DNA from: Olsenella sp. An188
Lineage (GTDB): Bacteria > Actinomycetota > Coriobacteriia > Coriobacteriales > Atopobiaceae
NCBI RefSeq assembly: GCF_002160255.1
Contig: NZ_NFKF01000004.1
Coordinates: 124,001 to 188,000, forward strand
Reading direction: 5' to 3'
DNA length: 64,000 nt
The notes below the pieces were generated by a model that worked only from the letters and a program-made list of their open reading frames with translations, made no database searches and was not told the DNA's origin. The stretch's first letter is position 1; each line of letters opens with the position of its first letter. Below, piece after piece: positions 1 to 64,000 of this stretch. The position numbers were made by a program, and so were the translations under genes.

Positions 1-1
1 G

Positions 2-661
2 CTCGACCCCAAGTACAACCCCGAGCACTTCGAGGACGCCCGCTTCCTCGGCCGCGGCACCTGCACCGTCTCCCAGATCTTCTACACCTCGCCGTCCCGC
101 TGCGCCGTGGCAGACTCCTGCGCGATCTCCATCGACCGCCGCATGACCGCCGGCGAGACCTGGGACTCCTGCCTCCAGGAGATCCGCGACCTGCCTGCCG
201 TCAAGAAGTACGGCGACGACGTCAAGGTCTCCATGTACATGTACGACCGCCCGAGCTGGAAGGGCACCGTCTACGAGACCGAGGCCTACTTCCCCACGTG
301 GATCAACGCCGAGAGCGCCGCTCACGTCCAGGCCCTCGTCGACGCGCACCACGCGCTCTTCGGTGACGAGCGCATCGGCTGCGAGGCCTCGATGGACAAG
401 CGCACCGGCCGCCCGCTGACCGACAAGTGGACCTTCTCCACCAACTGCGTCTCCATCCAGGGCCGCTACGGCATCCCGTGCGTGGGCTTCGGCCCCGGCG
501 CCGAGAGTCAGGCGCACGCCCCCAACGAGGTCACCTACAAGCAGGACCTCGTGACCTGCGCCGCGCTCTACACCGCCGCGCTCAACCTCTACGACCCGTC
601 CAAGAAGACCGGCGACGTGACGGTCTTCCGCGCCGGCGCCACGGACAACGACATCCAGTAA
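2..661 (+). CDS. ygeY: YgeY family selenium-metabolism-linked hydrolase (M20 peptidase-like), C-terminal part
   Basis: Only the C-terminal 219 residues are in the window; the reading frame is open from base 2. The visible part contains the conserved end of the YgeY family of M20-type metallohydrolases, including a G-RGT-CTVSQ stretch near the left edge, a C-ISIDRR-TAGET stretch, and a late GFGPG segment followed by AHAPNE, as expected of the metal-binding C-terminal half. YgeY proteins co-occur with selenium-dependent molybdenum hydroxylases and belong to the gut anaerobic purine/urate catabolic cluster; the exact substrate is not settled. It lies 81 bases before ygeW on the same strand and is probably in one operon. 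The family call is secure; the reaction is not. Confidence 0.85.
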
Positions 662-742
662 TACGGGGGACCGTCCCTCCGTATCGTCAAAGACGCAATG
701 AGGCAAGGGGGGCGTCCCTTTGCCTCGGGAAAGGAAACCACA

Positions 743-1945
743 ATGGCTAAGGACTTCTCCGCCCTTCTCGACGAGCTCTCCGGCTACGACTTCTCGGGCA
801 TGTACGACTCCGACTTCCTGCACACCTGGGACAAGACCACCGACGAGCTGCGCGCCCTCTACGCCACCGCCGCCGCCCTGCGCAACCTGCGCGAGCGCAA
901 CATCTCGCCGCGCATCTTCGACTCGGGCCTCGCGGTGTCGCTCTTCCGCGACAACTCCACCCGCACGCGCTTCTCGTTCTCCAAGGCCACGAACCTCCTG
1001 GGCCTCCAGCTCCAGGACCTCGACGAGGGCAAGAGCCAGATCGCGCACGGCGAGACCGTCCGCGAGACCGCCACGATGATCTCCTTCATGGCCGACGTCA
1101 TCGGCATCCGCGACGACATGTACATCGGCAAGGGCGACGCCTACATGGCCGAGGTCGCCGAGTCCGTCGACGAGGCCTACAAGGACGGCGTGCTCGACCA
1201 CCGTCCCACCCTCATCTCGCTGCAGTCCGACTCCGACCACCCGACGCAGTCCTCCGCCGACATGCTCTACCTCATCGAGGAGTTCGGCGGCCTGGAGAAC
1301 CTGCGCGGCAAGAAGGTCGCCGTGACCTGGGCCTACTCGCCCAGCTACGGCAAGCCGCTGTCCTGCCCGCAGTCGCTCATCTCGCTGCTGCCGCGCTTTG
1401 GCATGGACGTGACGCTGGCTCACCCCGAGGGCTACGACCTCATGGGCGACCGCGTGGAGGCCGCGAAGGCCTACGCCGCCGAGTCCGGCTGCACCTTCAA
1501 GCAGGTCAACACCATGGCCGAGGCCTTCGAGGGCGCCGACATCGTCATCCCCAAGAGCTGGGCTCCCTACGCCGCCATGGAGAAGCGCACCAACCTCTAC
1601 GCCGAGGGCGACGACGCCGGCATCAAGGCGCTCGAGAAGGAGCTGCTGGCCCAGAACGCCACGCACCAGGACTGGTGCTCCACGACCGACCTCATGGCGA
1701 AGACCGCCAACGGCCAGGACACCATCTACATGCACCCGCTGCCCGCCGACATCTCCGGCGTCTCCTGCGAGCACGGCGAGGTCATGGCCGACGTCTTTGA
1801 CATGCACCGCGTGGGCATGTACAAGGAGGCCAGCTACAAGCCCTACGCCATCGCCGCGATGATCTTCCTGCAGAAGGTCAAGGACCCGGTGGCCACCCTG
1901 CGCGCCCTCGAGTCCGCCGCCAAGCCCCGCTGGAACCAGGCGTAG
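743..1945 (+). CDS. ygeW: YgeW family knotted carbamoyltransferase
   Basis: A 400-residue aspartate/ornithine carbamoyltransferase paralogue. The carbamoyl-phosphate loop is seen as STRTR at residues 72-76, with a DHPTQSSAD segment in the middle and HPLP near residue 331 where ornithine carbamoyltransferases have HCLP. The long N-terminal helical part and spacing match YgeW rather than ArgF or PyrB. The start at 743 is preceded by a GGAAAGGAAACC ribosome site; an in-frame ATG at 698 lacks one. It probably performs carbamoyl transfer from a ureido intermediate of purine breakdown, handing carbamoyl phosphate to the carbamate kinase encoded next. That role is inferred from the cluster, since the true substrate of YgeW is not certain. 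Confidence 0.9.
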   Translation: MAKDFSALLDELSGYDFSGMYDSDFLHTWDKTTDELRALYATAAALRNLRERNISPRIFDSGLAVSLFRDNSTRTRFSFSKATNLLGLQLQDLDEGKSQIAHGETVRETATMISFMADVIGIRDDMYIGKGDAYMAEVAESVDEAYKDGVLDHRPTLISLQSDSDHPTQSSADMLYLIEEFGGLENLRGKKVAVTWAYSPSYGKPLSCPQSLISLLPRFGMDVTLAHPEGYDLMGDRVEAAKAYAAESGCTFKQVNTMAEAFEGADIVIPKSWAPYAAMEKRTNLYAEGDDAGIKALEKELLAQNATHQDWCSTTDLMAKTANGQDTIYMHPLPADISGVSCEHGEVMADVFDMHRVGMYKEASYKPYAIAAMIFLQKVKDPVATLRALESAAKPRWNQA

Positions 1946-1962
1946 CCAACCGCTAGCAACCT

Positions 1963-2034
1963 GGGGGCCGCCGGGTCAGTCGCGCGCTCACTGCGCTGCG
2001 CGCAGAAGTCGCGCGCCGACTGCCCGGCGGCCCC
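1963..2034. terminator. Long GC-rich inverted repeat between ygeW and the carbamate kinase gene
   Basis: GGGGCCGCCGGG at the left and CCCGGCGGCCCC at the right pair over about 20 bases with few mismatches, and a short inner stem (CTGCG/CGCAG) sits in the loop. There is no strong T-run, so it may attenuate or stabilise mRNA rather than terminate. A copy of GTTCTTCTCGCC follows at 2045-2056. Confidence 0.5.
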
Positions 2035-2087
2035 GCCGTTAGAGGTTCTTCTCGCCAAGCCCTTATCCGCATAAGGAGCAATATAAA

Positions 2088-3029
2088 ATGTCAAAGAGAA
2101 TCGTCATCGCGCTGGGTGGCAACGCGCTCGGCAAGAACCTGCCCGAGCAGATGGAAGCGGTCAAGCACACCGCCCGCGCCATCGTGGATCTCATCGAGCA
2201 GGGCAACGAGGTCGTGGTGGCCCACGGCAACGGCCCGCAGGTGGGCATGATCCAGGAGGCTATGACCCAGCTCACGCGCTCCAACCCCGAGAAGTACATC
2301 CCGTGCCCGCTCTCCGTCTGCGTGGCCATGAGCCAGGGCTACATTGGCTACGACCTGCAGAACGCGCTGCGCGAGGAGATGCTCGACCGAGGCATCGAGA
2401 AGGGCGCGGCCACGGTGCTCACCCAGGTCGAGGTGGACCCGGACGACCCGGCCTTCGCCAACCCCACCAAGCCCATCGGCGCCTTCATGACGCGCGAGGA
2501 GGCCGACCGCATGATCGCCGAGCGCGGCTACGACGTGGTGGAGGACGCGGGGCGCGGATTCCGCCGCGTGGTGGCCTCGCCCAAGCCGGCCGGCATCGTG
2601 GAGCTCGACACCATCCGCTCGCTCGTGGAGACCAACCACGTGGTCATCGCCTGCGGTGGCGGCGGCATCCCGGTCTTCCCGACCGAGGGACACCACCTCA
2701 AGGGCGCCGCGGCCGTCATCGACAAGGACTTCGCCGCGGCCAAGCTCGCCGAGCAGCTCGACGCCGACTTCCTCGTGATCCTCACGGCGGTCGAGAAGGT
2801 CGCGGTCAACTTTGGCAAGCCCGACCAGCAGTGGCTCGACGATCTCACGCCCGAGACGGCCGAGCGCTACATCGCCGAGGGCCAGTTCGCGCCCGGCTCG
2901 ATGCTGCCCAAGGTCCAGGCCGCGCTCGCCTTCGCGCAGTCCGGCCCCGGCCGCAGCTCGCTCATCACGCTGCTCGAGCGCGCGAGCGACGGAATCGCGG
3001 GCAAGACGGGTACCATCGTACGCGGATAG
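2088..3029 (+). CDS. arcC: Carbamate kinase
   Basis: A 313-residue amino-acid-kinase-fold protein of normal carbamate kinase length. The N-terminus reads IVIALGGNALG, followed by VVAHGNGPQVG near residue 45 and VIACGGGGIPV near residue 188, all family hallmarks. It converts carbamoyl phosphate and ADP to carbamate and ATP, the energy-conserving end of ureide catabolism, which fits its place directly after ygeW (as yqeA is linked to ygeW in enterobacteria). A good AAGGAGCA ribosome site lies 7-8 bases before the ATG. It is cytoplasmic. The only alternative role would be in an arginine deiminase pathway, but no arcA or arcB is nearby. Confidence 0.93.
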   Translation: MSKRIVIALGGNALGKNLPEQMEAVKHTARAIVDLIEQGNEVVVAHGNGPQVGMIQEAMTQLTRSNPEKYIPCPLSVCVAMSQGYIGYDLQNALREEMLDRGIEKGAATVLTQVEVDPDDPAFANPTKPIGAFMTREEADRMIAERGYDVVEDAGRGFRRVVASPKPAGIVELDTIRSLVETNHVVIACGGGGIPVFPTEGHHLKGAAAVIDKDFAAAKLAEQLDADFLVILTAVEKVAVNFGKPDQQWLDDLTPETAERYIAEGQFAPGSMLPKVQAALAFAQSGPGRSSLITLLERASDGIAGKTGTIVRG

Positions 3030-3059
3030 AACGGCGAGAAGGACGGTGAGGCTCGCGGG

Positions 3060-4013
3060 ATGAGACCCGACCTCAGGGCATATCTTCTGGACGACGGCGG
3101 GCACCGGGTGTTTGGGCCCGGCCCCGTCGAGCTCCTCGAGCGCGTGGGGGAGCTGGGGAGCCTGCGCGCGGCGGCAATCGAGATGGGCATGGCCTACACC
3201 AAGGCCACGCGCATCGTTCGCGACGCCGAGCGCGCCTTCGGCTTTCCCCTGACGGAGCGGACCGTGGGCGGCTCGGGCGGGGGAGGGTCGAGCCTCACCC
3301 CCGCCGCCCGCGACCTCATCGTGCGCTACCGTGCCTTCGAGCGCTCGAGCGAGCAGGCGCTCGTCTCGGCGTACGCCACGTGCTTCTCGGGCTTCGAGGG
3401 CGTCGCCCGCCTGGGCTGCGTGGTCATGGCGGCAGGCGCGGGCGAGCGCTTCGGCGGCGCCCCGGGCGAGAAGCTCACGGCGCCGCTCGCCGGGGTCCCG
3501 GTGCTCGAGCGCACGCTGCGCGCCCTGCCCGACGACCTTCTCGACGTCGTGGTGGTGAGCGCCCACCCGGCTGTGGCGGAGCTCTGCTCCCGACTGGGCG
3601 TGAGGTGTGTGGAGCCCGACGGCCCGCTCAAGGGGCAGACCATGAGCGCCGGCCTCGCCGCGCTGGGAGGGCGCGCGGGCTGCCTCTTCGTGACGGGCGA
3701 CCAGCCGCTGCTCACGCAGGGGAGCGTGCGCAGGCTCGTCGAGGCCCTCGCGCGCGAGCCGCGCTCGATCGTGCGCCTGGCGTGGCGTGGTCGCCCCGGC
3801 GCGCCGGTGCTCTGGCCGCACGACCTCCTCGGCGCCCTCGCGCACATCGAGGGGGACGCCGGCGGGACGGCGCTTCTCGCCGGGCATGCCGAGCTCTCGT
3901 CGCGCGTGCGCCTCGTGGAGGCCGCCGACGAGTGGGAGCTCGCGGACGTGGACACGGCAGAGGACCTCGAGCGCCTGGAGGCCGCCCTGCTCGGGAGAGA
4001 GGAGACGGCATGA
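3060..4013 (+). CDS. ModE-type winged-helix domain fused to a MocA-like molybdopterin nucleotidyltransferase
   Basis: 317 residues in two parts. Residues 1-100 resemble the ModE N-terminal winged helix (a GSLRAAAIEMGMAYTKA recognition region near residues 33-49, then LTPAARDLIVRY). Residues 118-310 form a MobA/MocA-type NTP transferase with the nucleotide loop MAAGAGERFGG at 123-133, a K at 138, and TGDQPLLT near residue 218. MocA proteins make molybdopterin cytosine dinucleotide for xanthine-dehydrogenase-type enzymes, and a member of this family is typical of selenium-dependent molybdenum hydroxylase loci. The fused DNA-binding domain suggests cofactor synthesis coupled to gene control, or a relic without regulatory activity. 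It overlaps the next gene by 4 bases (ATGA). Confidence 0.8.
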   Translation: MRPDLRAYLLDDGGHRVFGPGPVELLERVGELGSLRAAAIEMGMAYTKATRIVRDAERAFGFPLTERTVGGSGGGGSSLTPAARDLIVRYRAFERSSEQALVSAYATCFSGFEGVARLGCVVMAAGAGERFGGAPGEKLTAPLAGVPVLERTLRALPDDLLDVVVVSAHPAVAELCSRLGVRCVEPDGPLKGQTMSAGLAALGGRAGCLFVTGDQPLLTQGSVRRLVEALAREPRSIVRLAWRGRPGAPVLWPHDLLGALAHIEGDAGGTALLAGHAELSSRVRLVEAADEWELADVDTAEDLERLEAALLGREETA

Positions 4014-5380
4014 GGATTCTTGCTGGCGGAACGCTCGTCACGCCGGAGGGCCTGCGCCGCGGCGACGTGGCCCTGGAGGGCGAGAAGATCGCGGCGATCA
4101 GCGCGCGCCTTGAGCCGGCCGCCGGCGACGAGGTCGAGGACGTCACCGGGTGCTGGGTCTTCCCCGGCTTCATCGACGCGCACACGCACCTGCAGTGCTG
4201 GACCGGCATGGACTGGACGGCCGACAGCTTCGAGACGGGCACGTGCGCGGCCGCCTGCGGCGGGACCACCACGATCGTGGACTACGCCACGGCCGACCGC
4301 GGCGTGCGCATGGAGGAGGCCCTGGCCGAGTGGCACCGCCGCGCCGAGAGCGGGGCGGGCTGCACCGCCAACTACGGCTTCCACATGGCCATCGCCGAGT
4401 GGGGCGAGGACGGCCCGGAGCAGATGCGCGCCATGCGCGAGGCGGGCGTCTCGAGCTTCAAGACGTACCTGGCCTACGACCACCTGCGCCTCACGGACGC
4501 CGAGACCCTGCGCGTGCTGGAGTGCTGCCGCGACCTCGACGCCGTGCTCTGCGTGCACTGCGAGAACGGCGACGTGGTGAACGAGCTGCAGCGTCGCGTG
4601 CTCGCCGAGGGCGTCACGGGCCCGGAGGGGCATCCCCTCTCCCGGCCGGCCGAGGCCGAGGCGGACGCCGTGAGCAGGCTGCTGTACCTGGCCCAGATCG
4701 CGGGGGCGCGCGTGAACGTGGTGCACCTCTCCACCGAGCTGGGGCTTCTCGCCGTGCGGGCGGCCCGGGCGCGCGGCCAGCGCGGCATCTACGTGGAGAC
4801 CTGCCCGCAGTACCTCACGCTGGACGAGACGCGCTATCTGGAGGGCGGTGCGGACGGCTTCGCGGGCGCCAAGTACGTGATGAGCCCGCCTCTGCGCGCG
4901 GCCTCCGACGTGCGCGCGCTGCGCGGGGCGGTGCTGGCCGGCGAGGTGGACTCCATCGCCACGGACCACTGCTCGTTCAACCTCGCGGGGCAGAAGGACC
5001 GCGGGCGCGGTGACTTCACCAAGATCCCCAACGGCGGCCCGGGCATCGAGCACCGCCCGGCCGTGATGGCCACGACCTTCGAGGGCCAGCTCGGCCCGCG
5101 CGAGCTGTGCCGCCTCATGAGCGAGGGGCCGGCGCGCGTCTTTGGCATGTGGCCGCGCAAGGGCCGCCTGGCCGTGGGCGCCGACGCGGACGTCTGCGTG
5201 TGGGACCCCTCCGCGCGCTGGGTGATCTCTGCGGCCACGCAGCACCAGGCCGTGGACTACACGCCGTGGGAGGGCTTCGAGGCGCACGGCCGCGCGCACC
5301 TGGTGTACGTGGGCGGCGAGCTCGTGGTGCGCGACGGCGAGCCCACCGGATGCGCGCCCGGCCGCTACGTGGCAAGATGA
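4010..5380 (+). CDS. hyuA: Dihydropyrimidinase/hydantoinase family amidohydrolase
   Basis: A 456-residue cyclic amidohydrolase of usual family length. Metal ligands appear as DAHTH at residues 56-60, a SFKTYLAYD segment near residue 150 carrying the lysine usually carboxylated in this family, HCENGD near 183, HLSTELGL near 240, and ATDHCSFN near 320. These enzymes open hydantoin or dihydropyrimidine rings; the close relative HyuA is part of the anaerobic purine/urate cluster with ygeW and ygeY. The substrate here is probably a ring-opened purine product rather than a pyrimidine, by context. It is translationally coupled to the preceding fusion gene. Confidence 0.88.
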   Translation: MRILAGGTLVTPEGLRRGDVALEGEKIAAISARLEPAAGDEVEDVTGCWVFPGFIDAHTHLQCWTGMDWTADSFETGTCAAACGGTTTIVDYATADRGVRMEEALAEWHRRAESGAGCTANYGFHMAIAEWGEDGPEQMRAMREAGVSSFKTYLAYDHLRLTDAETLRVLECCRDLDAVLCVHCENGDVVNELQRRVLAEGVTGPEGHPLSRPAEAEADAVSRLLYLAQIAGARVNVVHLSTELGLLAVRAARARGQRGIYVETCPQYLTLDETRYLEGGADGFAGAKYVMSPPLRAASDVRALRGAVLAGEVDSIATDHCSFNLAGQKDRGRGDFTKIPNGGPGIEHRPAVMATTFEGQLGPRELCRLMSEGPARVFGMWPRKGRLAVGADADVCVWDPSARWVISAATQHQAVDYTPWEGFEAHGRAHLVYVGGELVVRDGEPTGCAPGRYVAR

Positions 5381-5427
5381 TGCGAGGGGACAGTCCCTTC
5401 GCATCCTTCGAGACTAAGGAGAAGAAC

Positions 5428-5814
5428 ATGGCAATCGAGGCAATCGTCACCGACAAGGCTCCCGCCGCGCTCGGTCCCTACTCCGCCGCCGTTTCGGCGC
5501 CCGCGACCCGCGCGATCCACGTGTCCGGCCAGCTGCCGATCGACCCGGCCACCGGCGAGTTCGCGGGCGAGGACATCGCCGCGCAGACCCGCCAGAGCCT
5601 CACCAACATCAAGAACATCCTCGAGGCCGCCGGCGCGAGCATGGCCGACGTGGCCGAGGTCACGGTCCTTCTCGACGACATCGCGGACTTCGGCGCGATG
5701 AACGAGGTCTACGGCGAGTTCTTCACGGCGCCGTACCCCTCGCGCGCGGCGTTCGAGGTCGCGGCGCTGCCGAAGGCGGCCAAGGTCGAGATCAAGGCAG
5801 TGGCCTACCTGTAG
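5428..5814 (+). CDS. ridA: RidA family reactive-intermediate deaminase
   Basis: 128 residues, the exact size of RidA/YjgF proteins. Seen are LGPYSAAV near the N-terminus, HVSGQLPIDP near residue 30, a TVLLDDIADFGAMNEVY stretch, and the conserved end PSRAAFEVAALPKAAKVEI, whose arginine binds the carboxylate of imine substrates. RidA hydrolyses 2-aminoacrylate and related enamines; the diaminopropionate ammonia-lyase (ygeX) usually present in this cluster makes such enamines, giving a sensible reason for its presence. The start at 5428 follows AAGGAGAAGAAC, a good ribosome site. It closes the operon and a large hairpin follows. Confidence 0.92.
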   Translation: MAIEAIVTDKAPAALGPYSAAVSAPATRAIHVSGQLPIDPATGEFAGEDIAAQTRQSLTNIKNILEAAGASMADVAEVTVLLDDIADFGAMNEVYGEFFTAPYPSRAAFEVAALPKAAKVEIKAVAYL

Positions 5815-5829
5815 GCTGAGCCTCACCGG

Positions 5830-6180
5830 TGATGGAGCGCCGGGCGATTTCCACGCGGAAGTGCTCTTCGAGAAACTCCCGCTTAGGAAATCGCCCGGCG
5901 CTCGCCGTTTCGGGCCCGCAGATGCCGAGAGGGGCGGGGTGGGGTGTTGATCGCGTCAGCTGCCCGCACTTGTCGCTAAAGCCTCACGTGGGAGCCTGCA
6001 CTTGTTGCCCGCACTTGAGGAGTGCGGGCTTGGAGGCGGGCAGATGGGGCACTCGATGGGGTTTGTCGGGTGGGGGACCGCACTTGTTGTGTTAAGAGGC
6101 GCAAAATGCCCGCACTCCTCAAGTGCGGGTGAGAAGTGCGGGTGAGAAGTGCAGGCGAGAAGTGCGGGGTGGGCTTGCAC
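5830..6180. repeat. Intergenic repeat region: one long hairpin plus multiple CCCGCACTT/AAGTGCGGG units
   Basis: No gene is seen here. GAGCGCCGGGCGATTTCC and its complement (about 5835-5907) form a long hairpin suited to ending the preceding operon. From about 5960 to 6175 the decamer CCCGCACTTG or its complement recurs at least six times, ending in a short direct array of GAAGTGCGGGT-like units at 6117-6175 that carries one exact GGCGAGAAG. Confidence 0.6.
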
Positions 6181-6198
6181 CTCGTCGGATCTTCTCGC

Positions 6199-6576
6199 CT
6201 AGGCCTTCACCTCGCGCAGGAGGTCGGCGGGGTCGACGCCGTAGAGGCGGGCGACCTTCACGAGGTTGGTGGTGCTGGGCTCAGACGCGCCGGACTCCCA
6301 CTTGGAGACGGCCTGGCGGCTCACGCCGATCTTCTCGGCGACGAACTCCTGCGTCATCTTGCAGCGCTCTCGGTGGGAGCGCAGCACCTCGGAAAGCGAG
6401 CGGCGCACCGCCACCGACTCCGGGTCCTTGCGCGGGCGGTCCTGTCGGACGAACCAGCGGATGGCGAGGACACACACCGTGACGAAGAGGACCCAGGGGA
6501 TAATGCGCGCCAAGAGCGCCGGCAGCACAAAGACGATGAGCTCAAAGGGGCCCAGTCCGATTAGTCGACCTTCCAT
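6199..6576 (-). CDS. Small membrane-anchored XRE-type helix-turn-helix protein
   Basis: 125 residues. Residues 8-42 are strongly hydrophobic (one long or two short membrane segments ending in AIRWFVRQ), then a basic linker, then a C-terminal HTH_3 domain (about residues 55-122) with MTQEFVAEKIGVSRQAVSKWESG, the typical Cro/CI recognition pattern. The order membrane first, HTH last is the reverse of most membrane-bound XRE proteins. It probably senses a membrane or envelope state and binds DNA while tethered. It stands alone on the minus strand, convergent with ridA. The stop codon overlaps a CTTCTCGCC motif. The HTH family is secure; the target is unknown. Confidence 0.75.
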   Translation of the reverse strand: MEGRLIGLGPFELIVFVLPALLARIIPWVLFVTVCVLAIRWFVRQDRPRKDPESVAVRRSLSEVLRSHRERCKMTQEFVAEKIGVSRQAVSKWESGASEPSTTNLVKVARLYGVDPADLLREVKA

Positions 6577-6651
6577 CTCCGCTCCTCTCCCCGCAACGTT
6601 GAGTCAAATGTAGCGCTGCGGTCCGGTTGCGGACAGCACCTATCGCGCAAC

Positions 6652-7122
6652 GTGCGGTTGCGCTTCGGTTGCGGCTCGTCGCGCGCACGCGGCGTCGCTT
6701 CCAAACGCGCGGCCTACCGCTCCGCCGGCGACGTGCGTGGCGTGGGCGACGGGGAGTTTGCGGTCCTTCTCGGCAGGCCGGTGCCTTCCGGTGAGCCCGC
6801 GGGTCCGATCGACGAGCACGACAGCGTGTCCACGCTCGGGCGGGCCAGAAGCCGGCTCGCCCGCCTGGCGTGCCGCGTGGTGGGCTCGCTCGTGAGACGC
6901 GCCGTGCGGCGCAACCAGTCGGACCTCAACCTGCTCTTCGTCCACAACATCCCGTTTCGCGCCATCGCCAAGATGTCGGGCGGCCGCGTGAGCGCGGAGA
7001 TGGTCGGCGGCATCGTGGACGCCTGCAACGGGCACCTGCTGCGCGGCGCCCGGAAGCTCGTGGGTGGCTACGTGCGCGACGCCCGCGAGAACCGCGCCTG
7101 GGAGCGACGCCTGACGGGGTAG
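6652..7122 (+). pseudogene. C-terminal remnant of a glycoside hydrolase family 3 enzyme
   Basis: The frame encodes at most 156 residues. Only the last 90 or so look protein-like: a PIDEHDSVSTLG start, an arginine-rich helix, then NIPFRAIAKMSGGRVS and a DACNGHLLRGARK end. This resembles, from memory of the family, the C-terminal extension of clostridial and coriobacterial GH3 beta-glucosidases (MPIRAL-sGG and lNGH motifs). No catalytic domain precedes it and no convincing ribosome site exists, so I read it as debris of a deleted gene. The GH3 assignment is moderate; a profile search would settle it. Confidence 0.5.
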
Positions 7123-7224
7123 GGCCGTGCATGCGCGATCTTGGCCGCGTTCGAAATCGCGTCAACAGTGATGTCAGAGTCATTTTTGCGGCAGTGTCGC
7201 AAAAAAATCGAGCCCCTCATGGAG

Positions 7225-7944
7225 TTACGTGCAGCGGTGGGGTCTTGAGCGCGTGAGCCCTCTCCCGCAAAGCTCCACGAGCCGACCGGCGCGCAGGCTT
7301 CCCGCAGTCACTGGGACGTCAAGCCTCCGCGCGAGCTCGCGTGCGCGGGCGAGAAGCTCGTCGGTGTCCGCCTGGTTCACCAGCACGCGCGTGGCCAGGC
7401 CCTCGGCGGCTATCACGCGCGCCACGAGCTCGGGCGTCGCGGCGTCGTCCGGCGCGCACCCGGCGAGCTCGCAGAACCGCTCGGGGCGGTGCGCCACCTC
7501 GCGCACGGGCCGGCCAAGGCCGCTCGCTCCGACCACGAGGATCGTCTGCGCGGACCCCGCCGGCACCACCGGCTCCCACGGCGCGTGCGCCTTGAGCGGC
7601 AGGGCGCGCGAGCCGTCCGCCTCCACGAGCACGTAGTCCGCGAGCTGCGCCAGCGCCGCCGGGGGCAGCGCGGGCGCCGCGAGCTTGCCGGCGTCGCGGT
7701 CCTTCTCGCCGGCCGGCGAGCCGACGCAGACGACGCGCTCTCGCTCGAGCGTCGCCGCAACGGAGTCCGCGTCGCTCCCGTCGAGCGTCGTCACGCCCGC
7801 AAACGGCCGCACGTGCGTCGTGGTGGTGAGCGCCACCGTGCCCGGCAGCTCGCGGGCCAGCGCCGCCAGCAGCGACGTCTTCCCGCCGCTGCCTATCACC
7901 GACGTCACGCCGCGGCCTACGCGCAGCAGCCCGGCAAGTCCCAT
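7225..7944 (-). CDS. yqeC: YqeC family selenium cofactor biosynthesis protein
   Basis: 239 residues. A P-loop-like IGSGGKTS at residues 17-24, TTTTHV near residue 40, an [23 protein letters not shown] stretch near residue 105, and VLVNQADT near residue 190 are the signatures of YqeC. The family is confined to genomes with selenium-dependent molybdenum hydroxylases and is thought to be a nucleotide-binding maturation factor; its reaction is not established. A strong GAGGAGGTGC ribosome site precedes the ATG. It is divergent from the reductase gene at 8068, sharing the 123-base promoter region between them. Confidence 0.88.
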
Positions 7945-8018
7945 GGCGCACCTCCTCGAAGAAATCCTACCGCTCGGGAGCATTGGAGTTTCAAAACTAC
8001 AACGACAGATTACTCTTT

Positions 8019-8033
8019 GTTTGGTTGCCAAAC
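8019..8033. promoter_or_regulatory. Perfect inverted repeat GTTTGG-N3-CCAAAC in the yqeC/reductase divergent promoter
   Basis: Six-base arms separated by TTG lie between the two divergent starts (7944 and 8068) in an unusually AT-rich patch, a good position for an operator serving both genes. The binding protein is unknown. Confidence 0.4.
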
Positions 8034-8067
8034 TCGTTGGATGGACCACGGACCGACAGGAGGACCC

Positions 8068-9234
8068 ATGACCGCCGCCACCGCCCCCATCGAGCTCCCG
8101 CGCACCTTCGAGGAGTTCAACGAGCAGCGACGCCAGAGCTTCCTCAAGGTCAAGGACTTCAAGCAGGCCGGGGGCAGGCTCGTGGGCTACCTCTGCAGCT
8201 ACACGCCGCTCGAGGTGATCGACGCGGCCGGCGCCTCCGCGGTCGGGCTTTGCGGCACCTCCGACGAGGTCATCCCCGCGGCCGAGGAGGTCCTGCCGGC
8301 CAACCTCTGCCCGCTCGTCAAGTCGACCTACGGGTTCGCGTACTCGCAGAAGTGCCCGTTCACGCACTTCTCCGACCTCATCGTGGGCGAGACCACCTGC
8401 GACGGCAAGAAGAAGATGTACGAGCTGCTGGACGAGCTCAAGCCCACGCACATCCTGCACCTGCCGCAGGGCCGCTCCCGCGAGCACGAGCGCGAGGGCT
8501 GGTACCAGGAGGTCGTCGCCCTCAAGGAGGCCCTCGAGCGCACCTACGGCATCCGGATAGCCGACGACGACCTGCGTGAGGCCGCCCGCCTGCGCAACCG
8601 CCTGCGCCGCGCGACGCTCGCCCTCTTCGAGCTGCAGCGCTCCGATCCGCCCGCCATGAGCGGCGTAGAGCTCATGAGCACGATGTTCGCGGGTACCTTC
8701 AACTTTGACGTGCGCGCCTACGTGGAGAGCCTCGAGCGCCTCTGCGAGCAGCGCAGCGCGCAGGCGGCCGCGGGGGAGTCTGCCGTCAGTCCCGCGGCAA
8801 AGCGCATTCTGATCACGGGGTGCCCGGTGGGCGGCGTCATCGGGAAGGTCGGGGCCACCATAGAGCGCAACGGCGGCGTGGTGGTGTGCGAGGACGACTG
8901 CGGCGGCGAGCGCACCAACCGCTTCATGGTGGACGAGGACGCGCCGGACATCCTGCGCGCGATCGCCGAGCGCTACCTCAAGATCAACTGCTCGGTCATG
9001 ACGCCCAACGAGGACCGCTTTGTCGCCACGCGCGAGATGATCGAGAAGTATCGCGTGGACGGCGTCATCGAGTGCGTGCTCACGGCGTGCCACACCTTCA
9101 ACGTGGAGGCCGCGCGCATGGAGCGCGCCGTGGAGGCCGCCGGCGTGCCGTACATGAAGGTCGAGACCGACTACTCCTCCGGCGACCTCGGCCAGCTCGA
9201 GACGCGCATCGCCGCCTTCATCGAGACGCTCTAG
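8068..9234 (+). CDS. Double-cubane-cluster anaerobic reductase (2-hydroxyacyl-CoA dehydratase subunit family)
   Basis: 388 residues, one-subunit size as in the YjiM/DCCP family. Cysteines include [11 protein letters not shown] near residue 50, [11 protein letters not shown] and KCPFTHF near residues 78-100, ETTCDGKKK near 113, ITGCPVGG near 252, CEDDCGGER near 275, and a late VLTACHTF. These proteins carry a double-cubane [8Fe-9S] cluster and perform ATP-driven reductions of small molecules when loaded by an activase, which is encoded immediately downstream. The start at 8068 follows ACAGGAGGACCC; an upstream in-frame ATG at 8041 lacks a site. Why such a reductase sits within a selenium-molybdenum locus is unclear, and the substrate is not predictable. 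Confidence 0.85.
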
Positions 9235-9245
9235 GGGAGGGGGAC

Positions 9246-10031
9246 GTGTCGTCCGGACGTCTGGGCATGGGCGTGGACATCGGGTCCACGGCCACGAAGG
9301 TCGCGGTGGTCGACGCCGACGGCGGCCTCGTGCGCACCGAGCTCATGCCCACCGGCTTCTCGAGCGTGGACGCCGCGGAGCGCGCCCGCGCCGTCCTCGA
9401 GGCGTGCAAAAGTGACAGGCACCTTTGCACGCCTGACGTGCGCGTGGTCGCCACCGGCTACGGGCGCGTCGCGGTGCCCTACGCGGACAAGGTGGTGACC
9501 GAGATCACCTGCCACGGCCGCGGCGCCGCGCGCCTGTTTGGACCCGAGGGCACCGTGATCGACGTGGGCGGTCAGGACACCAAGGTCATCCGCCTGCGCG
9601 CGGGGCGCGTGGCCAAGTTCGCCATGAACGACAAGTGCGCGGCGGGCACGGGGCGCTTCCTCGAGATCATGGCGGACCGCCTGGGCGTCTCGCAGGGGGA
9701 GCTCTCCGCGCTCGCCCGCGCCGGCGAGCCGACGAGGATCTCCAGCATGTGCACCGTCTTCGCGGAGAGCGAGGTCATCGGCCTTGTGGGCCGCGGAGAG
9801 CCGCGGGAGAACATCGCCAGCGGCGTGGTGGAGAGCGTCGTGGCGCGCGTGGCGACGCTGGCGGCCTCGTCGGGCGCCGCGGCGCCGTACTACCTGACGG
9901 GCGGGCTCTGCGACAATGGCTACGTGGTGGAGCGTCTGGCCGCGCTTCTCGGCGCCCCGGTGACGACCTGCCCCGAGGCGCGCTACGCCGGTGCGCTCGG
10001 GGCCGCGCTGACGGCGCTTGACATGGGTTAG
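9246..10031 (+). CDS. Acyl-CoA dehydratase activase (ATP-dependent reductase activator)
   Basis: 261 residues of the BadF/BadG/HgdC ASKHA ATPase family. Motifs include MGVDIGSTATKVAVV at residues 8-22, VIDVGGQDTKVIR near residue 104, the cluster-binding MNDKCAAGTGRFLE near residue 128, SSMCTVFAESEVIG near residue 162, and the late TGGLCDNGYV. The two conserved cysteines bind a bridging [4Fe-4S] cluster in the dimer. It would inject electrons at low potential into the double-cubane protein encoded 11 bases upstream. The GTG at 9246 is chosen because GGGGAGGGGGAC precedes it; the ATG of GMGVD is 21 bases later. Confidence 0.9.
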   Translation: MSSGRLGMGVDIGSTATKVAVVDADGGLVRTELMPTGFSSVDAAERARAVLEACKSDRHLCTPDVRVVATGYGRVAVPYADKVVTEITCHGRGAARLFGPEGTVIDVGGQDTKVIRLRAGRVAKFAMNDKCAAGTGRFLEIMADRLGVSQGELSALARAGEPTRISSMCTVFAESEVIGLVGRGEPRENIASGVVESVVARVATLAASSGAAAPYYLTGGLCDNGYVVERLAALLGAPVTTCPEARYAGALGAALTALDMG

Positions 10032-10119
10032 CGAGCGGCCGCGCGGGGAGGTCCTTCTCGCCGCGCGGGTCTGTGGGACGAGATGACGGTGGCCCCGCGG
10101 GGCCTGACGGGAGGCAGAC

Positions 10120-10770
10120 ATGGCAGAGACGGTGCTGACGATCGACGCGCGCGGCGACGCGTGCCCCATCCCGGTGGTGAAGACGCTCAAGGCGCTCGGC
10201 GCGCTTGCGGGCCCGGGCGCGGTGGAGACGCTCGTGGACAACGAGGTGGCCGTGCAGAACCTCACGCGCATGGGGGAGGGACGCGGCTGCGAGGTCGTGG
10301 TCGAGCAGCTCGGCCAGAAGGAGTGGCGCGTCACCGTGCGGGCCTCCGAGGCCGTCGTGGTGGGCTCCGGCGAGGCCGAGTCCGTGACCTGCGACGTGCC
10401 GGCGGGCGCTGACGGGGCCGCCGCGGCCGCCCCGCGCAACGTGGTGGTGGCCATCACGGCCGAGACCATGGGCACGGGCGACGACGAGCTGGGCCGCAAG
10501 CTCATGAAGGGCTTTGTCTTCGCGCTCACGCAGCTCGACGAGCTGCCGTCCTGCGTGCTGCTCTACAACGGCGGCGCGCACCTGAGCTGCGAGGGGTCGG
10601 ACGCCCTCGATGACCTGCGCGGCCTTGCCGAGTCGGGCGTGGAGGTCCTGACCTGCGGGACGTGCCTCGACCACTACGGGCTCACCGACCGCCTTGCCGT
10701 GGGCGAGGTCACCAACATGTACGTGATCGCGCAGCACCTGTGCGGCGCGAGCCACGTGGTGAGGCCGTAG
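10120..10770 (+). CDS. yedF: YedF, sulfurtransferase-like selenium metabolism protein
   Basis: 216 residues in two domains: a TusA-like N-terminus with the CPIPVVKT motif (Cys15) and a DsrE-like C-terminus ending in TCGTCLDHYGL near residue 180. This two-domain form is the selenium-linked YedF family (also called TIGR03527 type), proposed to carry or transfer selenium. It sits between the reductase pair and the DUF3343 gene, only 3 bases before the latter, and is probably co-transcribed. Biochemical function is inferred from domain relatives and genome context, not known directly. Confidence 0.9.
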   Translation: MAETVLTIDARGDACPIPVVKTLKALGALAGPGAVETLVDNEVAVQNLTRMGEGRGCEVVVEQLGQKEWRVTVRASEAVVVGSGEAESVTCDVPAGADGAAAAAPRNVVVAITAETMGTGDDELGRKLMKGFVFALTQLDELPSCVLLYNGGAHLSCEGSDALDDLRGLAESGVEVLTCGTCLDHYGLTDRLAVGEVTNMYVIAQHLCGASHVVRP

Positions 10771-10773
10771 GGC

Positions 10774-11028
10774 GTGGCGCGCGTGCGGGTGCCGTCGCTC
10801 GTGGTGAGCTTCCCCACCACCGCGGCGGCGATGGCGTGCGAGGAGTGCTGCGCCCGCCGCGGCCTGCCGGGCCGGATGATCCCCGTGCCGGGGGAGATCT
10901 CGGCCGGCTGCGGCCTGGCGTGGAAGGCGGCGCCGGAGCTGCGCGACGAGCTTGCCGCCGCGCTCGCGGTCGACGGCGTGCCCGTCGAGGACATGGCCGT
11001 GGTGGGGCTGCTCGAGTTCGTGCGGTAG
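10774..11028 (+). CDS. DUF3343 small protein, putative selenium/sulfur carrier
   Basis: 84 residues starting at GTG 10774. The pattern VSFPTTAAAMACEECCARRGLPGRMIPVP, with a CEECC cluster near residues 21-25 followed by SAGCGLAWK near residue 48, is typical of DUF3343 proteins, which co-occur with YedF and the class V aminotransferase in selenium-dependent hydroxylase loci. The vicinal cysteines suggest a chalcogen-binding or shuttling role; this is inference. It overlaps nothing and is tightly spaced after yedF. Confidence 0.8.
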   Translation: MARVRVPSLVVSFPTTAAAMACEECCARRGLPGRMIPVPGEISAGCGLAWKAAPELRDELAAALAVDGVPVEDMAVVGLLEFVR

Positions 11029-11068
11029 GGCGGCGGGGTCGCAGGGCCGCGGCGTGCGGCCCGAGTTT

Positions 11069-11179
11069 GTAGGCGCGAGACGACACTTTGCGGGGCAGAA
11101 GTGTCGTTTGGCTCCTACAGTCTGAGTTTGTAGGCACGAAACGACGTTTTTCTCGCCAAGAATGTCGTTTGGCTCCTAC
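11069..11179. repeat. Tandem pair of GTAGG...CGAC/GTCG...CTCCTAC stem-loops (family B)
   Basis: Two successive hairpins of about 50 bases (11069-11118 and 11130-11179). Each begins GTAGGC-CGA-ACGAC and ends GTCGTTTGGCTCCTAC. The second loop carries TTCTCGCCAAG. The same family recurs as a tandem pair at 39105-39215. Confidence 0.75.
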
Positions 11180-11228
11180 CGTTTGCTGTCCGTCAAGAAA
11201 CTGCCCGGCGAGAAGGACGTGAGGCCCG

Positions 11229-12377
11229 ATGATCTACCTGGACAACGCCGCGACTACGCTGCGCAAGCCGCGGCAGGTGGTGGACGCCGTGTGCGCGGCG
11301 CTGGGCGCGCTCGGAAACGCCGGGCGCGGCGCCGGTGCGGGCGCGCTCGACGCCGGGCGCGTGGTCTGGGGCTGCCGCGAGGCGGTCGCGCGCCTTCTGG
11401 GGTGCCTGCGCGCGGACCACGTGTGCTTCTCGGCAAACTCGACCGCGGCGCTCAACGCGGCGATATCCGGGCTGGTGGGGCCGGGGGAGCGCGTGGTCAC
11501 CACGGTGCTCGAGCACAACTCGGTGCTGCGGCCGCTCGCGCGCCTGGCCGACGAGCGCGGCGTGACGGTGGAGCACGCCGGCTGCGATGCCCATGGGTTT
11601 CTCGACATGGCCGAGCTGGAGCGCCTGGTGGTCCCGGGCACGCGCGCCGTGGTGGTGACGCACGCCTCCAACGTGACGGGCAACCTGGTCGACGTGGCGC
11701 GGGTGGCGCGGATCGCGCACGCCGTGGGGGCGCTGTGCGTGGTGGACGCCTCGCAGTCGGCGGGCGCGGTGCCCATTGACATGGCGGCCATGGGCCTCGA
11801 CGTGGTCTGTTTCACCGGGCACAAGGCGCTCATGGGCCCGCAGGGCACCGGCGGCATGGCGGTGGCCGAGGGCGTCGACGTGCGGCCGTGGGCCGAGGGC
11901 GGCACGGGGGTGCGCTCATTCGACCGGCGCCAGCCGGACGGCTGGCCCACGCGCCTCGAGGCGGGGACGGCCAACGCGCACGGCCTCGCGGGGCTCGCGG
12001 CGGGCGTGGCCTTCATCGAGGAACAGGGCGGCGCCGCCGTGGTGGGAGCGCGCGAGCACGAGCTGGCCTGGAGGCTCTACCGGGGCGTCTGCGGCGCCCC
12101 GGGCGTGAGGGTCTACGGCGGCTGGGACGTGGCGCCCGAGCGCTGCGGCTCCGTGGTGGCGCTTAACGTCGGGGCGCTGGACTCCGCCGAGGTCGCCGAC
12201 GCGCTGGAGGCCGGGTGGGGCGTCGCGTGCCGCGCCGGCGCCCACTGCGCGCCGCTCATGCACCGTGCGCTCGGGACCGAGCGCCAGGGGATCGTGCGGC
12301 TCAGCACCTCGTGGTTCTCCACCGAGGACGAGGTCGACGCCGCTGCCGCCGCGGTTCGCGAGATCGCCGCGGGGTAG
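11229..12377 (+). CDS. Class V aminotransferase, cysteine desulfurase-like, selenium-locus type
   Basis: 382 residues, fold-type I PLP enzyme. It starts MIYLDNAATT. The PLP lysine is K199 in CFTGHKALMGPQG, preceded by VVDASQSAG near residue 172, and a late CRAGAHCAPLMHR holds the cysteine expected near residue 340 for a persulfide or selenide. It matches the EF2568-type subfamily found in selenium-dependent molybdenum hydroxylase loci, where it likely mobilises sulfur or selenium from an amino acid for the Mo ligand. IscS/SufS house-keeping function is less likely given the neighbours. The ribosome site is weak (GCGAGAAGGACGTGAG), formed within a GGCGAGAAG motif. Confidence 0.85.
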   Translation: MIYLDNAATTLRKPRQVVDAVCAALGALGNAGRGAGAGALDAGRVVWGCREAVARLLGCLRADHVCFSANSTAALNAAISGLVGPGERVVTTVLEHNSVLRPLARLADERGVTVEHAGCDAHGFLDMAELERLVVPGTRAVVVTHASNVTGNLVDVARVARIAHAVGALCVVDASQSAGAVPIDMAAMGLDVVCFTGHKALMGPQGTGGMAVAEGVDVRPWAEGGTGVRSFDRRQPDGWPTRLEAGTANAHGLAGLAAGVAFIEEQGGAAVVGAREHELAWRLYRGVCGAPGVRVYGGWDVAPERCGSVVALNVGALDSAEVADALEAGWGVACRAGAHCAPLMHRALGTERQGIVRLSTSWFSTEDEVDAAAAAVREIAAG

Positions 12378-12456
12378 GGCCGCCCCTTCCCGCGCCTCTT
12401 CTCGCCGGCGCGTCGCGTGGCTCCGCCCTTCTCCCTCCCGCCTGCCTTCCCGCTTT

Positions 12457-12566
12457 CGCATCGTGTACACAGTTGCATCATTGATGCAAAGGCCGACACG
12501 CCGCCTACCTGCGGAAACGTTTCTGCGATGTGCGGAGCGGCGGCTGAGGGGGTGTACACGATCGCG
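12457..12566. repeat. Paired inverted CGCATCGTGTACAC elements (family E)
   Basis: CGCATCGTGTACAC at 12457-12470 is matched by GTGTACACGATCGCG at 12552-12566, spanning about 110 bases, with a smaller TGCATCATTGATGCA palindrome just inside the left arm. The same outer arms recur at 62554-62662. The rest of the 12378-12770 gap holds GGCGAGAAG motifs and the promoter region of the next gene but no gene. Confidence 0.65.
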
Positions 12567-12681
12567 AGAAGGGGCAAGGAGAGACGAGAAGGGGCGAGAA
12601 GAGGCGGGGCGTGGCGGGACGGCGTGCCGCCCGGGGGCGCTACGGCGCCGCTCGCAGCGCGGTGGCGCAGTGCCAAACTTA

Positions 12682-12700
12682 TTGTGAGGTATACTTACAA
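12682..12700 (+). promoter_or_regulatory. Candidate promoter/operator before yqeB-xdhC
   Basis: An imperfect palindrome TTGT-AG-N5-CT-ACAA overlaps a TATACT hexamer (12690-12695) about 75 bases before the start codon, in a rare AT-rich stretch. No clear -35 box is visible. A molybdate- or selenium-responsive regulator is possible but not shown. Confidence 0.35.
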
Positions 12701-12770
12701 CTTGGAATTGGGCGGGCGACGTCCACCGTTAGACTTATGAAAATATAACGCCTACGAGGGAGTTCGTTAG

Positions 12771-14696
12771 ATGCTGGTAGTGATCAGGGGTGCGGGGGAC
12801 ATCGCCACGGGCGTGGCGCTGCGCCTGCACCGCGCGGGGATGCGGGTCGTGATGTGCGACCTGCCCACCCCCACCTCCATCCGGCGCACCGTGTGCTTCT
12901 CCGAGGCCATCCGCCTGGGGGAGACGCGGGTCGAGGGCGTGCGCGGGGTGCTCTGCGCGGATGCCGCAACCGCGCGTGCCGTCGCGCGGGCGGGCGACGT
13001 GGCGGTGCTCGCGGACCCGGACGCGTCCTGCGTGGCAGAGCTCGCCCCGGACGCGCTCGTGGACGCGATCCTCGCCAAGCGAAACCTCGGCACGCGCCGC
13101 GGCATGGCGCCCGTCGTGGTGGGCGTGGGGCCCGGCTTCACCGCGCCCGTGGACTGCGACGCTGCGGTCGAGACGATGCGCGGCCACTACCTGGGCCGCG
13201 TCTACTACCAGGGGTCGCCGCTGCCCAACACGGCAGTGCCCGGCCTCATCGGCGGCTACGCGGGCGAGCGCGTGATGCGTGCGCCGGCCGACGGCGTCTT
13301 CGAGCCCTGCGTGGAGATCGGCGCCACGGTGCGCGCCGGGGACGTCTGCGCGCGCGTGGCCGGCGAGCCCATGTGCGCGACGATCGACGGCGTGGTGCGC
13401 GGCCTGCTCCAGGCCGGCGTGCGCGTGACGGCGGGCATGAAGTCCGGCGACGTGGACCCGCGCTGCCACCCGGAGTACATCGAGACCTCCTCCGACAAGG
13501 CGCTCGCCGTGGGCGGCGGCGTCCTCGAGGCGATACTTGCCCTCTCGGGCGGTGCCGCGGGCGACCGGGGCGAGAAGAACGACGCCCCCGCGCTCGGCGA
13601 CACCTTCTCCGACCAGGGCTTCGTTTCCGCCCTGCGAGACGAGCTCGCCGCGGGGCGCCGCGTGGCGCTGGCCAGCCTGCTCGCCACACGCGGCTCGATG
13701 CCGCGCCACGAGGGCGCGCGGCTGGCCGTGCTGGAGGACGGCCGCGTGCTCGGCACCGTGGGCGGCGGCAACGTGGAGCGCGTGGCCGAGTCCCGCGCCC
13801 GGGCACTTCTCGCCGGCGAGAAGAACGTGCAGCTTCCGGACGCTTCCGCGGCCCAAACCGACCGAAACCCGCACGCACCCGGAACCGCGCAGCTTCCGGA
13901 CGCTTCCGCGGCCCAAACCGACCGAAACCCGCACGCACCCGCGCTCGAGTGGCTCACCCGCGACGCCAACGACATGGCCTGCGGCGGGGACGCGCTTCTC
14001 GCCGTGCGCGCGCTCACGCCCGACGACCTCCCGACCCTCGAGGCGCTTCTTGGCGCGCTGGGGTCCCGCGGAGCCGCCACGCTCGAGGAGCTGTGGGCGG
14101 ACCCGTCCGCGCCCGAGCTCCGCGTGGCGACCGACGCCCGCCTTGCGCCCCGCGCGAGCTGGGACGAGGCGTCCGCCACCTACCGCGAGCCGGTCCTGGC
14201 GAGCGCGACCTGCCACGTCTTTGGCGCGGGCCACGTGGGCTCGGCGCTCGTGCCGCTGGCGGCGTCCATCGGCTACGAGGTGGCCGTCTACGACGACCGC
14301 CCGGAGGCCGCAGATCCCGCGCGCCTCCCGTCGGCGACGTCGGTGAGCTGCGGCTCGTTTGCCGACCTCGCCGCCGAGGCCAGGATCGGCGCGCATGACG
14401 CCGTGGTGGTGCTCACCCATGGCCACGCCGCCGACGAGACCGTTCTTCTCGCCGTGCTCGCGCGCGAGGCTCAGCCCGCCTACGTGGGCTGCATCGGGAG
14501 CCGCCGCAAGGCCGCGCTCGCCCGCGCCCGACTCGAGGCGGCCGGGATCCCCGCCGAGCGCGTTGCGTCCGTGCACCTGCCCATCGGCGAGGACATCCTC
14601 GCCGTCACGCCACAGGAGATAGCCGTCTCGATCGCGGCCCAGCTCATACGCTGCCGCGCCGGGCGGAGGACGCAAGGGGAAGGGACTCGCTCATGA
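12771..14696 (+). CDS. yqeB: YqeB-XdhC fusion: selenium-dependent Mo cofactor maturation protein
   Basis: 641 residues. Residues 1-275 are YqeB (VIRGAGDIATGVALRLHRAG at the start, GVGPGFTAP near residue 121, ETMRGHYLGRVYYQG near 140). Residues 290-635 are XdhC-like, with an RGSMPRHEGARL segment near 307, GTVGGGNVE near 327, VFGAGHVGSAL near 485, VLTHGHAADE near 545 and GCIGSRRK near 570. YqeB and XdhC act in preparing the (seleno)molybdenum cofactor for hydroxylases; here they are one chain. A foreign palindromic repeat lies in frame at residues 346-390. The gene overlaps modA by 4 bases. An alternative is two separate functions joined only for stoichiometry. Confidence 0.87.
   Translation: MLVVIRGAGDIATGVALRLHRAGMRVVMCDLPTPTSIRRTVCFSEAIRLGETRVEGVRGVLCADAATARAVARAGDVAVLADPDASCVAELAPDALVDAILAKRNLGTRRGMAPVVVGVGPGFTAPVDCDAAVETMRGHYLGRVYYQGSPLPNTAVPGLIGGYAGERVMRAPADGVFEPCVEIGATVRAGDVCARVAGEPMCATIDGVVRGLLQAGVRVTAGMKSGDVDPRCHPEYIETSSDKALAVGGGVLEAILALSGGAAGDRGEKNDAPALGDTFSDQGFVSALRDELAAGRRVALASLLATRGSMPRHEGARLAVLEDGRVLGTVGGGNVERVAESRARALLAGEKNVQLPDASAAQTDRNPHAPGTAQLPDASAAQTDRNPHAPALEWLTRDANDMACGGDALLAVRALTPDDLPTLEALLGALGSRGAATLEELWADPSAPELRVATDARLAPRASWDEASATYREPVLASATCHVFGAGHVGSALVPLAASIGYEVAVYDDRPEAADPARLPSATSVSCGSFADLAAEARIGAHDAVVVLTHGHAADETVLLAVLAREAQPAYVGCIGSRRKAALARARLEAAGIPAERVASVHLPIGEDILAVTPQEIAVSIAAQLIRCRAGRRTQGEGTRS
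13806..13941. repeat. In-frame insertion of a palindromic repeat (family D) with an inverted GGCGAGAAG pair, inside yqeB-xdhC
   Basis: CTTCTCGCC (13806-13814) and GGCGAGAAG (13815-13823) abut as an inverted pair. They are followed by a 53-base sequence present twice with a 60-base period (13829-13881 and 13889-13941), each a hairpin of the GTGC-GCTTCCGG.../...CCGAAACCCGCAC kind. It encodes two copies of QLPDASAAQTDRNPHAP. Length and period keep the frame. Confidence 0.85.
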
Positions 14697-15568
14697 GCAT
14701 GGACAGAAGGAGCTTCGTCGCTCTGATGGCCGGCACGACCGCCGCCGCCGCGCTCGCCGGCTGCGACTCCGGCTCGCCCTCGGGCGACGGCATGGACGCC
14801 CCCGCGGCCGACGCCACCTCCGGCGAGAAGACCCAGGTCGTCGTCTTTGCCGCCGCCTCCATGACCGAGAGCCTCACCAAGGCCGGCGACCTCTTCACGT
14901 CCGGGAGCCCCGAGTACGAGCTCTCGTTCAACTTCGACTCCTCGGGCACGCTCAAGACCCAGATCCAGGAGGGCGCGGACTGTGACGTGTTCATCTCGGC
15001 GGGCCAGCTCCAGATGGACCAGCTCGACGCCGAGGACGAGACCGGCAGCAACACCGAGGGCCTCGACCTCATCGACTCGGCCACGCGCTTCGACATCCTC
15101 GAGAACGAGGTCGTGCTCGTGGTGCCCGAGGGCAACCCCAAGGGCGTGGAGAGCTTCGACCAGCTCGCCGAGCTGCTCGCCGCCGGCGACGTCTTCATGG
15201 CGATGGGCAACTCCGACGTGCCGGTGGGCCAGTACACCCAGAAGATCCTCGCCTACTACGGCCTCTCCGAGGAGGAGCTCGCCGCCGCGGGCACGCTCAC
15301 GTACGGCTCCAACGTCAAGGAGGTCACCTCGCAGGTCTCCGAGGGCGCGGTGGACTGCGGCGTGGTCTACAAGACCGACGCCTTCTCGGCCGGCCTCACC
15401 GTGGTCGACTCCGCCACGGCCGAGATGTGCGGCCAGGTGGTCTACCCGGCCGCCGTGACCAAGAACGCCCCCAACCCGGACGCGGCGCAGGCCTTCCTCG
15501 ACTACCTCAAGGGCGACGAGGCCTCGGCGTGCTTCGAGGAGGTAGGCTTTACCCCGCTCGCCAACTAG
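14693..15568 (+). CDS. modA: Molybdate ABC transporter substrate-binding lipoprotein
   Basis: 291 residues. The signal DRRSFVALMAGTTAAAALAGC has a lipobox LAGC (Cys at residue 23), so the mature protein is lipid-anchored outside the membrane; the DRRSF start hints at Tat-like features. The body shows FAAASMTESL near residue 55, FNFDSSGTLKTQIQEGADCDVFIS near 83-106, and the late VTKNAPNPDAAQAFLDYL, all ModA hallmarks. It captures molybdate for the ModBC permease encoded next. Placement in the Mo-cofactor locus supports molybdate rather than sulfate. Start overlaps the stop of the fusion gene, implying coupling. Confidence 0.93.
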   Translation: MSMDRRSFVALMAGTTAAAALAGCDSGSPSGDGMDAPAADATSGEKTQVVVFAAASMTESLTKAGDLFTSGSPEYELSFNFDSSGTLKTQIQEGADCDVFISAGQLQMDQLDAEDETGSNTEGLDLIDSATRFDILENEVVLVVPEGNPKGVESFDQLAELLAAGDVFMAMGNSDVPVGQYTQKILAYYGLSEEELAAAGTLTYGSNVKEVTSQVSEGAVDCGVVYKTDAFSAGLTVVDSATAEMCGQVVYPAAVTKNAPNPDAAQAFLDYLKGDEASACFEEVGFTPLAN

Positions 15569-15633
15569 GGCAGTGGCCGGGGGCGGTCGGTGGCCGCCCC
15601 CCGATCGCCCCGCCCCACGGAGAAGGACCGCGC

Positions 15634-16323
15634 ATGGACTGGTACCCGCTCGTAAACTCGCTGCGCATCGCCGCCATCTCGACGGTGATCGTCTTCTTCC
15701 TGGGCGTCTGGCTCGCGAACCTCGTGGTCCGCGCGCCGCGCCTGGTGAAGGGCGTGCTCGACGTGATCCTCACGCTGCCGCTCGTGCTGCCGCCCACCGT
15801 GGTCGGCTACCTGCTGCTCATCCTGCTGGGCCCGCGCCGGCCGCTCGGCATGCTCGCCGCCGAGTTCCTGGACCTGCGGCTCACGATGACCTGGTACGCC
15901 GCGATCTTCGCCACGGTGGTGGTGAGCTTCCCGCTCATGTACCGCACTGCGCGCGGCGCCTTCGAGGCCTTCGACGAGACGCTCGCCGACGCCGGGCGCA
16001 CCCTCGGCCACTCCGAGCGCTGGGTCTTCTGGCGCGTCAAGATGCCCTGCTGCCTGCAGGGCATCGTGGCGGGCGCGGTCCTCGCGTTCGCGCGCGCCCT
16101 GGGCGAGTACGGCGCCACGTCCATGATCTGCGGCTACACGCCCGGCTCCACCGCCACGGTCTCCACGACGGTCTACCAGCTCTGGCGCACCGGCGACGAC
16201 GCGGGTGCCTTCGCGTGGGTCATGGTGAACCTCGCCATCTCCGCCGTGGTCCTTCTCGCCATGAACTGGTTCGAGGCCCGCGGGCGCGCGAGCTCCGCGG
16301 CGGCGCGGGGGGCGGCGCGATGA
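15634..16323 (+). CDS. modB: Molybdate ABC transporter permease
   Basis: 229 residues with about five membrane segments. The EAA loop appears as EAFDETLADAGRTLGHSERWVFWRVKMP near residues 113-140 and is followed by FARALGEYGATSMICGYTPG, typical of ModB. It forms the membrane channel of the ModABC importer. The ATG at 15634 follows CACGGAGAAGGACC. Its stop overlaps the modC start (ATGA), showing translational coupling. Confidence 0.94.
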   Translation: MDWYPLVNSLRIAAISTVIVFFLGVWLANLVVRAPRLVKGVLDVILTLPLVLPPTVVGYLLLILLGPRRPLGMLAAEFLDLRLTMTWYAAIFATVVVSFPLMYRTARGAFEAFDETLADAGRTLGHSERWVFWRVKMPCCLQGIVAGAVLAFARALGEYGATSMICGYTPGSTATVSTTVYQLWRTGDDAGAFAWVMVNLAISAVVLLAMNWFEARGRASSAAARGAAR

Positions 16324-17411
16324 GCCTTACGGTCGACGTCCGCAAGCGCCTCGGCGACTTCACCCTCGACGTGTCGTTCGAGGTCGAGGACGCGCGCGAG
16401 ACCTGCGCCCTTCTCGGCCCGTCGGGCTGTGGCAAGTCGCTCACGCTCAAGTGCGTGGCGGGCGTGCTCACCCCGGACGAGGGGCGCATCGTGCTGGGCG
16501 ACCGCGTGCTCTTTGACTCGGAGGCGCGCGTGAACCTGCCGCCGCAGCGCCGGCGCGTGGGCTACCTCTTCCAGCAGTACGCGCTGTTCCCCACCATGAC
16601 GGTCGAGCAGAACATCGCGGCCGGCGCGGTGGGCGTGGACCGGCGCGAGCGCGCCCGGCGCGTGGCCGAGCAGGTGCGGGCGTTTCGCCTCGGGGGGCTC
16701 GAGCGCCTGCGCCCGGCGCAGCTCTCCGGCGGGCAGCAGCAGCGCGTGGCCCTGGCGCGCATCATGGCGGGTGAGCCGGAGCTCATCATGCTCGACGAGC
16801 CCTTCTCGGCGCTCGACGGGCACCTGCGCTGGGAGCTCGAGATGGAGCTCACGGACACCCTGCGGAGCTTCCCGGGCGGCGCGCTGTACGTGAGCCACAA
16901 CCGCGACGAGGTCTACCGCATGTGCGACACCGTCTGCGTGATCGACCGCGGCCGCTCGGAGGAGAAGCTCACCGTGGCGCAGCTCTTCTCCACGCCTGCG
17001 ACGCTGGCGGCGGCGCTCATCTCCGGGTGCAAGAACGTCTCGGCCGCGCGCGTGGCGGGCGAGAAGGACGCTCTGACGCTGCTCGCGTGCGCGGACTGGG
17101 GCGTGACCCTGGCGAGCTCGCTGCCGCTGCCCGAGGGCGTCAGCCACGCCGGCCTGCGCGCCCACTACCTGCGGGTCTATCGGCTGGGGGAGGTGCCTTC
17201 GGGCGCGGTGAACGTCGTGCGGTGCACGGTGGACCGCGTGATCGACTCCACGTTCTCCACCATCGCGATGCTCGCCACGCCCGGCGGCGCGCGCCTGCGC
17301 TACGAGTGCGAGAAGGACGCGTGGGCGGCGCTCGCCGGCGAGCGCGAGCTTGCGGTGGTGGCCGACCCCGGAATCGTGATGCCGCTTGCCGGGGGTGGCG
17401 CGGATGCGTGA
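16320..17411 (+). CDS. modC: Molybdate ABC transporter ATP-binding protein
   Basis: 363 residues. Walker A GPSGCGKS at residues 33-40, Q-loop FQQYALFP near 84, signature LSGGQQQR near 138, Walker B LIMLDEPFSALDGH near 158, and a histidine in YVSHNRDEV. The C-terminal 120 residues are a diverged ModC regulatory (TOBE/Mop-like) domain with AGLRAHYLRVY and a CTVDRVIDSTFSTIAML segment. It powers molybdate import. It overlaps moaA by 8 bases. Confidence 0.93.
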   Translation: MSLTVDVRKRLGDFTLDVSFEVEDARETCALLGPSGCGKSLTLKCVAGVLTPDEGRIVLGDRVLFDSEARVNLPPQRRRVGYLFQQYALFPTMTVEQNIAAGAVGVDRRERARRVAEQVRAFRLGGLERLRPAQLSGGQQQRVALARIMAGEPELIMLDEPFSALDGHLRWELEMELTDTLRSFPGGALYVSHNRDEVYRMCDTVCVIDRGRSEEKLTVAQLFSTPATLAAALISGCKNVSAARVAGEKDALTLLACADWGVTLASSLPLPEGVSHAGLRAHYLRVYRLGEVPSGAVNVVRCTVDRVIDSTFSTIAMLATPGGARLRYECEKDAWAALAGERELAVVADPGIVMPLAGGGADA

Positions 17412-18351
17412 CGGGGAGGGGCGGCTCGTAGAGTACCTGCGGCTCTCCGTGACGGACCGCTGCAACTGCCGCTGCACGTACTGCATGCCGGCCGGCGGCG
17501 TGCCGATGCTCTCGCACGCGGACGTGTGCAGCTTCGAGGAGCTCGTCGAGATCACGGCCGCGCTCGCCGAGCTCGGCGTGCGCAAGGTGCGCCTCACCGG
17601 CGGCGAGCCGCTCGTCCGCCGCGGCGTCGTGGGTCTGGTGGAGATGCTGCGCGCGGTGGGCGGCGTGGAGGAGGTCGACCTCACGACGAACGCCACGCTG
17701 CTCGCGCCGCTCGCCGCGCCCCTGCGCGCGGCGGGGCTCGACCGCGTCAACGTGAGCCTCGACACGCTCGACGCGGCGCGCTACGAGGCCGTCACGCGCG
17801 GTGGCCGACTCGCCGACGCGCTCGCCGGGATCGAGGCCGCGCGCGCCGCGGGCTTCTCGCCCATCAAGATAAACTGCGTGCTCATGGGCGGCGTGAACGA
17901 CGACGAGGTCCCGCGCCTTGCCGCGCTCGCGCGCGAGGCGCACACGGAGGTGCGCTTCATCGAGCTCATGCCCATCGGGGAGGCGGCGTGCTGGCCCCGC
18001 GGGCGCTTCGTGGACGCCTCGGCGGTGCTCGACGCAGTGCCCGAGCTGCGCCCGTGCGGCACGGACGGCGTGGCCGAGCTCTTCTCGGCGCCCGGGTGGG
18101 CGGGGCGCGTGGGGCTCATCCGGCCGATGAGCCACCGGTTCTGCAGCCGCTGCACGCGCGTGCGGGTGACGGCGGACGGCCGGCTCAAGCCGTGCCTGCA
18201 CACGGCCGACGAGGTCGCGCTGCGCGGGCTTCACGGCGAGGCCCTGCGCGAGGCGATTCTCGCCGGAATCGCGCTCAAGCCGGCGCATCATGGTATGGAC
18301 GGGGCCCACGCGAGCGAGTCGGCGCGGGCCATGAACGAGATTGGGGGCTAG
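17404..18351 (+). CDS. moaA: GTP 3',8-cyclase MoaA
   Basis: 315 residues. The radical-SAM cluster is CNCRCTYC (C20, C24, C27), followed by RLTGGEPLVRRG near residue 65, and the second C-terminal cluster is CSRCTRVRVTADGRLKPC near 247-264. It carries out the first step of molybdopterin synthesis from GTP. The start ATG 17404 is used because the conserved EYLRLSVTDRCN begins shortly after; a TTG at 17386 would add six residues. A GG end (the conserved MoaA C-terminal glycines) is present as NEIGG. Operon position between modC and moaC fits. Confidence 0.95.
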   Translation: MRDGEGRLVEYLRLSVTDRCNCRCTYCMPAGGVPMLSHADVCSFEELVEITAALAELGVRKVRLTGGEPLVRRGVVGLVEMLRAVGGVEEVDLTTNATLLAPLAAPLRAAGLDRVNVSLDTLDAARYEAVTRGGRLADALAGIEAARAAGFSPIKINCVLMGGVNDDEVPRLAALAREAHTEVRFIELMPIGEAACWPRGRFVDASAVLDAVPELRPCGTDGVAELFSAPGWAGRVGLIRPMSHRFCSRCTRVRVTADGRLKPCLHTADEVALRGLHGEALREAILAGIALKPAHHGMDGAHASESARAMNEIGG

Positions 18352-18352
18352 C

Positions 18353-19285
18353 GTGGAGGGCTCGATCAAGGCCGACGACCTCACGCACGTCAACGAGCAG
18401 GGCCGCGCGCGCATGGTGGACGTCTCCGCCAAGCCGGCGACCGACCGCGTCGCGCGCGCCGCCGGCTTCGTGCGGATGGCGCCCTCCACGGTGGGGCTCG
18501 TGCGCACCGGAGGGGCCAAGAAGGGCGACGTGCTCGCGGTGGCGCAGGTGGCGGGCATCATGGCCGCCAAGCGCTGCTGGGAGCTGGTGCCGATGTGCCA
18601 TCCCGTGCAGCTCACGGGTGTCGACGTGCGCTTCTCGGTGGGGGAGGGCGGCGTGGGCATCGAGGCCACGTGCCGCTGTCACGGCGAGACGGGCGTGGAG
18701 ATGGAGGCCCTCACGGCGGTCTCCGCGGCGGCGCTCACGGTCTACGACATGCTTAAGGCGCACCAGCGCGACATGGTGATCGAGGACGTGCGCCTGGTCG
18801 AGAAGCGCGGCGGCGCGAGCGGCGACTACGCGGCCGGCGCCGCGCGGGGTGCGGCCACGGTCGAGGCGGTGTGCGTGAGCGAGGAGAAGGGCACGCGCAA
18901 GCGCCCGGTCGACGCCATCGAGCTCGTGGTGGGCGAGGGCGTTTCCGGCGACGCGCACGCCGGCAACTGGCACCGCCAGGTGAGCCTGCTTCCGGCTGAG
19001 GCCGTTGACGAGCTGCGCGACCGCCTGCCCGACCTCGCGCCCGGCGACTTTGCCGAGAACATCCTCACCCGCGGGGTCGACCTCAAGGCGCTGCCGGTGG
19101 GCACGGTGCTGAGGGCCGGCGCGGCCGAGCTCGTGGTGACCCAGATCGGCAAGGAGTGCCACACCGCCTGCGAGATCCGCAGGCTCACGGGCAGGTGCGC
19201 GATGCCCACCGAGGGCATCTTCTGCGTGGTCACGCGCGGCGGCACCGTGCGTGCCGGGGACAGTCTGGAGGTGGTCGCACGATGA
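18353..19285 (+). CDS. moaC: MoaC-MOSC domain fusion
   Basis: 310 residues starting at GTG, one base after the moaA stop. Residues 1-155 are cyclic pyranopterin monophosphate synthase MoaC (MVDVSAKP near residue 20, MCHPVQLTGVD near 80, a VEMEALTAVSAAALTVYDM run near 115). Residues 165-305 are a MOSC domain (GDAHAGNWHRQVSLLP near 200, GDFAENILTRGVDL near 230, a CHTACEIRRLTGRCAMP stretch with conserved cysteines). MOSC domains are linked to sulfuration of the Mo cofactor, so one chain joins an early step and a late chalcogen-insertion step. The fusion recurs in some anaerobes, to my knowledge. Confidence 0.9.
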   Translation: MEGSIKADDLTHVNEQGRARMVDVSAKPATDRVARAAGFVRMAPSTVGLVRTGGAKKGDVLAVAQVAGIMAAKRCWELVPMCHPVQLTGVDVRFSVGEGGVGIEATCRCHGETGVEMEALTAVSAAALTVYDMLKAHQRDMVIEDVRLVEKRGGASGDYAAGAARGAATVEAVCVSEEKGTRKRPVDAIELVVGEGVSGDAHAGNWHRQVSLLPAEAVDELRDRLPDLAPGDFAENILTRGVDLKALPVGTVLRAGAAELVVTQIGKECHTACEIRRLTGRCAMPTEGIFCVVTRGGTVRAGDSLEVVAR

Positions 19286-20334
19286 GGCTCGTTCGCACCG
19301 AGGACGCGGTGGGGCACGTCCTCTGCCACGACATGACGCAGATCCTGACCGGGGACTCTCCGGACGCCCCGCGCTTCAAGGGGCCGCGCTTCAGGAAGGG
19401 CCACGTGGTGACGGCTGAGGACGTCCCGGTGCTGCTCTCCATGGGCAAGGTGAACCTCTACGTCTGGGAGCTCGAGGACGGCATGGTCCACGAGGACGAC
19501 GCGGCCCGTCGCATGGCGGCGCTCGTGGCCGGCCCCGGCACCGAGGCGACCGGAGCGCCCTCGGAGGGCAAGATCAACGTGCGCGCCGCCGTGGACGGCG
19601 TGCTGCTCGTGGACTCCGAGCGCCTGCGCGCCGTGAACTCGGTCGAGCAGGTGATGGTGGCCACGCGTCGCGGCGGCTTTGCCGTGCGCGCCGGCGACCT
19701 CGTGGCGGGCACCCGCGTGATTCCGCTGGTCATAGCCGAGGAGCAGCTCGCGCGGGCCGAGGCCGCCGCGGGCGAGGAGCCGCTGCTGTCCGTGGCGCCC
19801 TTCTCGCTGCGCACGGCCGCCGTGGTGGCCACGGGCTCCGAGGTGGCCTCCGGGCTCATCGAGGACCGCTTCACGCCGGTCATGGTGGACAAGCTCGCGG
19901 CGTACGGCATCGAGGTCGTGAGCCGCTCCACGCCGGGCGACGAGCGCGACGCCGTGGTCGCCGCCATCGACGAGACGCGCGCCGCGGGCGTGGACCTCGT
20001 GCTGTGCACGGGCGGCATGAGCGTGGACCCGGACGACAACACGCCCGGCGCCATCCGTGCCGCCGGCGCGCGCGTGGTGGCCTACGGGGCGCCGGTCCTG
20101 CCGGGTGCGATGCTGCTCGTGGGCTACTTCGACGAGCCGGGCGGACGGTCGGTCCCGGTGCTCGGCGTGCCGGGCTGCGCGATGTACAACAAGGCCACGG
20201 TGCTCGACCTCATCCTGCCGCGCCTGGCGGCCGGCGTGGAGGTCACCCGCTCCGACCTGGTGGCGCTGGGCGAGGGCGGGCTGTGCCTGGGATGCACCGA
20301 GTGCACCTACCCGCACTGCCCCTTCGGGAGGTAG
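19282..20334 (+). CDS. MoeA/MoaB-like molybdopterin-binding protein with C-terminal cysteine cluster
   Basis: 350 residues. The N-terminal 170 residues form a family-specific domain (LCHDMTQI near residue 16, FRKGHVV near residue 36). Residues 180-320 are a MoCF_biosynth (MPT-binding) domain with ATGSEVASGLIEDRFTP near 185, LVLCTGGMSVDPDDNTPGAI near 240, and VLGVPGCAMYNK near 295. The tail GLCLGCTECTYPHCPFG has five cysteines and may bind a metal or an Fe-S cluster. It likely inserts molybdenum or hands MPT onward. It is distinct from classical four-domain MoeA. Overlaps the MOSC gene by 4 bases. Confidence 0.82.
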   Translation: MRLVRTEDAVGHVLCHDMTQILTGDSPDAPRFKGPRFRKGHVVTAEDVPVLLSMGKVNLYVWELEDGMVHEDDAARRMAALVAGPGTEATGAPSEGKINVRAAVDGVLLVDSERLRAVNSVEQVMVATRRGGFAVRAGDLVAGTRVIPLVIAEEQLARAEAAAGEEPLLSVAPFSLRTAAVVATGSEVASGLIEDRFTPVMVDKLAAYGIEVVSRSTPGDERDAVVAAIDETRAAGVDLVLCTGGMSVDPDDNTPGAIRAAGARVVAYGAPVLPGAMLLVGYFDEPGGRSVPVLGVPGCAMYNKATVLDLILPRLAAGVEVTRSDLVALGEGGLCLGCTECTYPHCPFGR

Positions 20335-20336
20335 CC

Positions 20337-20873
20337 GTGGGCGAGAAGAACCCCGCGTCCGCAGGCGAGAAGAACCCCGCCTCTGCGGCCCGCACCGCGG
20401 CCGTCGTCACCGTGAGCGACCGCGCCGCCGCCGGCGTCTACGAGGACGCGACGGGCCCGGCGGTGAGCGCGCTTCTCGCCGAGCGGGGCTATGAGGTGGT
20501 GCGCGCGCTCGTGGTGTCCGACGAGCGTGCCGAGATCGAGTCCGCCCTCGTCCACGCCGCCGAGCGCGACGTGGCGCTCGTGGTGACCTGCGGCGGCACG
20601 GGCCTCTCGCCGCGCGACGTGACGCCCGAGGCCACCGCCGCGGTCTGCGAGCGCATGGTGCCCGGGATCGGGGAGGCCATGCGCGCCGCGTCGATGCAGG
20701 TGACGAGCCGCGCCTGCCTCTCGCGCGCGACGGCCGGCATCCGCGGGCGCACCCTCATCGTGAACCTTCCGGGCAGCCCGCAGGCGGCCACGGAGAACCT
20801 CGAGGCCGTCATCGACCCCATCGGCCACGGCCTCGACACGCTGCGAGGCGGCCCCATGAGCTGCGCCCGGTAA
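20337..20873 (+). CDS. mogA: MogA/MoaB family molybdopterin adenylyltransferase
   Basis: 178 residues beginning at GTG 20337. The MoCF_biosynth fold is clear: AAVVTVSDRAAAGVYEDATGP near residues 21-41, TCGGTGLSPRDVTPEAT near 85-101, and NLPGSPQAATENL near 144. It activates molybdopterin by adenylation. The N-terminal extension is odd: GEKNPASA occurs twice in succession, encoded by two GGCGAGAAGAACCCCGC units (20340 and 20364), i.e. the genome-wide motif has been used as coding sequence. The extension is not part of the fold. Last gene of the Mo operon. Confidence 0.92.
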   Translation: MGEKNPASAGEKNPASAARTAAVVTVSDRAAAGVYEDATGPAVSALLAERGYEVVRALVVSDERAEIESALVHAAERDVALVVTCGGTGLSPRDVTPEATAAVCERMVPGIGEAMRAASMQVTSRACLSRATAGIRGRTLIVNLPGSPQAATENLEAVIDPIGHGLDTLRGGPMSCAR

Positions 20874-20910
20874 ATTCGCTGAGGACCGCCGTCCCGCTGG
20901 TGGTTACCCC

Positions 20911-20939
20911 GTGCTCCCTGCACATGCGGGGAGGGACCC
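20911..20939 (+). CRISPR. Isolated degenerate type I-E CRISPR repeat, copy 1
   Basis: 29 bases reading GTGCTCCCTGCACATGCG then GGGAGGGACCC. This matches the actinobacterial type I-E repeat pattern (GTGCTCCCCGCGCATGCG, then GGGATGATCCC, from memory) with a few changes. No adjacent repeat is 61 bases away, so it is a relic. The region 20874-21582 around it has no credible gene. Confidence 0.6.
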
Positions 20940-21278
20940 GGACGCTTCTTCGGATCACCCGGCTACGCCGCGCAGCTCAGCTCCTCGCGGCTCTGCCCGA
21001 TGGTCTTCCGTCCCGGTGGCTTCTTGGGCTTCCCGCCGCGGCACCGCTCGGCGTACCAGCCAGCGCCGCCGCGAACTCCTCCGCCCAGTTGTCGGTCATG
21101 TAGGCCGAGCCCTCGATGCCTCCGGGACGCCCATGCCTCTGTGGTGGAACTCTCGGAGGATCCCCTCGCGCCCCCTTGGGTGCATCGGACTTCCTCTGGG
21201 ACCAGACTTGGCCCAAGATTTTGTCTAAGGTCACGGGATGATTCCTAAAGTGTCCACGTTAGAGAACAGTTGTTTTCG

Positions 21279-21307
21279 GTGCTCCCCGCGCATGAGGAGA
21301 TGATCCC
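21279..21307 (+). CRISPR. Isolated degenerate type I-E CRISPR repeat, copy 2
   Basis: 29 bases reading GTGCTCCCCGCGCATGAG then GAGATGATCCC, closer to the canonical I-E repeat than copy 1 and in the same orientation. It lies 368 bases from copy 1, about six repeat-spacer units, as if an array decayed. No cas genes are in the window. Confidence 0.65.
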
Positions 21308-21416
21308 AGCATCGTGCCTGTGAAGACGCGCGGTGATTCCCCGGACATCTCGCATCGTAGGTTTGACGTCCACCCTGCGGTGCAGGGTGCCCGAGGCACG
21401 GAGCCCAAGCGAAGAT

Positions 21417-21538
21417 CGAGTTTTGCTCATGCAAATCTCGTCTGTCATTTTGGCCATAACTTGCATAATCGCAGCTAGAGAGCTTACTGCGCAACAAAGG
21501 TCGCAAGTGAAACCCGAGATATGCACGAGCAAAACGAG
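21417..21538. repeat. Paired inverted CGAGTTTTGCTCATGCA / TGCACGAGCAAAACGAG elements (family C)
   Basis: Left arm 21417-21440 and right arm 21515-21538 are near-complementary over 24 bases, enclosing about 75 bases. A related pair is at 53487-53618. It lies directly downstream of selD (which is on the minus strand). Confidence 0.6.
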
Positions 21539-21582
21539 AAGTCGGCAGCCGGGTCCGCCCAGGCAGCTCGCGTCTGCCCAAC

Positions 21583-22629
21583 CTACCCAACCACCACGGA
21601 CTTCTCGCCGCGCGGGACGGCGCGGCCGATGACGGCCGCGGGCAGGCCCTCGTCGACAAGCGCGTCCACGAGCCGCTCCGCGTCCTTCTCGCCGAGCGCA
21701 AGAAGCAGGCCGCCGGAGGTCTGCGGGTCAAAGAGCACGTCGGCCAGGTCGAGCGGCAACTCCTCCGCCATCGCCACGCGCGGGGCGAAGAAGTCCCGGT
21801 TGCGGTACGCGCCCGCGGGGATGAGCCCGAGCGCTGCCATCTCGCGCGCCCGCGCCATCACGGGCACCGCCGCGGCGTCGACCTCCAGCGTGACGCCGCT
21901 TGCCTCGGCCATCTCGCAGGAGTGCCCCATGAGCGAGAAGCCCGTGACGTCGGTGGCCGCGTGCGGCCAGACGCCGAGCTCGCGGGCCAGCCGCAGGGGC
22001 GCCTCGTTGAGGGTGGTCATCGAGTCCGTTGCCACCCTGAGCCCGGCTGCGTCGAGCAGCTCCGCCTTCGCCGCCGTGGTGAGGACGCCCGTCCCGAGCG
22101 CCTTGGTGAGCACGAGCGCGTCGCCGACCTGCGCCCCGCCGTTGGCGAGCAGCTGCCGCAGCTCCACGAAGCCCGTCACCGCGAGGCCGTACTTGGGCTC
22201 GTGGTCGTTGATGGAGTGTCCGCCCGCCACCACGCAGCCCGCGCGGGAGCACACCTCGGCGCCGCCGGCCAGGATCTGGCCCGCCGCCTCGATGCCCAGG
22301 CAGTTGGGGAAGCACAGGAGGTTGAGCGCCAGCGCGGGCGAGCCGCCCATAGCGTAGACGTCGGAGAGTGCGTTGGTGGCCGCGACCTGGCCAAACAGGA
22401 ACGGGTCGTCGACCATCGGCGGGAAGAAGTCCGTGGTTGAGATGAGGCCGCGGCCGTCGCCGAGGTCCCACACGCAGGCGTCGTCCGAGGCGTCGAAGCC
22501 CACGAGGAGCTTCTCGCTGGGCACGCGCGGCAGGTCCGCGAGCACGCCGGCCAGCTCGCCCGGCGCGATCTTGGCCGCGCACCCGGCCGCCTCCACGAGC
22601 TCCGTGAGCCGCACGCCTGTCATGTCCAT
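21583..22629 (-). CDS. selD: Selenide, water dikinase
   Basis: 348 residues. The catalytic site is GCAAK near residues 15-19, where the cysteine corresponds to Cys17 and the lysine to Lys20 of the E. coli enzyme; it is cysteine, not selenocysteine. Further hallmarks are STTDFFPPMVDDPF near residue 65, NALSDVYAMGG near 87, VVAGGHSI near 130 and the C-terminal FDPQTSGGLLLAL. It makes selenophosphate, the selenium donor for the labile selenium of the hydroxylases and, if present elsewhere, for Sec-tRNA. The protein ends with GEKSVVVG, encoded by a GGCGAGAAG motif. It faces the mogA operon convergently. Confidence 0.95.
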   Translation of the reverse strand: MDMTGVRLTELVEAAGCAAKIAPGELAGVLADLPRVPSEKLLVGFDASDDACVWDLGDGRGLISTTDFFPPMVDDPFLFGQVAATNALSDVYAMGGSPALALNLLCFPNCLGIEAAGQILAGGAEVCSRAGCVVAGGHSINDHEPKYGLAVTGFVELRQLLANGGAQVGDALVLTKALGTGVLTTAAKAELLDAAGLRVATDSMTTLNEAPLRLARELGVWPHAATDVTGFSLMGHSCEMAEASGVTLEVDAAAVPVMARAREMAALGLIPAGAYRNRDFFAPRVAMAEELPLDLADVLFDPQTSGGLLLALGEKDAERLVDALVDEGLPAAVIGRAVPRGEKSVVVG

Positions 22630-22696
22630 GTCCGCCCCTCTCCGTGGCGCATCAATAAAGCGTGTGAACCGGAGTGTGTCCCCAATTCACAGATAA

Positions 22697-22730
22697 AGGC
22701 CCCAGGCGCGATGAAGGGCGCCCGGGGCCT
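22697..22730 (-). terminator. Rho-independent terminator of the DUF1508 gene
   Basis: On the minus strand AGGCCCCGGGCGCC pairs with GGCGCCTGGGGCCT, followed by TTAT. It lies between the DUF1508 stop and the selD start. Confidence 0.7.
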
Positions 22731-22744
22731 CCGGGGGTGCTGCG

Positions 22745-23116
22745 CTAGTTCTCGTCTGCGGCGAGCGAGGAGTCTGCCTCCGCGCGCGTCCTCTCGATGC
22801 GCCTGAGCAGGCTCTCCTTGAGCTCGTAGGTGTGCGAGCGCGCGATGTCGCCGGCATCCTCGGTGATGAAGCGGAAGAAGTAGTGGCCGTCAAAGTCCTC
22901 GTAGATGCGGAACTTGGGAGACTTCTCGCGATCGAAGGCGTCGATCGTGCTGTCCTCGATCTCGGCGCCCGCAGCGCTCTTGCGCACGCACTCGATGCCG
23001 TGCAGGCACTCGTCCTTGGACGGGAAGATGATCGAGGACATGAGGATGTGCCCGTTGCTGGCGCAGAGGTTGAAGCAGTAGCGGCCCTCGTTCTCAACCA
23101 CGACGTACTGACCCAT
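22745..23116 (-). CDS. DUF1508 (YegP-like) protein
   Basis: 123 residues from the second of two possible ATGs; it is preceded by GGTGGTGATTCC, whereas the upstream ATG at 23131 has no site. The body has two DUF1508-like stretches: YCFNLCASNGHILMSS-FPSKDECLHGIECVRK (residues 12-45) and a KFRIYEDFDGHYFFRFITEDAGDIARS segment (residues 66-92). YegP-type proteins are small beta-rich proteins of unknown role, sometimes linked with stress. It is monocistronic with its own terminator. Confidence 0.65.
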   Translation of the reverse strand: MGQYVVVENEGRYCFNLCASNGHILMSSIIFPSKDECLHGIECVRKSAAGAEIEDSTIDAFDREKSPKFRIYEDFDGHYFFRFITEDAGDIARSHTYELKESLLRRIERTRAEADSSLAADEN

Positions 23117-23319
23117 GGGAATCACCACCATAATCCGTTTACTTGCCGATTACAAAATGTTAGTTCGGCTGCGGGGTCCCGCGCGCGGCGCGTACGCGGG
23201 CGGTCGGTTTTGGTCGGGGAGAGCGGTCTGGCGCGCCGGGGTCTGCGCCCGTCCCGCTTACGTGGCGGATACGCGGCGGACATTTGGGGTAACATTTCAT
23301 TACATCCCCCGAAAAGACG

Positions 23320-23400
23320 GGATGGTGTGGTCGGGGGACGCACCATCCCACCAGACGGCAAAAGGGTCCCGGTCGCGAGCTGCGACCGGGACCCCGTCTG
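23320..23400. other. Two consecutive strong hairpins in the 23117-23779 gap
   Basis: GGGATGGTG...CGCACCATCCC (23320-23349) is followed by a near-perfect hairpin GGGTCCCGGTCGC-GAGCT-GCGACCGGGACCC (23364-23394), extended by CAGACGG/CCGTCTG. There is no T-run. It may be a structured leader, small RNA or bidirectional terminator. No gene is seen in this gap. Confidence 0.5.
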
Positions 23401-23568
23401 TCTGCGGCCGGGACGCGTCCGCCCGCGCGCCGGCTGGCTCCCGCCCTGCCAGAAAAGCGGCCCGATTGGGTGTGCGGCCGCCCCCGCGCTTCTCGCCAGC
23501 CCCGTTCTGCCGCGAACCCGCTGCGACTGGGTGGCATCCCTTATATAAAGAATGAGTTCATATCAAAA

Positions 23569-23630
23569 ACCCCACCCAACGGGTGCGAAAACCTGGCAGT
23601 CACTCGGGTTTTAGCGCCCGTTGGGCGGGG
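23569..23630. repeat. Inverted repeat CCCCACCCAACGGGTGCGAAAACC and complement
   Basis: Arms 23569-23593 and 23607-23630 pair over about 24 bases with a 13-base loop; CATATCAAA flanks both ends. It is a compact hairpin downstream of iorB (minus strand). Confidence 0.6.
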
Positions 23631-23686
23631 CGTGGGGTCGGGCATATCAAACATGCCGCCCAATCGCGGCCAGTTTTGGCAGCGGC

Positions 23687-23770
23687 GGCGAGAAGGGCAG
23701 CGCAGAAGGCGAGAAGGGCCACGCGGGCGGCGAGAGGGGCCCCGCGGGCAGCGAGAAGGGCCACGTACCC
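23687..23770. repeat. Four 21-base tandem units built on GGCGAGAAGGGC
   Basis: Units start at 23687, 23708, 23729 and 23750. Each opens (A/G)GCGAGA(A/G)GGGC and then has a variable nine-base tail. The array ends 9 bases before the iorB stop codon, in its 3' untranslated region. Confidence 0.75.
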
Positions 23771-23779
23771 CCGGCGCGG

Positions 23780-24412
23780 CTACCGCGCCTCGCCGCGCCG
23801 GGCGGCGTCGCGCCCCGCCTCGAAGGCCGCGAGGTTGGCCTCGACCGTGGCCGGCGGCACGCAGCGGCGCACCGCCTCGCGCCAGAGCTCCTCCCCAAAC
23901 GGCAGCGCCGTCGAGAGGGCGCCGACAAGCACCACGTTGGTGGACTTGGGCGCGCCGAGCCCGCGCGCGATGACGCCGGCGTCGAGCAGGTGGGCGCCCA
24001 TCTCGCGCAGGCGCGGGCGGACCTTGGCCGGCATCTCCGCGTTCCCGATGTTGACCGAGACGGGCGTGATCTGCTCGTCGTTGACGAACATGCGCCCTCC
24101 CTCGGCGAGGTAGTGCTGGGCGCGCAGGGCCTCCACGGCCTCGAAGGCCACCACCACGTCGGCGCACCCCGCGTCGCAGACCATCGTCGAGACCTCCTCG
24201 CCCACGCGGATGACCGTGCTCACCGAGCCGCCGCGCTGGCTCATGCCGTGGATCTCCGAGACCTTGACGTCGAGCCCGGCCTCGGCTGCGACCTCGGCGA
24301 GGAGCTTGCCGGCCAGGATCGTGCCCTGGCCGCCCACGCCCACCAGAAGGATCGTCTTGGTGCCGTCGATGACGCCGGCCTGCTCGGCCGCCGCGTTCTT
24401 CTCGCTGGTCAT
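23780..24412 (-). CDS. iorB: Indolepyruvate ferredoxin oxidoreductase, beta subunit
   Basis: 210 residues of the pyruvate ferredoxin oxidoreductase gamma domain. It shows ILLVGVGGQGTILAGKLLAEVA near residues 21-42, SEIHGMSQRGGSVSTVIR near 52-69, and the late GAPKSTNVVLVGALS. It is the partner of the alpha subunit encoded 4 bases upstream in the same minus-strand operon. Together they oxidise aryl 2-oxoacids to aryl-CoA with reduced ferredoxin. An N-terminal extension includes SEKNAAAEQ, partly encoded by a GTTCTTCTCGC sequence. Confidence 0.93.
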   Translation of the reverse strand: MTSEKNAAAEQAGVIDGTKTILLVGVGGQGTILAGKLLAEVAAEAGLDVKVSEIHGMSQRGGSVSTVIRVGEEVSTMVCDAGCADVVVAFEAVEALRAQHYLAEGGRMFVNDEQITPVSVNIGNAEMPAKVRPRLREMGAHLLDAGVIARGLGAPKSTNVVLVGALSTALPFGEELWREAVRRCVPPATVEANLAAFEAGRDAARRGEAR

Positions 24413-24416
24413 GGCG

Positions 24417-26186
24417 CTACTCCTTTGAGATGCAGTGGAACGGGCAGGACTGGACGCACTGGTCGCAGCCGATGCACTGGGTCGGGTCGATGGTGGCGGT
24501 GCCGTCCTTGGCGCGGCCGAGAGCGGGGCAGCCGATCTTCATGCACTGTCCGCACGCGCGGCAGTCGCGGATGGTGGGGAGCTTGCCGCGGCTGCGGTCG
24601 ATGAGGCGGCACGGTGCCTTGAAGACGATGACGCTGAGCTGGCCCTCGTTGGCAATGGCCTCCTTGAGGGCGCCGCGCACGGCCATGAGGTCCTGCGCGT
24701 CGACCTCGCGCACGTCCTCAACCCCCATCGCGCGGCACAGGGCGAGAAGGTCGAGCGCCTTGCCCGTGGGGCTGTCGAGCGGGCCCACGCCGTGCCCGGA
24801 GTCCGTGAGGGTGACGCCGTTGACGGGGTTGCCCTGCGTGCCGGTCATGGCCGTCGTGCGGTTGTCCAGGATGCACAGGGTGCCGGTCCCGCCGTTGTAG
24901 ATGGTACCGAGCAGGCTCGTGATGCCGGAGTGCGCGAAAGTGGAGTCGCCGATGACGCCCACGACGGGGCGCCCCGTGCGGCCGGGCGTGCCGGCGAGCT
25001 CCATGCCGTGCGCCATCGAGAGCGACGCGCCCATGTCGATGACGGTGTGGCACGCGCCGTAGGGGGCCACGGCCCCGAGCGTGTAGCAGCCGATGTCGCC
25101 GGTCACGATGGCCTTGCAGCGGCGCAGCTCGGTAAAGACGAGGCGGTGCGGGCAGCCCGGGCAGAACGCCGGCGGGCGCGGCGGGAGGTCGGTGGCCGCG
25201 TCGAGGTGGGCGGGCTCGGCCAGCCCGAAGGCGGCGCGGATCTTGGCGGGCGTGAGCTCGCCGGCAACGGGCAGCGGCGCGGCGGGCGGCTCGGCGAGCG
25301 CGACGCCGAGCGCGCGGACGCGCATCGTGAGGTAGTCACTCGCCTCCTCGATCACGTAGCAGCGCTCGACCGAGGCGGCGAAGTCCGCCAGCGCGGCGGC
25401 CGGCAGCGGCCAGACGAGGCCGAGCTTGAAGGTGCTCGCGTCGGGCAGCGCCTCGCGGACGTGCTGGTAGACGGCGCCCGAGCAGATGACGCCGACCTTC
25501 TCGCCACGACGCTCCACGCGGTTCCACCCGCACGTCTCGGCATACTTCTCGAGCTCGGCGGTGCGCTCGTCCACGGCCGCGCGGCGGCGCACGGCGTTGG
25601 CGGGCATCATGACGTACTTGCCGATGTTGTCCTCGTAGGCGCGTGGCTCGGCGTCCGCCCGCTCCTCGGACGGCGAGACGAGCGTGCGGGTGTGCGCGAT
25701 GCGCATGGTCTCGTGCAGCATGACCGGCGTGTCGAAGCGCTCGGAGAGCTCGAAGGCCTCGCGGCACATCCCGTAGGCCTCGGCGGAGTCGGCGGCGGAG
25801 AGGCACGGGATCCGCGCGAAGGCGGCGTAGAAGCGCGAGTCCTGCTCGTTCTGGGACGAGTAGCACGACGGGTCGTCGGCGGCGAGAAGCACGAGCCCGG
25901 CGTTGACGCCCGTGTTGCAGGCGCTCATGAGCGGGTCGGCCGCCACGTTGACGCCCACGTGCTTCATCGTGACGAGCGAGCGGACGCCTCCGATCGCGGC
26001 GCCCAGGCCCACCTCGAGCGCGACCTTCTCGTTGGGGGCCCACTCGCAGTAGACGCTCTCCTTGCGCACGAGCACCTCGAGGGTCTCGGTGGACGGCGTG
26101 CCGGGGTAGCCCACGCCTACGGCGCAGCCCGCCTCCCAGGCGCCCTGCGCGATGGCCTCGTTGCCGGACATCAGGTGCTTGTCCAT
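24417..26186 (-). CDS. iorA: Indolepyruvate ferredoxin oxidoreductase, alpha subunit
   Basis: 589 residues. The N-terminus carries the pyrimidine-binding domain (LMSGNEAIAQGAWEAG at residue 5, GYPGTPSTE near 26). The TPP-binding part has GDIGCYTLGA near 357 and GDSTFAHSGITSLLG near 410. The C-terminus has a 2x[4Fe-4S] ferredoxin domain: CRACGQCMKIGCP near 540 and CIGCDQCVQSCPFHC near 572. It decarboxylates indolepyruvate, phenylpyruvate and similar 2-oxoacids during amino acid fermentation. The start at 26186 follows GAGAGGAGCAAC. It is co-transcribed with an acyl-CoA synthetase gene (45 bases upstream). Confidence 0.95.
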   Translation of the reverse strand: MDKHLMSGNEAIAQGAWEAGCAVGVGYPGTPSTETLEVLVRKESVYCEWAPNEKVALEVGLGAAIGGVRSLVTMKHVGVNVAADPLMSACNTGVNAGLVLLAADDPSCYSSQNEQDSRFYAAFARIPCLSAADSAEAYGMCREAFELSERFDTPVMLHETMRIAHTRTLVSPSEERADAEPRAYEDNIGKYVMMPANAVRRRAAVDERTAELEKYAETCGWNRVERRGEKVGVICSGAVYQHVREALPDASTFKLGLVWPLPAAALADFAASVERCYVIEEASDYLTMRVRALGVALAEPPAAPLPVAGELTPAKIRAAFGLAEPAHLDAATDLPPRPPAFCPGCPHRLVFTELRRCKAIVTGDIGCYTLGAVAPYGACHTVIDMGASLSMAHGMELAGTPGRTGRPVVGVIGDSTFAHSGITSLLGTIYNGGTGTLCILDNRTTAMTGTQGNPVNGVTLTDSGHGVGPLDSPTGKALDLLALCRAMGVEDVREVDAQDLMAVRGALKEAIANEGQLSVIVFKAPCRLIDRSRGKLPTIRDCRACGQCMKIGCPALGRAKDGTATIDPTQCIGCDQCVQSCPFHCISKE

Positions 26187-26230
26187 GTTGCTCCTCTCCG
26201 GGGACACGTTGGGGCAGCCCCTCCGTGTCG

Positions 26231-27865
26231 TCACTGTCCCGACTCGCGCGCGACGAGGCCCTCCGCCCCGTACTTGGCGCGCAGCGCCGGCTTCTCTATC
26301 TTGCCCGTGGGGTTTCTCGGCACGGGCGCAAAGATGATCTTGCGGGGTCGCTTGTAGCGCGGCAGCCCGCGGCAGAAGGTCTCGACGCCCTCGACGTCCA
26401 GCTCGGCGCCCTCCTTGAGCTCTATCACGGCCGCCGCGATCTCGCCGACGCGCTCGTCGGGCAGGCCGATCACGGCCACGTCGTGGATGGCGGGGTGCCC
26501 CATGAGGTAGTTCTCTATCTCCACGGGGTAGAGGTTCTCGCCGCCCATGATGATGACGTCCTTCTTGCGGTCCACGATCCAGTAGAAGCCGTCCTCGTCC
26601 TGGCGGGCCATGTCGCCGGTGTGCAGCCAGCCGTCCACGAGGGTCTCCGCGGTGGCCTGCGGGTCCTTGTAGTAGCACTCCATGAGGCCGGGCCCGCGCA
26701 CGCACAGCTCGCCGACCTCGCCGGGCGCGACCTCGGCGCCGGACTCGTCGACCAGCCGGCACTCCCAGCGATACCCTGGCACCCCGATGGCGCCCACGTG
26801 GTCGAGGTTCTCCATCCCCAGGTGGACGCAGCCCGGGCCCATCGACTCGGACAGGCCGTAGTTGGTGTCGTAGGCGTGGTTGGGGAACACCGCGCGCCAG
26901 CGGCGGATGAGGCTCGCGGGCACGGGCTGGGCGCCGATGTGCATGAGGCGCCACTGGTCCAGGTGGTAGTCCTTGAGGCGCACCGTCCCCTGCTCGAGCG
27001 CCACGAGGATGTCCTGCGCCCACGGCACGAGCAGCCACACGATGGTGCAGCGCTCGTTGGAGACGGTCTCGAGCACCGTGCGCGGGGAGACGCCGCGCAG
27101 GAGTACGCCCCGGCTGCCCGTGAGGAGGCTGCCGAGCCAGTGCATGCAGGCGCCGGTGTGGTAGAGCGGAGGGATGCAGAGGAAGACGTCGTCGTGGGTC
27201 TGCTGGTGGTGGACCTGCTCCATCTCGGCCGCCTGCGTGAGGCTCTGGTGGTGGTGCAGGATGGCCTTGGGAAAGCCCGTGGTGCCGCTCGAGAAGTAGA
27301 TGGCGGCGTCCTCGTCCTCGCGCAGCGGGATCTGCGGGTCGGCCGAGGAGCACAGGCTCGCCAGCTCGCGGTAGGACTCCGCCCAGGTGGGGCAGTCGTC
27401 GCCCACGTAGAACAGCAGGCGCCCCGCCTGGACGCGGTCCACGATCTCCTCCACGCGGCCGATGAACTCCGGGCCAAAGACGAGGATGTTGACGTCGGCC
27501 TTGTCGATGCAGTACTCGATCTCGTGGGCGGAGTAGCGGAAGTTGAGCGGCACCACCGTGGCGCCGCTCTTGAGCACGCCAAAGTAGAGGGGCAGCCACT
27601 CGATGCAGTTGTAGAGCAGGATGGCCACCTTGTCGTCCTTGCGCACCCCGCGCGAGAGCAACAGGTTGGCAAAGCGGTTGGCCTTCTCGTCAAAGACCTG
27701 CCAGGTCATCTCGCGGCGGAAGGGCTCGTCGTCGGTGGTCTCCACGAGGTCGTAGTCGCGCCAGGTGATGTGGCGCCTCTCGCGCCGCTCGGGGTTGACC
27801 TCCACGAGGGCCACCTCGTTGGGGTAGCGGCGGGCGTTGTCGCGCAGCATGTCGACGATGGTCAT
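26231..27865 (-). CDS. AMP-forming acyl-CoA synthetase (aryl/fatty acid CoA ligase type)
   Basis: 544 residues of the ANL superfamily. Motifs: AIYFSSGTTGFPKAILHHH near residue 190 (A3), YDTNYGLSESMGPG near 325 (A5), LHTGDMARQDEDGFYWIVDRKKDVI near 420 (A7/A8), and PRNPTGKIEKPALR near 518 with the catalytic lysine. Placed before iorAB, it probably interconverts aryl acids and aryl-CoA from amino acid oxidation, although most anaerobes use ADP-forming enzymes for energy gain; the true acid is unknown. It could also serve an unrelated fatty or aryl acid. Start at 27865 follows GAAAGGCCGGCC. Confidence 0.88.
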   Translation of the reverse strand: MTIVDMLRDNARRYPNEVALVEVNPERRERRHITWRDYDLVETTDDEPFRREMTWQVFDEKANRFANLLLSRGVRKDDKVAILLYNCIEWLPLYFGVLKSGATVVPLNFRYSAHEIEYCIDKADVNILVFGPEFIGRVEEIVDRVQAGRLLFYVGDDCPTWAESYRELASLCSSADPQIPLREDEDAAIYFSSGTTGFPKAILHHHQSLTQAAEMEQVHHQQTHDDVFLCIPPLYHTGACMHWLGSLLTGSRGVLLRGVSPRTVLETVSNERCTIVWLLVPWAQDILVALEQGTVRLKDYHLDQWRLMHIGAQPVPASLIRRWRAVFPNHAYDTNYGLSESMGPGCVHLGMENLDHVGAIGVPGYRWECRLVDESGAEVAPGEVGELCVRGPGLMECYYKDPQATAETLVDGWLHTGDMARQDEDGFYWIVDRKKDVIIMGGENLYPVEIENYLMGHPAIHDVAVIGLPDERVGEIAAAVIELKEGAELDVEGVETFCRGLPRYKRPRKIIFAPVPRNPTGKIEKPALRAKYGAEGLVARESGQ

Positions 27866-28051
27866 GGGCCGGCCTTTCGAGTTTTGTGTGCGTCCGTCCA
27901 TGATAGCCGCGCGAGACGCTCGCGTGACGGGGCCGTTACACGCGCGTGACGTGGCGCCGGCGAGAAGTGCCTCGCGTTGGCGAGAGGGGCCGCGCGCCTG
28001 TGCTACGCTGACCCGTGTCAACCGCGCCCGCGCGAAAGGAAGGCGACGCAC

Positions 28052-28723
28052 ATGAGACGGCTGCTCGTGGTGGAGGACGACCGGCGTATCCGGGACGAGC
28101 TCTGCGTGCTGCTCGCCCGCAACGGCTACGAGGCCCTCGCGCTCGAGACCTTTGACGACGTCGCGACGCAGATCGTGGACGCCGCCCCCGACCTGGTGCT
28201 TCTCGACCTCAACCTGCCCGGGGTGGACGGCCAGTACGTCTGCCGCGAGGTGCGCCGGCGCTCCGAGGTGCCCATCGTCGTGGTCACCTCCCGCGACAAC
28301 GACATGGACGAGCTGCTCACGCTCTCGCTCGGTGCGGACGACTTCGTGCCCAAGCCCTACAACGACCAGGTTCTTCTCGCCCACGTGGCGACGGTCCTCA
28401 AGCGGAGCTACGGAGAGTCCGCGGCAGCGGCGGAGATCTCCCACGGCGGGGTCACGCTCGACACGGCGCGCTGCCGCGTCACCGCCGGCGGGCGCACGGC
28501 CGAGCTCACCAAGAACGAGCTGCGCATCCTCGCGCTGCTCATGCGCAACGCCGGCGCGGTGGTGAGCCGCCAGCGCATCCAGGAGGAGCTCTGGGCCTCG
28601 GACGAGTTCGTGGACGACAACACGCTCACGGTCAACGTCAGCCACCTGCGCTCCACGCTCGCCAAGATCGGCGTGGAGGACTTCGTGCGCACCAAGCGCG
28701 GCATGGGCTACCTCGTGGAGTAG
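28052..28723 (+). CDS. OmpR-family response regulator, BceR-like
   Basis: 223 residues. The receiver domain has acidic pocket EDD near residues 8-10, phosphorylation Asp in LVLLDLNLPGVDG near residue 52, T/S in VVTSRDND and K in FVPKPYND. The winged helix C-terminus ends NVSHLRSTLAKIG-RTKRGMGYLVE. It is followed 9 bases later by its histidine kinase and then a BceAB-type transporter, so it likely controls the transporter in response to cell-wall-active peptides. Chosen start ATG 28052 follows GAAAGGAAGGCG. Confidence 0.93.
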   Translation: MRRLLVVEDDRRIRDELCVLLARNGYEALALETFDDVATQIVDAAPDLVLLDLNLPGVDGQYVCREVRRRSEVPIVVVTSRDNDMDELLTLSLGADDFVPKPYNDQVLLAHVATVLKRSYGESAAAAEISHGGVTLDTARCRVTAGGRTAELTKNELRILALLMRNAGAVVSRQRIQEELWASDEFVDDNTLTVNVSHLRSTLAKIGVEDFVRTKRGMGYLVE

Positions 28724-28732
28724 GGGGAGGTC

Positions 28733-29764
28733 ATGGGGCTTGCCGCCTATCTCGCCGACCGGGTGGTCCCGGTCTTCGTGGGCGCGCTGGCGCTCGCCTT
28801 CGTGGCGCTCGTCATGAGCGTCTACGGGGTCGAGGGCGCGGTCGTGGCCTTCGTCTGTGGCGTGCTCGCGCTCGCGGCGCTCCTCGCGCTCGTGCTCGAC
28901 TGGCTGCACCGCCGCTCCTTCTACCGGCAGCTCGTCGACACGATCGACGCGCTGGGGGACCGCGGCTTCCTCTCCACGGAGCTCGTCGAGCGCCCGCGCT
29001 TCCTCGAGGGGGAGCTCTTCTTCGACGCGCTCGACCGCGAGTCCAAGGCCATGCGCGACCACGTGTCGGCCGCGCGGCGCGAGCGCCGGGAGTACCGCGA
29101 GTACGTGGAGACCTGGGTGCACGAGATCAAGACGCCCATCGCGGCGGCGCACCTCGTGGCGCGCAACAACCCCTCGCCCGAGATGGACGCCGTCGACGCC
29201 GAGCTCGACGCCATCGAGGGCTACGTCGAGCAGGCGCTCTACTACTCGCGCGGCACCTCGCTCGACCGCGACTTCCAGATCCGCGAGGTCGTGCTCGCCG
29301 ACGTGGTGCGCGACGCCCTGCGTCACAAGGCCCGCACGCTCATCGGCGCGCGCGTGGCGCCCGTGCTCGGCGAGCTCGACGCCGTGGTGCACGCCGACCC
29401 CAAGTGGCTCTCCTTCGTGCTCGGCCAGGTGCTCGTGAACGCGGCCAAGTACCGGCGCGAGGACGGCGAGCAGGGTCACGTGCGCATCTGGGCGGAGCGG
29501 CGCGAGACGGGTCTCGACTCGTGGGTCACGCTGCTCGCCCTGGCCGACGACGGCATCGGCGTGCCCGCGGCGGACGTGGGCCGCGTCTTTGACAAGGGCT
29601 TCACCGGCGAGAACGGGCGCCGCTTCGCGCGCTCCACCGGGATGGGCCTCTACCTCGTACGCGAGCTCTGCGAGAAGATGGGCGTGAGCGTGTGGATGGA
29701 GTCCGAGGAGGGCGCGGGGGCAACCGTTTTCCTCTCGTTCCCGGATATGGTCGAGCGCGCCTGA
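28733..29764 (+). CDS. Sensor histidine kinase, BceS-like intramembrane type
   Basis: 343 residues. Two membrane segments (about residues 12-32 and 36-57) are separated by only a few residues, so there is no extracytoplasmic sensor; this is the intramembrane-sensing layout. The dimerisation/phosphoacceptor helix has WVHEIKTPIAAAHL near residue 128. The ATPase domain has LVNAAKYR (N box), ADDGIGVPAADVGRVFDKGFTG near 270 and STGMGLYLV. BceS-type kinases get their signal from the partner transporter permease, encoded downstream at 30920. Confidence 0.92.
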   Translation: MGLAAYLADRVVPVFVGALALAFVALVMSVYGVEGAVVAFVCGVLALAALLALVLDWLHRRSFYRQLVDTIDALGDRGFLSTELVERPRFLEGELFFDALDRESKAMRDHVSAARRERREYREYVETWVHEIKTPIAAAHLVARNNPSPEMDAVDAELDAIEGYVEQALYYSRGTSLDRDFQIREVVLADVVRDALRHKARTLIGARVAPVLGELDAVVHADPKWLSFVLGQVLVNAAKYRREDGEQGHVRIWAERRETGLDSWVTLLALADDGIGVPAADVGRVFDKGFTGENGRRFARSTGMGLYLVRELCEKMGVSVWMESEEGAGATVFLSFPDMVERA

Positions 29765-29773
29765 CCCGCTTCT

Positions 29774-29995
29774 GTGCAATCTGGCCCTTCGAGCCATGAA
29801 ATCCGGCCTCGCGTGTGCAGTTTGGCCTCTCAGTCCATGCGTTTTCCCGGTCTGGAGTAGCGGCCGCCTGCGTTTTCCCAGTTGACGATATAAATTTCCA
29901 ATCCATTTTCTTCCGCGGGACCATTTTTGCATGGACTGAGAGGCCAAACTGCACCCGGAACCCGCGGTCTCATGGCTCGAAGGGCCAAACTGCAC
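29774..29995. repeat. Nested inverted-repeat element, about 222 bases, MITE-like (family F)
   Basis: Outer arms (GTGCAATCTGGCCCTTCGAG near 29774 and its complement ending 29995) enclose perfect 26-base inner arms at 29815-29840 and 29929-29954 (GTGCAGTTTGGCCTCTCAGT and on). Outer and inner arms are themselves similar. The core is AT-richer than the window and has no gene. It occupies most of the kinase-transporter gap (29765-30150). Confidence 0.75.
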
Positions 29996-30150
29996 GTTCC
30001 GGAGCGCCGCGCGGGCACCGGCGGCCGCGCGGCGCCCCGCCCGCCCAACCTTACGAAAGCCTAAGCTAGCGATAAGCCCGTCCGATGGCACCCCGGGGCG
30101 GCGAGAAGGACTATGGTCTCGTACCGAAAGCCAAAACGAGAGGAGCCCCC

Positions 30151-30930
30151 ATGGCACCTTCCCACTCGCGGCCCGTCCTGTCCTGCCAGGACGTCGAGAA
30201 GCTCTACGGCAGCCGCAACAACGTCACCCGCGCCCTCGACGGCGTCTCCTTCGACGTTGCCTCCGGCGAGTACATCGCCATCATGGGACCGTCGGGCTCG
30301 GGCAAGACCACGATGCTCAACTGCGTCTCGACGATCGACCGACCCACCTCGGGCCACATCTACGTCGACGGCCAGGACATCACCGCGCTTCGCTCGAGCC
30401 AGCTCTCGCGCTTCCGCCGCGAGCGGCTCGGCTTCGTCTTCCAGGACTCCAACCTGCTCGACACCCTGACCGCACGCGAGAACATCGCGCTGGCGCTCAC
30501 GATCAACCACGCGCCGGCCCGCGAGGTCCCCGGGCGCGTGGAGGACGTCGCCGCGCGCCTCGGCGTGTCCGAGGTGCTCGACAAGTTCCCGCACCAGATG
30601 TCAGGCGGCCAGAAGCAGCGCGTCGCCGCGGCACGCGCCATCGTCACGAACCCCTCGCTCGTGCTCGCCGACGAGCCCACCGGTGCGCTCGACTCCAAGA
30701 ACTCGCGCCGCCTGCTCGAGAGCCTCGAGGCCCTGAACGCCGAGGGCGCCACGATCATCATGGTCACGCACGACTCCTTCGCCGCGAGCTACGCGCGTCG
30801 CGCGCTGTTCCTCAAGGACGGCCGCATCTGGAGCGAGATCGTGCGCGGCTCCAAGACGCGCAAGCAGTTCTTCGACGAGATTATGGACGTCGTGTCCTTC
30901 CTGGGAGGGGAGGGCGCCGATGTACGCTAA
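30151..30930 (+). CDS. ABC transporter ATP-binding protein, BceA-like
   Basis: 259 residues of the MacB/BceA class. Walker A GPSGSGKTT near residue 50, Q-loop FVFQDSNLLDTLTARENI near 110, signature MSGGQKQR near 150, Walker B LVLADEPTGALDSKN near 170, and H-loop VTHDSFAASYA near 208. It overlaps the permease gene by 11 bases. With the permease and the two-component system upstream it forms a peptide-antibiotic sensing and detoxification module. Start follows GAGAGGAGCCCCC. Confidence 0.94.
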   Translation: MAPSHSRPVLSCQDVEKLYGSRNNVTRALDGVSFDVASGEYIAIMGPSGSGKTTMLNCVSTIDRPTSGHIYVDGQDITALRSSQLSRFRRERLGFVFQDSNLLDTLTARENIALALTINHAPAREVPGRVEDVAARLGVSEVLDKFPHQMSGGQKQRVAAARAIVTNPSLVLADEPTGALDSKNSRRLLESLEALNAEGATIIMVTHDSFAASYARRALFLKDGRIWSEIVRGSKTRKQFFDEIMDVVSFLGGEGADVR

Positions 30931-33043
30931 GATCGCGCTCGGCAACGTCCGCAAGTCCTTCCGCGACTTCTCGGTCTTCTTCCTGACGCTGGCCTTCGGC
31001 GTCTGCGTCTTCTACGCCTTCGGCTCCATCACCGATCAGGCGGCCGTGCTCCAGATGGCCGAAGACCAGCGCCGCATGGTGGAGGCCCTCGTGGACATCC
31101 TCGGCGGCGTCTCCGTGTTCATCGTCGTCATCCTCGGCTTCCTCGTGGTCTACGCCAACCGCTTCCTCATCCGACGGCGCAAGCGCGAGTTCGGCATCTA
31201 CCTCACGCTCGGCATGGACGTGCGGCACGTCTCGCTCATCGTCGTCATAGAGACGCTCGCGGTGGGCGTGGTGGCGCTCGTGGCCGGCCTGGTCCTGGGG
31301 CTCGGCCTGTCGCAGGTGATGATGTACCTCACGGCGCACATGTTCGAGGCCACCATCTCGGGCTTCGTCTTTGCCTTCTCGCCCTCGGCGTGCGCCAACA
31401 CCGTCGCGTGCTTCGCGGGGATCTTCCTGGTGACGCTCGTGTTCAACGTCACCACGGTGAGCCGCTACCACCTCATCGACCTCATCAACGCGGACAAGGT
31501 CAGCGAGAAGGTCAAGCTTCGCAGCCTGCCGCTCTCGGTGGTTCTGTTCGTGGTCTCGGTCATCCTCATCGGCGTGGCGTACGCCACGCTGCTCGAGCAC
31601 GGCATGATGGAGGAGGGCCCGTACTTCGCCGTCGCCACGGGGCTCGTCACGGTGGGCACGCTGCTGTTCTTCTTCTCCATCTCGGGATTTCTGCTTCGCC
31701 TCGTGCAGACGAGCCGCAAGGTGTACCTCTCCGGCCTCAACATGTTCGTGATGCGCCAGCTCAACAGCCGCATCAACACCGCGTGGCTCTCCATCAGCCT
31801 GGTGTGCGCCATGCTCTTCGTGGCCATCTGCGGCGTGTGCACGGGCTTCTCGGTGGCCACGGGCATGAACGAGGCGCTCGTCGCGGGCACGCGCTACGAC
31901 ATGTCGCTCGTGAGCTACCCCACGGGCATGATCGGCGAGCACGCGACCGACGGTCCGGCCGCGGCCGACAACTACGACGCCATCGCCCGCCTGCGCGCCG
32001 ACATCCCCGCCTACGACGAGCTCTTCCGCGACGCCGTGCAGGTCGACACCTACGACCGCGACGCGTCGGGGCAGCCGCTCGTGGAGCAGACGGTCGAGTG
32101 GTTCACGGAGAACACCAGCTACGACGGCAACGCCACGGTCACTCAGATGATGGCGGGCAACAGCGAGACGCTCGTGACGCTCGTGCGGGTCTCCGACTAC
32201 AACGCCCTGTGCGCGTTGATCGGCGAGAAGGGCGTCGACCTCGGGGACGACGGCTGCGTGTGGTGGAGCGACATGTCCTCGCTCAACGACTTCTGGCGTG
32301 CCGCCGCCGAGCAGAACCCGGAGCTCACGGTCCAGGGCCGGACCCTGCGCTTCGTCGACGAGGCCGTGGTGAACGCCCCGCTGAGCGACACCGCCGCGGG
32401 CGGCACGGTCTCCGGCGCGCTCATCGTGCCCGACGACGTGGTTCCCGAGGGCATCGGGCCGAGCATGACGGCGGTCAACCTCATGTACAACGGCGAGCGC
32501 GCCGAGGTGGAGGAGCGCGCGACGGCGGCGATCGATGCGGCCTACGGCGACATCATGGGCCAGGGCGAGACGATCGACGCGTGGCCGGTCTGGAACCCCG
32601 TCAGCGCCCAGGGGCTTCTCGACCAGTCGAGCGGCACCACGGTCGTGGTGACCTACCTGGCGATCTACATCGGCTTCATGCTGCTCGTGAGCTGCGCGAC
32701 GGTGCTCGCCCTGCAGCAGCTCTCCGAGGCGGCGGACAACGTGAGCCGCTACCGCGTGCTCGCCGAGCTCGGCGCCGAGCGCTCCCTCATCGACCGCGCG
32801 CTGCTCGTGCAGGTGGGCGTGTACTTCCTGTTCCCGCTCGTGGTGGCGGTCGCCCACGCCGCGGTGGCCCTCTCGGTGGTCAACGACATCGTGGCCCTGC
32901 TGACCGGCTACCAGATCGGCACGGCGCTCGTCGGGACGGTGTGCTTCGTGGTGGTGCTCTACGGCGGCTACTTCCTCGTGACCTACCTGACCTCGCGCTC
33001 CATGGTCGCGCGCTCGGGGGGGGGCGCTCCTAGCCGCGCCTAG
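30920..33043 (+). CDS. FtsX-like ABC permease, BceB-like
   Basis: 707 residues. It has about ten membrane segments: one near residues 18-38, groups near 55-80 and 105-300, then a large soluble domain of about 210 residues (roughly 325-540) and a final group near 575-690. This 10-segment plan with a large extracytoplasmic loop between segments 7 and 8 defines BceB permeases. The loop binds the target (bacitracin, lantibiotic or lipid II cycle intermediate) and signals to the kinase. Specificity is not readable from sequence. Confidence 0.92.
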   Translation: MYAKIALGNVRKSFRDFSVFFLTLAFGVCVFYAFGSITDQAAVLQMAEDQRRMVEALVDILGGVSVFIVVILGFLVVYANRFLIRRRKREFGIYLTLGMDVRHVSLIVVIETLAVGVVALVAGLVLGLGLSQVMMYLTAHMFEATISGFVFAFSPSACANTVACFAGIFLVTLVFNVTTVSRYHLIDLINADKVSEKVKLRSLPLSVVLFVVSVILIGVAYATLLEHGMMEEGPYFAVATGLVTVGTLLFFFSISGFLLRLVQTSRKVYLSGLNMFVMRQLNSRINTAWLSISLVCAMLFVAICGVCTGFSVATGMNEALVAGTRYDMSLVSYPTGMIGEHATDGPAAADNYDAIARLRADIPAYDELFRDAVQVDTYDRDASGQPLVEQTVEWFTENTSYDGNATVTQMMAGNSETLVTLVRVSDYNALCALIGEKGVDLGDDGCVWWSDMSSLNDFWRAAAEQNPELTVQGRTLRFVDEAVVNAPLSDTAAGGTVSGALIVPDDVVPEGIGPSMTAVNLMYNGERAEVEERATAAIDAAYGDIMGQGETIDAWPVWNPVSAQGLLDQSSGTTVVVTYLAIYIGFMLLVSCATVLALQQLSEAADNVSRYRVLAELGAERSLIDRALLVQVGVYFLFPLVVAVAHAAVALSVVNDIVALLTGYQIGTALVGTVCFVVVLYGGYFLVTYLTSRSMVARSGGGAPSRA

Positions 33044-33105
33044 GGGCTAGCGAGCGCGCCCCGCGCAGGCGGTGGCGGGGCCGGGCCGGGTTGGGCCGGG
33101 CCGGG

Positions 33106-33234
33106 CGCACAATTCCGGAATTGTGCGAGATCGGGCCTGCCGAGGCGGCGGAGTCGCCGGCGAGAAGAACCTCCAACAGGCACTTTGTTCCCATCCGGAC
33201 CCTGGCGGCCGCACAATTTCGGAATTGTGCGGCC
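33106..33234. repeat. Composite element: two CGCACAATTCCGGAATTGTGCG palindromes with GGCGAGAAGAACCTCCAACAG between (family A)
   Basis: Palindromes at 33106-33127 and 33207-33234 flank about 80 bases that hold GGCGAGAAGAACC at 33159. The rest of the 33044-33369 gap has a CTTCTCGCC at 33273 and the crr leader, no gene. Confidence 0.8.
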
Positions 33235-33369
33235 GCGTCGCGTCCCGCGCGGGCGACCGCTGGCCGAACGCACTTCTCGCCAGCGGGGGGAGCGGCCGGG
33301 ATGCGGGTACCATAGCTGAATGGAAGGGAAGCGGACCCTCGCCGCGCGCGGGGGGCACAGGAGGGCAAC

Positions 33370-33933
33370 ATGGGACTGTTCGACAAGATCAAGAGCGCGT
33401 TCACCTCGTCTGACGGCGCGATGGTTCCGCCGGAGGCCTCGTTCGCCACGCGCCCGGACACCGTCTACGCCCCCGTCTCGGGCGTGCTCGTGAGCCTCAA
33501 GGAGGTCAACGACGAGGTCATCTCCGCCGGCCTGCTCGGTGACGGCTACGGCATCCTGCCCACCGGCGCGGGCGTGCTGTACTCTCCGGTCACGGGCCGC
33601 ATCGGCGCCACCACGGTGACCAACCACTCCATCGCCATCGCCACCGCCGAGGGCATGGAGGTCCTCATCCACATCGGCATCGGCACGGTCAACATGGGCG
33701 GCAAGGGCTTCAAGCGCCTCGTCGAGGCAAACGACGAGGTCCGCGCCGGTCAGCCGCTCATGACCTTCAGCGTGGACGCCATCAAGCTCGCCGGCTACGA
33801 GGAGGTCGTGGCCTGCGTCATCTCCAACCCGGACGCCTACGACCGGATTGACCACGTGGGCGAGTCCGGCACGCTGCTCGGCGGCCGCCCGCTCGTCAAG
33901 ATTGGCGACCCGCTGCTCGTCGCCAGGCGTTAG
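33370..33933 (+). CDS. crr: PTS glucose-type IIA protein (Crr-like)
   Basis: 187 residues, the size of free-standing IIA-Glc with a short N-terminal tail. The fold markers are VYAPVSGVLVSL near residue 36, VTNHSIAIAT near residue 85, and the active-site VLIHIGIGTVNM, where H101 is the phosphorylated histidine. It accepts phosphate from HPr and passes it to IIB domains; in actinobacteria a regulatory role is less defined. It is monocistronic. A TACCAT -10-like hexamer near 33309 and GAGGGCAAC before the ATG suggest its own promoter. Confidence 0.92.
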   Translation: MGLFDKIKSAFTSSDGAMVPPEASFATRPDTVYAPVSGVLVSLKEVNDEVISAGLLGDGYGILPTGAGVLYSPVTGRIGATTVTNHSIAIATAEGMEVLIHIGIGTVNMGGKGFKRLVEANDEVRAGQPLMTFSVDAIKLAGYEEVVACVISNPDAYDRIDHVGESGTLLGGRPLVKIGDPLLVARR

Positions 33934-34125
33934 CCGCGCCCCGGCGGGCGGTCCCTCCGCCCGCCGGGCCTCGAGCCCGCCTTCGCGCCCCGTCCGTCGG
34001 CCACCCCGCGGGCGGGGCGTCTTTGCGCGCGGCCCCGCGGCGCGCGACCCCGCGTGCGGACCCCGCCCCAGGCGCATCTCGAGTACCATCGTCTCGTCCG
34101 TTTTCTCTACCGAGAGGGGATCCAC

Positions 34126-35217
34126 ATGGCACGAATCTTCATCAGCCCGTCCAAGTACGTCCAGGGTCCCGGCGAGCTCGCGCGCATCGGCGAGTACGTC
34201 GGCGCCTACGGCAGCCGCGCGCTCGTCATCATCTCCGCCGGCGGCCTGCGCCGCTCGGGCGACGAGATCTCCGCGAGCTTCTCCGCCGCGGGCGTCGAGC
34301 TCACCTACGACAACTTCAACGGCGAGTGCTCCCAGGCCGAGATCGACCGTCTCGTCGCGGTCGCTCGCGACTGCGGCGCCGACGTCGTGGTGGGCGTGGG
34401 CGGCGGCAAGATCCTCGACACCGCCAAGGCCGTGGCCAACGCCGCCGACGCGCCCGTCGTGATCGTGCCCACCATCGCCGCCACCGACGCGCCGTGCTCG
34501 GCGCTCTCCGTGGTCTACACCGACGAGGGCCAGTTCAAGGAGTACCAGTTCTTCAAGCAGAACCCCAACCTCGTGCTCATGGACACCGACGTCATCGCAG
34601 CCTCCCCGGTGCGCCTGACCGTCTCGGGCATGGGCGACGCGCTCGCCACCTTCTTCGAGGCGCGCGCCTGCCTGCGCTCCGACGCCACCACCTGCGCCGG
34701 CGGCCACGTGACGAGCGCCGCCATGGCGCTTGCGCGCCTGTGCTACGAGACCCTCATGTCCGACGGCCTCAAGGCCAGGCTCGCGCTCGAGGCGGGCGCC
34801 TGCACCGAGTCCGTGGAGAAGGTCATCGAGGCCAACACGCTGCTCTCCGGCTTGGGCTTCGAGTCGGCGGGCCTCGCCGGCGCGCACGCCATCCACAACG
34901 GCCTGACCGTCCTGCCCGAGACCCACGCCTACTACCACGGCGAGAAGGTCGCCTTCGGCACGCTGACCCAGCTCGTGCTGGAGAACGCTGACGAGCTCTA
35001 CGAGGTGCTCGACTTCTGCGTGGAGGTGGGCCTGCCGGTGACGTTCGCCCAGCTCGGCGTCGAGGACGCGAGCTACGAGCGCGTGCTCGAGGTGGCGCGC
35101 CTGGCCTGCGCGCCGGCCGACACGCTCGGCAACATGCCCTTCGAGGTCACGCCCGAGAAGGTCGCCGCCGCCATGCTCGCCGCCGACGCCTACGGTCGCG
35201 CGGCGCTCGCGGAGTAG
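34126..35217 (+). CDS. gldA: Glycerol dehydrogenase
   Basis: 363 residues, normal GldA length. The NAD loop appears as VVGVGGGKILDTAKAVAN near residues 88-105, followed by VPTIAATDAPCSALSVVY near 116. Metal ligands are expected from D in ATDAP, the AGAHAIHNGL segment near 247 and HAYYHGEKV near 266. It oxidises glycerol to dihydroxyacetone with NAD+. The ATG 34126 is preceded by GAGAGGGGATCC. A monocistronic unit with a GC-rich leader. Confidence 0.93.
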   Translation: MARIFISPSKYVQGPGELARIGEYVGAYGSRALVIISAGGLRRSGDEISASFSAAGVELTYDNFNGECSQAEIDRLVAVARDCGADVVVGVGGGKILDTAKAVANAADAPVVIVPTIAATDAPCSALSVVYTDEGQFKEYQFFKQNPNLVLMDTDVIAASPVRLTVSGMGDALATFFEARACLRSDATTCAGGHVTSAAMALARLCYETLMSDGLKARLALEAGACTESVEKVIEANTLLSGLGFESAGLAGAHAIHNGLTVLPETHAYYHGEKVAFGTLTQLVLENADELYEVLDFCVEVGLPVTFAQLGVEDASYERVLEVARLACAPADTLGNMPFEVTPEKVAAAMLAADAYGRAALAE

Positions 35218-35237
35218 GGGAGGCGCCTGCCGCGTTA

Positions 35238-35420
35238 GGTGCAGGTTGCGGACGGTTTTACGTCTCAGACCGTCCACAACCTGCACGTCTTCCGGGAACG
35301 TGCAGGTTGCGGTCGCTTTGGCGAGAAGAACCGTCCACAACCTGCACGCATCCGAGGAACGTGCGGCTTCCGGTCGGTCCCGGGTCCCAGACCGTCCGCA
35401 ACCCGCACGTTCTTCTCGCC
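35238..35420. repeat. Three consecutive GTGCAGGTTGCGGACGG stem-loops plus GGCGAGAAG motifs (family D)
   Basis: Hairpins at about 35239-35286, 35300-35347 and 35361-35408, each GTGC-GGTTGCGG-CGG paired with ACCGTCC-CAACCTGCAC. The second loop contains GGCGAGAAGAACC (35320) and the cluster ends with GTTCTTCTCGCC (35409-35420). The same family is at 44979-45210 and, degenerate, inside yqeB-xdhC. Confidence 0.85.
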
Positions 35421-35439
35421 AACGCACGCGCAAACGAAA

Positions 35440-35473
35440 GCGGGGCCGGCACCCTCTGAGGTACCGGCCCCGC
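35440..35473 (-). terminator. Rho-independent terminator of the 35498-35806 gene
   Basis: On the minus strand GCGGGGCCGGTACC pairs with GGTGCCGGCCCCGC through a seven-base loop and is followed by TTTCGTT. Confidence 0.8.
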
Positions 35474-35497
35474 CTGCGTAATCTGGTTGCCCTGACC

Positions 35498-35806
35498 CTA
35501 GGCGTCCTTCTCGCCCTTGAGGGAGGCGTAGAACGTGGCGTGGTCAAAGACGTCCTTGATGGTCTGGCCGCTCACGAAGGGAAGCGCCAGGAACTCGTCT
35601 ACGGTCGGGACGAGCTCGGAGCAGTCGACGAAGTGGTTCTTCTCGTTGCGGCGGCTCGTGTCCTGCGCGCGCCAGGACTCGTAGTTGCAGTCTGTCAGAT
35701 AGTAGACGTCGGACCCGATCTTCATGTAGACGGAGTGGTTGCAGTGCAGGTATTCGGCCAGACCCTCGTAGTTGATGTCGAGAGCCTCAGCAGCCTTCTT
35801 TCCCAT
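35498..35806 (-). CDS. Small conserved protein of unknown function
   Basis: 102 residues; I do not recognise the family. It begins GKKAAEALDINYEGLAEYL, has a YYLTDCNYESWRAQDTSRRNEK stretch near residue 36 and a VPTVDEFLALPFV stretch near residue 65, with no membrane segment. It looks like a soluble globular protein. The start at 35806 has GAAAGGAGCCGCC upstream, a strong ribosome site, and it has its own terminator, so it is a real monocistronic gene. The C-terminus GEKDA is encoded by a GGCGAGAAG motif. Confidence 0.6.
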   Translation of the reverse strand: MGKKAAEALDINYEGLAEYLHCNHSVYMKIGSDVYYLTDCNYESWRAQDTSRRNEKNHFVDCSELVPTVDEFLALPFVSGQTIKDVFDHATFYASLKGEKDA

Positions 35807-35916
35807 GGCGGCTCCTTTCGTCGGCCAACCAAACGGACGTTGGTAAGACTATAACCCGTGCGGCCGTCCGTTATGCGCGTGTTTGCCGAATGTTAGGCGA
35901 GCGTTGCCCCGGGCGG

Positions 35917-36585
35917 TCAGAGCGCGCCGGCGAGAAGAACGCGCTCCAGCTCGGCGGGCGTGTCGACGATGGTGGTGGCCCCGGCCTCGACGAGCGCGGC
36001 CACGCTACGAAACCCCCACGAACATGCAACGCACCTGCAGCCCACGGCCGCGGCCGTGGCGACGTCCACCTCGGAGTCGCCCACGTAGGCGAGGCCCTCG
36101 CGTCCGCGGCCCATGCGATCGAGGGCGGCCTCGACCATGTCCGGCGCGGGCTTCTTGCGGACGCCGGCGGCCTCGTTCTCGCCGAGCACCGCGTCGAAGG
36201 CGCCCGGGAACTGCCGCCCCACGAGCTCCTGCACGGCGAAGTCCGCCTTGTTGGAGACGACGGCGAGGCCCAGGCCGGCGGCGCGCAGGCTGGCGAGAAG
36301 CTCGCGGATGCCGGGGTAGGGGGCGGTGTGGTCCTCGCAGTGCGCTCCGTAGTGGGCGCGGAAGGAGTCGAGGACCGCGGCCTCGACCTCGGCCGGGGTG
36401 CCCTCGGGGACGGCGCGGTGGATCAGCAGCGCGATGCCGTTGCCCACGAAGCGGCGCACCTCATCTATGGTGCGCGGCGGCATGCCGTGGGCGGCGAGCG
36501 CGGCGTTGGTGGAGAGATGCAGGTCGCAGAGGGTGTCGAGCAGGGTGCCGTCGAGGTCGAAGACGACCGTCTCGCATGCGGGCAT
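35917..36585 (-). CDS. HAD-family phosphatase, phosphoglycolate phosphatase-like
   Basis: 222 residues. Motif I is VFDLDGTLLDTL at residues 8-19, motif II VVSNK near residue 113, motif III KKPAPDM near residue 148, motif IV YVGDSEVDVATAAAVG near residue 167. The cap domain is of the Gph type. It probably dephosphorylates a small phosphorylated metabolite such as phosphoglycolate, but HAD specificity cannot be read from sequence. The end VLLAGAL is encoded across a GGCGAGAAGAAC motif (35929). Confidence 0.88.
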   Translation of the reverse strand: MPACETVVFDLDGTLLDTLCDLHLSTNAALAAHGMPPRTIDEVRRFVGNGIALLIHRAVPEGTPAEVEAAVLDSFRAHYGAHCEDHTAPYPGIRELLASLRAAGLGLAVVSNKADFAVQELVGRQFPGAFDAVLGENEAAGVRKKPAPDMVEAALDRMGRGREGLAYVGDSEVDVATAAAVGCRCVACSWGFRSVAALVEAGATTIVDTPAELERVLLAGAL

Positions 36586-36655
36586 GGTGGTCCTTTCGTT
36601 TTGGCTCGCTTGAGGGTAGCACGTCGCGGCGCCGCGGGGCGGCGCGGGCTGGCGG

Positions 36656-36964
36656 CTACTGCTCGTCCTGGGCCCGGACCTCCCGGGGGGCCTTGCCCTG
36701 GTCGTACTCGACGAGGCAGCGCGGGGGCACGTGCCCGAGCCCGAAGAAGAGGTCGGTCAGCGGCACGCCGAGCGAGTCCGCGATCTTGACGAGCTTGTCG
36801 AGCGAGGGGTTTGCCTTCCCGAGCACGAGGTCGTTGTAGTACGTGCGGTTCATGGGGACCATCTTGGCGAGCTGGGTCTGGCTCACGCCGCGCCTCTCGC
36901 GCAGCTCCTCGATCCTCTCGCCCACGCGCCTGCGGACGTATGTGCACGTCTCACCAGTGTCCAT
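36656..36964 (-). CDS. XRE-family transcriptional regulator
   Basis: 102 residues. The HTH_3 domain spans residues 15-70, with VSQTQLAKMVPMNRTYYNDLVLGKANPSLDKLVKIADSLG carrying the usual helix pattern. The N-terminal DTGETCTYVRRRVGERI and a charged C-terminal tail are variable. No partner gene is adjacent, and its targets are unknown. It diverges from aspS across about 285 bases. Confidence 0.85.
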   Translation of the reverse strand: MDTGETCTYVRRRVGERIEELRERRGVSQTQLAKMVPMNRTYYNDLVLGKANPSLDKLVKIADSLGVPLTDLFFGLGHVPPRCLVEYDQGKAPREVRAQDEQ

Positions 36965-37248
36965 GACCCCATGCTAGGGGCCGCCCGCAAAATGCCTGTC
37001 GGATATAACCGGAAGTTGCCCGGACTCGAGTGAGGGCAACGTGGAGCGAGAAGGACGGCGACCCCCGCGCCCCGCGCCGTCCTTCTCGCCCCGTGCGCTT
37101 TATTGTGTTCCGGTTACGCGACCGCCCCGGCTCGCGCGCCCGTAGTACAATCGCCTGCACGTGCGACGCTGCGCTGTCTACGCCACGCCGCCGTCCCAAG
37201 TCCACCGCCGCCCGATCCGACACGGGGCGGCCGCGAAGAAAGGCACCT

Positions 37249-39018
37249 ATGGACTCCCACACCATGCACACGCACACCTGCGGCGAGCTGCGCCGCGAGA
37301 ACATCGGCCAGCAGGTCACGCTGACCGGCTGGGTCTGGCACCGCCGCGACCACGGCGGCCTGATCTTCGTGGACCTGCGCGACCGCGACGGCGTGACGCA
37401 GGTCTCCTTTGACCCGGAGCACTCCGGCGGCGAGGCCTTCCACGCGGCCGAGACCATCCGCTCCGAGTGGCCGATCAAGGTTACGGGCGTGGTGCGCGAG
37501 CGCCCCGAGGGCATGGAGAACCCCAAGCTCGCCACCGGCCAGATCGAGGTTCTTATCGATGCCATCGAGGTCCTCAACTCCTCCAAGACCCCGCCGTTCC
37601 AGATCGAGGACCACGTGGACACCGCCGAGGACGTCCGCCTGCGCTACCGCTACCTCGACCTGCGCCGCCCGCGCATGGCCGCTAACCTGAAGATGCGCTC
37701 CGACTTCACCTTCGCCCTGCGCGAGGCGCTGCACGGCCGCGACTTCATGGAGGTCGAGACGCCGGCCCTCTTCAAGTCCACGCCCGAGGGCGCGCGCGAC
37801 TTCCTCGTTCCCTCCCGCACGCAGCCCGGCCACTTCTACGCGCTGCCGCAGTCCCCGCAGCTCTTGAAGCAGCTGCTCATGGTGGGTGGCGTCGAGCGTT
37901 ACTACCAGGTCGCCAAGTGCTTCCGCGACGAGGACCTGCGCGCCGACCGCCAGCCCGAGTTCACGCAGGTGGACATCGAGATGAGCTTCGTGGACCAGGA
38001 CGACGTCATGGGCGAGCTCGAGGACGTGCTGGCCGACGCCTTCGCCAAGATGGGCGTCGAGATGCCCACGCCCCTTCGTCGCCTCGACTACTGGGACGCG
38101 ATGGACACCTACGGCTCCGACAAGCCCGACACGCGCCTGGGCATGGAGCTCCACGACGTGACGTCCATCTTCGCCGAGTCCAAGTTCAAGCTCTTCGCGA
38201 GCGCCGCGGCCACCGAGGGCCAGTACGTCAAGGCCATCAACGCCAAGGGTGCCGGCGCCTGGCCGCGCGCGCAGATCGACAAGCTCGCCGGCGTGGCCGC
38301 GGAGTTCGGCGCCAAGGGCCTCGCCTGGATCGCCTTCCGCGAGGACGGCTCGGTCAACAGCCCCATCGTCAAGTTCTTCTCGGACGAGGAGATGGCCGCG
38401 CTGCGCGAGGAGATGGGCGTCGAGCTGGGCGACCTCGTGATGTTTGCCGTGGCCGACCGCAAGGGCGCCGACGAGATCCTCGGCGGCATGCGCCTGCACA
38501 TGGCGGGCGCGCTCGGCGTGCCGCGCGAGGGCCACGACTTCCTCTGGGTCGTCAACTTCCCGCTCTTCCACTGGGACGACGAGGCCGGCCGCTACGAGGC
38601 CGAGCACCAGCCCTTCACCCTGCCCACCGAGGCCGACGTCGAGAAGATCCGCGCGAACCCGCTCGCCATCGGCTCGGCGACCTACGACTTCGTCATGGAC
38701 GGCTGCGAGGCGGGCGGCGGCGGCATGCGTATCCACAACGCCCAGATGCAGATGGACATGCTCGAGCTCATGGGCTTCACGCAGGAGCGAGCCCGCGAGC
38801 AGTTCGGCTTCCTCATGGACGCCCTCGAGTACGGCGCGCCCCCCATGGGCGGCTTTGCGCTCGGCCTCGACCGCGTGTGCATGCTGCTGGCAGGCGAGGA
38901 GTCCATCCGCGACGTCATGGCCTTCCCCAAGACGTCGTCCGGCAGCGACCTCATGTCCGACGCGCCGGGCGAGGTCTCGACCAAGCAGCTCAAGGAGGTC
39001 GGCCTGCGCCTGCTGTAG
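37249..39018 (+). CDS. aspS: Aspartyl-tRNA synthetase
   Basis: 589 residues, bacterial type with OB-fold anticodon domain (TLTGWVWHRRDHGGLIFVDLRDRDG near residues 24-48), class II motif 2 (CFRDEDLRADRQPEFTQ near residue 225) and motif 3 (GFALGLDRVCMLLAG near residue 540), and the GAD insertion domain in the middle. It charges tRNA-Asp (possibly also tRNA-Asn if no AsnRS exists). The start at 37249 follows GAAGAAAGGCACC. A TACAAT -10-like hexamer at 37145 may be its promoter. A clear terminator follows. Confidence 0.97.
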   Translation: MDSHTMHTHTCGELRRENIGQQVTLTGWVWHRRDHGGLIFVDLRDRDGVTQVSFDPEHSGGEAFHAAETIRSEWPIKVTGVVRERPEGMENPKLATGQIEVLIDAIEVLNSSKTPPFQIEDHVDTAEDVRLRYRYLDLRRPRMAANLKMRSDFTFALREALHGRDFMEVETPALFKSTPEGARDFLVPSRTQPGHFYALPQSPQLLKQLLMVGGVERYYQVAKCFRDEDLRADRQPEFTQVDIEMSFVDQDDVMGELEDVLADAFAKMGVEMPTPLRRLDYWDAMDTYGSDKPDTRLGMELHDVTSIFAESKFKLFASAAATEGQYVKAINAKGAGAWPRAQIDKLAGVAAEFGAKGLAWIAFREDGSVNSPIVKFFSDEEMAALREEMGVELGDLVMFAVADRKGADEILGGMRLHMAGALGVPREGHDFLWVVNFPLFHWDDEAGRYEAEHQPFTLPTEADVEKIRANPLAIGSATYDFVMDGCEAGGGGMRIHNAQMQMDMLELMGFTQERAREQFGFLMDALEYGAPPMGGFALGLDRVCMLLAGEESIRDVMAFPKTSSGSDLMSDAPGEVSTKQLKEVGLRLL

Positions 39019-39047
39019 CGCGAGCCGGCGAGAAGAACGTCCATGTC

Positions 39048-39090
39048 CGGGCCCGTCCCCGCACCGTCGCGGGGGCGGGCCCGTTCTTCT
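39048..39090 (+). terminator. Rho-independent terminator after aspS
   Basis: CGGGCCCGTCCCCGC pairs with GCGGGGGCGGGCCCG across a six-base loop and is followed by TTCTTCTT. Confidence 0.85.
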
Positions 39091-39104
39091 TGCCGCGCCT
39101 TGAC

Positions 39105-39215
39105 GTAGGAGCTTGGCGACAGTTTTTCGGGCCAAGGTGTCGTTTTGCTCCTACGTTGCGGGTCTGTAGGAGCTTGGCGACGTTTTCGCGGCCGGAAGTG
39201 TCGTTTTGCTCCTAC
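39105..39215. repeat. Tandem pair of GTAGGAGC...GTCGTTTTGCTCCTAC stem-loops (family B)
   Basis: Two hairpins (39105-39154, 39166-39215), each GTAGGAGCTTGGCGAC paired with GTGTCGTTTTGCTCCTAC. They are homologous to the pair at 11069-11179. Confidence 0.8.
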
Positions 39216-39309
39216 AGACGATGCGGGCCGGGTCGCCACCGACCCTTGACGCGGTGCGTCGCCGGTGTATTCTTGCGTAGACAACAGTTGACGCGTCAAG
39301 GAGTTACAG

Positions 39310-39816
39310 ATGGACGAGAAGAACGAGCCGCGCCTCGGGCGCTCGCTCGACGACCCGCACATGCGCGTCATGCGCGTCTACGCGGCCTAGTGCGGCTACC
39401 TGAGGCCCCGTGCGGCAGAGCTGGGGATAGGGCAGGGGCAGCCCAAGATTCTCGTGTACGTGGCGGCCCACGGCCCCGTCAGCCAGCGCGAGATCGCGGA
39501 CTTCTTCGAGCTCGACCCCGCGGCCGTCTCGCGCTCGCTCGACGCGCTCGAGCGCGCGGGCCTCGTGGCGACGGCGCCCGGTCGCGACCGGCGCTCCAAG
39601 GCCGTGACCGCCACCGAGCGAGGCCTTGGGACGGCTCACGCGTGGGAGCGCGTCTGCGACGCCGAGCGTGAGGTCGTGTTGGGGGGCTTCACTGCCGAGG
39701 AGCGGGAGCTCTTCATGGGTCTTCTCGCCCGTGCATACGCGAACCTGCGCGCTGCCGGCCGTGGCGAGAAGAACCTCGCCACCGACCCCGCCAGCCCGAA
39801 GGGGGGCGATCGCTGA
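39310..39816 (+). pseudogene. MarR-family regulator gene with an in-frame TAG codon
   Basis: The ATG at 39310 has a good AAGGAG site and opens DEKNEPRLGRSLDDPHMRVMRVYAA. Then comes TAG at 39388-39390, and the same frame continues CGYLRPRAAELGIGQGQPKIL, the normal MarR helix 1-2 region, then QREIADFFELDPAAVSRSLDALERAGLV (recognition helix) to the stop that overlaps the exporter start (TGATG). TAG in place of TAC would restore a tyrosine. The gene is therefore broken by one base, unless translation restarts at GTG 39454, read through occurs, or the base is an error. A MarR regulator here would normally repress the two exporter genes behind it. Confidence 0.8.
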
Positions 39817-41555
39817 TGGACGGCGTCCGCCTGATTGCGCACTACCTGGGAAGCTACCGGAAGGACTTTCTCCTCGCGGTGCTCTGCGTGGCCCTGGAGA
39901 CCTCGCTCGAGCTGGTGATTCCGCTGCTCATGGCCAACGTGATCGACGACGGCATCATCGGTCGGGACCTGGGCGCGGTGGCCGTGAACGGCGCGCTGAT
40001 GTTGGTGTTCGCCTTCGGTGCGCTCGTGCTGGGATTCACCTACGCGCGCTTCTCGGCGCGGGCCGCGATGGGCCTCGGCGCCAACCTGCGCGAGGCCGAG
40101 TACACCCACCTGCAGGAGTTCTCGTTTGCCAACCTTGACGACTTCGAGGCCTCCTCGCTCGTCACGCGCCTCACGACCGACGTGACGGTGATCCAGAACG
40201 CCCTCGTCTCAGGCACGCGCCCGCTCACGCGCGGCCCCTCGATCCTCATCCTGGGCCTCGTCTTTGCGGCGGTGATGTCGCCCGAGCTCGCGGTGGTCTT
40301 CTTCCTGGTGCTGCCGGTTCTCGCCGTGGCGATGTTTCTGGTGGTGCGGCACGTGGGGCCGCTCTACCGGCTGCTGCAGTCCGCGATGGACCGGCTGAAC
40401 GACGCGCTGCAGGAGGACCTCGCCGCAATCCGCGTGATCAAGGCGTACGTGCGCGAGGGCCACGTGGCCGACCGCTTTGCCGAGGTCAACGAGAGCCTGG
40501 CCAAGACGGGCACGCGTACCTTCCGCACGGCGGTCCTCAACACCCCGATCTTCCAGGGGACGATGTACGTGACCTGCGTGGCCATCCTGTGGATCGGCGG
40601 GCAGATGATCCTTGCCGGCACCCTCATGGTGGGCACCTTCACCGGCTTCATGAGCTACATCTTCCAGATCGTGAACTCGCTCATGATGATCTCCAACGTG
40701 TTTTTGCTCCTGGCGCGCGCCGTCACGAGCGTGGAGCGCGTGGGCGAGGTGCTTGACGAGCGGTCCACGATCATCTCGCCGGAGGGCGCGGTCACGGAGG
40801 TGAGCGACGGCTCGGTCACCTTTGACCACGTGAGCTTCAGGTACGCGGCCGACGCCGAGCGCGACGTCCTGGAGAACGTGTGCCTGGACCTGGCGGCGGG
40901 CTCCACGGTGGGCGTCCTCGGCGGCACGGGCTCGGGCAAGTCGACGCTCGTGCAGCTGATCGCGCGCCTCTACGACGTGAGCTCGGGCGCCGTGCGCGTG
41001 GGCGGCCGCGACGTGCGCGCCTACGACCTCGCGGCCCTGCGCGACGCGGTGGGCGTGGTGCTCCAGAAGAACGTGCTCTTCAGCGGCACGGTGCGGGAGA
41101 ACCTGGCCTGGGGCAACCCCGACGCCACCGACGAGCAGATGCTCGAGGCGTGCCGCCTGGCGCGCGCCGACGAGTTCCTGGACCGCATCGGCGGGCTGGA
41201 CGGCGACCTCGGCCAGGGCGGCGCGGGCGTCTCCGGCGGCCAGAAGCAGCGCCTCTGCATCGCGCGCACGCTGCTCAAGCGCCCGAAGGTCCTCATCTTC
41301 GACGACTCCACGAGCGCCGTGGACATGGCCACCGACGCGCAGATCCGCGAGAACCTCGCCACGCTCACGGGCGTCACCAAGATCGTCATCGCGCAGCGCG
41401 TGGCCTCGGTCATGGACGCCGACAAGATCGTGGTGCTGGACGAGGGTCGGGTGCACTCGCAGGGCACCCACGAGGAGCTTCTCGCCAGTGACCCCATCTA
41501 CCAGGAGATATACGAGTCCCAGATTGGATCTGGAATCAGCGGGGAGGTGGCCTAG
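39816..41555 (+). CDS. ABC exporter half-transporter, subunit 1
   Basis: 579 residues: six membrane segments (residues 15-300), then an ATPase domain with Walker A GGTGSGKST near residue 369, signature VSGGQKQR near 472, Walker B VLIFDDSTSAVD near 490 and a Q at 529 (VIAQRVASV) where canonical sites have histidine. The DDST and missing H-loop histidine mark a degenerate half site, as in heterodimeric exporters. Its partner follows immediately. The pair probably exports lipophilic compounds or drugs. Confidence 0.92.
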   Translation: MDGVRLIAHYLGSYRKDFLLAVLCVALETSLELVIPLLMANVIDDGIIGRDLGAVAVNGALMLVFAFGALVLGFTYARFSARAAMGLGANLREAEYTHLQEFSFANLDDFEASSLVTRLTTDVTVIQNALVSGTRPLTRGPSILILGLVFAAVMSPELAVVFFLVLPVLAVAMFLVVRHVGPLYRLLQSAMDRLNDALQEDLAAIRVIKAYVREGHVADRFAEVNESLAKTGTRTFRTAVLNTPIFQGTMYVTCVAILWIGGQMILAGTLMVGTFTGFMSYIFQIVNSLMMISNVFLLLARAVTSVERVGEVLDERSTIISPEGAVTEVSDGSVTFDHVSFRYAADAERDVLENVCLDLAAGSTVGVLGGTGSGKSTLVQLIARLYDVSSGAVRVGGRDVRAYDLAALRDAVGVVLQKNVLFSGTVRENLAWGNPDATDEQMLEACRLARADEFLDRIGGLDGDLGQGGAGVSGGQKQRLCIARTLLKRPKVLIFDDSTSAVDMATDAQIRENLATLTGVTKIVIAQRVASVMDADKIVVLDEGRVHSQGTHEELLASDPIYQEIYESQIGSGISGEVA

Positions 41556-43394
41556 ATGCCCTCGCGCCAGTCTGCCGCGCCCGCGCGGCCCAAGAACCTG
41601 CTCTCGACGCTGCGGAGCCTGCTCGCCTACATGAGCCACGCCCGCTGGATGCTGCTCGTGGTGGCGGTGCTCGTCACGCTCTCGGGGCTCGCCAACCTGG
41701 TGGGCACCTACATGATCAAGCCCGTGGTCAACGCCGTGGGCGCCGGGGACGCAGACGCCCTCGTGCGCGGGGTGGCCCTGACCGCGGTGGTCTACGTGGT
41801 GGGCGTGGCCAGCGCGGCGGGCTACACGCAGACCATGGTGCGCGCGGCCCAGAAGGTGGTCTTTGACATCCGTCGCGACCTCTTCGCGCACATCGAGCGG
41901 CTGCCGCTCTCCTTCTTCGACCGCACGCGCCACGGCGACGTGATGAGCTACTTCACCAACGACGTGGACACGGTCTCCGAGGCGCTCAACAACAGCTTCG
42001 CCAACCTCGTCCAGGCGGCGGTGCAGATCGTGGGCACGCTCACGCTGCTCTTTGTGCTCGACTGGCGCCTCACGCTCATCACGGTTGCCTGCGACCTCGC
42101 GATCGCGCTCTACGTGCGCTTCTCGGGCAGTCGCTCCAGCAGGTTCTTCGCGCGCCAGCAGGCCGAGCTCGCCGGGCTCGACGGCTACGTGGAGGAGATG
42201 ATCTCCGGTCAGAAGGTCGTCAAGGTCTTCAACCACGAGGCGGCCAATCTCGCGCGCTTCCGCGAGCTCAACGACCGGCTGCGCGAGGCGGGCACCTCCG
42301 CGCAGGCCTACGCCTCAACGATGGTGCCGGTGACGGTGTGCGTGGGCTTCGTCAACTACGCCATCGTAACCATCGTGGGCGCGCTGCTGGCGCTTGCGGG
42401 CACGATGGACGTGGGGTCGCTCGCGAGCTACCTCGTCTTCGTGCGCCAGGCGGTGGCGCCGATCAACCAGTTCACGCAGCAGGGCAACTTCCTGCTCACG
42501 GCGCTTGCGGGCGCCGAGCGCATCTTCTCCGTGATGCGGCTCGAGCCCGAGGTGGACGAGGGCACGGTGGTCCTGGAGCACGCCAACGACGTGGAGGCCG
42601 CCCGCATGGCCGCAGGCGCCGCCGGCTGGGCCTGGAAGATCGACGGCGAGCACGTGCCGCTTCAGGGCGACGTGGTCTTCTACGATGTGGACTTTGGCTA
42701 CGAGGAGGGGCAGACCGTGCTCAAGGGCCTCTCGCTCTACGCCAAGCCCGGGCAGAAGATCGCCTTCGTGGGGTCCACGGGCGCGGGCAAGACCACGATC
42801 ACCAACCTGATCAACCGCTTCTACGAGGTGCGCTCCGGCGTCATCACCTACGACGGCATCGACGTGCGCGACATCGAGAAGGCGAGCCTGCGCCGCTCGC
42901 TGGGCATCGTGCTGCAGGACACGCACCTCTTTGCCGGGACCATCGCGGACAACATCCGCTTCGGCAAGCTCGACGCGACCGACGAGGAGGTGGTGGCCGC
43001 CGCCAAGATAGCCAACGCCGACGGCTTCATCCGGAGGCTACCGCGCGGCTACGACACGCCGGTGGTGGCCGACGGCGCCAACCTCTCCCAGGGCCAGCGG
43101 CAGCTGCTCGCCATCGCGCGCGCCGCGGTGGCGGACCCGCCGGTGCTCATCCTCGACGAGGCCACCTCGAGCATCGACACGCGTACCGAGGCCCTCATCC
43201 AGCGCGGCATGGACGCGCTCATGGCGGGGCGTACGGTCTTCGTGATCGCGCACCGGCTCTCCACCGTGCGCAACGCCAACGCGATCATGGTGCTCGAGCA
43301 CGGGCGGATCGTGGAGCGCGGCACGCACGAGGAGCTTCTCGCGGCGCGCGGCGAGTACTGGCAGCTCTGGACCGGCGCCCGCGAGCTGGACTAG
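41556..43394 (+). CDS. ABC exporter half-transporter, subunit 2
   Basis: 612 residues: six membrane segments and an ATPase domain with Walker A GSTGAGKTT near residue 406, LSQGQRQLLAIARAA near 511, Walker B VLILDEATSSID near 529 and FVIAHRLSTVRN near 563. This half has the full catalytic set, though the signature reads LSQGQ instead of LSGGQ. There is an insertion before the ATPase domain (about residues 340-375). Its start abuts the stop of subunit 1, so both are coupled. Confidence 0.93.
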   Translation: MPSRQSAAPARPKNLLSTLRSLLAYMSHARWMLLVVAVLVTLSGLANLVGTYMIKPVVNAVGAGDADALVRGVALTAVVYVVGVASAAGYTQTMVRAAQKVVFDIRRDLFAHIERLPLSFFDRTRHGDVMSYFTNDVDTVSEALNNSFANLVQAAVQIVGTLTLLFVLDWRLTLITVACDLAIALYVRFSGSRSSRFFARQQAELAGLDGYVEEMISGQKVVKVFNHEAANLARFRELNDRLREAGTSAQAYASTMVPVTVCVGFVNYAIVTIVGALLALAGTMDVGSLASYLVFVRQAVAPINQFTQQGNFLLTALAGAERIFSVMRLEPEVDEGTVVLEHANDVEAARMAAGAAGWAWKIDGEHVPLQGDVVFYDVDFGYEEGQTVLKGLSLYAKPGQKIAFVGSTGAGKTTITNLINRFYEVRSGVITYDGIDVRDIEKASLRRSLGIVLQDTHLFAGTIADNIRFGKLDATDEEVVAAAKIANADGFIRRLPRGYDTPVVADGANLSQGQRQLLAIARAAVADPPVLILDEATSSIDTRTEALIQRGMDALMAGRTVFVIAHRLSTVRNANAIMVLEHGRIVERGTHEELLAARGEYWQLWTGARELD

Positions 43395-43553
43395 GCGCAG
43401 CTGGCGAGAAGAACCCCGCTGGTGTGCCAGCGACCTCGGTGCGGCCGGGGGTTCCGGGGCGGCCTCGGTCCCGGCGCGCCGCCGATCCCGACGCTGCCCC
43501 CGGCGCGGCCTCGGGTCCCGGGGCGGCCTCGGGCCCGGCGCGCCCCCGATCCC

Positions 43554-43682
43554 CCGGCGCACAATTCCGGAATTGTGCGCCGGGGGGCGGGCGCTGGGGG
43601 GCAAAACGCCTGTTGAGGTTCTTCTCGCGCTTAAAAAGCCGGGTTACGCAAGGCGTTTTTCGCACAAATCCGAAATTGTGCG
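43554..43682. repeat. Composite family A element, two palindromes with a GTTCTTCTCGC core between
   Basis: A perfect 30-base palindrome centred on AATTCC/GGAATT (43554-43583) and a second one (43661-43682) flank AAAACGCCTGTTGAGGTTCT and CGCGCTTAAAAAGCC. The core is the reverse complement of the core at 33159, so elements insert in either orientation. Upstream 43430-43550 is a low-complexity GC repeat without a gene. Confidence 0.85.
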
Positions 43683-43727
43683 CCGCGAGCGGGCGTGACT
43701 CTCGCTCGCGCCCCCAGCACGTCATCT

Positions 43728-43855
43728 GGCGCACAATTCCGGAATTGTGCGCCCGCGGGGAGACGCGTTGGCGAGAAACCCCAGCTCGCTCGCCGGCACT
43801 CATGGCGACGGGCGTCGTTCAGCCCCCGATTCCCGCACAATTCCGGAATTGTGCG
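43728..43855. repeat. Second composite family A element in the same gap
   Basis: Palindromes at 43728-43753 (26 bases, perfect) and 43834-43855 flank a core with GGCGAGAAACCCCAGCT. Together with the element 45 bases upstream it fills the exporter-crcB gap (43395-43967), which has no gene. Confidence 0.85.
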
Positions 43856-43967
43856 CCAGGGCGCGGGGCGCGCCCGGGGTCGGCGCGCGCCACGCGACGC
43901 TTCTCGCCGGGGCGGGGCATCGGGTACAGTGGTTGCCGAACATCACACGACGACGATTGGGGGAGAC

Positions 43968-44342
43968 GTGGCCGAGTTTCTGGCCGTGGCCCTGGGTGGC
44001 GCCGCCGGCAGCGTGTGCCGCTGGGGGCTGGGGGTGGCGCTGTCCGGCGCGCTGCCCGGGCTGCCCGCGGGCACGCTGGTGGCAAACGTTGTCGCGGGGC
44101 TGGTGATCGGCCTGGTGACGGGCGTGAACTCGGTTCTCCCACTGCCCGAGCCCACCCGCCTGCTGCTCACGGTGGGGTTCTGCGGCGGCCTCTCCACCTT
44201 CTCGACCTTCTCCAACGAGACGTTCCAGCTGCTCGAGGCGGGCCAGGTGGCGCCCGCGGCGGCGAACGTCGTGGTGAACGTGGCCACGTGCCTCGTGGCC
44301 GTGTGGGCGGGTACGCGCGTGGGCGCGGCGCTTGCGGCGTGA
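43968..44342 (+). CDS. crcB: Fluoride ion channel CrcB/Fluc
   Basis: 124 residues with four membrane segments. GGAAGSVCRWGLG near residue 9 (the conserved G-R region), GTLVANVVAGLVIGLVTG near 34 with the conserved Asn, and TVGFCGGLSTFSTFSNET near 70, the Phe-box region, are diagnostic. It passively expels fluoride as a dual-topology dimer. GTG 43968 follows TTGGGGGAGAC. No fluoride riboswitch was recognisable upstream. Confidence 0.93.
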   Translation: MAEFLAVALGGAAGSVCRWGLGVALSGALPGLPAGTLVANVVAGLVIGLVTGVNSVLPLPEPTRLLLTVGFCGGLSTFSTFSNETFQLLEAGQVAPAAANVVVNVATCLVAVWAGTRVGAALAA

Positions 44343-44353
44343 GGGGGGCGGAC

Positions 44354-44959
44354 GTGGCGAAGCAGGTCTGGCGCGGCGGCAACATGCTCTACCCGCTGCC
44401 CGCGGTAATGGTGAGCTGTGCAAGCGCGGTGGGCGAGAAGAACATCGTCACGGTGGCGTGGGCGGGCACCGTCTGCACCAACCCGCCGATGCTCTCGATC
44501 TCGCTGCGTCCCGAGCGGCACAGCTACGGGCTGATTCGCGAGTCCGGCGAGTTCGTGGTGAACCTCGTGACGCGCCGGCTCGCGCGCGCCTGCGACTGGT
44601 GCGGCGTGCGCTCCGGGCGCGACTATGACAAGTGGGCCGAGTGCGGCCTCACGCCGGCGCCGGCCGCAAAGCTCGAGCTCGCGCCGGCGATCGCGGAGAG
44701 CCCGGTGAGCATAGAGTGCCGGGTGCGCGACGTGCTTGAGCTGGGGAGCCACCACCTGTTCCTGGCTGACGTGGCGGCGGTGCAGGTGGAGGAGTCGCTG
44801 CTCGACGAGCGCGGCCGGCTCGACCTGGGCCGCGCGGGACTCGTGGCCTATAGCCACGGGGAGTACCTCGAGCTGGGGCGGCGCCTGGGGAGCTTTGGCT
44901 ACTCGGTGCGCAAGAGGCCCGAGCGGCAGGCGGGCCGCGGGTCGCGACACCGGCGCTGA
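44354..44959 (+). CDS. Flavin reductase-like (FMN-binding split barrel) protein
   Basis: 201 residues of the flavoredoxin family. PLPAVMVSCASA at the N-terminus, TVAWAGTVCTNPPMLSISLRPERHSYGLIRESGEFVVNL near residues 36-74, and HHLFLADVAAVQV near 137 are the FMN-site markers. It likely reduces or carries FMN in a redox chain. A GGCGAGAAGAAC motif encodes GEKN at residues 28-31, in the loop where relatives vary. GTG start, 11 bases after crcB. Confidence 0.88.
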   Translation: MAKQVWRGGNMLYPLPAVMVSCASAVGEKNIVTVAWAGTVCTNPPMLSISLRPERHSYGLIRESGEFVVNLVTRRLARACDWCGVRSGRDYDKWAECGLTPAPAAKLELAPAIAESPVSIECRVRDVLELGSHHLFLADVAAVQVEESLLDERGRLDLGRAGLVAYSHGEYLELGRRLGSFGYSVRKRPERQAGRGSRHRR

Positions 44960-44966
44960 CTCACGT

Positions 44967-45210
44967 GGCGAGAAGAACGTGCGACTTGTGGACTTTTTTC
45001 TCGGCCAGACCGTCCGTAACCTGCACGTGTCTGAGGAACGTGCGAGTTATGGACGGTTTGGACCCTCAGACCGTCCGCAACCTGCATGGATTGGGAGAAC
45101 ATGCAGGTTGTGGTCGAATTGACCCGCTAGACCGTCCATAACCTGCACGTACCGGGCCAACGTGCTGCCTGCGGACGTTCTTCTCGCCAAAACCGTCCGC
45201 AACGTGCGCG
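44967..45210. repeat. Four consecutive family D stem-loops with flanking GGCGAGAAG motifs
   Basis: Four GTGC(A/G)-(A/G)(G/C)TT(A/G)-GGACGG / ACCGTCC-(T/C)AACCTGCAC hairpins in a row, opened by GGCGAGAAGAACGTGC (44967) and with GTTCTTCTCGCC (45177-45188) in the last loop. It separates two convergent genes. Confidence 0.85.
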
Positions 45211-45220
45211 TACCGCCCGG

Positions 45221-46711
45221 CTAGTAGCCCCGCCCGGCCTGGGCGCGTATCCGCGCGTACTCCATCACGAGCAGCGTGAGCAGGATCGCCATCGAGACGA
45301 GGGACCCGAGCACCGCGCCGGCCAGCCCCGCGTAGTTCACGAGAAGCATGGACACGGGCACCGCAAACGCAAACGCGACGAGGTAGAGCTTCGAGACCGC
45401 GCCCTGGGCGCGCAGCAGCGTGACGATCTGGTACAGGAAGTCGATGCAGGCGCACACCCCGCCCGTCGCGACCATCACCAGGCAGAGCCCCCGGAACTGC
45501 TCGAAGTCCAGGCCGTACATGAGGCTCATGATCGGGATGCCGAGCCAGCCCATGAACAGCGCCATCGCGGCGGTGATGAGCGCTATCACGCCCACCATGG
45601 CGAGCACCAGCAGGTCAAAGCGGCGGTGCTTCTCTGGGTCGTCCCAGATGCGCGCCAGGCGCACGAGCTGCGGCTTGTAGATGAACCCGGCCACCATGAG
45701 GATCGAGTGGGCGGGGAAGTACATGGCGTTGTAGTAGAGCTGGTTGTCGTAGGAGAGCGCGCCCTCCATCGCGAACTTGGGCACGGAGTCGATTAGGTTG
45801 TAGAGGAAGAGGGCCACAAACAGCGGGAAGCACTCCACGAAGAGCTCCCGCACGCCGCGCAGCGTGGCCGGCATGCTCCGCTCCGTCTCGAAGTAGGCGA
45901 GCGGCACGGTGAGAAGGACGAGCGAGGCCACGGCGCCCACGGCCATGGCAAAGCTCGCCACCACGAGGTTGCGGGTCACGAGCAGCGCCGCGGAGAACGC
46001 CACGAGGCCCAGCACGCAGCGCACCGCCTGGGAGAGGCCGGCCAGGTAGAGCTTGTCCTTCTGCTGCAGGCGCCCCTCGTAGACGTCCGCCAGGCCGTCG
46101 ACCGCGCGAAAGACCAGGACGCCCATGCAGACCGAGAACATGAACGGGTCGTAGCCGCGCACCTGGCACCACAGCCACCCCACCACGAGCATGGCGGCGC
46201 AGGTGAGAAAGCGGTTGACCTGGTAGTCGAGGAAGGAGCGCATGTCGTCGAGGTCCGAGACCTGGTAGGTGCGCACCCCGTAGTTGGCCAGGAACAGCAG
46301 GAGCGTGCCCACCGTGAAGGCCATCGAGAACAGGCCCGCCTGCTCCGCGCCCACGAGCCACGTGGCCACCATCGTGAGCGCGGGAAAGAGCATGCCCCAG
46401 GCCGCCTGGCCGAGCGTGTTGCACACGTAGTCGCGCTTGGTCTGGTGTGCGAGGTACTGCTCGGTCTGCTCGGAGAAGCGCCCGCCAAAGACGGCGGAGA
46501 TGAGGCGGTTCCACCAGTTGTTTACCACGCGGGCGAGAAACCCGGGCTCGCGCTCGGACCTCCGCTCGCGCCGCGCGTCCGCGCGCCCCCTCCCGCGCGA
46601 CCTCCCGCTCGTCACCACGCCGTAGCGCGGCGTGCGCGGCGTGCGGCTCGCCGGTCGCACCGGCGTGGGCTCCTTGCGTCGTGCGAGGCGCTTGAGCGGG
46701 TTTGCTGGCAT
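45221..46711 (-). CDS. MATE/MviN-like polysaccharide flippase-type membrane protein
   Basis: 496 residues. The first 75 are basic and disordered-looking (RSRGRGRADARRERRSERE), then about 12-14 membrane segments with the polysaccharide biosynthesis protein pattern (TKRDYVCNTLGQAAWGMLFPALTM near 95; NLIDSVPKFAMEG near 313; YYNAMYFPAHSI near 333). These proteins move lipid-linked sugars across the membrane. It is a lone gene, so the substrate is not predictable. Start MPANPLKRL is preceded by GAGAGGAGCC; a longer start upstream lacks a site. Confidence 0.82.
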   Translation of the reverse strand: MPANPLKRLARRKEPTPVRPASRTPRTPRYGVVTSGRSRGRGRADARRERRSEREPGFLARVVNNWWNRLISAVFGGRFSEQTEQYLAHQTKRDYVCNTLGQAAWGMLFPALTMVATWLVGAEQAGLFSMAFTVGTLLLFLANYGVRTYQVSDLDDMRSFLDYQVNRFLTCAAMLVVGWLWCQVRGYDPFMFSVCMGVLVFRAVDGLADVYEGRLQQKDKLYLAGLSQAVRCVLGLVAFSAALLVTRNLVVASFAMAVGAVASLVLLTVPLAYFETERSMPATLRGVRELFVECFPLFVALFLYNLIDSVPKFAMEGALSYDNQLYYNAMYFPAHSILMVAGFIYKPQLVRLARIWDDPEKHRRFDLLVLAMVGVIALITAAMALFMGWLGIPIMSLMYGLDFEQFRGLCLVMVATGGVCACIDFLYQIVTLLRAQGAVSKLYLVAFAFAVPVSMLLVNYAGLAGAVLGSLVSMAILLTLLVMEYARIRAQAGRGY

Positions 46712-46790
46712 GGGGACGTGGCTCCTCTCATTTGCTCTCGCCGTGATTGTAGCGCCTGCCCGTGACAAGAATGTAAAGCGCTGGGTCGGG

Positions 46791-46796
46791 GTACAA
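46791..46796 (+). promoter_or_regulatory. -10-like TACAAT before the small toxin-like ORF
   Basis: TACAAT lies 67 bases before the ATG of the 39-residue peptide. A transcript starting near 46803 would contain the GACGGCAC arm and the RBS hairpin. No clear -35 hexamer is seen. Confidence 0.35.
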
Positions 46797-46805
46797 TCGC
46801 CGTAC

Positions 46806-47055
46806 GCCGACGGCACGTAAGTCCCGCTCGCTGGGCCGCGCCCCCGAAAGGGGGTGAGCCCCATGGATCAGCTGATAGTCTTCCTCAAGCTAGCCGGCGC
46901 ACTGGCCAGCCTAGCCGCAGGTATCATCCGAATCCTGTCCGCAGCGAGCGAGTTTAGCAACCGAGACGAGGACGACCGCTAGCCCAGTGAACTAGCGGTC
47001 GTCTCCCCACTCTATCGGGCGCGGCCCTGCCTCCTACAGCGGGCTGTGCCGTCGG
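46806..47055. ncRNA. Structured locus around the 39-residue peptide: RBS hairpin, stop-codon hairpin, flanking inverted repeats
   Basis: CCCCCGAAAGGGGG (46841-46854) folds over the ribosome site. A perfect 12-base inverted repeat (46971-46982 and 46992-47003) contains the stop codon. CCGACGGCAC (46807) pairs with GTGCCGTCGG (47046) and GGGCCGCGCCC (46833) with GGGCGCGGCCC (47017). This is the anatomy of an antisense-controlled toxin mRNA. Confidence 0.5.
46863..46982 (+). CDS. 39-residue hydrophobic peptide, candidate Fst-like type I toxin
   Basis: MDQLIVFLKLAGALASLA, then AGIIRILSAASEFSNRDED and DR. One hydrophobic helix (residues 4-28) is followed by a charged tail (NRDEDDR), as in the Fst toxins of Gram-positive type I systems, whose tail is DEEDDSRK. 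The ribosome site AGGGGGTGAG is excellent but closed in a GAAA-tetraloop hairpin, the known way Fst translation is held low. The stop sits inside a perfect hairpin. Direct homology cannot be shown by eye; it could also be an ordinary small membrane protein. Confidence 0.55.
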   Translation: MDQLIVFLKLAGALASLAAGIIRILSAASEFSNRDEDDR

Positions 47056-47202
47056 TTACATGATACCCATCCGCTCCGTCGCTATGCAACGCCCGTGCGT
47101 GAACATCGCGTTTCTCGCATGGGGTCTTTCTGGGGGGTCTTTCGCGTTCGAGGCTCCTCGGGGTATCGTATATGCCACCGTACGTCCGTCAAAGGAGCAA
47201 CG

Positions 47203-49941
47203 TTGGCCGAGAAGAACCACAAAAGCGATATGGACTCCGCTATCATGCCCGCCTCCGAGACCGCCCGCGCGCTCCTGGCCGGCTTCGAGGTCCCGGAGAG
47301 CATCGCTGAGAACATGGCGCTCTTCCTGCGGCTCGTCCGCAAGGTGCTCGACGAGTACGACTCGGGCCTGCGCCGCACCTTCGACGTTCTTCTCGCCGAC
47401 GCGATACGCGCCAACGCCGACGAGGCGGCGGACACGCCCGCCGAGCGAGCCGCCTTCGAGGACCTCGAGCGCGTGATCGACGGGCTTGACGAGCGCTCGA
47501 CCACGCTCGTGATGCGCGCCTTCGTGGCCTACTTCCACCTCGCCAACATCTGCGAGGAGAACTACCGCGTGGCCTCGCTGCGCGCCCGCGAGAGCGCGGT
47601 CCCCACCTCGGCGGACGAGGACCCCATCAACGACATCACCGTCGCCTACCGCCAGCTCGTCGACGAGTGCGGGCGCGGCAAGGCCCTCGCGCTGCTGCGC
47701 CGCCTGGAGTTCCGCCCGGTCTTCACCGCCCACCCCACCGAGGCGCGCCGCAAGGCCGTCGAGGGCAAGATCCGCCGCATCGCCGAGCTGCTGGAGGGCC
47801 GCGCGGGCCTGGACGGCGTGGCGCTCGCGGAGAACGAGCGTCGCCTGCTGCAGGAGATCGACGCGCTCTTCCGCACCTCGCCGATCGCGCACAAGAAGCC
47901 CACGCCCGTCGAGGAGGCCGACACCATCGTCGACATCTTCGACAACACGCTCTTTGACATGGTGCCGGACGTCTACCGCCGCTTCGACGACTGGGAGCTC
48001 GGCGAGAAGGCCGGGACCGTGCCGCCCGTGTGCCCGGCGTTCTTCCACCCCGGCAGCTGGATCGGCTCGGACCGCGACGGCAACCCCAACGTCACCGCGC
48101 GCGTGAGCCGCGCCGTGGCCGAGAAGTTCCGCGGTCACGTGCTCGCGCGCCTCGCCGACGCCACGGAGACCACCGGCCGCAACCTCACGCTCGACGCCAT
48201 CTCCACGCCGCCGTCCGAGCAGCTCATGAACCTCTGGAGCCACCAGGTCGAGATGAGCGAGGCCCTCACGGCGCGCGCCCTGGGCATCTCGGCGAGCGAG
48301 CTGCACCGCGCGTGCATGCTCGTCATGGCCGAGCGCCTGCGCGCCACCATCGAGCGCACCGCCGACATCATGTACGCGAGCCCCGACGACTTCCTCGCCG
48401 ACCTGCGCGTCGTTCAGTCCTCGCTCGCGCGCGCCGGCGCGGCCCGCACCGCCTACGGCCCCGTCCAGCGCCTCATCTGGCAGACGGAGACCTTCGGCTT
48501 CCACCTCGTGGAGATGGAGTTCCGCCAGCACTCGCTCGTGCACTCCCGCGCGCTCGAGGACATCCGCGAGCACGGGCGCTGGGGCGAGCGCGGCGAGCTC
48601 GAGCCCATGACGCGCGAGGTCATCGACACCTTCCGCGCCATCGCGCAGATCCAGCGCAGAAACGGCGTGGACGCGGCGCGCCGCTACATCATCTCCTTCA
48701 CCAAGTCCGCCCAGAACGTGGCCGACGTCTACGAGCTCGCGCACCTCTCCTTCGCGCACGAGTGCGACGTGCCGGTGCTTGACGTGATCCCGCTGTTCGA
48801 GCAGGTCGAGGACCTCGAGAACGCCGTCTCCACGCTCGACGACATGATTCGTCTGCCCGAGGTGCAGCGCCGCCTCGCCGAGACGGGCCGCCGCCTGGAG
48901 GTCATGCTCGGCTACTCGGACTCCTCCAAGGACGCCGGCCCCACCTCCGCCACGCTCGTGCTGCACCGCGCGCAGGCCGAGATCGCGCGCTGGGCGGAGG
49001 ACAACGGCATCGACCTCGTGCTCATGCACGGCCGCGGCGGCGCGGTCGGGCGAGGCGGCGGTCCCGCCAACCGCGCGGTGCTTTCGCAGCCCGCGGGCTC
49101 GGTCAACTGCTGCTTCAAGCTCACGGAGCAGGGCGAGGTCATCTTCGCGCGCTACGGCGACCCCACGCTGGCGCGTCGCCACGTGGAGTCCGTGGTGGGC
49201 GCCACGCTGCTGCAGTCCGCACCCTCCATCGAGTGGGTCAACACGGAGACCACCGAGAAGTACGCGGGCCTCGCCGCCGAGCTGGACGGCGCCTCGCGCG
49301 AGCGCTACCTCGAGCTGCTGCACACCGACGGCTTCGCCGAGTGGTTCTCCGAGTGCACGCCGCTCGCCGAGGTGGGCCTCATGCCCATCGGCAGCCGCCC
49401 GTCCAAGCGCGGCCTGGGCGCCAAGTCGCTCGACGACCTGCGCGCCATCCCGTGGATCTTCTCGTGGAGCCAGGCGCGCATCAACCTGGCCGCGTGGTAC
49501 GGCCTGGGGACCGCCTGCGAGCGCGTGGGCGACCTCGAGCGCCTGCGCGAGGCGTACGCCGAGTGGCCGCTGTTCACCACGTTCATCGACAACGTGGAGA
49601 TGTCGCTCTCCAAGGTGGACGAGCGGATCGCCCGCCTCTACCTGGCGCTCGCCGAGCGTGACGACCTCGCCGCCGCGGTGCTCGAGGAGATGGAGCTCAC
49701 GCGCCGCTGGGTGCTCGCCATCGTGGGCGACGAGTGGCCGCTGCAGCACCGCCGCGTGCTCGGCCCCGTGATCCGCATGCGCCTGCCGTTCGTGAACGTG
49801 CTGTCCGTGACGCAGGCCCTCGCGCTGCGCCGCCTGCGCGACGAGGAGAGCCCGCTCACGCCCGAGGAGCGCGAGAGGCTCGTCTACCTCATCCTCTGCA
49901 CCGTCTCCGGCGTGGCCGCCGGCCTGCAGAACACGGGGTGA
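47203..49941 (+). CDS. ppc: Phosphoenolpyruvate carboxylase
   Basis: 912 residues, full length. The catalytic histidine is H177 in VFTAHPTEARRK, followed by WIGSDRDGNPNVT near residue 287, LGYSDSSKDAGP near 567, HGRGGAVGRGGGPANRA near 608 and the C-terminal QNTG, all invariant features. It fixes bicarbonate on PEP to give oxaloacetate. Start TTG 47203 is chosen since AAAGGAG lies 6 bases ahead; an ATG at 47230 has no good site. MAEKN is encoded by a near-motif GCCGAGAAGAAC. Confidence 0.96.
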   Translation: MAEKNHKSDMDSAIMPASETARALLAGFEVPESIAENMALFLRLVRKVLDEYDSGLRRTFDVLLADAIRANADEAADTPAERAAFEDLERVIDGLDERSTTLVMRAFVAYFHLANICEENYRVASLRARESAVPTSADEDPINDITVAYRQLVDECGRGKALALLRRLEFRPVFTAHPTEARRKAVEGKIRRIAELLEGRAGLDGVALAENERRLLQEIDALFRTSPIAHKKPTPVEEADTIVDIFDNTLFDMVPDVYRRFDDWELGEKAGTVPPVCPAFFHPGSWIGSDRDGNPNVTARVSRAVAEKFRGHVLARLADATETTGRNLTLDAISTPPSEQLMNLWSHQVEMSEALTARALGISASELHRACMLVMAERLRATIERTADIMYASPDDFLADLRVVQSSLARAGAARTAYGPVQRLIWQTETFGFHLVEMEFRQHSLVHSRALEDIREHGRWGERGELEPMTREVIDTFRAIAQIQRRNGVDAARRYIISFTKSAQNVADVYELAHLSFAHECDVPVLDVIPLFEQVEDLENAVSTLDDMIRLPEVQRRLAETGRRLEVMLGYSDSSKDAGPTSATLVLHRAQAEIARWAEDNGIDLVLMHGRGGAVGRGGGPANRAVLSQPAGSVNCCFKLTEQGEVIFARYGDPTLARRHVESVVGATLLQSAPSIEWVNTETTEKYAGLAAELDGASRERYLELLHTDGFAEWFSECTPLAEVGLMPIGSRPSKRGLGAKSLDDLRAIPWIFSWSQARINLAAWYGLGTACERVGDLERLREAYAEWPLFTTFIDNVEMSLSKVDERIARLYLALAERDDLAAAVLEEMELTRRWVLAIVGDEWPLQHRRVLGPVIRMRLPFVNVLSVTQALALRRLRDEESPLTPEERERLVYLILCTVSGVAAGLQNTG

Positions 49942-50085
49942 TGCGGGGGGTCACACGTTACGTGGAGATTATGCGCGACGGCCTGCCCGCTCGCGCCGCG
50001 GGCCGAGGTCCCAGGCGGGCCTTGGCCCGCTTTTTGCGGTGCGGCCGCCGTCCCTCGCCGAGCGTTCCTCTCGGCCGCCTCTCTC

Positions 50086-50211
50086 GCCGAGTGCGCGATA
50101 TTCCGGGTTTTCTCGCCGTCCGCGCCTACGGCTCTTAGCTGCCAACTGGGGAAACGTCGAGTTTGTGTCGGTAAACTTGAAATAGAAACCCCCGAATATC
50201 GCGCACTCGGC
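50086..50211. repeat. Inverted repeat GCCGAGTGCGCGATATTC-GGGTTT and complement, 126 bases
   Basis: Arms 50086-50110 and 50186-50211 pair almost perfectly around a loop of about 75 bases containing TTCTCGCCGTCC. GGCGAGAAGAAC follows 8 bases after the right arm. It fills the ppc downstream gap and abuts the truncated DUF6088 gene. Confidence 0.75.
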
Positions 50212-50222
50212 AAGCGCCCGGC

Positions 50223-50690
50223 GAGAAGAACCTCGCGACGTCGGAGGTCCGGGCCCTGCGCACGGTTTTAGGTGCGGGGCGTGCGTTTGACTCGGACTGC
50301 GCCGCGCTCAATGCGCTGGGGCTTGACTACCAGGTTCCGGCACGCCACGTGTATGTGAGCGGCGGCCCCTACAAGGCGTACAGCTACGGTCCGTGCCCAA
50401 TTGATCTGAGGCGCCGGGCTAACCGAGGCCTTCTCGACTGCTCTCACATAACCTGCGCCGTCGTTCAGACCCTCAAGGCGCTCGGGAGGAGCGACGTTGA
50501 CGATGAGGTGATCGAGCGCATCGCGCGCAATCTGAGCGACGGGGACGCCGAGACGCTCCGAAGGGAGTCTGGGGGACTCACCTCGTGGGTCGCAGGGGCG
50601 GATGGGGGGAGAGGCACGATGGATGGAGTCGCACGGGCAGACGAAACGGGTATACTCGGTGACGACAGAGGCAAAAGCCCTCCTGTTTGA
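50223..50690 (+). pseudogene. 5'-truncated DUF6088/AbiEi-type antitoxin gene
   Basis: The frame is open from 50181 but recognisable protein begins near 50250: CAALNALGLDYQVPARHVYVSGGP, then RRRANRGLL, TLKALG, and an LSDGDAETLRRE end. This is the C-terminal half of DUF6088 proteins, relatives of the AbiEi antitoxin. The N-terminal winged helix is missing, no start codon with a ribosome site is present, and no AbiEii toxin gene follows. The cut point coincides with the inverted repeat at 50086-50211 and a GGCGAGAAGAAC motif. Confidence 0.6.
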
Positions 50691-50760
50691 CGAGTGTGTG
50701 AGCCTAGGCTCAGGGACAGCCGCCGTGTAGGGGCGGCTGTTCCCATGTATGGAGCCCAAG
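50650..50760 (+). ncRNA. Candidate antisense RNA facing the 26-residue peptide gene
   Basis: A TATACT hexamer (50650-50655) is followed by GAGGCAAAAGCCCTC, a perfect 14-base palindrome TGAGCCTAGGCTCA (50699-50712) and a hairpin GGGACAGCCGCC...GGGCGGCTGTTCCC (50713-50744). A short RNA from here would run towards the 3' end of the minus-strand peptide gene, as in TxpA/RatA-type pairs. No clear -35 or T-run is present. Confidence 0.4.
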
Positions 50761-50772
50761 CCTTGGACCACC

Positions 50773-50853
50773 CTAGCTAACGAGAAGAACCAGAATGCTC
50801 AGCGTCGCAACGAACACGGCGCACGATAGTACGAGCATGATGAGCTTGGACAA
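50773..50853 (-). CDS. 26-residue hydrophobic peptide, candidate holin-like type I toxin
   Basis: Starting at TTG with GGAGGG six bases ahead, the frame reads MSKLIMLVLSCAVFVATLSI, then LVLLVS: one membrane helix with a short polar start, like the holin-like type I toxin peptides of Firmicutes. A longer reading from ATG 50931 (52 residues) lacks a ribosome site. The last codons VLLVS use GTTCTTCTCGTT, a near copy of the genome motif. Too short for certainty. Confidence 0.45.
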   Translation of the reverse strand: MSKLIMLVLSCAVFVATLSILVLLVS

Positions 50854-51047
50854 TGGGAACCCTCCAATCTTCCTGCGAGACTCGGAGGGCGCCGCCTGCC
50901 GTCGTGGCAAGTATACCACAGAATAGAACATGTGTTTGCTAACTCGTTCCGGTGGGTTGGGGCGTAAGTCGCGATCTCCGCAGCTCGCAGGCTGAGAAAA
51001 ACCGACCACTCATAAGACATCCCCCCTCCCATAAATGACCATTTTTG

Positions 51048-51076
51048 TTGCTTGTGTCAGGCAATAGACGTACACT
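51048..51076 (+). promoter_or_regulatory. Promoter of the VWA surface protein, sharing ATAGACGTACACT with the promoter at 55243
   Basis: -35 TTGCTT (51048-51053), 17-base spacer, -10 TACACT (51071-51076). The 13-mer ATAGACGTACACT (51064-51076) recurs exactly at 55259-55271. Confidence 0.65.
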
Positions 51077-51168
51077 GCCCACAAACTCGCTAAACCACCC
51101 GGGGGTGGTGCTTTTGCAAAGCGCGGGTTGGATGCAGGTGAAACGGAAGCGAGAAAGGAACGATTGGA

Positions 51169-53250
51169 ATGAGGAAGAGGGACGCGAGGGGCGTCATCAG
51201 GCGCGTCGCCGCTGCCGGCCTCGCCGTGCTCACGGCGGCCACGATGGCGGTCTCGAGCCCGCTGACCGCAATCGCCGCGGAGGCGGGGTCCTCGAGCGGC
51301 GCCGTCACGCTCGACAAGACCGCGACGCCGCTCGACGAGAACGACCAGACTAACGTCAAGCTCTCCATCGGTTCGACGGAGGAGACCACCGTCTCTGATG
51401 TTGTCTTCGTGCTGGACAAGTCGGCCAGCACCGACATTCGTCAGGAGGCAATGAACATGCTCGACGAGCTCAAGACGCGCGCTGACGAGGGCAACCTCGT
51501 CAAGGTTGGCGTCGTGAACTTCGAGCAGGGCGTGCTCGAATCCCTTGAGCTCACGGAGCTCAACGACGAGAACTACGAGACCATCAAGAAATCCATGATT
51601 TTCCACGAGGTTGACTCGAGTGGAACTAACATCCACTCCGGTCTCGTCGCTGGCGAGCGGATGCTTGACGCGGACACGAGCGTGTCTGCGTCCAACAAGC
51701 ACCTCGTTCTCGTGACCGATGGCGTGGGGTATCTCTGGGGAGCCGACGGGACCCCCTACTCCATTTACAGCGAGAGTATCGCGAACGGCGAGGAGAACCT
51801 CTACGCAAGTCACGAGACGCTTGACTGGCACCACCCCGACTCGTCCTACTACAACGAGTTCCTCGATATGGCGACGTGGCTGAACACGCACGGTGCCGAC
51901 ATTGCCACCGACATGGAGGCCTATCAGATTAAGTATGAGGCTGGCCAGTACCAGGCAAAGAATTATGGCGTTGAGTCTGGTCAGGGATATGACACTGACT
52001 GGAGCACGGCCGCGAATGGCAAGTTCGCTGGCAAGAACAGCTACGTGCCCGCCGAGGACGTCACCAGCACGATGAGCGCGTCTGACGCCGCAATGTATAT
52101 GGTTGCCACTGAGTGGGCGCAGATTTCCAGCAAGTACAATGCCTACGCCTATGAGGATCCTCGCTACGCCAAGGACGGAAGTTACATTTGGGCTGCGAAC
52201 GCCATCTCTAACCTGAGCGACCTCGGCGGCTACTCCACCACGCTCCCTGAGACTGTGGAGGAGTACGACGGCATGTTTGACACCGTCAAGAGCTCTGTCC
52301 TCTACGAGATCCAGTCCGGCGTCGTTACCGACGAGATCGGCTCCGACTTCGACCTCGTGAGCCTCGACAGCCTGCAGATGACGGTCGGCGGCAAGACGGT
52401 TACGGGCACCGTTAACGCGGAGAACAACACTGTTACCTTCGGCAACGACTACGTCGTGACCTACGAGAAGGCTGCGGACGGCACCGAGACCCTCACCTGG
52501 GAGATTAACGCCCCCGTCGAGGCCGCCAACGGCATCACGCTGAGCTACGACCTCCAGCTCGTCAACAAGTCGACCGTGCCGGGCACCTATCACCCGAAGA
52601 CCAACGAGTCGGCCACGCTCGACTATGTCCGTCACGACGAGTCGACCGGCGAGGAGACGTTCCCCGTTCCGACTGTCGACTACACCGTCGAGGAGCCCGC
52701 TCCCGTGACGCCTGACCCCATCACCGTGTCCGGCGACGTCTTCAACGTGGCCAAGGTCCTCGAGGGCGCCACGCTCAAGGACGGCCAGTTCGAGTTCCAG
52801 CTCGCTGACGCCAACGGCAACGTGATCGCCACCGCCACCAACGACGCCGAGGGCAACGTCGTCTTTGACAACTTCACCTTCGAGGCCGCTGGCACCTACG
52901 AGTACACCGTCTCCGAGGTCCTGCCGACCGACGACGATCCCAACACTGACGGCGTCCAGAAGGACGGCGTGACCTACGACCAGACCGTCGAGGGCCTCAA
53001 GCTCGAGGTGACCGAGAAGGACGGCAAGCTCACCTACCAGGCCTACACCGATGAGGACGGCGCGACGTTCAACAACGTCTACAAGGCCGCCGAGGCCCCG
53101 GCCGAGGACAAGCCTGCCGATGACACCAAGAAGGACGAGACGGTCCCCAGCACGGGTGACCCGACCTCCTTCGCCGCCGTCGCCGCGACGCTCGTCGCCG
53201 GCGTGGGAGCGGGTGCTGCCGGCATCGCGATGAGGCGCCGCAACAAGTAG
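51169..53250 (+). CDS. Sortase-anchored surface protein with VWA domain and pilin-type isopeptide domain
   Basis: 693 residues. Sec signal (RRVAAAGLAVLTAATMAV, cleavage near AIAAEA at residue 37). VWA domain about residues 75-390 with MIDAS start FVLDKSAS. Residues 390-520 form an Ig-like linker (DFDLVSLDSLQMTVGGKTV). Residues 520-640 are a Spy0128-like domain (FNVAKVLEGATLKDGQFEFQL...TYEYTVSEV). The C-terminus is VPSTGD followed by a membrane helix and RRRNK, a sortase signal that differs from LPXTG. It probably binds host or extracellular ligands. It has its own promoter and terminator and is 2.6 kb from the main pilus genes. Confidence 0.88.
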   Translation: MRKRDARGVIRRVAAAGLAVLTAATMAVSSPLTAIAAEAGSSSGAVTLDKTATPLDENDQTNVKLSIGSTEETTVSDVVFVLDKSASTDIRQEAMNMLDELKTRADEGNLVKVGVVNFEQGVLESLELTELNDENYETIKKSMIFHEVDSSGTNIHSGLVAGERMLDADTSVSASNKHLVLVTDGVGYLWGADGTPYSIYSESIANGEENLYASHETLDWHHPDSSYYNEFLDMATWLNTHGADIATDMEAYQIKYEAGQYQAKNYGVESGQGYDTDWSTAANGKFAGKNSYVPAEDVTSTMSASDAAMYMVATEWAQISSKYNAYAYEDPRYAKDGSYIWAANAISNLSDLGGYSTTLPETVEEYDGMFDTVKSSVLYEIQSGVVTDEIGSDFDLVSLDSLQMTVGGKTVTGTVNAENNTVTFGNDYVVTYEKAADGTETLTWEINAPVEAANGITLSYDLQLVNKSTVPGTYHPKTNESATLDYVRHDESTGEETFPVPTVDYTVEEPAPVTPDPITVSGDVFNVAKVLEGATLKDGQFEFQLADANGNVIATATNDAEGNVVFDNFTFEAAGTYEYTVSEVLPTDDDPNTDGVQKDGVTYDQTVEGLKLEVTEKDGKLTYQAYTDEDGATFNNVYKAAEAPAEDKPADDTKKDETVPSTGDPTSFAAVAATLVAGVGAGAAGIAMRRRNK

Positions 53251-53274
53251 CCCCTCCTCGTCAGATGACGTGAC

Positions 53275-53318
53275 GCGGGGCGTCGCCCGGGATGACCGGA
53301 CGGCGCCCCGCTTTCTTT
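53275..53318 (+). terminator. Rho-independent terminator after the VWA protein gene
   Basis: GCGGGGCGTC pairs with GGCGCCCCGC (53275-53311) and is followed by TTTCTTTT. Confidence 0.8.
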
Positions 53319-53330
53319 TGCCGCGCCGCT

Positions 53331-53456
53331 CGCACAATTCCAAAATTGTGCGCCCGCAAACGGCCTCCAAGGCGAGAAACCCCAGCTCGCAAGAAGCCCC
53401 GCTTAAAAAACCGGCGTCGTCCCCACCCTCATTTCGCACAATTCCCAAATTGTGCG
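53331..53456. repeat. Composite family A element
   Basis: Palindromes CGCACAATTCCAAAATTGTGCG (53331-53352) and CGCACAATTCCCAAATTGTGCG (53435-53456) flank GGCGAGAAACCCCAGCTCGC and CCCGCTTAAAAAACCGG. It is nearly identical to the element at 54338-54463. Confidence 0.88.
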
Positions 53457-53486
53457 AAATGTGCGGCTGTCAGAGCACCCCCGCCG

Positions 53487-53618
53487 CAAACTCCGACTTA
53501 TGCTCGAGCAAAACCCGCAGCTCGTCAGTTAAACCTCACATAACACCAGGTAGCGCCTGCGTCGTCACTCCATAGCCCGGCGAGAAGAACCTCTTGCTCG
53601 TACATAACTCGGAGTTCG
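53487..53618. repeat. Paired inverted family C element
   Basis: CAAACTCCGACTTATGCTCG at 53487 and its near-complement ending at 53618 flank about 80 bases with GGCGAGAAGAACC at 53579. It is related to 21417-21538. The gap 53251-53726 holds no gene. Confidence 0.6.
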
Positions 53619-53726
53619 CCATCGTCCCCGCCGCCAGCGTCCTGACACAACGCACCAACTGAGCAACACATTTAACAACGAATGTATGTACAATAGTATC
53701 AATATAAACCAGATTTGGAGGAAACC

Positions 53727-53999
53727 ATGCCTACGTCGACACTTACCATTCGTTTGGATGAGGACCTCAAGCGCGGGGCGGCGGAGGTGGCCGACTACTA
53801 CGGGCTCGACCTCTCCTCCGTGACGCGCGCGTTATATAAGCAGATGGTCAACACGCGGCGCATCCCCCTCACGTTCGCTCCCGAGGAGCCCAACGATGAG
53901 AGCCTGGCGGCAATCTCCGAGGGGAACGCCTTCCTCGCATCGGGCAAACCCGGCCGCTTCACCAGCGGCGACGATCTGCTCGAGGCGGCGATGTCGTGA
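53727..53999 (+). CDS. RelB/DinJ family antitoxin
   Basis: 90 residues. The ribbon-helix-helix N-terminus TSTLTIRLDEDLKRGAAEVADYYGLDLSSVTRALYKQMV is the DinJ pattern; the C-terminus SGKPGRFTSGDDLLEAAM would wrap the toxin. ATG 53727 has TTGGAGGAAACC. It overlaps the toxin start (TGATG). A TACAAT hexamer and dyad near 53688 suggest an autoregulated promoter. With the toxin broken, it may persist as a solitary antitoxin. Confidence 0.88.
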   Translation: MPTSTLTIRLDEDLKRGAAEVADYYGLDLSSVTRALYKQMVNTRRIPLTFAPEEPNDESLAAISEGNAFLASGKPGRFTSGDDLLEAAMS

Positions 54000-54297
54000 T
54001 GGTCCGCCTCACGGCGGACTTCTCGTCGGTATTCAGCCGCGACCTCAAGAAGAAGGCGCGCAAGCGCGGCTGGGACCTCTCAGAACTAAAGAGCGTCATT
54101 GACCTGATCCTTGAGAACAGTCCCGACGCTCTCGAGGTCTAAGGCATCGTCACAACATGCACTCTCTGACAGGTAACTGGGCGGGCAGGAAGGAGTGCCA
54201 CGTCGCCAATGCCGGAGACTGGCTCGTCATCTGGTCGTCCAACGACAAGGTTGCCTACTTCGAGCGAACCGGAAGTCATGACGAGCTCTTCAGATAG
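53999..54297 (+). pseudogene. Frameshifted YafQ/RelE-family toxin gene
   Basis: The first frame reads MVRLTADFSSVFSRDLKKKA, continues through WDLSELKSVIDLILENSP and stops with TAA at 54140. The second half continues one frame over: HSLTGNWAGRKECHVANAGDWLVIW and FERTGSHDELFR, ending TAG 54297. Joined, these make a complete YafQ with the catalytic histidine (HSLTGNW) and the TGSHDELF end. A single-base indel near 54133-54141 separates them. The toxin should be inactive, unless a ribosomal frameshift occurs. Confidence 0.85.
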
Positions 54298-54337
54298 CCC
54301 TGCATAGGTAGAGGCAATCGCGCCTCCCGGCTCCTTC

Positions 54338-54463
54338 CGCACAATTCCAAAATTGTGCGCGCGCAAACGGCCTCCAAGGCGAGAAACCCCAGCTCACCAA
54401 AAGCCCCGCTTAGAAAATCGGCGTTGTCCCCACCCTCATTTCGCACAATTCCCAAATTGTGCG
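54338..54463. repeat. Composite family A element
   Basis: Palindromes at 54338-54359 and 54442-54463 flank a core almost identical to that at 53353-53434 (CGGCCTCCAAGGCGAGAAAC, CCCGCTTAGAAAATCGG). About 1 kb separates the two copies, which bracket the toxin-antitoxin genes. Confidence 0.88.
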
Positions 54464-54501
54464 AAAGGGACATCGCCTCCGCCACCAGTGCGCCGCGCGC
54501 G

Positions 54502-54792
54502 CTACTCCTCGCTATCCGGCGCGTTCGCGCGCCTTGTGGCCTGCTGCTCGCCGTCGTACTCGATGGGCCCGACCGTGTCGACGCCCTCCAGCAGGTACGA
54601 CATGCTCACGTCCAGGCCCCGGGCGATCCTCTCCACGGTGTCGAGCGTGGGGGACTTGCGGCCGTACTCAACGTCGACGAGGTACGACTTGTCCGCCCCG
54701 ATGGCGAGCGCGAACTTCCTCAGCGAGAATCCGCTCTCCGTCCGGAGCGCGCGCACGCGGCGCCCAAAAGCCTGTCTGGTCTCCATGCTCAT
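54502..54792 (-). CDS. XRE-family regulator, copy 1 of a tandem pair
   Basis: 96 residues. HTH_3 domain at residues 10-68: ALRTESGFSLRKFALAIGADKSYLVDVEYGRKSPTLDTVERIARGLDVSMSYLL. The C-terminal 28 residues (EYDGEQQATRRANAPDSEE) are polar and variable. It is paralogous to the next gene, with a similar upstream stretch (CATAGCAGCAGCGTACG against CATAACAGCAGCGTAAG), so the two arose by tandem duplication including the promoter-proximal region. Targets unknown; the shared promoter motif at 51064 and 55259 makes the surface protein genes candidates. Confidence 0.82.
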   Translation of the reverse strand: MSMETRQAFGRRVRALRTESGFSLRKFALAIGADKSYLVDVEYGRKSPTLDTVERIARGLDVSMSYLLEGVDTVGPIEYDGEQQATRRANAPDSEE

Positions 54793-54889
54793 AGCAGCAG
54801 CGTACGTGGCCCCAAGAGCAGCCTGTCAGGTCATAGGCTCCCGCCACGGCAAGTGGGGTGGGAGGGGGTATAAACGTCACCCCCCCCCA

Positions 54890-54917
54890 GGCGAGAAGAA
54901 CCAGGCGAGAAGAACCC
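54890..54917. repeat. Tandem duplicate of CAGGCGAGAAGAAC
   Basis: Two copies of GGCGAGAAGAACC (54890, 54904), 14 bases apart, lie just beyond the stop of XRE copy 2, next to a run of ten C. Confidence 0.8.
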
Positions 54918-54939
54918 CGCACCGCACCCGCGCCCTGCG

Positions 54940-55218
54940 CTACCGCCGCCCCGCGCCGCCGGCCCTCCCGCACCCGTCGTACTCGCAGCGCACGCGCCGG
55001 GAGTCCACCTCAAAGAGCAGGTACGACATCGGGACGTCAAGCCCTCCCGCTATGCGCTCGATCGTGTCGAGCGTCGGCGCCGTTCGCCCGTGCTCGATCG
55101 CGAGGAGGTGCGACTTGTCCACCGCGGTCATGAGGGCAAAGCCCCTCAGTGAGAGTCCGCGCTCCGTGCGCAGGAGGCGGACGCGTCGGCCGAAGGCCTG
55201 TCTTGTCTGGCTGCTCAT
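54940..55218 (-). CDS. XRE-family regulator, copy 2 of a tandem pair
   Basis: 92 residues. SSQTRQAFGRRVRLLRTERG followed by LSLRGFALMTAVDKSHLLAIEHGRTAPTLDTIERIAGGLDVPMSYLLFEV aligns along its whole HTH domain with copy 1. The tail is arginine- and glycine-rich with CEYDGCGR. Start 55218 lies 25 bases from the divergent promoter and operator at 55243-55271, an ideal site for autoregulation and control of the gene at 55307. Confidence 0.82.
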   Translation of the reverse strand: MSSQTRQAFGRRVRLLRTERGLSLRGFALMTAVDKSHLLAIEHGRTAPTLDTIERIAGGLDVPMSYLLFEVDSRRVRCEYDGCGRAGGAGRR

Positions 55219-55242
55219 AACAGCAGCGTAAGGGGCCAGATG

Positions 55243-55271
55243 TTGCAAGTGTACGCATATAGACGTACACT
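55243..55271 (+). promoter_or_regulatory. Promoter with perfect 8-base inverted repeat between XRE copy 2 and the HTH gene at 55307
   Basis: -35 TTGCAA (55243-55248), 17-base spacer, -10 TACACT (55266-55271). The dyad AGTGTACG-N8-CGTACACT (55248-55271) covers the whole promoter, so a bound dimer would block it. Confidence 0.7.
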
Positions 55272-55306
55272 CACGATATGCCGGATTCCACCCGAGGGGG
55301 GACACC

Positions 55307-55654
55307 ATGACAGACACCGAACGTGGGGACGCCGCCGCAATGACGCCTCTCGCCGAGAGGAAGCCCCCTCGCCGCACGAGCCCCGCGCTCGCCCGCATCC
55401 GCCAGACGCCCAACGGCCCGGTGCGCCTCACGCCCACCGAGGTCCAGATCCTCTCGTTCCTCGGGCGGCACGAGGGGCACCCCTGCTCCAAGGCGCAGAT
55501 CGCCGCCGCAATCGGCCGCAACGAGAAGACCGTCGACCGCCTGCTCTCCAAGATGCGCAGGAACCAGATCGTGATCTCCGAGGCCGTCCACTCCGAGAAC
55601 GGCGCGCAGCTCGCCAACGTCTACCGCCTCACACGCTGGGCACAGCCTAACTAG
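55307..55654 (+). CDS. Winged-helix-like DNA-binding protein
   Basis: 115 residues. After a proline-rich N-terminus, residues 40-105 read VRLTPTEVQILSFLGRHEGHPCSKAQIAAAIGRNEKTVDRLLSKMRRNQIV, a helix-turn-helix with a following wing, similar to the Trans_reg_C/MarR fold. No receiver domain is present. It is divergent from the XRE pair and upstream of the pilus operon, so it may regulate pilus genes. ATG follows GAGGGGGGACACC. Confidence 0.7.
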   Translation: MTDTERGDAAAMTPLAERKPPRRTSPALARIRQTPNGPVRLTPTEVQILSFLGRHEGHPCSKAQIAAAIGRNEKTVDRLLSKMRRNQIVISEAVHSENGAQLANVYRLTRWAQPN

Positions 55655-55704
55655 GCAATCTGAGACCTCACGGTATCCCTCGTGCTTTGCTGGCAAAACA
55701 TGGG

Positions 55705-55710
55705 ATATAC
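55705..55710 (+). promoter_or_regulatory. -10-like TATACT upstream of the pilus operon
   Basis: TATACT lies 200 bases before the first pilus gene within an AT-rich leader (55655-55909) that includes GGGTTTAGTACCCC and GGGTTAACAATCCC dyads. No strong -35 is seen. Confidence 0.35.
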
Positions 55711-55909
55711 TGCCCTCGCTGAGCGATACCCCCTCCCACTGAAATTGCAAAACTAATATGGGTTTAGTACCCCCTCCGAAAAAGGGTTAACAATCCCAAT
55801 GCATGCGATTCTTAAACTGTCTTCAGATTAAGAGGTTGGTGTGCCTCTGTAGCGCGTGTGCGGTGCATGCGAGAAGGCCTTGGCGGACAGAGAAGGCAGG
55901 AGTCGTCCA

Positions 55910-58732
55910 ATGCGAAACAATCGGAGAAGAGGGCCGCTCGGCAAGATGGCCGCAGTGTTCGCCGTCCTCGTGGCGGCGCTGGCGTTTGGATTGTGCCTGG
56001 CGCCGAGCGCGGCGCTTGCGGAGGGCGAGGCATCGCTCGGCGCCCCGGAGCACGAGAAGACCATCACGGACAACGGGGACGGCACCTACACGCTCACGCT
56101 TGACGTTACTGGCGCGACGGATAGCTCCTCCGAGACGGTCAACAAGCCCGTTGACATCGTGCTCGTGGTGGACCAATCCAGCAGCATGAACGACAACGAT
56201 CGGATGGAGAATGTCCGCAACGCCGCGATTGAGCTTGCCAATAGCGTGCTTGCCGACAATGGGGACGGGCAGGTTCGCATCTCGGTTGTCCTTTTTGGTA
56301 CATACACGCAGGACAAGGACGGCAACACCAAGGTAGGTGGCTCGGGTTGGTTGACGTCGGCAAATCAGGTAGCCAATGAGATTCCGAGTGAAGCCCCTAA
56401 CGATCAGACGGGCATCTTTGAGAATGGCAACGGAACCAACTGGGAGGCTGGTCTCCGTGAGGCAAACAACATCATCTCGAGCTCTGACCGACCTGACGCA
56501 GAGAAGTACGTGATCTTCCTCTCTGATGGCCAGCCAACGTACAGGCTTGAGGATGCAGAGGGCCACGATACTGGGATGATTGAGACATGGGCAGGTAGGT
56601 TCTTTGATCGGACGAGTGGAAAACGTGTTTACTGGATAAGGGTGCCATTCAGTGACGGATACTTTTCAACCAGCCCATTAGGTGAAATAGGTGGCGGAGC
56701 TCAAGTAGATACGAAGAATGTTGAGTTCGTTGAGGGAGATGGCCAGAATAACCCCAACGGCGGGAACTCCGATGCAGCGCTTCCTTGGGCAAAGGAAATC
56801 GTTGATTCGGGCGCCACGTTCTTCTCGGTGAGTGCTGAGAGTGGTACGGATGATCTGATGCGGTTGTTCCACCGACAGGTGACTGGTTCTACAGACGGGT
56901 TCTATTCCGCTGGTGACGCTGACTCGCTCAACAAGGCGTTCGAGGATATTACGAGCACGATTCTTCGCGAGGCGTCGTACAGGAACGTCGTTATCACGGA
57001 CACGCTGTCCGAGTATGTCTCGGGCGTGACGTCTGAGGGCGACTTCACGAGTAACGGTCACGTTGATCCGAGCACGTTCGAGTACAAGAGGAACGGAGCG
57101 ACTTGGGAGGGCGCTCCGAAGGCGAGCGTTGATGACTACGGTGTCATCACGTGGGATTTTGGAGAGGACTTTACTCTTGATGCTGGTGTCACCTACTCGG
57201 TGAGCTTCAGGATTGCGCCGAACCAGGATGCGTTTGATGCGGCTGCCGCCAAGGGTGAGGAAACGAACTTCCCCACCAATGGTCAAGCGACCGTCTCCTA
57301 TGAGGTGTTCAAGACCGTGAATGGCGAGCCGGCGGGCGAACCCGAGTCGGGGTCTGAGGGTTATGGCTCTCAGCAGGTGCCTGTGCCCGTCTCGACGCTG
57401 ACCATAACCAAGGAGTGGGTCGGCGAGGGCACAAGGCCTGAGTCTGTCACGGTGCAGGTCATGCAGGACGACGCGAACTACGGTGACGCGGTCACGCTCT
57501 CCGCTGAAAACGGCTGGACCGCCAACGTGACCGTTCCCGCTGGCCCCAAGGGCCACACCTACACGGTGGTGGAGACAAGCGGCAATGGCGCTTGGACACC
57601 GAGCTACGCGTACGCCGTGGCCGATGGCAGCACAACCTCTACTTCAGACAACCAGGGCGTGACGCTCAGGGGCACCGCTGCTCAGAGCGCTACGGCAACC
57701 GTTACCAACACTCCGACGGTCACGCCGCTCACGCTGCAGGACATCCTCCATGTGACCAAGACGATGCGCGGGCACGCGCTCGAGGAGGGCATGTTCGACT
57801 TCACGGTGACGGCTGTAAATGACGTCTCAGCGGCGTTTGCGGGCTTCACCAACGGAAACACTCTAACGTTGCAGAACGGTGCCGCCGCGATGGGCGAGCC
57901 TGACACGGTGCACACGGGCAACCAGCTCACGTTTGACTACGACGACCTTGGTGTCACTTATGCGTACGAGTACCGCGAGTCCCCCACCTTCCACGAGGGG
58001 TACGAGCTCGACGGCGTTACGTTTGACAAAACGCAGTACCGCGTTGAGCTGACTGCGCAGAAGGTCGGAGATTCCAGCGACATTCAGGTCCATGTCAATG
58101 TGTACACGCGCGAGGGTGATACGGGCGATTGGGGCGATCCAACAAGCTACACGGTCACAAAGGACATCATGTCCACCACTGATATCAAGATTGCCTTCGA
58201 GAACACCTACACGCCTCTTGGTCTCACGGTGAAGAAGGTCAACCAGGACGGCGGTGCTCTCACTGGCGCCAAGTTCACGTTGCGCGTTGATAACGGTAAC
58301 GGCACGTACAACGAGACGACTGATGCGGTTGCTGATTACGTTCACGACAACGTTGGGATGACCGGAGATGCGCTCACCGGCGAGGGCATTGAGGTTGGCG
58401 ATGACTCCACCGTAAGCTTCTACGGCCTTGAGGCCGGGAAGACCTACTGGATCGTGGAAACGTACGCCCCCACGGGTTACCAGATTTCCGAGCCGTACAA
58501 GCTCGAGGTGAGCGCTGACGGCGCGACGGCGACCTTCTATGGCAGCGACGGCGCGCAGATTGGGAACCCAAAGACTTTCTCTGATCGTATGGTCTCCATC
58601 AACTTCAAGGACCGTGGGCTCGATCCGATTCCTGAAACCGGTGGCATTGGCAACGTGCCGCTCTATGTCGGCGGCATCCTGGCCGTCGCGGGCTCGGTGG
58701 TGATCTCTCGCAAGGGGCGTGCCAACGGCTAA
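55910..58732 (+). CDS. Pilus tip/adhesin protein with VWA domain, SpaA-like repeats and IPETGG anchor
   Basis: 940 residues. Sec signal to about residue 38 (ALAEGEA). VWA domain about residues 75-370 (MIDAS DIVLVVDQSSSMND, then FLSDGQPT). Then a CNA-B-like stretch (TITKEWVGEGTRPESVTVQVM near 500), a Spy0128-type domain (DILHVTKTMRGHALEEGMFDF near 620), a SpaA-like domain near 780 (LTVKKVNQDGGALTGAKFTL ... ETYAPTGYQ with the conserved E for an isopeptide bond) and IPETGG, helix, RKGRANG. The layout is that of a minor tip pilin. AT-richer codons than neighbours. Confidence 0.9.
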   Translation: MRNNRRRGPLGKMAAVFAVLVAALAFGLCLAPSAALAEGEASLGAPEHEKTITDNGDGTYTLTLDVTGATDSSSETVNKPVDIVLVVDQSSSMNDNDRMENVRNAAIELANSVLADNGDGQVRISVVLFGTYTQDKDGNTKVGGSGWLTSANQVANEIPSEAPNDQTGIFENGNGTNWEAGLREANNIISSSDRPDAEKYVIFLSDGQPTYRLEDAEGHDTGMIETWAGRFFDRTSGKRVYWIRVPFSDGYFSTSPLGEIGGGAQVDTKNVEFVEGDGQNNPNGGNSDAALPWAKEIVDSGATFFSVSAESGTDDLMRLFHRQVTGSTDGFYSAGDADSLNKAFEDITSTILREASYRNVVITDTLSEYVSGVTSEGDFTSNGHVDPSTFEYKRNGATWEGAPKASVDDYGVITWDFGEDFTLDAGVTYSVSFRIAPNQDAFDAAAAKGEETNFPTNGQATVSYEVFKTVNGEPAGEPESGSEGYGSQQVPVPVSTLTITKEWVGEGTRPESVTVQVMQDDANYGDAVTLSAENGWTANVTVPAGPKGHTYTVVETSGNGAWTPSYAYAVADGSTTSTSDNQGVTLRGTAAQSATATVTNTPTVTPLTLQDILHVTKTMRGHALEEGMFDFTVTAVNDVSAAFAGFTNGNTLTLQNGAAAMGEPDTVHTGNQLTFDYDDLGVTYAYEYRESPTFHEGYELDGVTFDKTQYRVELTAQKVGDSSDIQVHVNVYTREGDTGDWGDPTSYTVTKDIMSTTDIKIAFENTYTPLGLTVKKVNQDGGALTGAKFTLRVDNGNGTYNETTDAVADYVHDNVGMTGDALTGEGIEVGDDSTVSFYGLEAGKTYWIVETYAPTGYQISEPYKLEVSADGATATFYGSDGAQIGNPKTFSDRMVSINFKDRGLDPIPETGGIGNVPLYVGGILAVAGSVVISRKGRANG

Positions 58733-58829
58733 CAGGTTCTTCTCGGCAGAGATGCCGAAGGGATGGCAAGTGTGTAAGGGGACGCTACTGCGTCCGGAAT
58801 GTCGCCAAGGCGGCAGAAGGAGGTTTGGA

Positions 58830-60383
58830 ATGAGTTTGAGGGAGAGGCTGAGGAGTGTTGCCGCTGCGGTTGCGACCGCGGCACTGGCGCTCGCCGTGGC
58901 GCCGGCGGTTGCCATGGCAGCGCCCCAGGCTCAGGGAGGCAACTCCCTGACCGTGAACGGCGTCAAGGCTGGCGACACGGTTACGATTTACCAGATCGTT
59001 GAGACCACGGTTGACGACACGAACAATGAAGCTAGCAACAACTTTGTTGCAAACTTTGGCGTTGACTTTGACGAGGAGTGGACCGGCGCTACCAGTTCTC
59101 TTCCTAATCAGCCGGGCTATCCTGTCGAGGCGACCGAGGCGATGGCCAACACCATTGCTACTTATGTGAACGAGCACGCAATTGATTGGACCGAGGGTAC
59201 TCCAGGCGACCCTGTGGTTGGGGCCACCAAGTACACCGCCTCGGACGTCCAGAGCAACTCTGTGAAGTTCGAGAACATCGAGGCTGGTCAGTACCTTGTC
59301 GTGGTGACCAACGCCAACGATGCGACTCGTGTCTTCCAGAACACGATTGTTTCCGTGCTTCAGACGCTTGAGGACGGCACGCTCAAGCCTGCTGATGCCA
59401 CGGTCAACGTGAAGTACACGAACCTTGTTGATCCTGATGACCCGACGAGCAGCGTCGTGAAGAAGCAGGTCAAGAAGGAGGGTGCCGCTGACAGCACCTA
59501 TGCCGACACTCTTGATACCGCCGACAAGAACGACACCGTGACCTTCCAGATCACGACTGTGATTCCGCGGTACACTGCCAACTACGGCACTCGTGGCTAC
59601 GCGTTGTCTGACGATATGCCGGATGGTCTCGTGCGTTCTTCTGATGGCTTTGTGGTCAAGGCCGGCGAGGCGACCCTCACCAGTGAGCAGTACACCCTTG
59701 CCCCTGGCCAGGATGCTGATGACTTCACCCTCACGCTTACCGAGGACACCCTGAAGAACTTTGGCGGCCAGACGCTGACCGTCACCTACAACGCCACTTT
59801 CAACGGTGAAGATCTGCCGACGTATGATGCTGCCGAGATTAACACCGCCACGGTGACGTTCAAGACTGACTCCATCAACGATAACGTGAAGAGCGACACT
59901 GACTCTGCTTACGTTGTGGTGTATGGCCTGACCTTCAACAAGGTGAACGATGAGGGCACCATGCTTGACGGAGCTGAGTTTGAGATCAAGGACGGTGACA
60001 ACGTCGTTGCCACCGCAACCTCTGATGACGGTGTGGTGACTGTAAGCGGTGCGCTTGCTGCTAACGTGACCTACACGCTTCACGAGACGAAGGCTCCTAC
60101 CGGGTATATGTGTGTCGATGATGCCACGTTTACGATTACCTCTAACGTCCAGAAGGACGGCGAGGGCGTCCCGACCGGCGGCGCTTTGGTCACGCTGAAG
60201 GATGCCAACTACGCCGCTGGCAACCAGCTCAACGGGCAGGGCGCGCTTGTCGATCCTGACTCCAACATCTTTGCGGTGCTTCCCGAGACCGGCGGCACTG
60301 GCACCGTTGCTCTGACCGTTGTGGGCGTTGGCCTCATGGCTGGCGCGGCGTACCTCGTCGTGCGCTCCCGCAAGGAGAACTAG
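58830..60383 (+). CDS. Major pilus backbone protein (SpaA/FimA-type, LPETGG)
   Basis: 517 residues. Signal peptide ends at AMAAPQA near residue 31. The N-terminal domain is followed by a fimbrial isopeptide-formation D2 domain (VVKKQVKKEG near residue 210, whose lysine lies in a pilin-motif-like context), then a SpaA-like domain near 370 (LTFNKVNDEGTMLDGAEFEI ... LHETKAPTGY, the E-box). The C-terminus is LPETGGTG, membrane helix, RSRKEN. Polymerised by the class C sortases encoded next. AGAAGGAGGT is a very strong ribosome site, fitting high expression. Noticeably lower GC than the rest. Confidence 0.93.
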   Translation: MSLRERLRSVAAAVATAALALAVAPAVAMAAPQAQGGNSLTVNGVKAGDTVTIYQIVETTVDDTNNEASNNFVANFGVDFDEEWTGATSSLPNQPGYPVEATEAMANTIATYVNEHAIDWTEGTPGDPVVGATKYTASDVQSNSVKFENIEAGQYLVVVTNANDATRVFQNTIVSVLQTLEDGTLKPADATVNVKYTNLVDPDDPTSSVVKKQVKKEGAADSTYADTLDTADKNDTVTFQITTVIPRYTANYGTRGYALSDDMPDGLVRSSDGFVVKAGEATLTSEQYTLAPGQDADDFTLTLTEDTLKNFGGQTLTVTYNATFNGEDLPTYDAAEINTATVTFKTDSINDNVKSDTDSAYVVVYGLTFNKVNDEGTMLDGAEFEIKDGDNVVATATSDDGVVTVSGALAANVTYTLHETKAPTGYMCVDDATFTITSNVQKDGEGVPTGGALVTLKDANYAAGNQLNGQGALVDPDSNIFAVLPETGGTGTVALTVVGVGLMAGAAYLVVRSRKEN

Positions 60384-60423
60384 TTTTTGACTGACTTGAG
60401 CTGATAGGTTCTTGTCGACATGT

Positions 60424-60466
60424 GGGGCGGAGGGGCCAGGCGTCTCTCCGCCCCCGCGCGTCTTTT
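60424..60466 (+). terminator. Terminator between backbone pilin and sortase genes
   Basis: GGGGCGGAG pairs with CTCCGCCCC (60424-60454); CTTTTT follows at 60462. It likely lowers sortase expression relative to pilin. Confidence 0.75.
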
Positions 60467-60532
60467 TGCTGCCGTTTTCAGTTGGTCTTCAAGTCCGTAC
60501 TTCTCGACCCGTTCTTCTGACCGGAGGGCAAG

Positions 60533-61588
60533 GTGAAGAGGGCTCGTCTCGTCATAGCGGCGCTGGTGTTTGTGCTCGGTGCAGTGTTGATCGCGTACCC
60601 GTACGTGAGCGATTACGTGCACAAGCAGGAGCAGCGCGGCGTCATAACCGTTCAGGAGGAGACCGTCGAGGAGACCGACGACAGCGCTCTCAGAGAAGAG
60701 CTCGCCCGCGCCCAGGACTACAACGAGCGCCTTCTCTCAAGCAAGACCGTTGTTACGGATCCCTTTGACCCCGACGCGCTGGGCGTGACGGACGAGGAGT
60801 ACGAGAGCCTGCTCAACCTTGGCGGCGACGGTGTGATGGGGACGCTGGTCATCCCGAAGATCGACCTGCAGATGCCCATCTACCACTACACCAACGACGA
60901 GGAGCTGCAGGCGGGAGTGGGCCACATGGAGTCCACGTCTCTGCCGGTGGGCGGGGAGTCCACGCATGCCGTCCTCGCCGGGCATAACGGGTTGCCGTCT
61001 GTGAAGATCTTCGACCGCCTCGATGAGCTTGAGGTGGGGGACTACTTTGTCATCGAGGTGCTGGGCGAGGAGCATGCGTATTGCGTGACCAGCAAGGAGA
61101 CCGTGCTGCCGGAGGAGACCGATAGTCTGACGGTGGTGGACGGCGCGGATTTGGTGACGCTTGTCACCTGCACGCCGTACGGCGTCAACACGCATCGGCT
61201 GCTTGTGCACGCGGAGCGCTGCGAGCTGCCGGCTTCGTGGGACGAGGTGGACCGGGAGGCGACGGAGGCTTCTGCGGCGGCGCCGGATGTTCCACTCTTG
61301 GAGTTCACGCTGCTGGGGCTCGCCGTTGCCGCGGGCCTGCTCGTGGCATGGGCGCTCGCCCGCCGCGCGCGCCGCGGGAACGGACGGCCCGGCGGCCCGG
61401 GAGGGGGCGGGAGGCACGGACGCGCCCGGGGCGGCTCGCGGAGCGGGGGGAGCCACGAGGGGAGGCACTTCTCCACGGGCCCTGACACGCAGGGGAGGGA
61501 CGTCCCCGCGGCCTCGCGCACGCGGGCGCAGGGCGTGCTTCCCGTGAGGCCGACGCCGCGCGGGGGAAGGCGGTCGCGTCATGGCTAG
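60533..61588 (+). CDS. Class C (pilus) sortase 1
   Basis: 351 residues. N-terminal membrane helix (VIAALVFVLGAVLIAYPYV), then the lid region with DPFDPDALG near residue 80, catalytic His in HAVLAGHNGLP near residue 146, Cys in LVTLVTCTPYGVNTHRLLVHAER near residue 212 with the Arg 8 residues later, and a C-terminal membrane helix near residue 250. The last 85 residues are a glycine/arginine-rich tail unusual for sortases. It joins pilins through lysine. GTG 60533 follows CCGGAGGGCAAG. Confidence 0.93.
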   Translation: MKRARLVIAALVFVLGAVLIAYPYVSDYVHKQEQRGVITVQEETVEETDDSALREELARAQDYNERLLSSKTVVTDPFDPDALGVTDEEYESLLNLGGDGVMGTLVIPKIDLQMPIYHYTNDEELQAGVGHMESTSLPVGGESTHAVLAGHNGLPSVKIFDRLDELEVGDYFVIEVLGEEHAYCVTSKETVLPEETDSLTVVDGADLVTLVTCTPYGVNTHRLLVHAERCELPASWDEVDREATEASAAAPDVPLLEFTLLGLAVAAGLLVAWALARRARRGNGRPGGPGGGGRHGRARGGSRSGGSHEGRHFSTGPDTQGRDVPAASRTRAQGVLPVRPTPRGGRRSRHG

Positions 61589-62525
61589 CCACCTGGCCCC
61601 GCGGGAGCGTGCGGGCGCGCGCCGGGCGGCCGGCGTCGTCCGGGCGGTCGTGGGCGTGGCGGTGTTTCTGGCCGGCGCGGCGCTCTTCATGTGGCCCACG
61701 TTCGAGGCCGGCGTCTCCCAGGAGGAGGCCGACGCCGTGATCAGGGAGGCCGCCGCCGAGAACGAGGCCGTTGCGAGCGAGGACTCCGCCGCCTACGAGT
61801 ACCTGCGCGCCTACAACGAGCGCGTCCGCTCGGGCGAGCTCGTGGTGAACGACCCGTGGGGGATCGGCTCGGACGCCGAGGAGCTTGCCTCGGTGGGGCT
61901 CGCCGACGGCGTTGTCGGGTCGCTCACGGTTCCCTCGATGGACGTGCACCTGCCCATCTACCTCGGCTCCACGCACGAGAACCTGGAGCGTGGCGCCACG
62001 CTCGTGGCCGGGACGTCCGCGCCGCTTGGCGAGGAGAGCTCGAACGTGGTTCTTGCCGGGCATCGCGGCTACCTCACCAACGGGCTCTTCCGCAACATCG
62101 AGAGCGTCCAGGTGGGCGACCTGCTCCAGATAGAGACGCCGTGGGACACGCTCGTGTACCGCGCCGTGGAGATCTTGGTGGTCGACCCCGACGACGTGGA
62201 CTCCGTGCGCGTGCAGGAGGGCCGCGACCTGGTGACGCTGCTCACGTGCCACCCGTACGGCACGACCGAGCGCCGCTACCTCGTGGTCTTTGAGCGCACG
62301 ACGGATCCGGCGGACCTGGCGGCGTTTAGCGAGGAGGAGGCGACGGCGGACACCGTGCTGCCGGTGGTCGACGCGGTCACGGAGGCGCTCGAGCCGAGCG
62401 AGTCGCCGGCGCTCGTGGTGGAGCGGTGGGCGCGCGTGGCAGGCCTCGCGATCATGGTGGCGCTTCCGGTCTGGGCGGTCGCGCACGCGGTGCGCGGCAC
62501 GCTGCGACGCCGGCGCGCGGGGTAG
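61581..62525 (+). CDS. Class C (pilus) sortase 2
   Basis: 314 residues, overlapping sortase 1 by 8 bases. Membrane helix near residues 22-40, lid with NDPWGIGSD near residue 90, catalytic NVVLAGHRGYL near residue 158 and LVTLLTCHPYGTTERRYLVVFER near residue 219, C-terminal membrane helix near 288. GC-rich like the core genome, unlike the pilin genes. One sortase may polymerise the shaft while the other adds the tip or anchors it; which does which is not readable here. Confidence 0.93.
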   Translation: MASHLAPRERAGARRAAGVVRAVVGVAVFLAGAALFMWPTFEAGVSQEEADAVIREAAAENEAVASEDSAAYEYLRAYNERVRSGELVVNDPWGIGSDAEELASVGLADGVVGSLTVPSMDVHLPIYLGSTHENLERGATLVAGTSAPLGEESSNVVLAGHRGYLTNGLFRNIESVQVGDLLQIETPWDTLVYRAVEILVVDPDDVDSVRVQEGRDLVTLLTCHPYGTTERRYLVVFERTTDPADLAAFSEEEATADTVLPVVDAVTEALEPSESPALVVERWARVAGLAIMVALPVWAVAHAVRGTLRRRRAG

Positions 62526-62553
62526 GGGTCGCGGGGGCGTTTGTCCCGCCCGA

Positions 62554-62662
62554 CGCATCGTGTACACCCCGAGGGAGGGCTGTGCCGAGGTCCTTCTCGC
62601 AAAACCCCAGCTAGGCGACTTGCCGAGAAGAACGTCGGCCCGGCCCCGGTGTACACGATGCG
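62554..62662. repeat. Paired inverted CGCATCGTGTACAC elements (family E), with motif copies inside
   Basis: CGCATCGTGTACAC (62554-62567) and GTGTACACGATGCG (62649-62662) are exact complements. The interior has CCTTCTCGCAAAACCCCAGC and GCCGAGAAGAAC, echoing the core of the family A elements. Confidence 0.85.
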
Positions 62663-62696
62663 AAGGGGGGGCGCCGGCGTGTCGCGGCGCGCGGCA

Positions 62697-62793
62697 AAAC
62701 CTCACACCCATCGTCTCCTTTTTCTTCTCGCCGCAAAGAAATCCCAGTTGGCACGGTTGCCAAGCAGAAAAAGAAACGATGGGTGCGAGGTTT
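62697..62793. repeat. Inverted repeat AAACCTCACACCCATCGT and complement with a CTTCTCGCC core
   Basis: Arms at 62697-62723 and about 62766-62793 pair over some 25 bases. The interior has TTCTTCTCGCC and AATCCCAGTTGGC. No gene lies in 62526-62952. Confidence 0.8.
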
Positions 62794-62833
62794 GACGCGG
62801 GTGAGACGCGCCTACGCCCCCAAAAAAGTTTCC

Positions 62834-62848
62834 CTTAGGTAACCCAAT
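62834..62848. promoter_or_regulatory. TTAGGTAACCCAA, possible DtxR-like half operator upstream of feoA
   Basis: It resembles one half and part of the other half of the DtxR/IdeR consensus TTAGGTTAGCCTAA. It lies about 110 bases before feoA and is only suggestive. Confidence 0.25.
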
Positions 62849-62952
62849 CCGCGAACGGCACTTGCGCGCCCCCAAGTTAGGCGTATATTACTTTTGTTCA
62901 AGTCAACCATCCTCAACTTTGGGAGGCGAGAAGTTCTTTGGGAGGCGAGCAG

Positions 62953-63195
62953 ATGGCAGCTCGGGCTTCGGCGGCGCAGCTCCCGCTCGCGATGGTGGGC
63001 GAGAGCGAGGTGGCGCGTGTGGCCCACGTCCGCGGGGACGCGGAGACGCGCCAGCACCTCGCGAACCTCGGCTTCGTGGAGGGAAGCGAGGTCAAGGTGA
63101 TTTCTCGCGCCGCGGGCGACGTCATCGTGAGCGTGAAGGGTGCGCGCCTCGCGCTCAACCGCGCGATGGCGAGCCGCATCGCGGTGGTTCTCTAG
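62953..63195 (+). CDS. feoA: FeoA domain protein, first copy
   Basis: 80 residues, one SH3-like FeoA domain: AMVGESEVARVAHVRGDAETRQHLANLGFVEGSEVKVISRAAGDVIVSVKGARLALNRAMASRIAV. FeoA assists the ferrous iron transporter FeoB. Just before the ATG, TTTGGGAGGCGAG occurs twice (62919-62947), duplicating the ribosome site. Second feoA follows after 42 bases. Confidence 0.9.
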   Translation: MAARASAAQLPLAMVGESEVARVAHVRGDAETRQHLANLGFVEGSEVKVISRAAGDVIVSVKGARLALNRAMASRIAVVL

Positions 63196-63237
63196 TGTAT
63201 TGGCGCTGGCTCTGCCGGCGGGAGAGAAAGGCAGTAC

Positions 63238-63480
63238 ATGGCAACTCTTAGGGACGTGAAGGTGGGGGAGAGCTGCTCGGTGGCCAGGCTGGCCGGCACG
63301 GGCGCGCTCAAGCGCCGGATCATGGACATGGGCCTCACCAAGGGCACGCGCGTCTACGTGCGCAAGGTGGCGCCCCTCGGCGACCCGATCGAGCTCACGG
63401 TGCGCGGCTACGAGCTCTCCATCCGCAAGGAGGAGGCCGCCAGCGTCGAGGTCACCGACGTGCACCGGGGCGAGGCGTAG
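63238..63480 (+). CDS. feoA: FeoA domain protein, second copy
   Basis: 80 residues: CSVARLAGTGALKRRIMDMGLTKGTRVYVRKVAPLGDPIELTVRGYELSIRKEEAASVEV. It is the more canonical of the two FeoA proteins (MGLTKGT, RGYELSIRK). Two FeoA genes before feoB are common in anaerobic Gram-positives. A strong motif-based hairpin follows. Confidence 0.93.
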   Translation: MATLRDVKVGESCSVARLAGTGALKRRIMDMGLTKGTRVYVRKVAPLGDPIELTVRGYELSIRKEEAASVEVTDVHRGEA

Positions 63481-63495
63481 GGCAGGTCAGGGCAA

Positions 63496-63534
63496 GGCGA
63501 GAAGCACCGGCCGGAAGCGGCCGTTTTTCTCGCC
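63496..63534 (+). terminator. Hairpin made of inverted GGCGAGAA / TTCTCGCC motif copies
   Basis: GGCGAGAA (63496-63503) pairs with TTCTCGCC (63527-63534), with an inner CGGCC/GGCCG stem. TTTTT lies within the descending arm, so it can act as a partial terminator or attenuator between feoA and feoB. Confidence 0.7.
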
Positions 63535-63540
63535 ACGTGA

Positions 63541-63556
63541 GTTAGCCAAAGCTAAC
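63541..63556. promoter_or_regulatory. GTTAGC-CAAA-GCTAAC dyad upstream of feoB
   Basis: A perfect inverted repeat with six-base arms, 47 bases before the feoB start. TTAGC-N4-GCTAA resembles DtxR/SirR-type iron operators. Iron control of feoB is expected, but the regulator is not in the window. Confidence 0.5.
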
Positions 63557-63602
63557 AATTGTCACCATCCAGGTGGCATTTGAGAAGGACGAAAGGCAGG
63601 GT

Positions 63603-64000
63603 ATGGCAGAAACCATCATCGGTCTCGCAGGCAACCCAAACTGCGGCAAGACCACGCTGTTCAACGAGCTCACGGGCTCCAACGGCTACGTCGGCAACTG
63701 GCCCGGCGTCACCGTGGAGAAGAAGCAGGCCGCCTGGCGCGCCAACCGCGACGTCACCTTCGTCGACCTGCCCGGCATCTACTCGCTCTCTCCGTACACG
63801 CCCGAGGAGGTGGTCTCGCGCGACTACGTCGTGCGCGAGCGCCCCGACGCGCTGATCAACCTCGTGGACGTGACCAACCTGGAGCGCAACCTCTACCTCA
63901 CCACGCAGCTGCTGGAGGCCGGCCGTCCCGTGGTGGTGGGCCTCAACATGTGCGACCTGCTCAAGGAGCGCGGCGACGTCGTGGACGCGGCCAAGCTCTC
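63603..64000 (+). CDS. feoB: Ferrous iron transporter FeoB, N-terminal part (continues past the window)
   Basis: The first 132 residues of FeoB are visible: the G-protein domain with G1 GNPNCGKTT at residues 10-18, switch region GNWPGVTVEKK near 31-41, G3 DLPGIYSL near 55-62, and NMCD (G4) near 117-120. The membrane part lies beyond the right edge. It imports Fe2+. The ATG is preceded by AAGGCAGGGT. Confidence 0.96.
   Translation, partial: MAETIIGLAGNPNCGKTTLFNELTGSNGYVGNWPGVTVEKKQAAWRANRDVTFVDLPGIYSLSPYTPEEVVSRDYVVRERPDALINLVDVTNLERNLYLTTQLLEAGRPVVVGLNMCDLLKERGDVVDAAKL

Follow-up and report, generated by a model that had tools for sequence, protein, structure and literature searches.

ModE of Escherichia coli (structures 1b9m and 1o7l) carries a winged helix followed by a long helix and by molybdate-binding Mop domains, and the published ModE consensus is ATCGCTATATA-N6-TATATAACGAT (PMC2700814, PMC545781). 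Single-domain ModE proteins, such as 2ijl of Agrobacterium and those described for Desulfovibrio (PMC545781), have the helix without Mop domains, and a 2004 paper called it unclear by what means molybdenum is sensed in ModE proteins that lack this molybdate-binding part (PMC545781). Nucleotidyltransferases of the MocA/YgfJ type (TIGR03310; structures 2waw and 2we9) are placed beside yqeB/yqeC and purine genes in the account of PMC2276186. Trigger enzymes such as BirA and NadR are cofactor enzymes that double as transcription factors (PMC8249747, PMC6978683).

Here, we describe a gene of Olsenella sp. An188, located in a stretch of 64,000 nucleotides (referred to as the window), that draws on all of these systems. 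As in E. coli ModE, its winged helix is followed by a long helix, but a nucleotidyltransferase stands in the place of the Mop domains. It resembles the single-domain ModE proteins in having the helix without Mop domains, but differs from them in that its helix is attached to an enzyme. With MocA/YgfJ, it shares the fold and motifs of the enzyme domain and the genetic neighborhood, to which it adds a DNA-binding domain, a score below the family cutoff, and three extra residues inserted into the nucleotide loop. Like BirA and NadR, it combines an enzyme and a DNA-binding domain in one chain and is predicted to act on genes of its own pathway, although those proteins have other folds and other cofactors (biotin and NAD) and the ligand control of the fusion is what we infer. 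The fusions shown in a survey of molybdoprotein fusions (PMC6147048) do not include a ModE helix-MocA protein, and we found no description of one in the open-access literature, where “ModE” is a poor search term that matches “mode.” Mop-less ModE proteins, MocA enzymes, and trigger enzymes have each been described before; that literature yielded no case in which they are united and accompanied by a matching operator set.

A ModE-type winged helix and a MocA-like domain in a single chain

An initial annotation, made from the sequence alone, had proposed that one gene of a purine operon encodes both a ModE DNA-binding domain and a MocA-like domain, and this arrangement is borne out by the profile matches, the 317-aa ORF, and the neighboring genes (Table 1). 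The fusion gene is a single ORF running from an ATG to a TGA. Its residues 19 to 102 match the ModE domain model TIGR00637 (E = 9e-16; 57.7 bits, below the curated cutoff of 98.5), and its residues 119 to 305 match the MocA/YgfJ model TIGR03310 (E = 2.5e-29; 102.6 bits, below the equivalog cutoff of 186.45), while Pfam HTH_1 (residues 24 to 84) and NTP_transf_3 (residues 120 to 277) both score above their cutoffs. An assembly or frame artifact, including a frameshift, was excluded, since the same single frame runs through both domains in 28 of the 31 genus genomes searched. Pfam found no TOBE domain in the chain, which has the NTP transferase at residues 119 to 305 instead, and no further sensing domain. 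The linking helix presumably occupies the position of the ModE helix that precedes the Mop domains.

Table 1 Features of the fusion locus and of the predicted target operon (positions in the window)
Feature	Position	Strand	Basis
ygeY 3' part, host operon (gene starts before window)	107..661	+	profile match
ygeW knotted carbamoyltransferase, host operon	740..1945	+	profile match
arcC carbamate kinase, host operon	2088..3029	+	profile match
Fusion gene, 317 aa: ModE-type winged helix and MocA-like nucleotidyltransferase	3060..4013	+	ORF, profile matches, structure model
ModE-type winged-helix domain, residues 19-102	3114..3365	+	NCBIfam, alignment, structure comparison
Long linking helix, residues 81-108	3300..3383	+	structure model
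MocA-like NTP-transferase domain, residues 119-305	3414..3974	+	profile, alignment, structure comparison
Dihydropyrimidinase/hydantoinase; start overlaps fusion stop (ATGA)	4010..5380	+	ORF, profile match
RidA-family gene, host operon	5431..5814	+	profile match
Predicted operator, ModE-like box CGTTAGACTTATGAAAATATAACG, 44 bp before yqeB start codon	12727..12750	+	pattern, conservation
yqeB-XdhC-like fusion gene, first in predicted target operon	12771..14696	+	profile match
modA, modB, modC (molybdate ABC transporter)	14693..17411	+	profile match
moaA, moaC-MOSC, moeA-like, mogA-like (cofactor synthesis)	17386..20873	+	moeA-like: molyb_syn match and by eye

The AlphaFold2 model of the whole chain has a mean pLDDT of 91.7 and a pTM of 0.85. 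Since the structure comparison of this model took in the enzyme part only, we modeled the winged helix separately. Four ModE entries rank at the top for this lone helix domain (1b9m, Z 15.3; 1b9n, 15.2; 1o7l, 14.8; 2ijl, 14.1), with a LysR protein as the best entry from outside ModE (Z 10.6). For the enzyme part, the matches include MocA-type structures (3d5n, Z 22.4; 2waw, 21.9; also 2we9) and, at comparable Z, other nucleotidyltransferases such as IspD and GlmU.

In the winged-helix domain, S34, G43, Y46, K48, and A49, together with the wing residues G70, G71, G74, and G75, are invariant in all 28 aligned fusions. The helix is also constrained more strongly than the enzyme domain: its mean identity is 89.5%, versus 83.8% for the MocA domain, among 231 pairs from the genus it is the better conserved domain in 228, and its dN/dS is the lower one in 4/4 pairs. 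A vestigial helix in a protein that is solely an enzyme, as the TIGR00637 score below the cutoff might suggest, is hardly credible, because the helix is better conserved than the enzyme; conserved boxes (see below) and the lack of another ModE in the genome also stand against it. The enzyme domain retains the motifs RFG...KL, GDQ, GDxGG, and DxDT, which we take to be the nucleotide and metal motifs of MocA, and their Asp and Gly residues are invariant across the 28 fusions. The nucleotide-loop insertion is found in the Thermophilibacter form, is absent from five other fusions compared, and could affect enzyme activity.

The fusion is the only recognizable ModE and MocA protein of its genome

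The host operon has the order ygeX-ygeY-ygeW-arcC-fusion-hydantoinase-ridA (ygeX named by eye). The window also carries yqeC, yedF, a cysteine-desulfurase-like gene, and selD, and many such genes have been linked to selenium-dependent molybdenum hydroxylases (PMC2276186). Both xanthine oxidase (XO)-family hydroxylases of the genome lie outside the window: one is encoded with an FAD subunit, and the other is a selenium-dependent xanthine dehydrogenase (TIGR03311, above the cutoff) behind xanthine permease, ssnA, and ygfK. In the predicted target operon, yqeB and an XdhC-like domain share one ORF, separated by a tandem repeat of ∼17 residues, and MoaC is fused to a MOSC domain (18341-19285). As for control by a Moco riboswitch, the window has no Rfam match at the gathering score except an aspS RNA motif (RF02930; 37163-37244, plus strand; 49.8 bits).

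The genome is 99.94% complete, and the fusion is the sole ModE-type helix found in it, apart from one chance-like match of 16.8 bits in an unrelated open frame. Among six other NTP_transf_3 matches, the best three resemble GlmU, GalU, and IspD and the other three score <28 bits, so that no second MocA or MobA was recognized there. These counts bear on whether the MocA domain could be a pure sensor that has lost catalysis. The TIGR03310 score, the nucleotide-loop insertion, and the weaker constraint than on the helix would fit such a loss, but two XO-family enzymes without any other recognized MocA or MobA, and the invariant Asp and Gly motif residues, make it very improbable. Given that the motifs are retained, the MocA domain is probably enzymatically active.

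A search of the genome for a molbindin or Mop-type partner likewise gave none, the lone TOBE match belonging to a sugar-type ABC ATPase (by eye). Together with the missing TOBE domain in the chain, this agrees with the earlier proposal that the enzyme domain sits at the molybdate-binding position of ModE. Molybdate or tungstate might still be sensed directly by the helix or by an unrecognized partner, leaving the MocA domain irrelevant to sensing. The single-domain ModE proteins of Desulfovibrio, which have predicted boxes and whose molybdenum sensing is left unexplained (PMC545781), speak for such a route; against it are the nature of the TOBE match and the fact that Pfam finds no TOBE domain in the ModC of the window, and we consider this explanation unlikely.

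The two domains occur in both orders and have probably been joined more than once

Following the suggestion of the initial annotation to look for the architecture across genomes, we found the full-length fusion in 28 of 31 genus genomes, namely, the source genome and 27 of its 30 relatives; the named ones among these belong to Thermophilibacter/Olsenella. Of the rest, G004 and G030 have no match and G016 has a partial one at a contig end. Among 296 genomes of the class, 45 have the full-length fusion, all of them from the family of the source organism; elsewhere in the class, where there is a match, the helix and MocA are in separate frames.

Outside the class, the helix is a separate gene in the Oscillospiraceae and Lachnospiraceae loci, with its 3' end overlapping the MocA gene in the +1 frame. 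The MocA genes of such overlapping pairs often bear an NTPase_1-like domain in front, and in L029, L031, L032, and L035 to L039 it is an N-terminal P-loop domain of this kind. Programmed +1 frameshifting was considered for these pairs, since the open frame of MocA reaches far into the helix gene, and was disfavored relative to an overlapping start. All 12 overlapping loci (L027 to L033 and L035 to L039) have the codons TAT GAA, which create the ATG, where the two Gemmiger genomes with an in-frame fusion (L024 and L025) read TAC GAA (the L027, L028, and Gemmiger codons were read from 15 of 26 entries), so that a MocA start overlapping the helix gene is the favored prediction. This suggests that in Clostridia the helix can exist as a protein of its own, in which case DNA binding would not require a covalent link to the enzyme domain.

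The trees place both Gemmiger fusions with overlapping Gemmiger pairs and apart from Atopobiaceae (support of 99/97 for the helix and 100/99 for MocA). In the simplest reading of these sequences, the Gemmiger fusion would be an event separate from that in Atopobiaceae, with fission rather than fusion being a conceivable alternative for the Gemmiger and overlapping genes. The reversed order, with MocA first and the ModE helix last, occurs in five loci (L183, L184, L189, L192, and L195) that form a MocA clade of their own (100/100). A search with one reversed protein against 394 genomes of its order gave a match at E ≤1e-25 in 10 genomes, in 4 of them over nearly the full length. Judging the neighbors by eye, a molybdenum-hydroxylase-like gene is close to the reversed genes of both L183 (6361-7284, minus strand) and L184 (5462-6463, plus strand); the former also has moaA and moaC nearby.

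This distribution bears on whether the fusion is passive, i.e., whether the helix binds its boxes and the enzyme makes cofactor with no influence on each other, the join merely fixing their coexpression. The adjacent overlapping genes of the Clostridial relatives offer an easy path to such a neutral fusion. Separate joining in Gemmiger and Atopobiaceae, the reversed order in a third lineage, the persistence of the architecture across 45 class genomes, and the lack of another sensing domain in the chain point the other way, leaving a passive fusion less probable than mutual influence, though a more serious contender than sensing by another route.

ModE-like boxes precede molybdenum and purine genes

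Ahead of the yqeB-modABC-moaA operon lies a 24-bp palindrome, CGTTA-N14-TAACG, whose core length is that of the E. coli ModE box and whose half-sites are closely similar to the published ones; the box described for Desulfovibrio differs (PMC545781). We searched with a pattern in which the ten outer letters were fixed, using the backwards pattern as a control. The 2.14-Mb genome has two exact sites, one at yqeB and one ahead of pfl, as well as boxes with one mismatch 96 bp before the start of the FAD-subunit gene and in the xanthine-permease promoter region.

Of the 29 yqeB upstream regions compared across the genus, 23 contain an exact box and 28 contain one with at most one mismatch, versus 1 and 28 of 2,900 shuffles, respectively (one of 30 loci was dropped, the yqeB of G030 running off its contig). 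For the FAD gene, the numbers are 8 and 24 of 26 regions, versus 1 and 9 of 2,600 shuffles, and the box keeps a near-constant distance of 89 to 96 bp; under a looser null, 360 windows taken from the FAD loci contained 6 sites at ≤1 mismatch. In total, the 31 genomes hold 51 exact sites, compared with 7 for the backwards control: 23 at yqeB, 8 at the FAD gene, 11 at xanthine permease (where, besides the source genome, only exact matches were counted, in 11/31 genomes), 2 at pfl, and 7 elsewhere. The last are one each in G009, G018, and G011 (at a contig end), two in a repeated element of G026, and one each in G020 and G007 near a carA-looking gene. Both pfl sites, in the source genome (contig C1, position 549612; 1501-1524 of L110) and in G022 (L117), stand shortly before the pyruvate formate-lyase gene and may mark a regulon member or be due to chance. 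The FAD gene of G002 has no box at ≤2 mismatches and that of G008 has one with two mismatches, while G026 lacks the yqeB box and has a one-mismatch box 87 bp before a modA-like gene. G004, which has neither fusion nor yqeB, has no exact box.

Similar boxes occur in all 12 Clostridial overlapping-gene loci, ∼3 kb before the helix gene (7 at ≤1 mismatch and 5 at two), in front of a transporter operon whose last genes are the ModE-helix/MocA pair. Among the seven loci with the closer match, five have a FecB-type binding-protein gene next (PF01497 for L031; the others by eye) and five have a divergent FAD-subunit-like gene (by eye). Neither Gemmiger fusion locus has a box at ≤2 mismatches nearby.

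The proposal that the cofactor enzyme reports to transcription thus gains plausibility from the ModE-like boxes at molybdenum and purine promoters, but its expected action on the operon that encodes it finds no support: the predicted operators are elsewhere, with no box at ≤2 mismatches ahead of ygeX in the source genome and, in 15/15 relatives examined, none at ≤1 mismatch within 8 kb ahead of the fusion. A promoter scan before yqeB gave no sigma-70-like match. In most of 28 yqeB promoters (L081 to L106), a second conserved element, roughly TTTGTnAGcTAnACTnAC (∼12675-12705 in the window), lies some 30 to 50 bp before the box and could correspond to the core promoter or to a site of the DtxR type.

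A proposed trigger-enzyme-like ModE variant

Our main reading, to which we assign a probability of about 0.5, is that the fusion is a bifunctional regulator whose helix binds the boxes and whose MocA domain both makes the cofactor adduct and gates this binding. Its parts differ in strength. The boxes, whose support comes from sequence and conservation, are assigned to the fusion because no other ModE-type helix was found in the genome, and it is highly probable that its helix binds them. The winged helix, presumably as a dimer, would occupy the 24-bp boxes at the molybdate-uptake/cofactor-synthesis, molybdenum-hydroxylase, and xanthine-permease operons, and the MocA-like domain, as the only recognizable enzyme of the cell that adds a nucleotide to molybdopterin, would serve the XO-family hydroxylases. 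That the ligand state of this domain gates DNA binding is suggested by analogy and may or may not apply, the odds being a little short of even. The ligand would be the Mo-cofactor, its CMP adduct, or CTP, and the occupied versus the unoccupied nucleotidyltransferase would set the grip of the helix pair on the boxes in a BirA-like or NadR-like loop. The enzyme domain is the simplest sensor on hand, given that the chain lacks a Mop domain and that the genome search turned up no molbindin. At yqeB-mod, regulation would probably be repression, which the short distance of the box from the start codon would suit. Counting against this reading are the box-free host operon, the profile scores under the NCBIfam cutoffs, the loop insertion, the separately encoded helix of Clostridia, the exact boxes at pfl and at unrelated or unclear places, and the box-free surroundings of both Gemmiger fusions. 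The protein is plausibly best described as a trigger-enzyme-like ModE variant in which a cofactor enzyme has replaced the molybdate-binding domain.

More tentatively still, these gut anaerobes with molybdenum-hydroxylase purine genes, in which the domains appear to have been joined more than once and in both orders, might read the finished Mo-cofactor, or its nucleotide adduct, through a working nucleotidyltransferase that replaces molybdate sensing. The fusion family offers one testable answer to how Mop-less ModE proteins sense molybdenum, namely, through the cofactor enzyme itself, and, for gut Atopobiaceae and Clostridia, it supplies a defined set of predicted operators at purine genes and at genes of selenium-linked molybdenum hydroxylases. 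If this is true, molybdenum and purine genes in these bacteria would be controlled by the finished cofactor and not by the metal.

What the first reader, a model, noticed from the sequence alone, without database searches (positions are those of the whole stretch)
13806..13941. A family D palindromic repeat has entered the yqeB-xdhC gene in frame and duplicated
The 53-base hairpin sequence occurs twice with a 60-base period inside coding DNA, next to an inverted motif pair. It is clearly related to the GTGC-GGTTGCGG-CGG hairpins at 35239-35408 (three copies) and 44979-45207 (four copies). It adds about 45 residues between conserved XdhC segments while keeping the frame, showing that the repeat is or was mobile.
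Basis: partly seen in the sequence, partly recalled or inferred. Interest (0 to 1): 0.7.

Follow-up and report, generated by a model that had tools for sequence, protein, structure and literature searches.

The report
Palindromic DNA array spliced into gene
A family of evenly spaced palindromic DNA repeats, found only in one genus related to Olsenella, has landed inside a working enzyme-maturation gene of this bacterium and doubled there at a spacing changed from 61 to 60 bases, so that the gene still reads through; this shows how a repeat family can seed new protein segments.

Summary
Window 13827-13874 and 13887-13934 are two 48-bp palindromic units (47/48 identical, exactly 60 bp apart) inside an intact 641-codon yqeB-xdhC fusion. 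They belong to the same family as 35239-35408 and 44979-45209. The segment (net 38 codons) is absent from all 26 same-genus orthologues that cover the site, so it is a lineage-specific in-frame insertion with tandem duplication.

No RAYT transposase was found; how it disperses is unknown. Kind: REP/BIME-like array with Rickettsia-type in-frame insertion; new variant.

The parts
12771..14696 (+). yqeB-xdhC fusion gene (641 aa) that carries the insert
   Evidence: ORF; TIGR03309 and PF02625/PF13478; matches in 30 of 31 genus genomes
13569..13580 (+). GGCGAGAAGAAC motif, in frame (GEKN), in the YqeB-XdhC linker; other species carry arrays at this linker
13806..13826 (+). inverted motif pair CTTCTCGCC|GGCGAGAAGAAC directly abutting the first unit
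   Evidence: sequence; the motif abuts 13 of 46 intergenic arrays on each side against 0.5% background
13827..13874 (+). array unit 1 (16-bp arm, 16-bp loop, 16-bp arm)
   Evidence: hit by model R1
13875..13886 (+). 12-bp spacer (13 bp in intergenic arrays)
13887..13934 (+). array unit 2, 47/48 identical to unit 1
35239..35420 (.). intergenic array, 3 units, 61-bp pitch, ending in GTTCTTCTCGCC, between convergent genes; an orthologous array exists in G010 (L093)
44967..45209 (.). intergenic array, 4 units, 61-bp pitch, starting with GGCGAGAAGAAC; last loop also holds the motif

Best explanation
SHOWN: A genus-restricted family of palindromic DNA arrays (48-bp dyads at a 61-bp pitch, mostly downstream of genes, often abutting the motif GGCGAGAAGAAC) has contributed a lineage-specific in-frame insertion to yqeB-xdhC, now two units at a 60-bp pitch that keeps the reading frame. 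INFERRED: one dyad reached this site, probably beside a GGCGAGAAGAAC/GEKN motif, lost one base of the 61-bp repeat (or arrived that way), and was then copied by tandem duplication. The protein tolerates it as a flexible loop between the XdhC_CoxI domain and the following segment. INFERRED: intergenic arrays are kept as rows of inverted 16-bp binding half-sites for a DNA-binding protein, with length under selection; they expand and contract in 61-bp steps. The in-gene copy is a by-product of that family, not a protein adaptation.
For: Absent in 26/26 orthologues at this site. Units score best against this genome's own intergenic units. Pitch 61 bp at 73/73 sampled intergenic junctions. Whole-genome scans: 61-bp pairs 42 in G000, 37 in G008, 13 in G014, 2 in G013; 60-bp pairs one in each, all in yqeB-xdhC coding DNA (Fisher p 2.8e-7). 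No covariation between arms: 81.1% paired against 81.9% shuffled, score 0.146 against 0.149. Only 1 of about 44 arrays with callable neighbours lies between divergent genes. Copy number differs at orthologous arrays (5 units in L087, 2 in L015 and L012). AlphaFold: residues 350-385 have pLDDT<50 and no secondary structure, between a helix at 333-348 and a strand at 391-395.
Against: 60-bp pitch is not exclusive to coding DNA in the genus: G028 has 4 and G018 has 1 non-coding 60-bp pairs. In-gene arrays recur in the same gene, so chance seeding of a neutral loop may not be the whole story. No binding protein has been identified. The structure model is of low overall quality (mean pLDDT 60.9, 7 sequences; the YqeB domain is also poor), so low confidence at the insert is weak evidence. 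No strain-level empty site was available.
Confidence: 0.7

Rival explanations
1. A REP/BIME- or MITE-type non-autonomous transposon, moved by an unidentified transposase, inserted here; GGCGAGAAGAAC...GTTCTTCTCGCC are its terminal inverted repeats.
For: Dispersed family; 24 of 46 arrays abut the motif core at one end or the other in the same outward orientation; patchy among species.
Against: Only 2 of 46 arrays have the motif at both ends; no Y1_Tnp/RAYT in the genome; several arrays sit at orthologous sites in other species; no match in phages, plasmids or viral contigs.
Confidence: 0.35
2. The units act as RNA hairpins (terminators or mRNA stabilisers) and were carried into the gene by recombination.
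For: Units are palindromic and mostly lie downstream of genes.
Against: The arms do not covary; loops and spacers keep exact length although they would be free to vary in an RNA hairpin; no consistent T-tract follows the arrays (flanks).
Confidence: 0.15
3. The in-gene array is selected at protein level as a useful linker in XdhC.
For: The same gene carries in-frame arrays at another linker in several species, at least four state changes on the gene tree by parsimony.
Against: Linker length and sequence vary widely between species; insert sequence mostly follows the lineage's own DNA repeat type; predicted unstructured.
Confidence: 0.12
4. Assembly error or chance repetition.
For: Draft assembly in 16 contigs.
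Against: The ORF stays open through the insert, the two units are not identical, related arrays occur through the genus, and the frame-adjusted pitch recurs in other assemblies.
Confidence: 0.02

Closest known systems
Rickettsia palindromic elements (RPE)
   Same: Palindromic repeat family with copies inserted in frame in protein genes (PMC10969869; PMC3733652).
   Different: RPEs are described at about 150 bp with many unrelated target genes; here 48-bp dyads in arrays with a fixed 61-bp pitch, and in-gene pairs were found only in one gene, always at multiples of 3 bp.
REP / BIME elements (GTAG and CGTC families)
   Same: Short palindromes, clustered in alternating orientation, mostly downstream of genes or between convergent genes, sometimes intragenic (PMC3733652).
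   Different: No RAYT gene in the genome; longer arms with an exact 16-16-16-13 layout; found only in one genus among those searched.
MITEs
   Same: Non-coding, dispersed, inverted ends in part of the copies.
   Different: No target-site duplication seen, inverted ends on both sides in only 2 of 46 arrays, tandem arrays.
DNA uptake sequences (DUS/USS)
   Same: For the companion motif only: a 9-12-mer with the 9-base core at about 0.7 per kb, both strands, coding and intergenic, genus-specific, with codon choice bent towards it.
   Different: Known cases are Neisseriaceae and Pasteurellaceae (PMC1939737 abstract); uptake is untested here and the host is an actinobacterium.

Membership tests
Rickettsia-type in-frame palindromic elements | Palindromic repeat of an intergenic family inserted in frame in an intact gene, absent from orthologues | tested here: met
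Rickettsia-type in-frame palindromic elements | Insertions in many unrelated genes | tested here: inconclusive
   Pair scans in G000, G008, G013 and G014 found only yqeB-xdhC; single-unit insertions were not surveyed
REP/BIME (RAYT-associated) | Y1_Tnp (RAYT) gene in the genome | tested here: not met
   with 5 of 14 control genomes positive
REP/BIME (RAYT-associated) | Clusters of alternating palindromes, extragenic, avoiding divergent promoters | tested here: met
REP/BIME (RAYT-associated) | GTAG or CGTC tag at the foot of the stem | tested here: not met
   unit alignment shows no fixed unpaired GTAG/CGTC foot; CGTCC lies inside the arm
MITE | Terminal inverted repeats on both ends | tested here: not met
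   2 of 46 arrays
MITE | Target-site duplication | tested here: inconclusive
   no duplication apparent at 13800-13950; no closely related empty strain available
RNA hairpin element | Compensatory changes in the stem | tested here: not met
Known Rfam family | Match at gathering score | tested here: not met
   only aspS RNA elsewhere in the window
DNA uptake sequence (companion motif) | Extreme over-representation, strand-balanced, restricted to a clade | tested here: met
DNA uptake sequence (companion motif) | Favours uptake of DNA by competent cells | not testable with these tools
   ComEC family present in 40 of 41 genomes of the order, so not diagnostic

The most novel reading that the evidence does not exclude
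The arrays and the GGCGAGAAGAAC motif are two parts of one genome-wide DNA-recognition system of this genus (for instance a DNA-uptake or nucleoid-organising code) that is strong enough to bend codon choice, put peptides such as GEKN and whole dyads into proteins, and hold a 61-bp pitch except where the reading frame forbids it.
Probability: 0.25. Interest if true: 0.85.

Novelty: new variant of a known kind. Interest (0 to 1): 0.6.

Why it matters
It gives a clean natural experiment on how a non-coding repeat family becomes protein: the same DNA array is held at 61 bp outside genes and at 60 bp inside one. It also points to an undescribed genus-wide DNA motif system in gut Actinobacteria, with a 12-mer present hundreds of times, and predicts a protein that reads the arrays.

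Tried and rejected
RAYT transposase as mover: none found. RNA hairpin: no covariation. Phage, plasmid or viral source: no matches. Chi/KOPS-like strand bias of the 12-mer: not seen in the single-contig genome G007 (45/39, interspersed). Perfect 12-mer inverted pairs as a general terminator type: only 5 in the genome. ComEC as a marker of a competence-linked motif: present throughout the order, so uninformative. The genome-contig scan returned only 8 relatives; the genome search gave the orthologue set.

Full report
WHAT IS THERE. The stretch 13806-13941 lies in the 641-codon ORF 12771-14696, a YqeB-XdhC fusion (TIGR03309, PF02625, PF13478) directly upstream of an ORF that reads like a molybdate-binding protein (own reading of the translation). 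It contains two 48-bp units, 13827-13874 and 13887-13934, with one mismatch between them and a 12-bp spacer, hence a 60-bp period. The first unit is preceded by CTTCTCGCC|GGCGAGAAGAAC. A search of the genome with this 136-bp stretch gave 44 matches; among 61 genomes the family was found only in the same genus (26 genomes, all same genus). Public records of the nearest relatives are named Olsenella or uncultured Atopobiaceae.

IT IS AN INSERTION. Of the 30 other genus members, 26 have yqeB-xdhC sequence covering both sides of the site, and none has the segment; the net gain is 38 residues (seven-row alignment). The gene tree puts this sequence on its own long branch, so no close sister with an empty site was available. 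Scored against the unit profiles of four lineages, both in-gene units fit this genome's own intergenic units best, though the margin over G010 is only about 3 bits.

THE FAMILY. From 40 stretches taken from five genomes and the window, 120 units were collected that all have a 16-16-16 layout (one weak outlier). All 73 junctions between neighbouring intergenic units have a 13-bp spacer, that is a 61-bp pitch. Counts of units per genome are patchy, from none (G001, G004, G011, G025, G026) to about 50 or more (G000, G008, G010, G028; the search scored at most 100 hits per genome and counts both strands). Weak model hits in three genomes of other genera (2-4 each, E 6e-5 to 3e-3) were not followed up. 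Arrays lie mostly downstream of genes; only one of about 44 with callable neighbours is between divergent genes (approximate gene calls of my own). Several lie at orthologous places in different species with different copy numbers and species-specific arm sequences (35239-35408 against L093; L068 against L080; L060 against L087, L015 and L012). So those arrays are old residents that turn over in 61-bp steps.

DNA SITES RATHER THAN RNA HAIRPINS. In 96 distinct units the two arms pair no better than when 3' letters are shuffled among units (81.1% against 81.9%; covariation score 0.146 against 0.149). Both arms simply fit one degenerate consensus, about GTGCRGSTTSCGGWCG, independently. Together with the fixed length of loops and spacers, this suggests rows of inverted protein-binding half-sites with a mean centre distance of 30.5 bp, about three helical turns. 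That last step is inference.

THE READING-FRAME SIGNATURE. A 61-bp repeat cannot be duplicated in frame. A pattern scan of the 31 genus genomes found 61-bp pairs: 42 in G000, 37 in G008, 16 in G010, 13 in G014, 2 in G013. It found 60-bp pairs: one each in G000, G008, G013 and G014, all inside yqeB-xdhC. For these four genomes the split is 4 of 4 in the gene against 0 of 94 others (Fisher p 2.8e-7); that the 94 are non-coding was checked only for the sampled loci, not for every pair, and G013 and G014 are sisters, so the four are not fully independent. The rule is not absolute in the genus: G028 has four and G018 one non-coding 60-bp pairs. In the other species the in-gene arrays sit at a different place, the linker between YqeB and XdhC. 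Parsimony on the gene tree gives four changes of state for the linker array, but the linker units of G010, G013, G014 and G028 are alike, so an ancestral array with losses is also possible.

THE COMPANION MOTIF. GTTCTTCTCGCC occurs 358 times in this genome, 84 to 506 times in 29 of the 30 other genus members, 11 times in G026, and 0 to 7 times in genomes of other genera. Its core CTTCTCGCC occurs 1,462 times here (0.68 per kb) against 46 for the reversed control. In called genes of the window, Leu-Leu-Ala is written CTT-CTC-GCC in 11 of 31 cases against 0.7 expected, and the peptide EKN is about eleven times more frequent than expected. The motif core abuts 13 of 46 arrays on each side (0.5% background) and appears in some loops and spacers. 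This resembles a DNA uptake sequence, but nothing here tests uptake.

PROTEIN CONSEQUENCE. AlphaFold2 on a shallow alignment leaves residues 350-385 unstructured between an ordered helix and strand of the XdhC part; overall quality is low. Solved XdhC relatives (2we7, 3on5) align mainly over the Rossmann domain. A tolerated loop is the simplest reading.

VERDICT. The kind is known (REP/BIME arrays; in-frame palindromic insertions as in Rickettsia, PMC3733652 and PMC10969869). The fixed 61-bp architecture, its frame-adjusted form and the link to a genus-wide 12-mer appear new; the literature searches made here found no description, within the limits of an open-access library.

Noticed in passing
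whole genome and genus; in the window e.g. 2045, 13569, 14442, 20340, 35409, 39027, 43403, 54890: Genus-specific over-represented motif GGCGAGAAGAAC / core GGCGAGAAG (66 core copies in 64 kb), strand-balanced, in frame as GEKN or VLLA inside genes; resembles a DNA uptake sequence in an actinobacterium.
   Followed up: partly
33110/33214, 43562/43665, 43734/43838, 53335/53439, 54342/54446: A second palindromic repeat, CAATTCCGGAATTG, occurs in pairs 103-104 bp apart (10 matches with up to 2 mismatches, 0.03 expected), suggesting an element of about 118 bp with palindromic ends.
   Followed up: no
L054 / L042 (G029) and L033 (G018), linker of yqeB-xdhC: The linker between YqeB and XdhC carries expanded peptide repeats built from the motif (GEKDAGGEIA repeated in G029; GEKNAS repeated in G018), so the motif itself also multiplies in frame.
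   Followed up: partly
37163-37244 (+): aspS RNA motif (RF02930) above gathering score, inside my longest called ORF 37030-39018, whose true start is probably downstream.
   Followed up: no
G026: The only genus member examined with few copies of the 12-mer (11), no arrays, and yqeB and xdhC apparently as separate genes.
   Followed up: no
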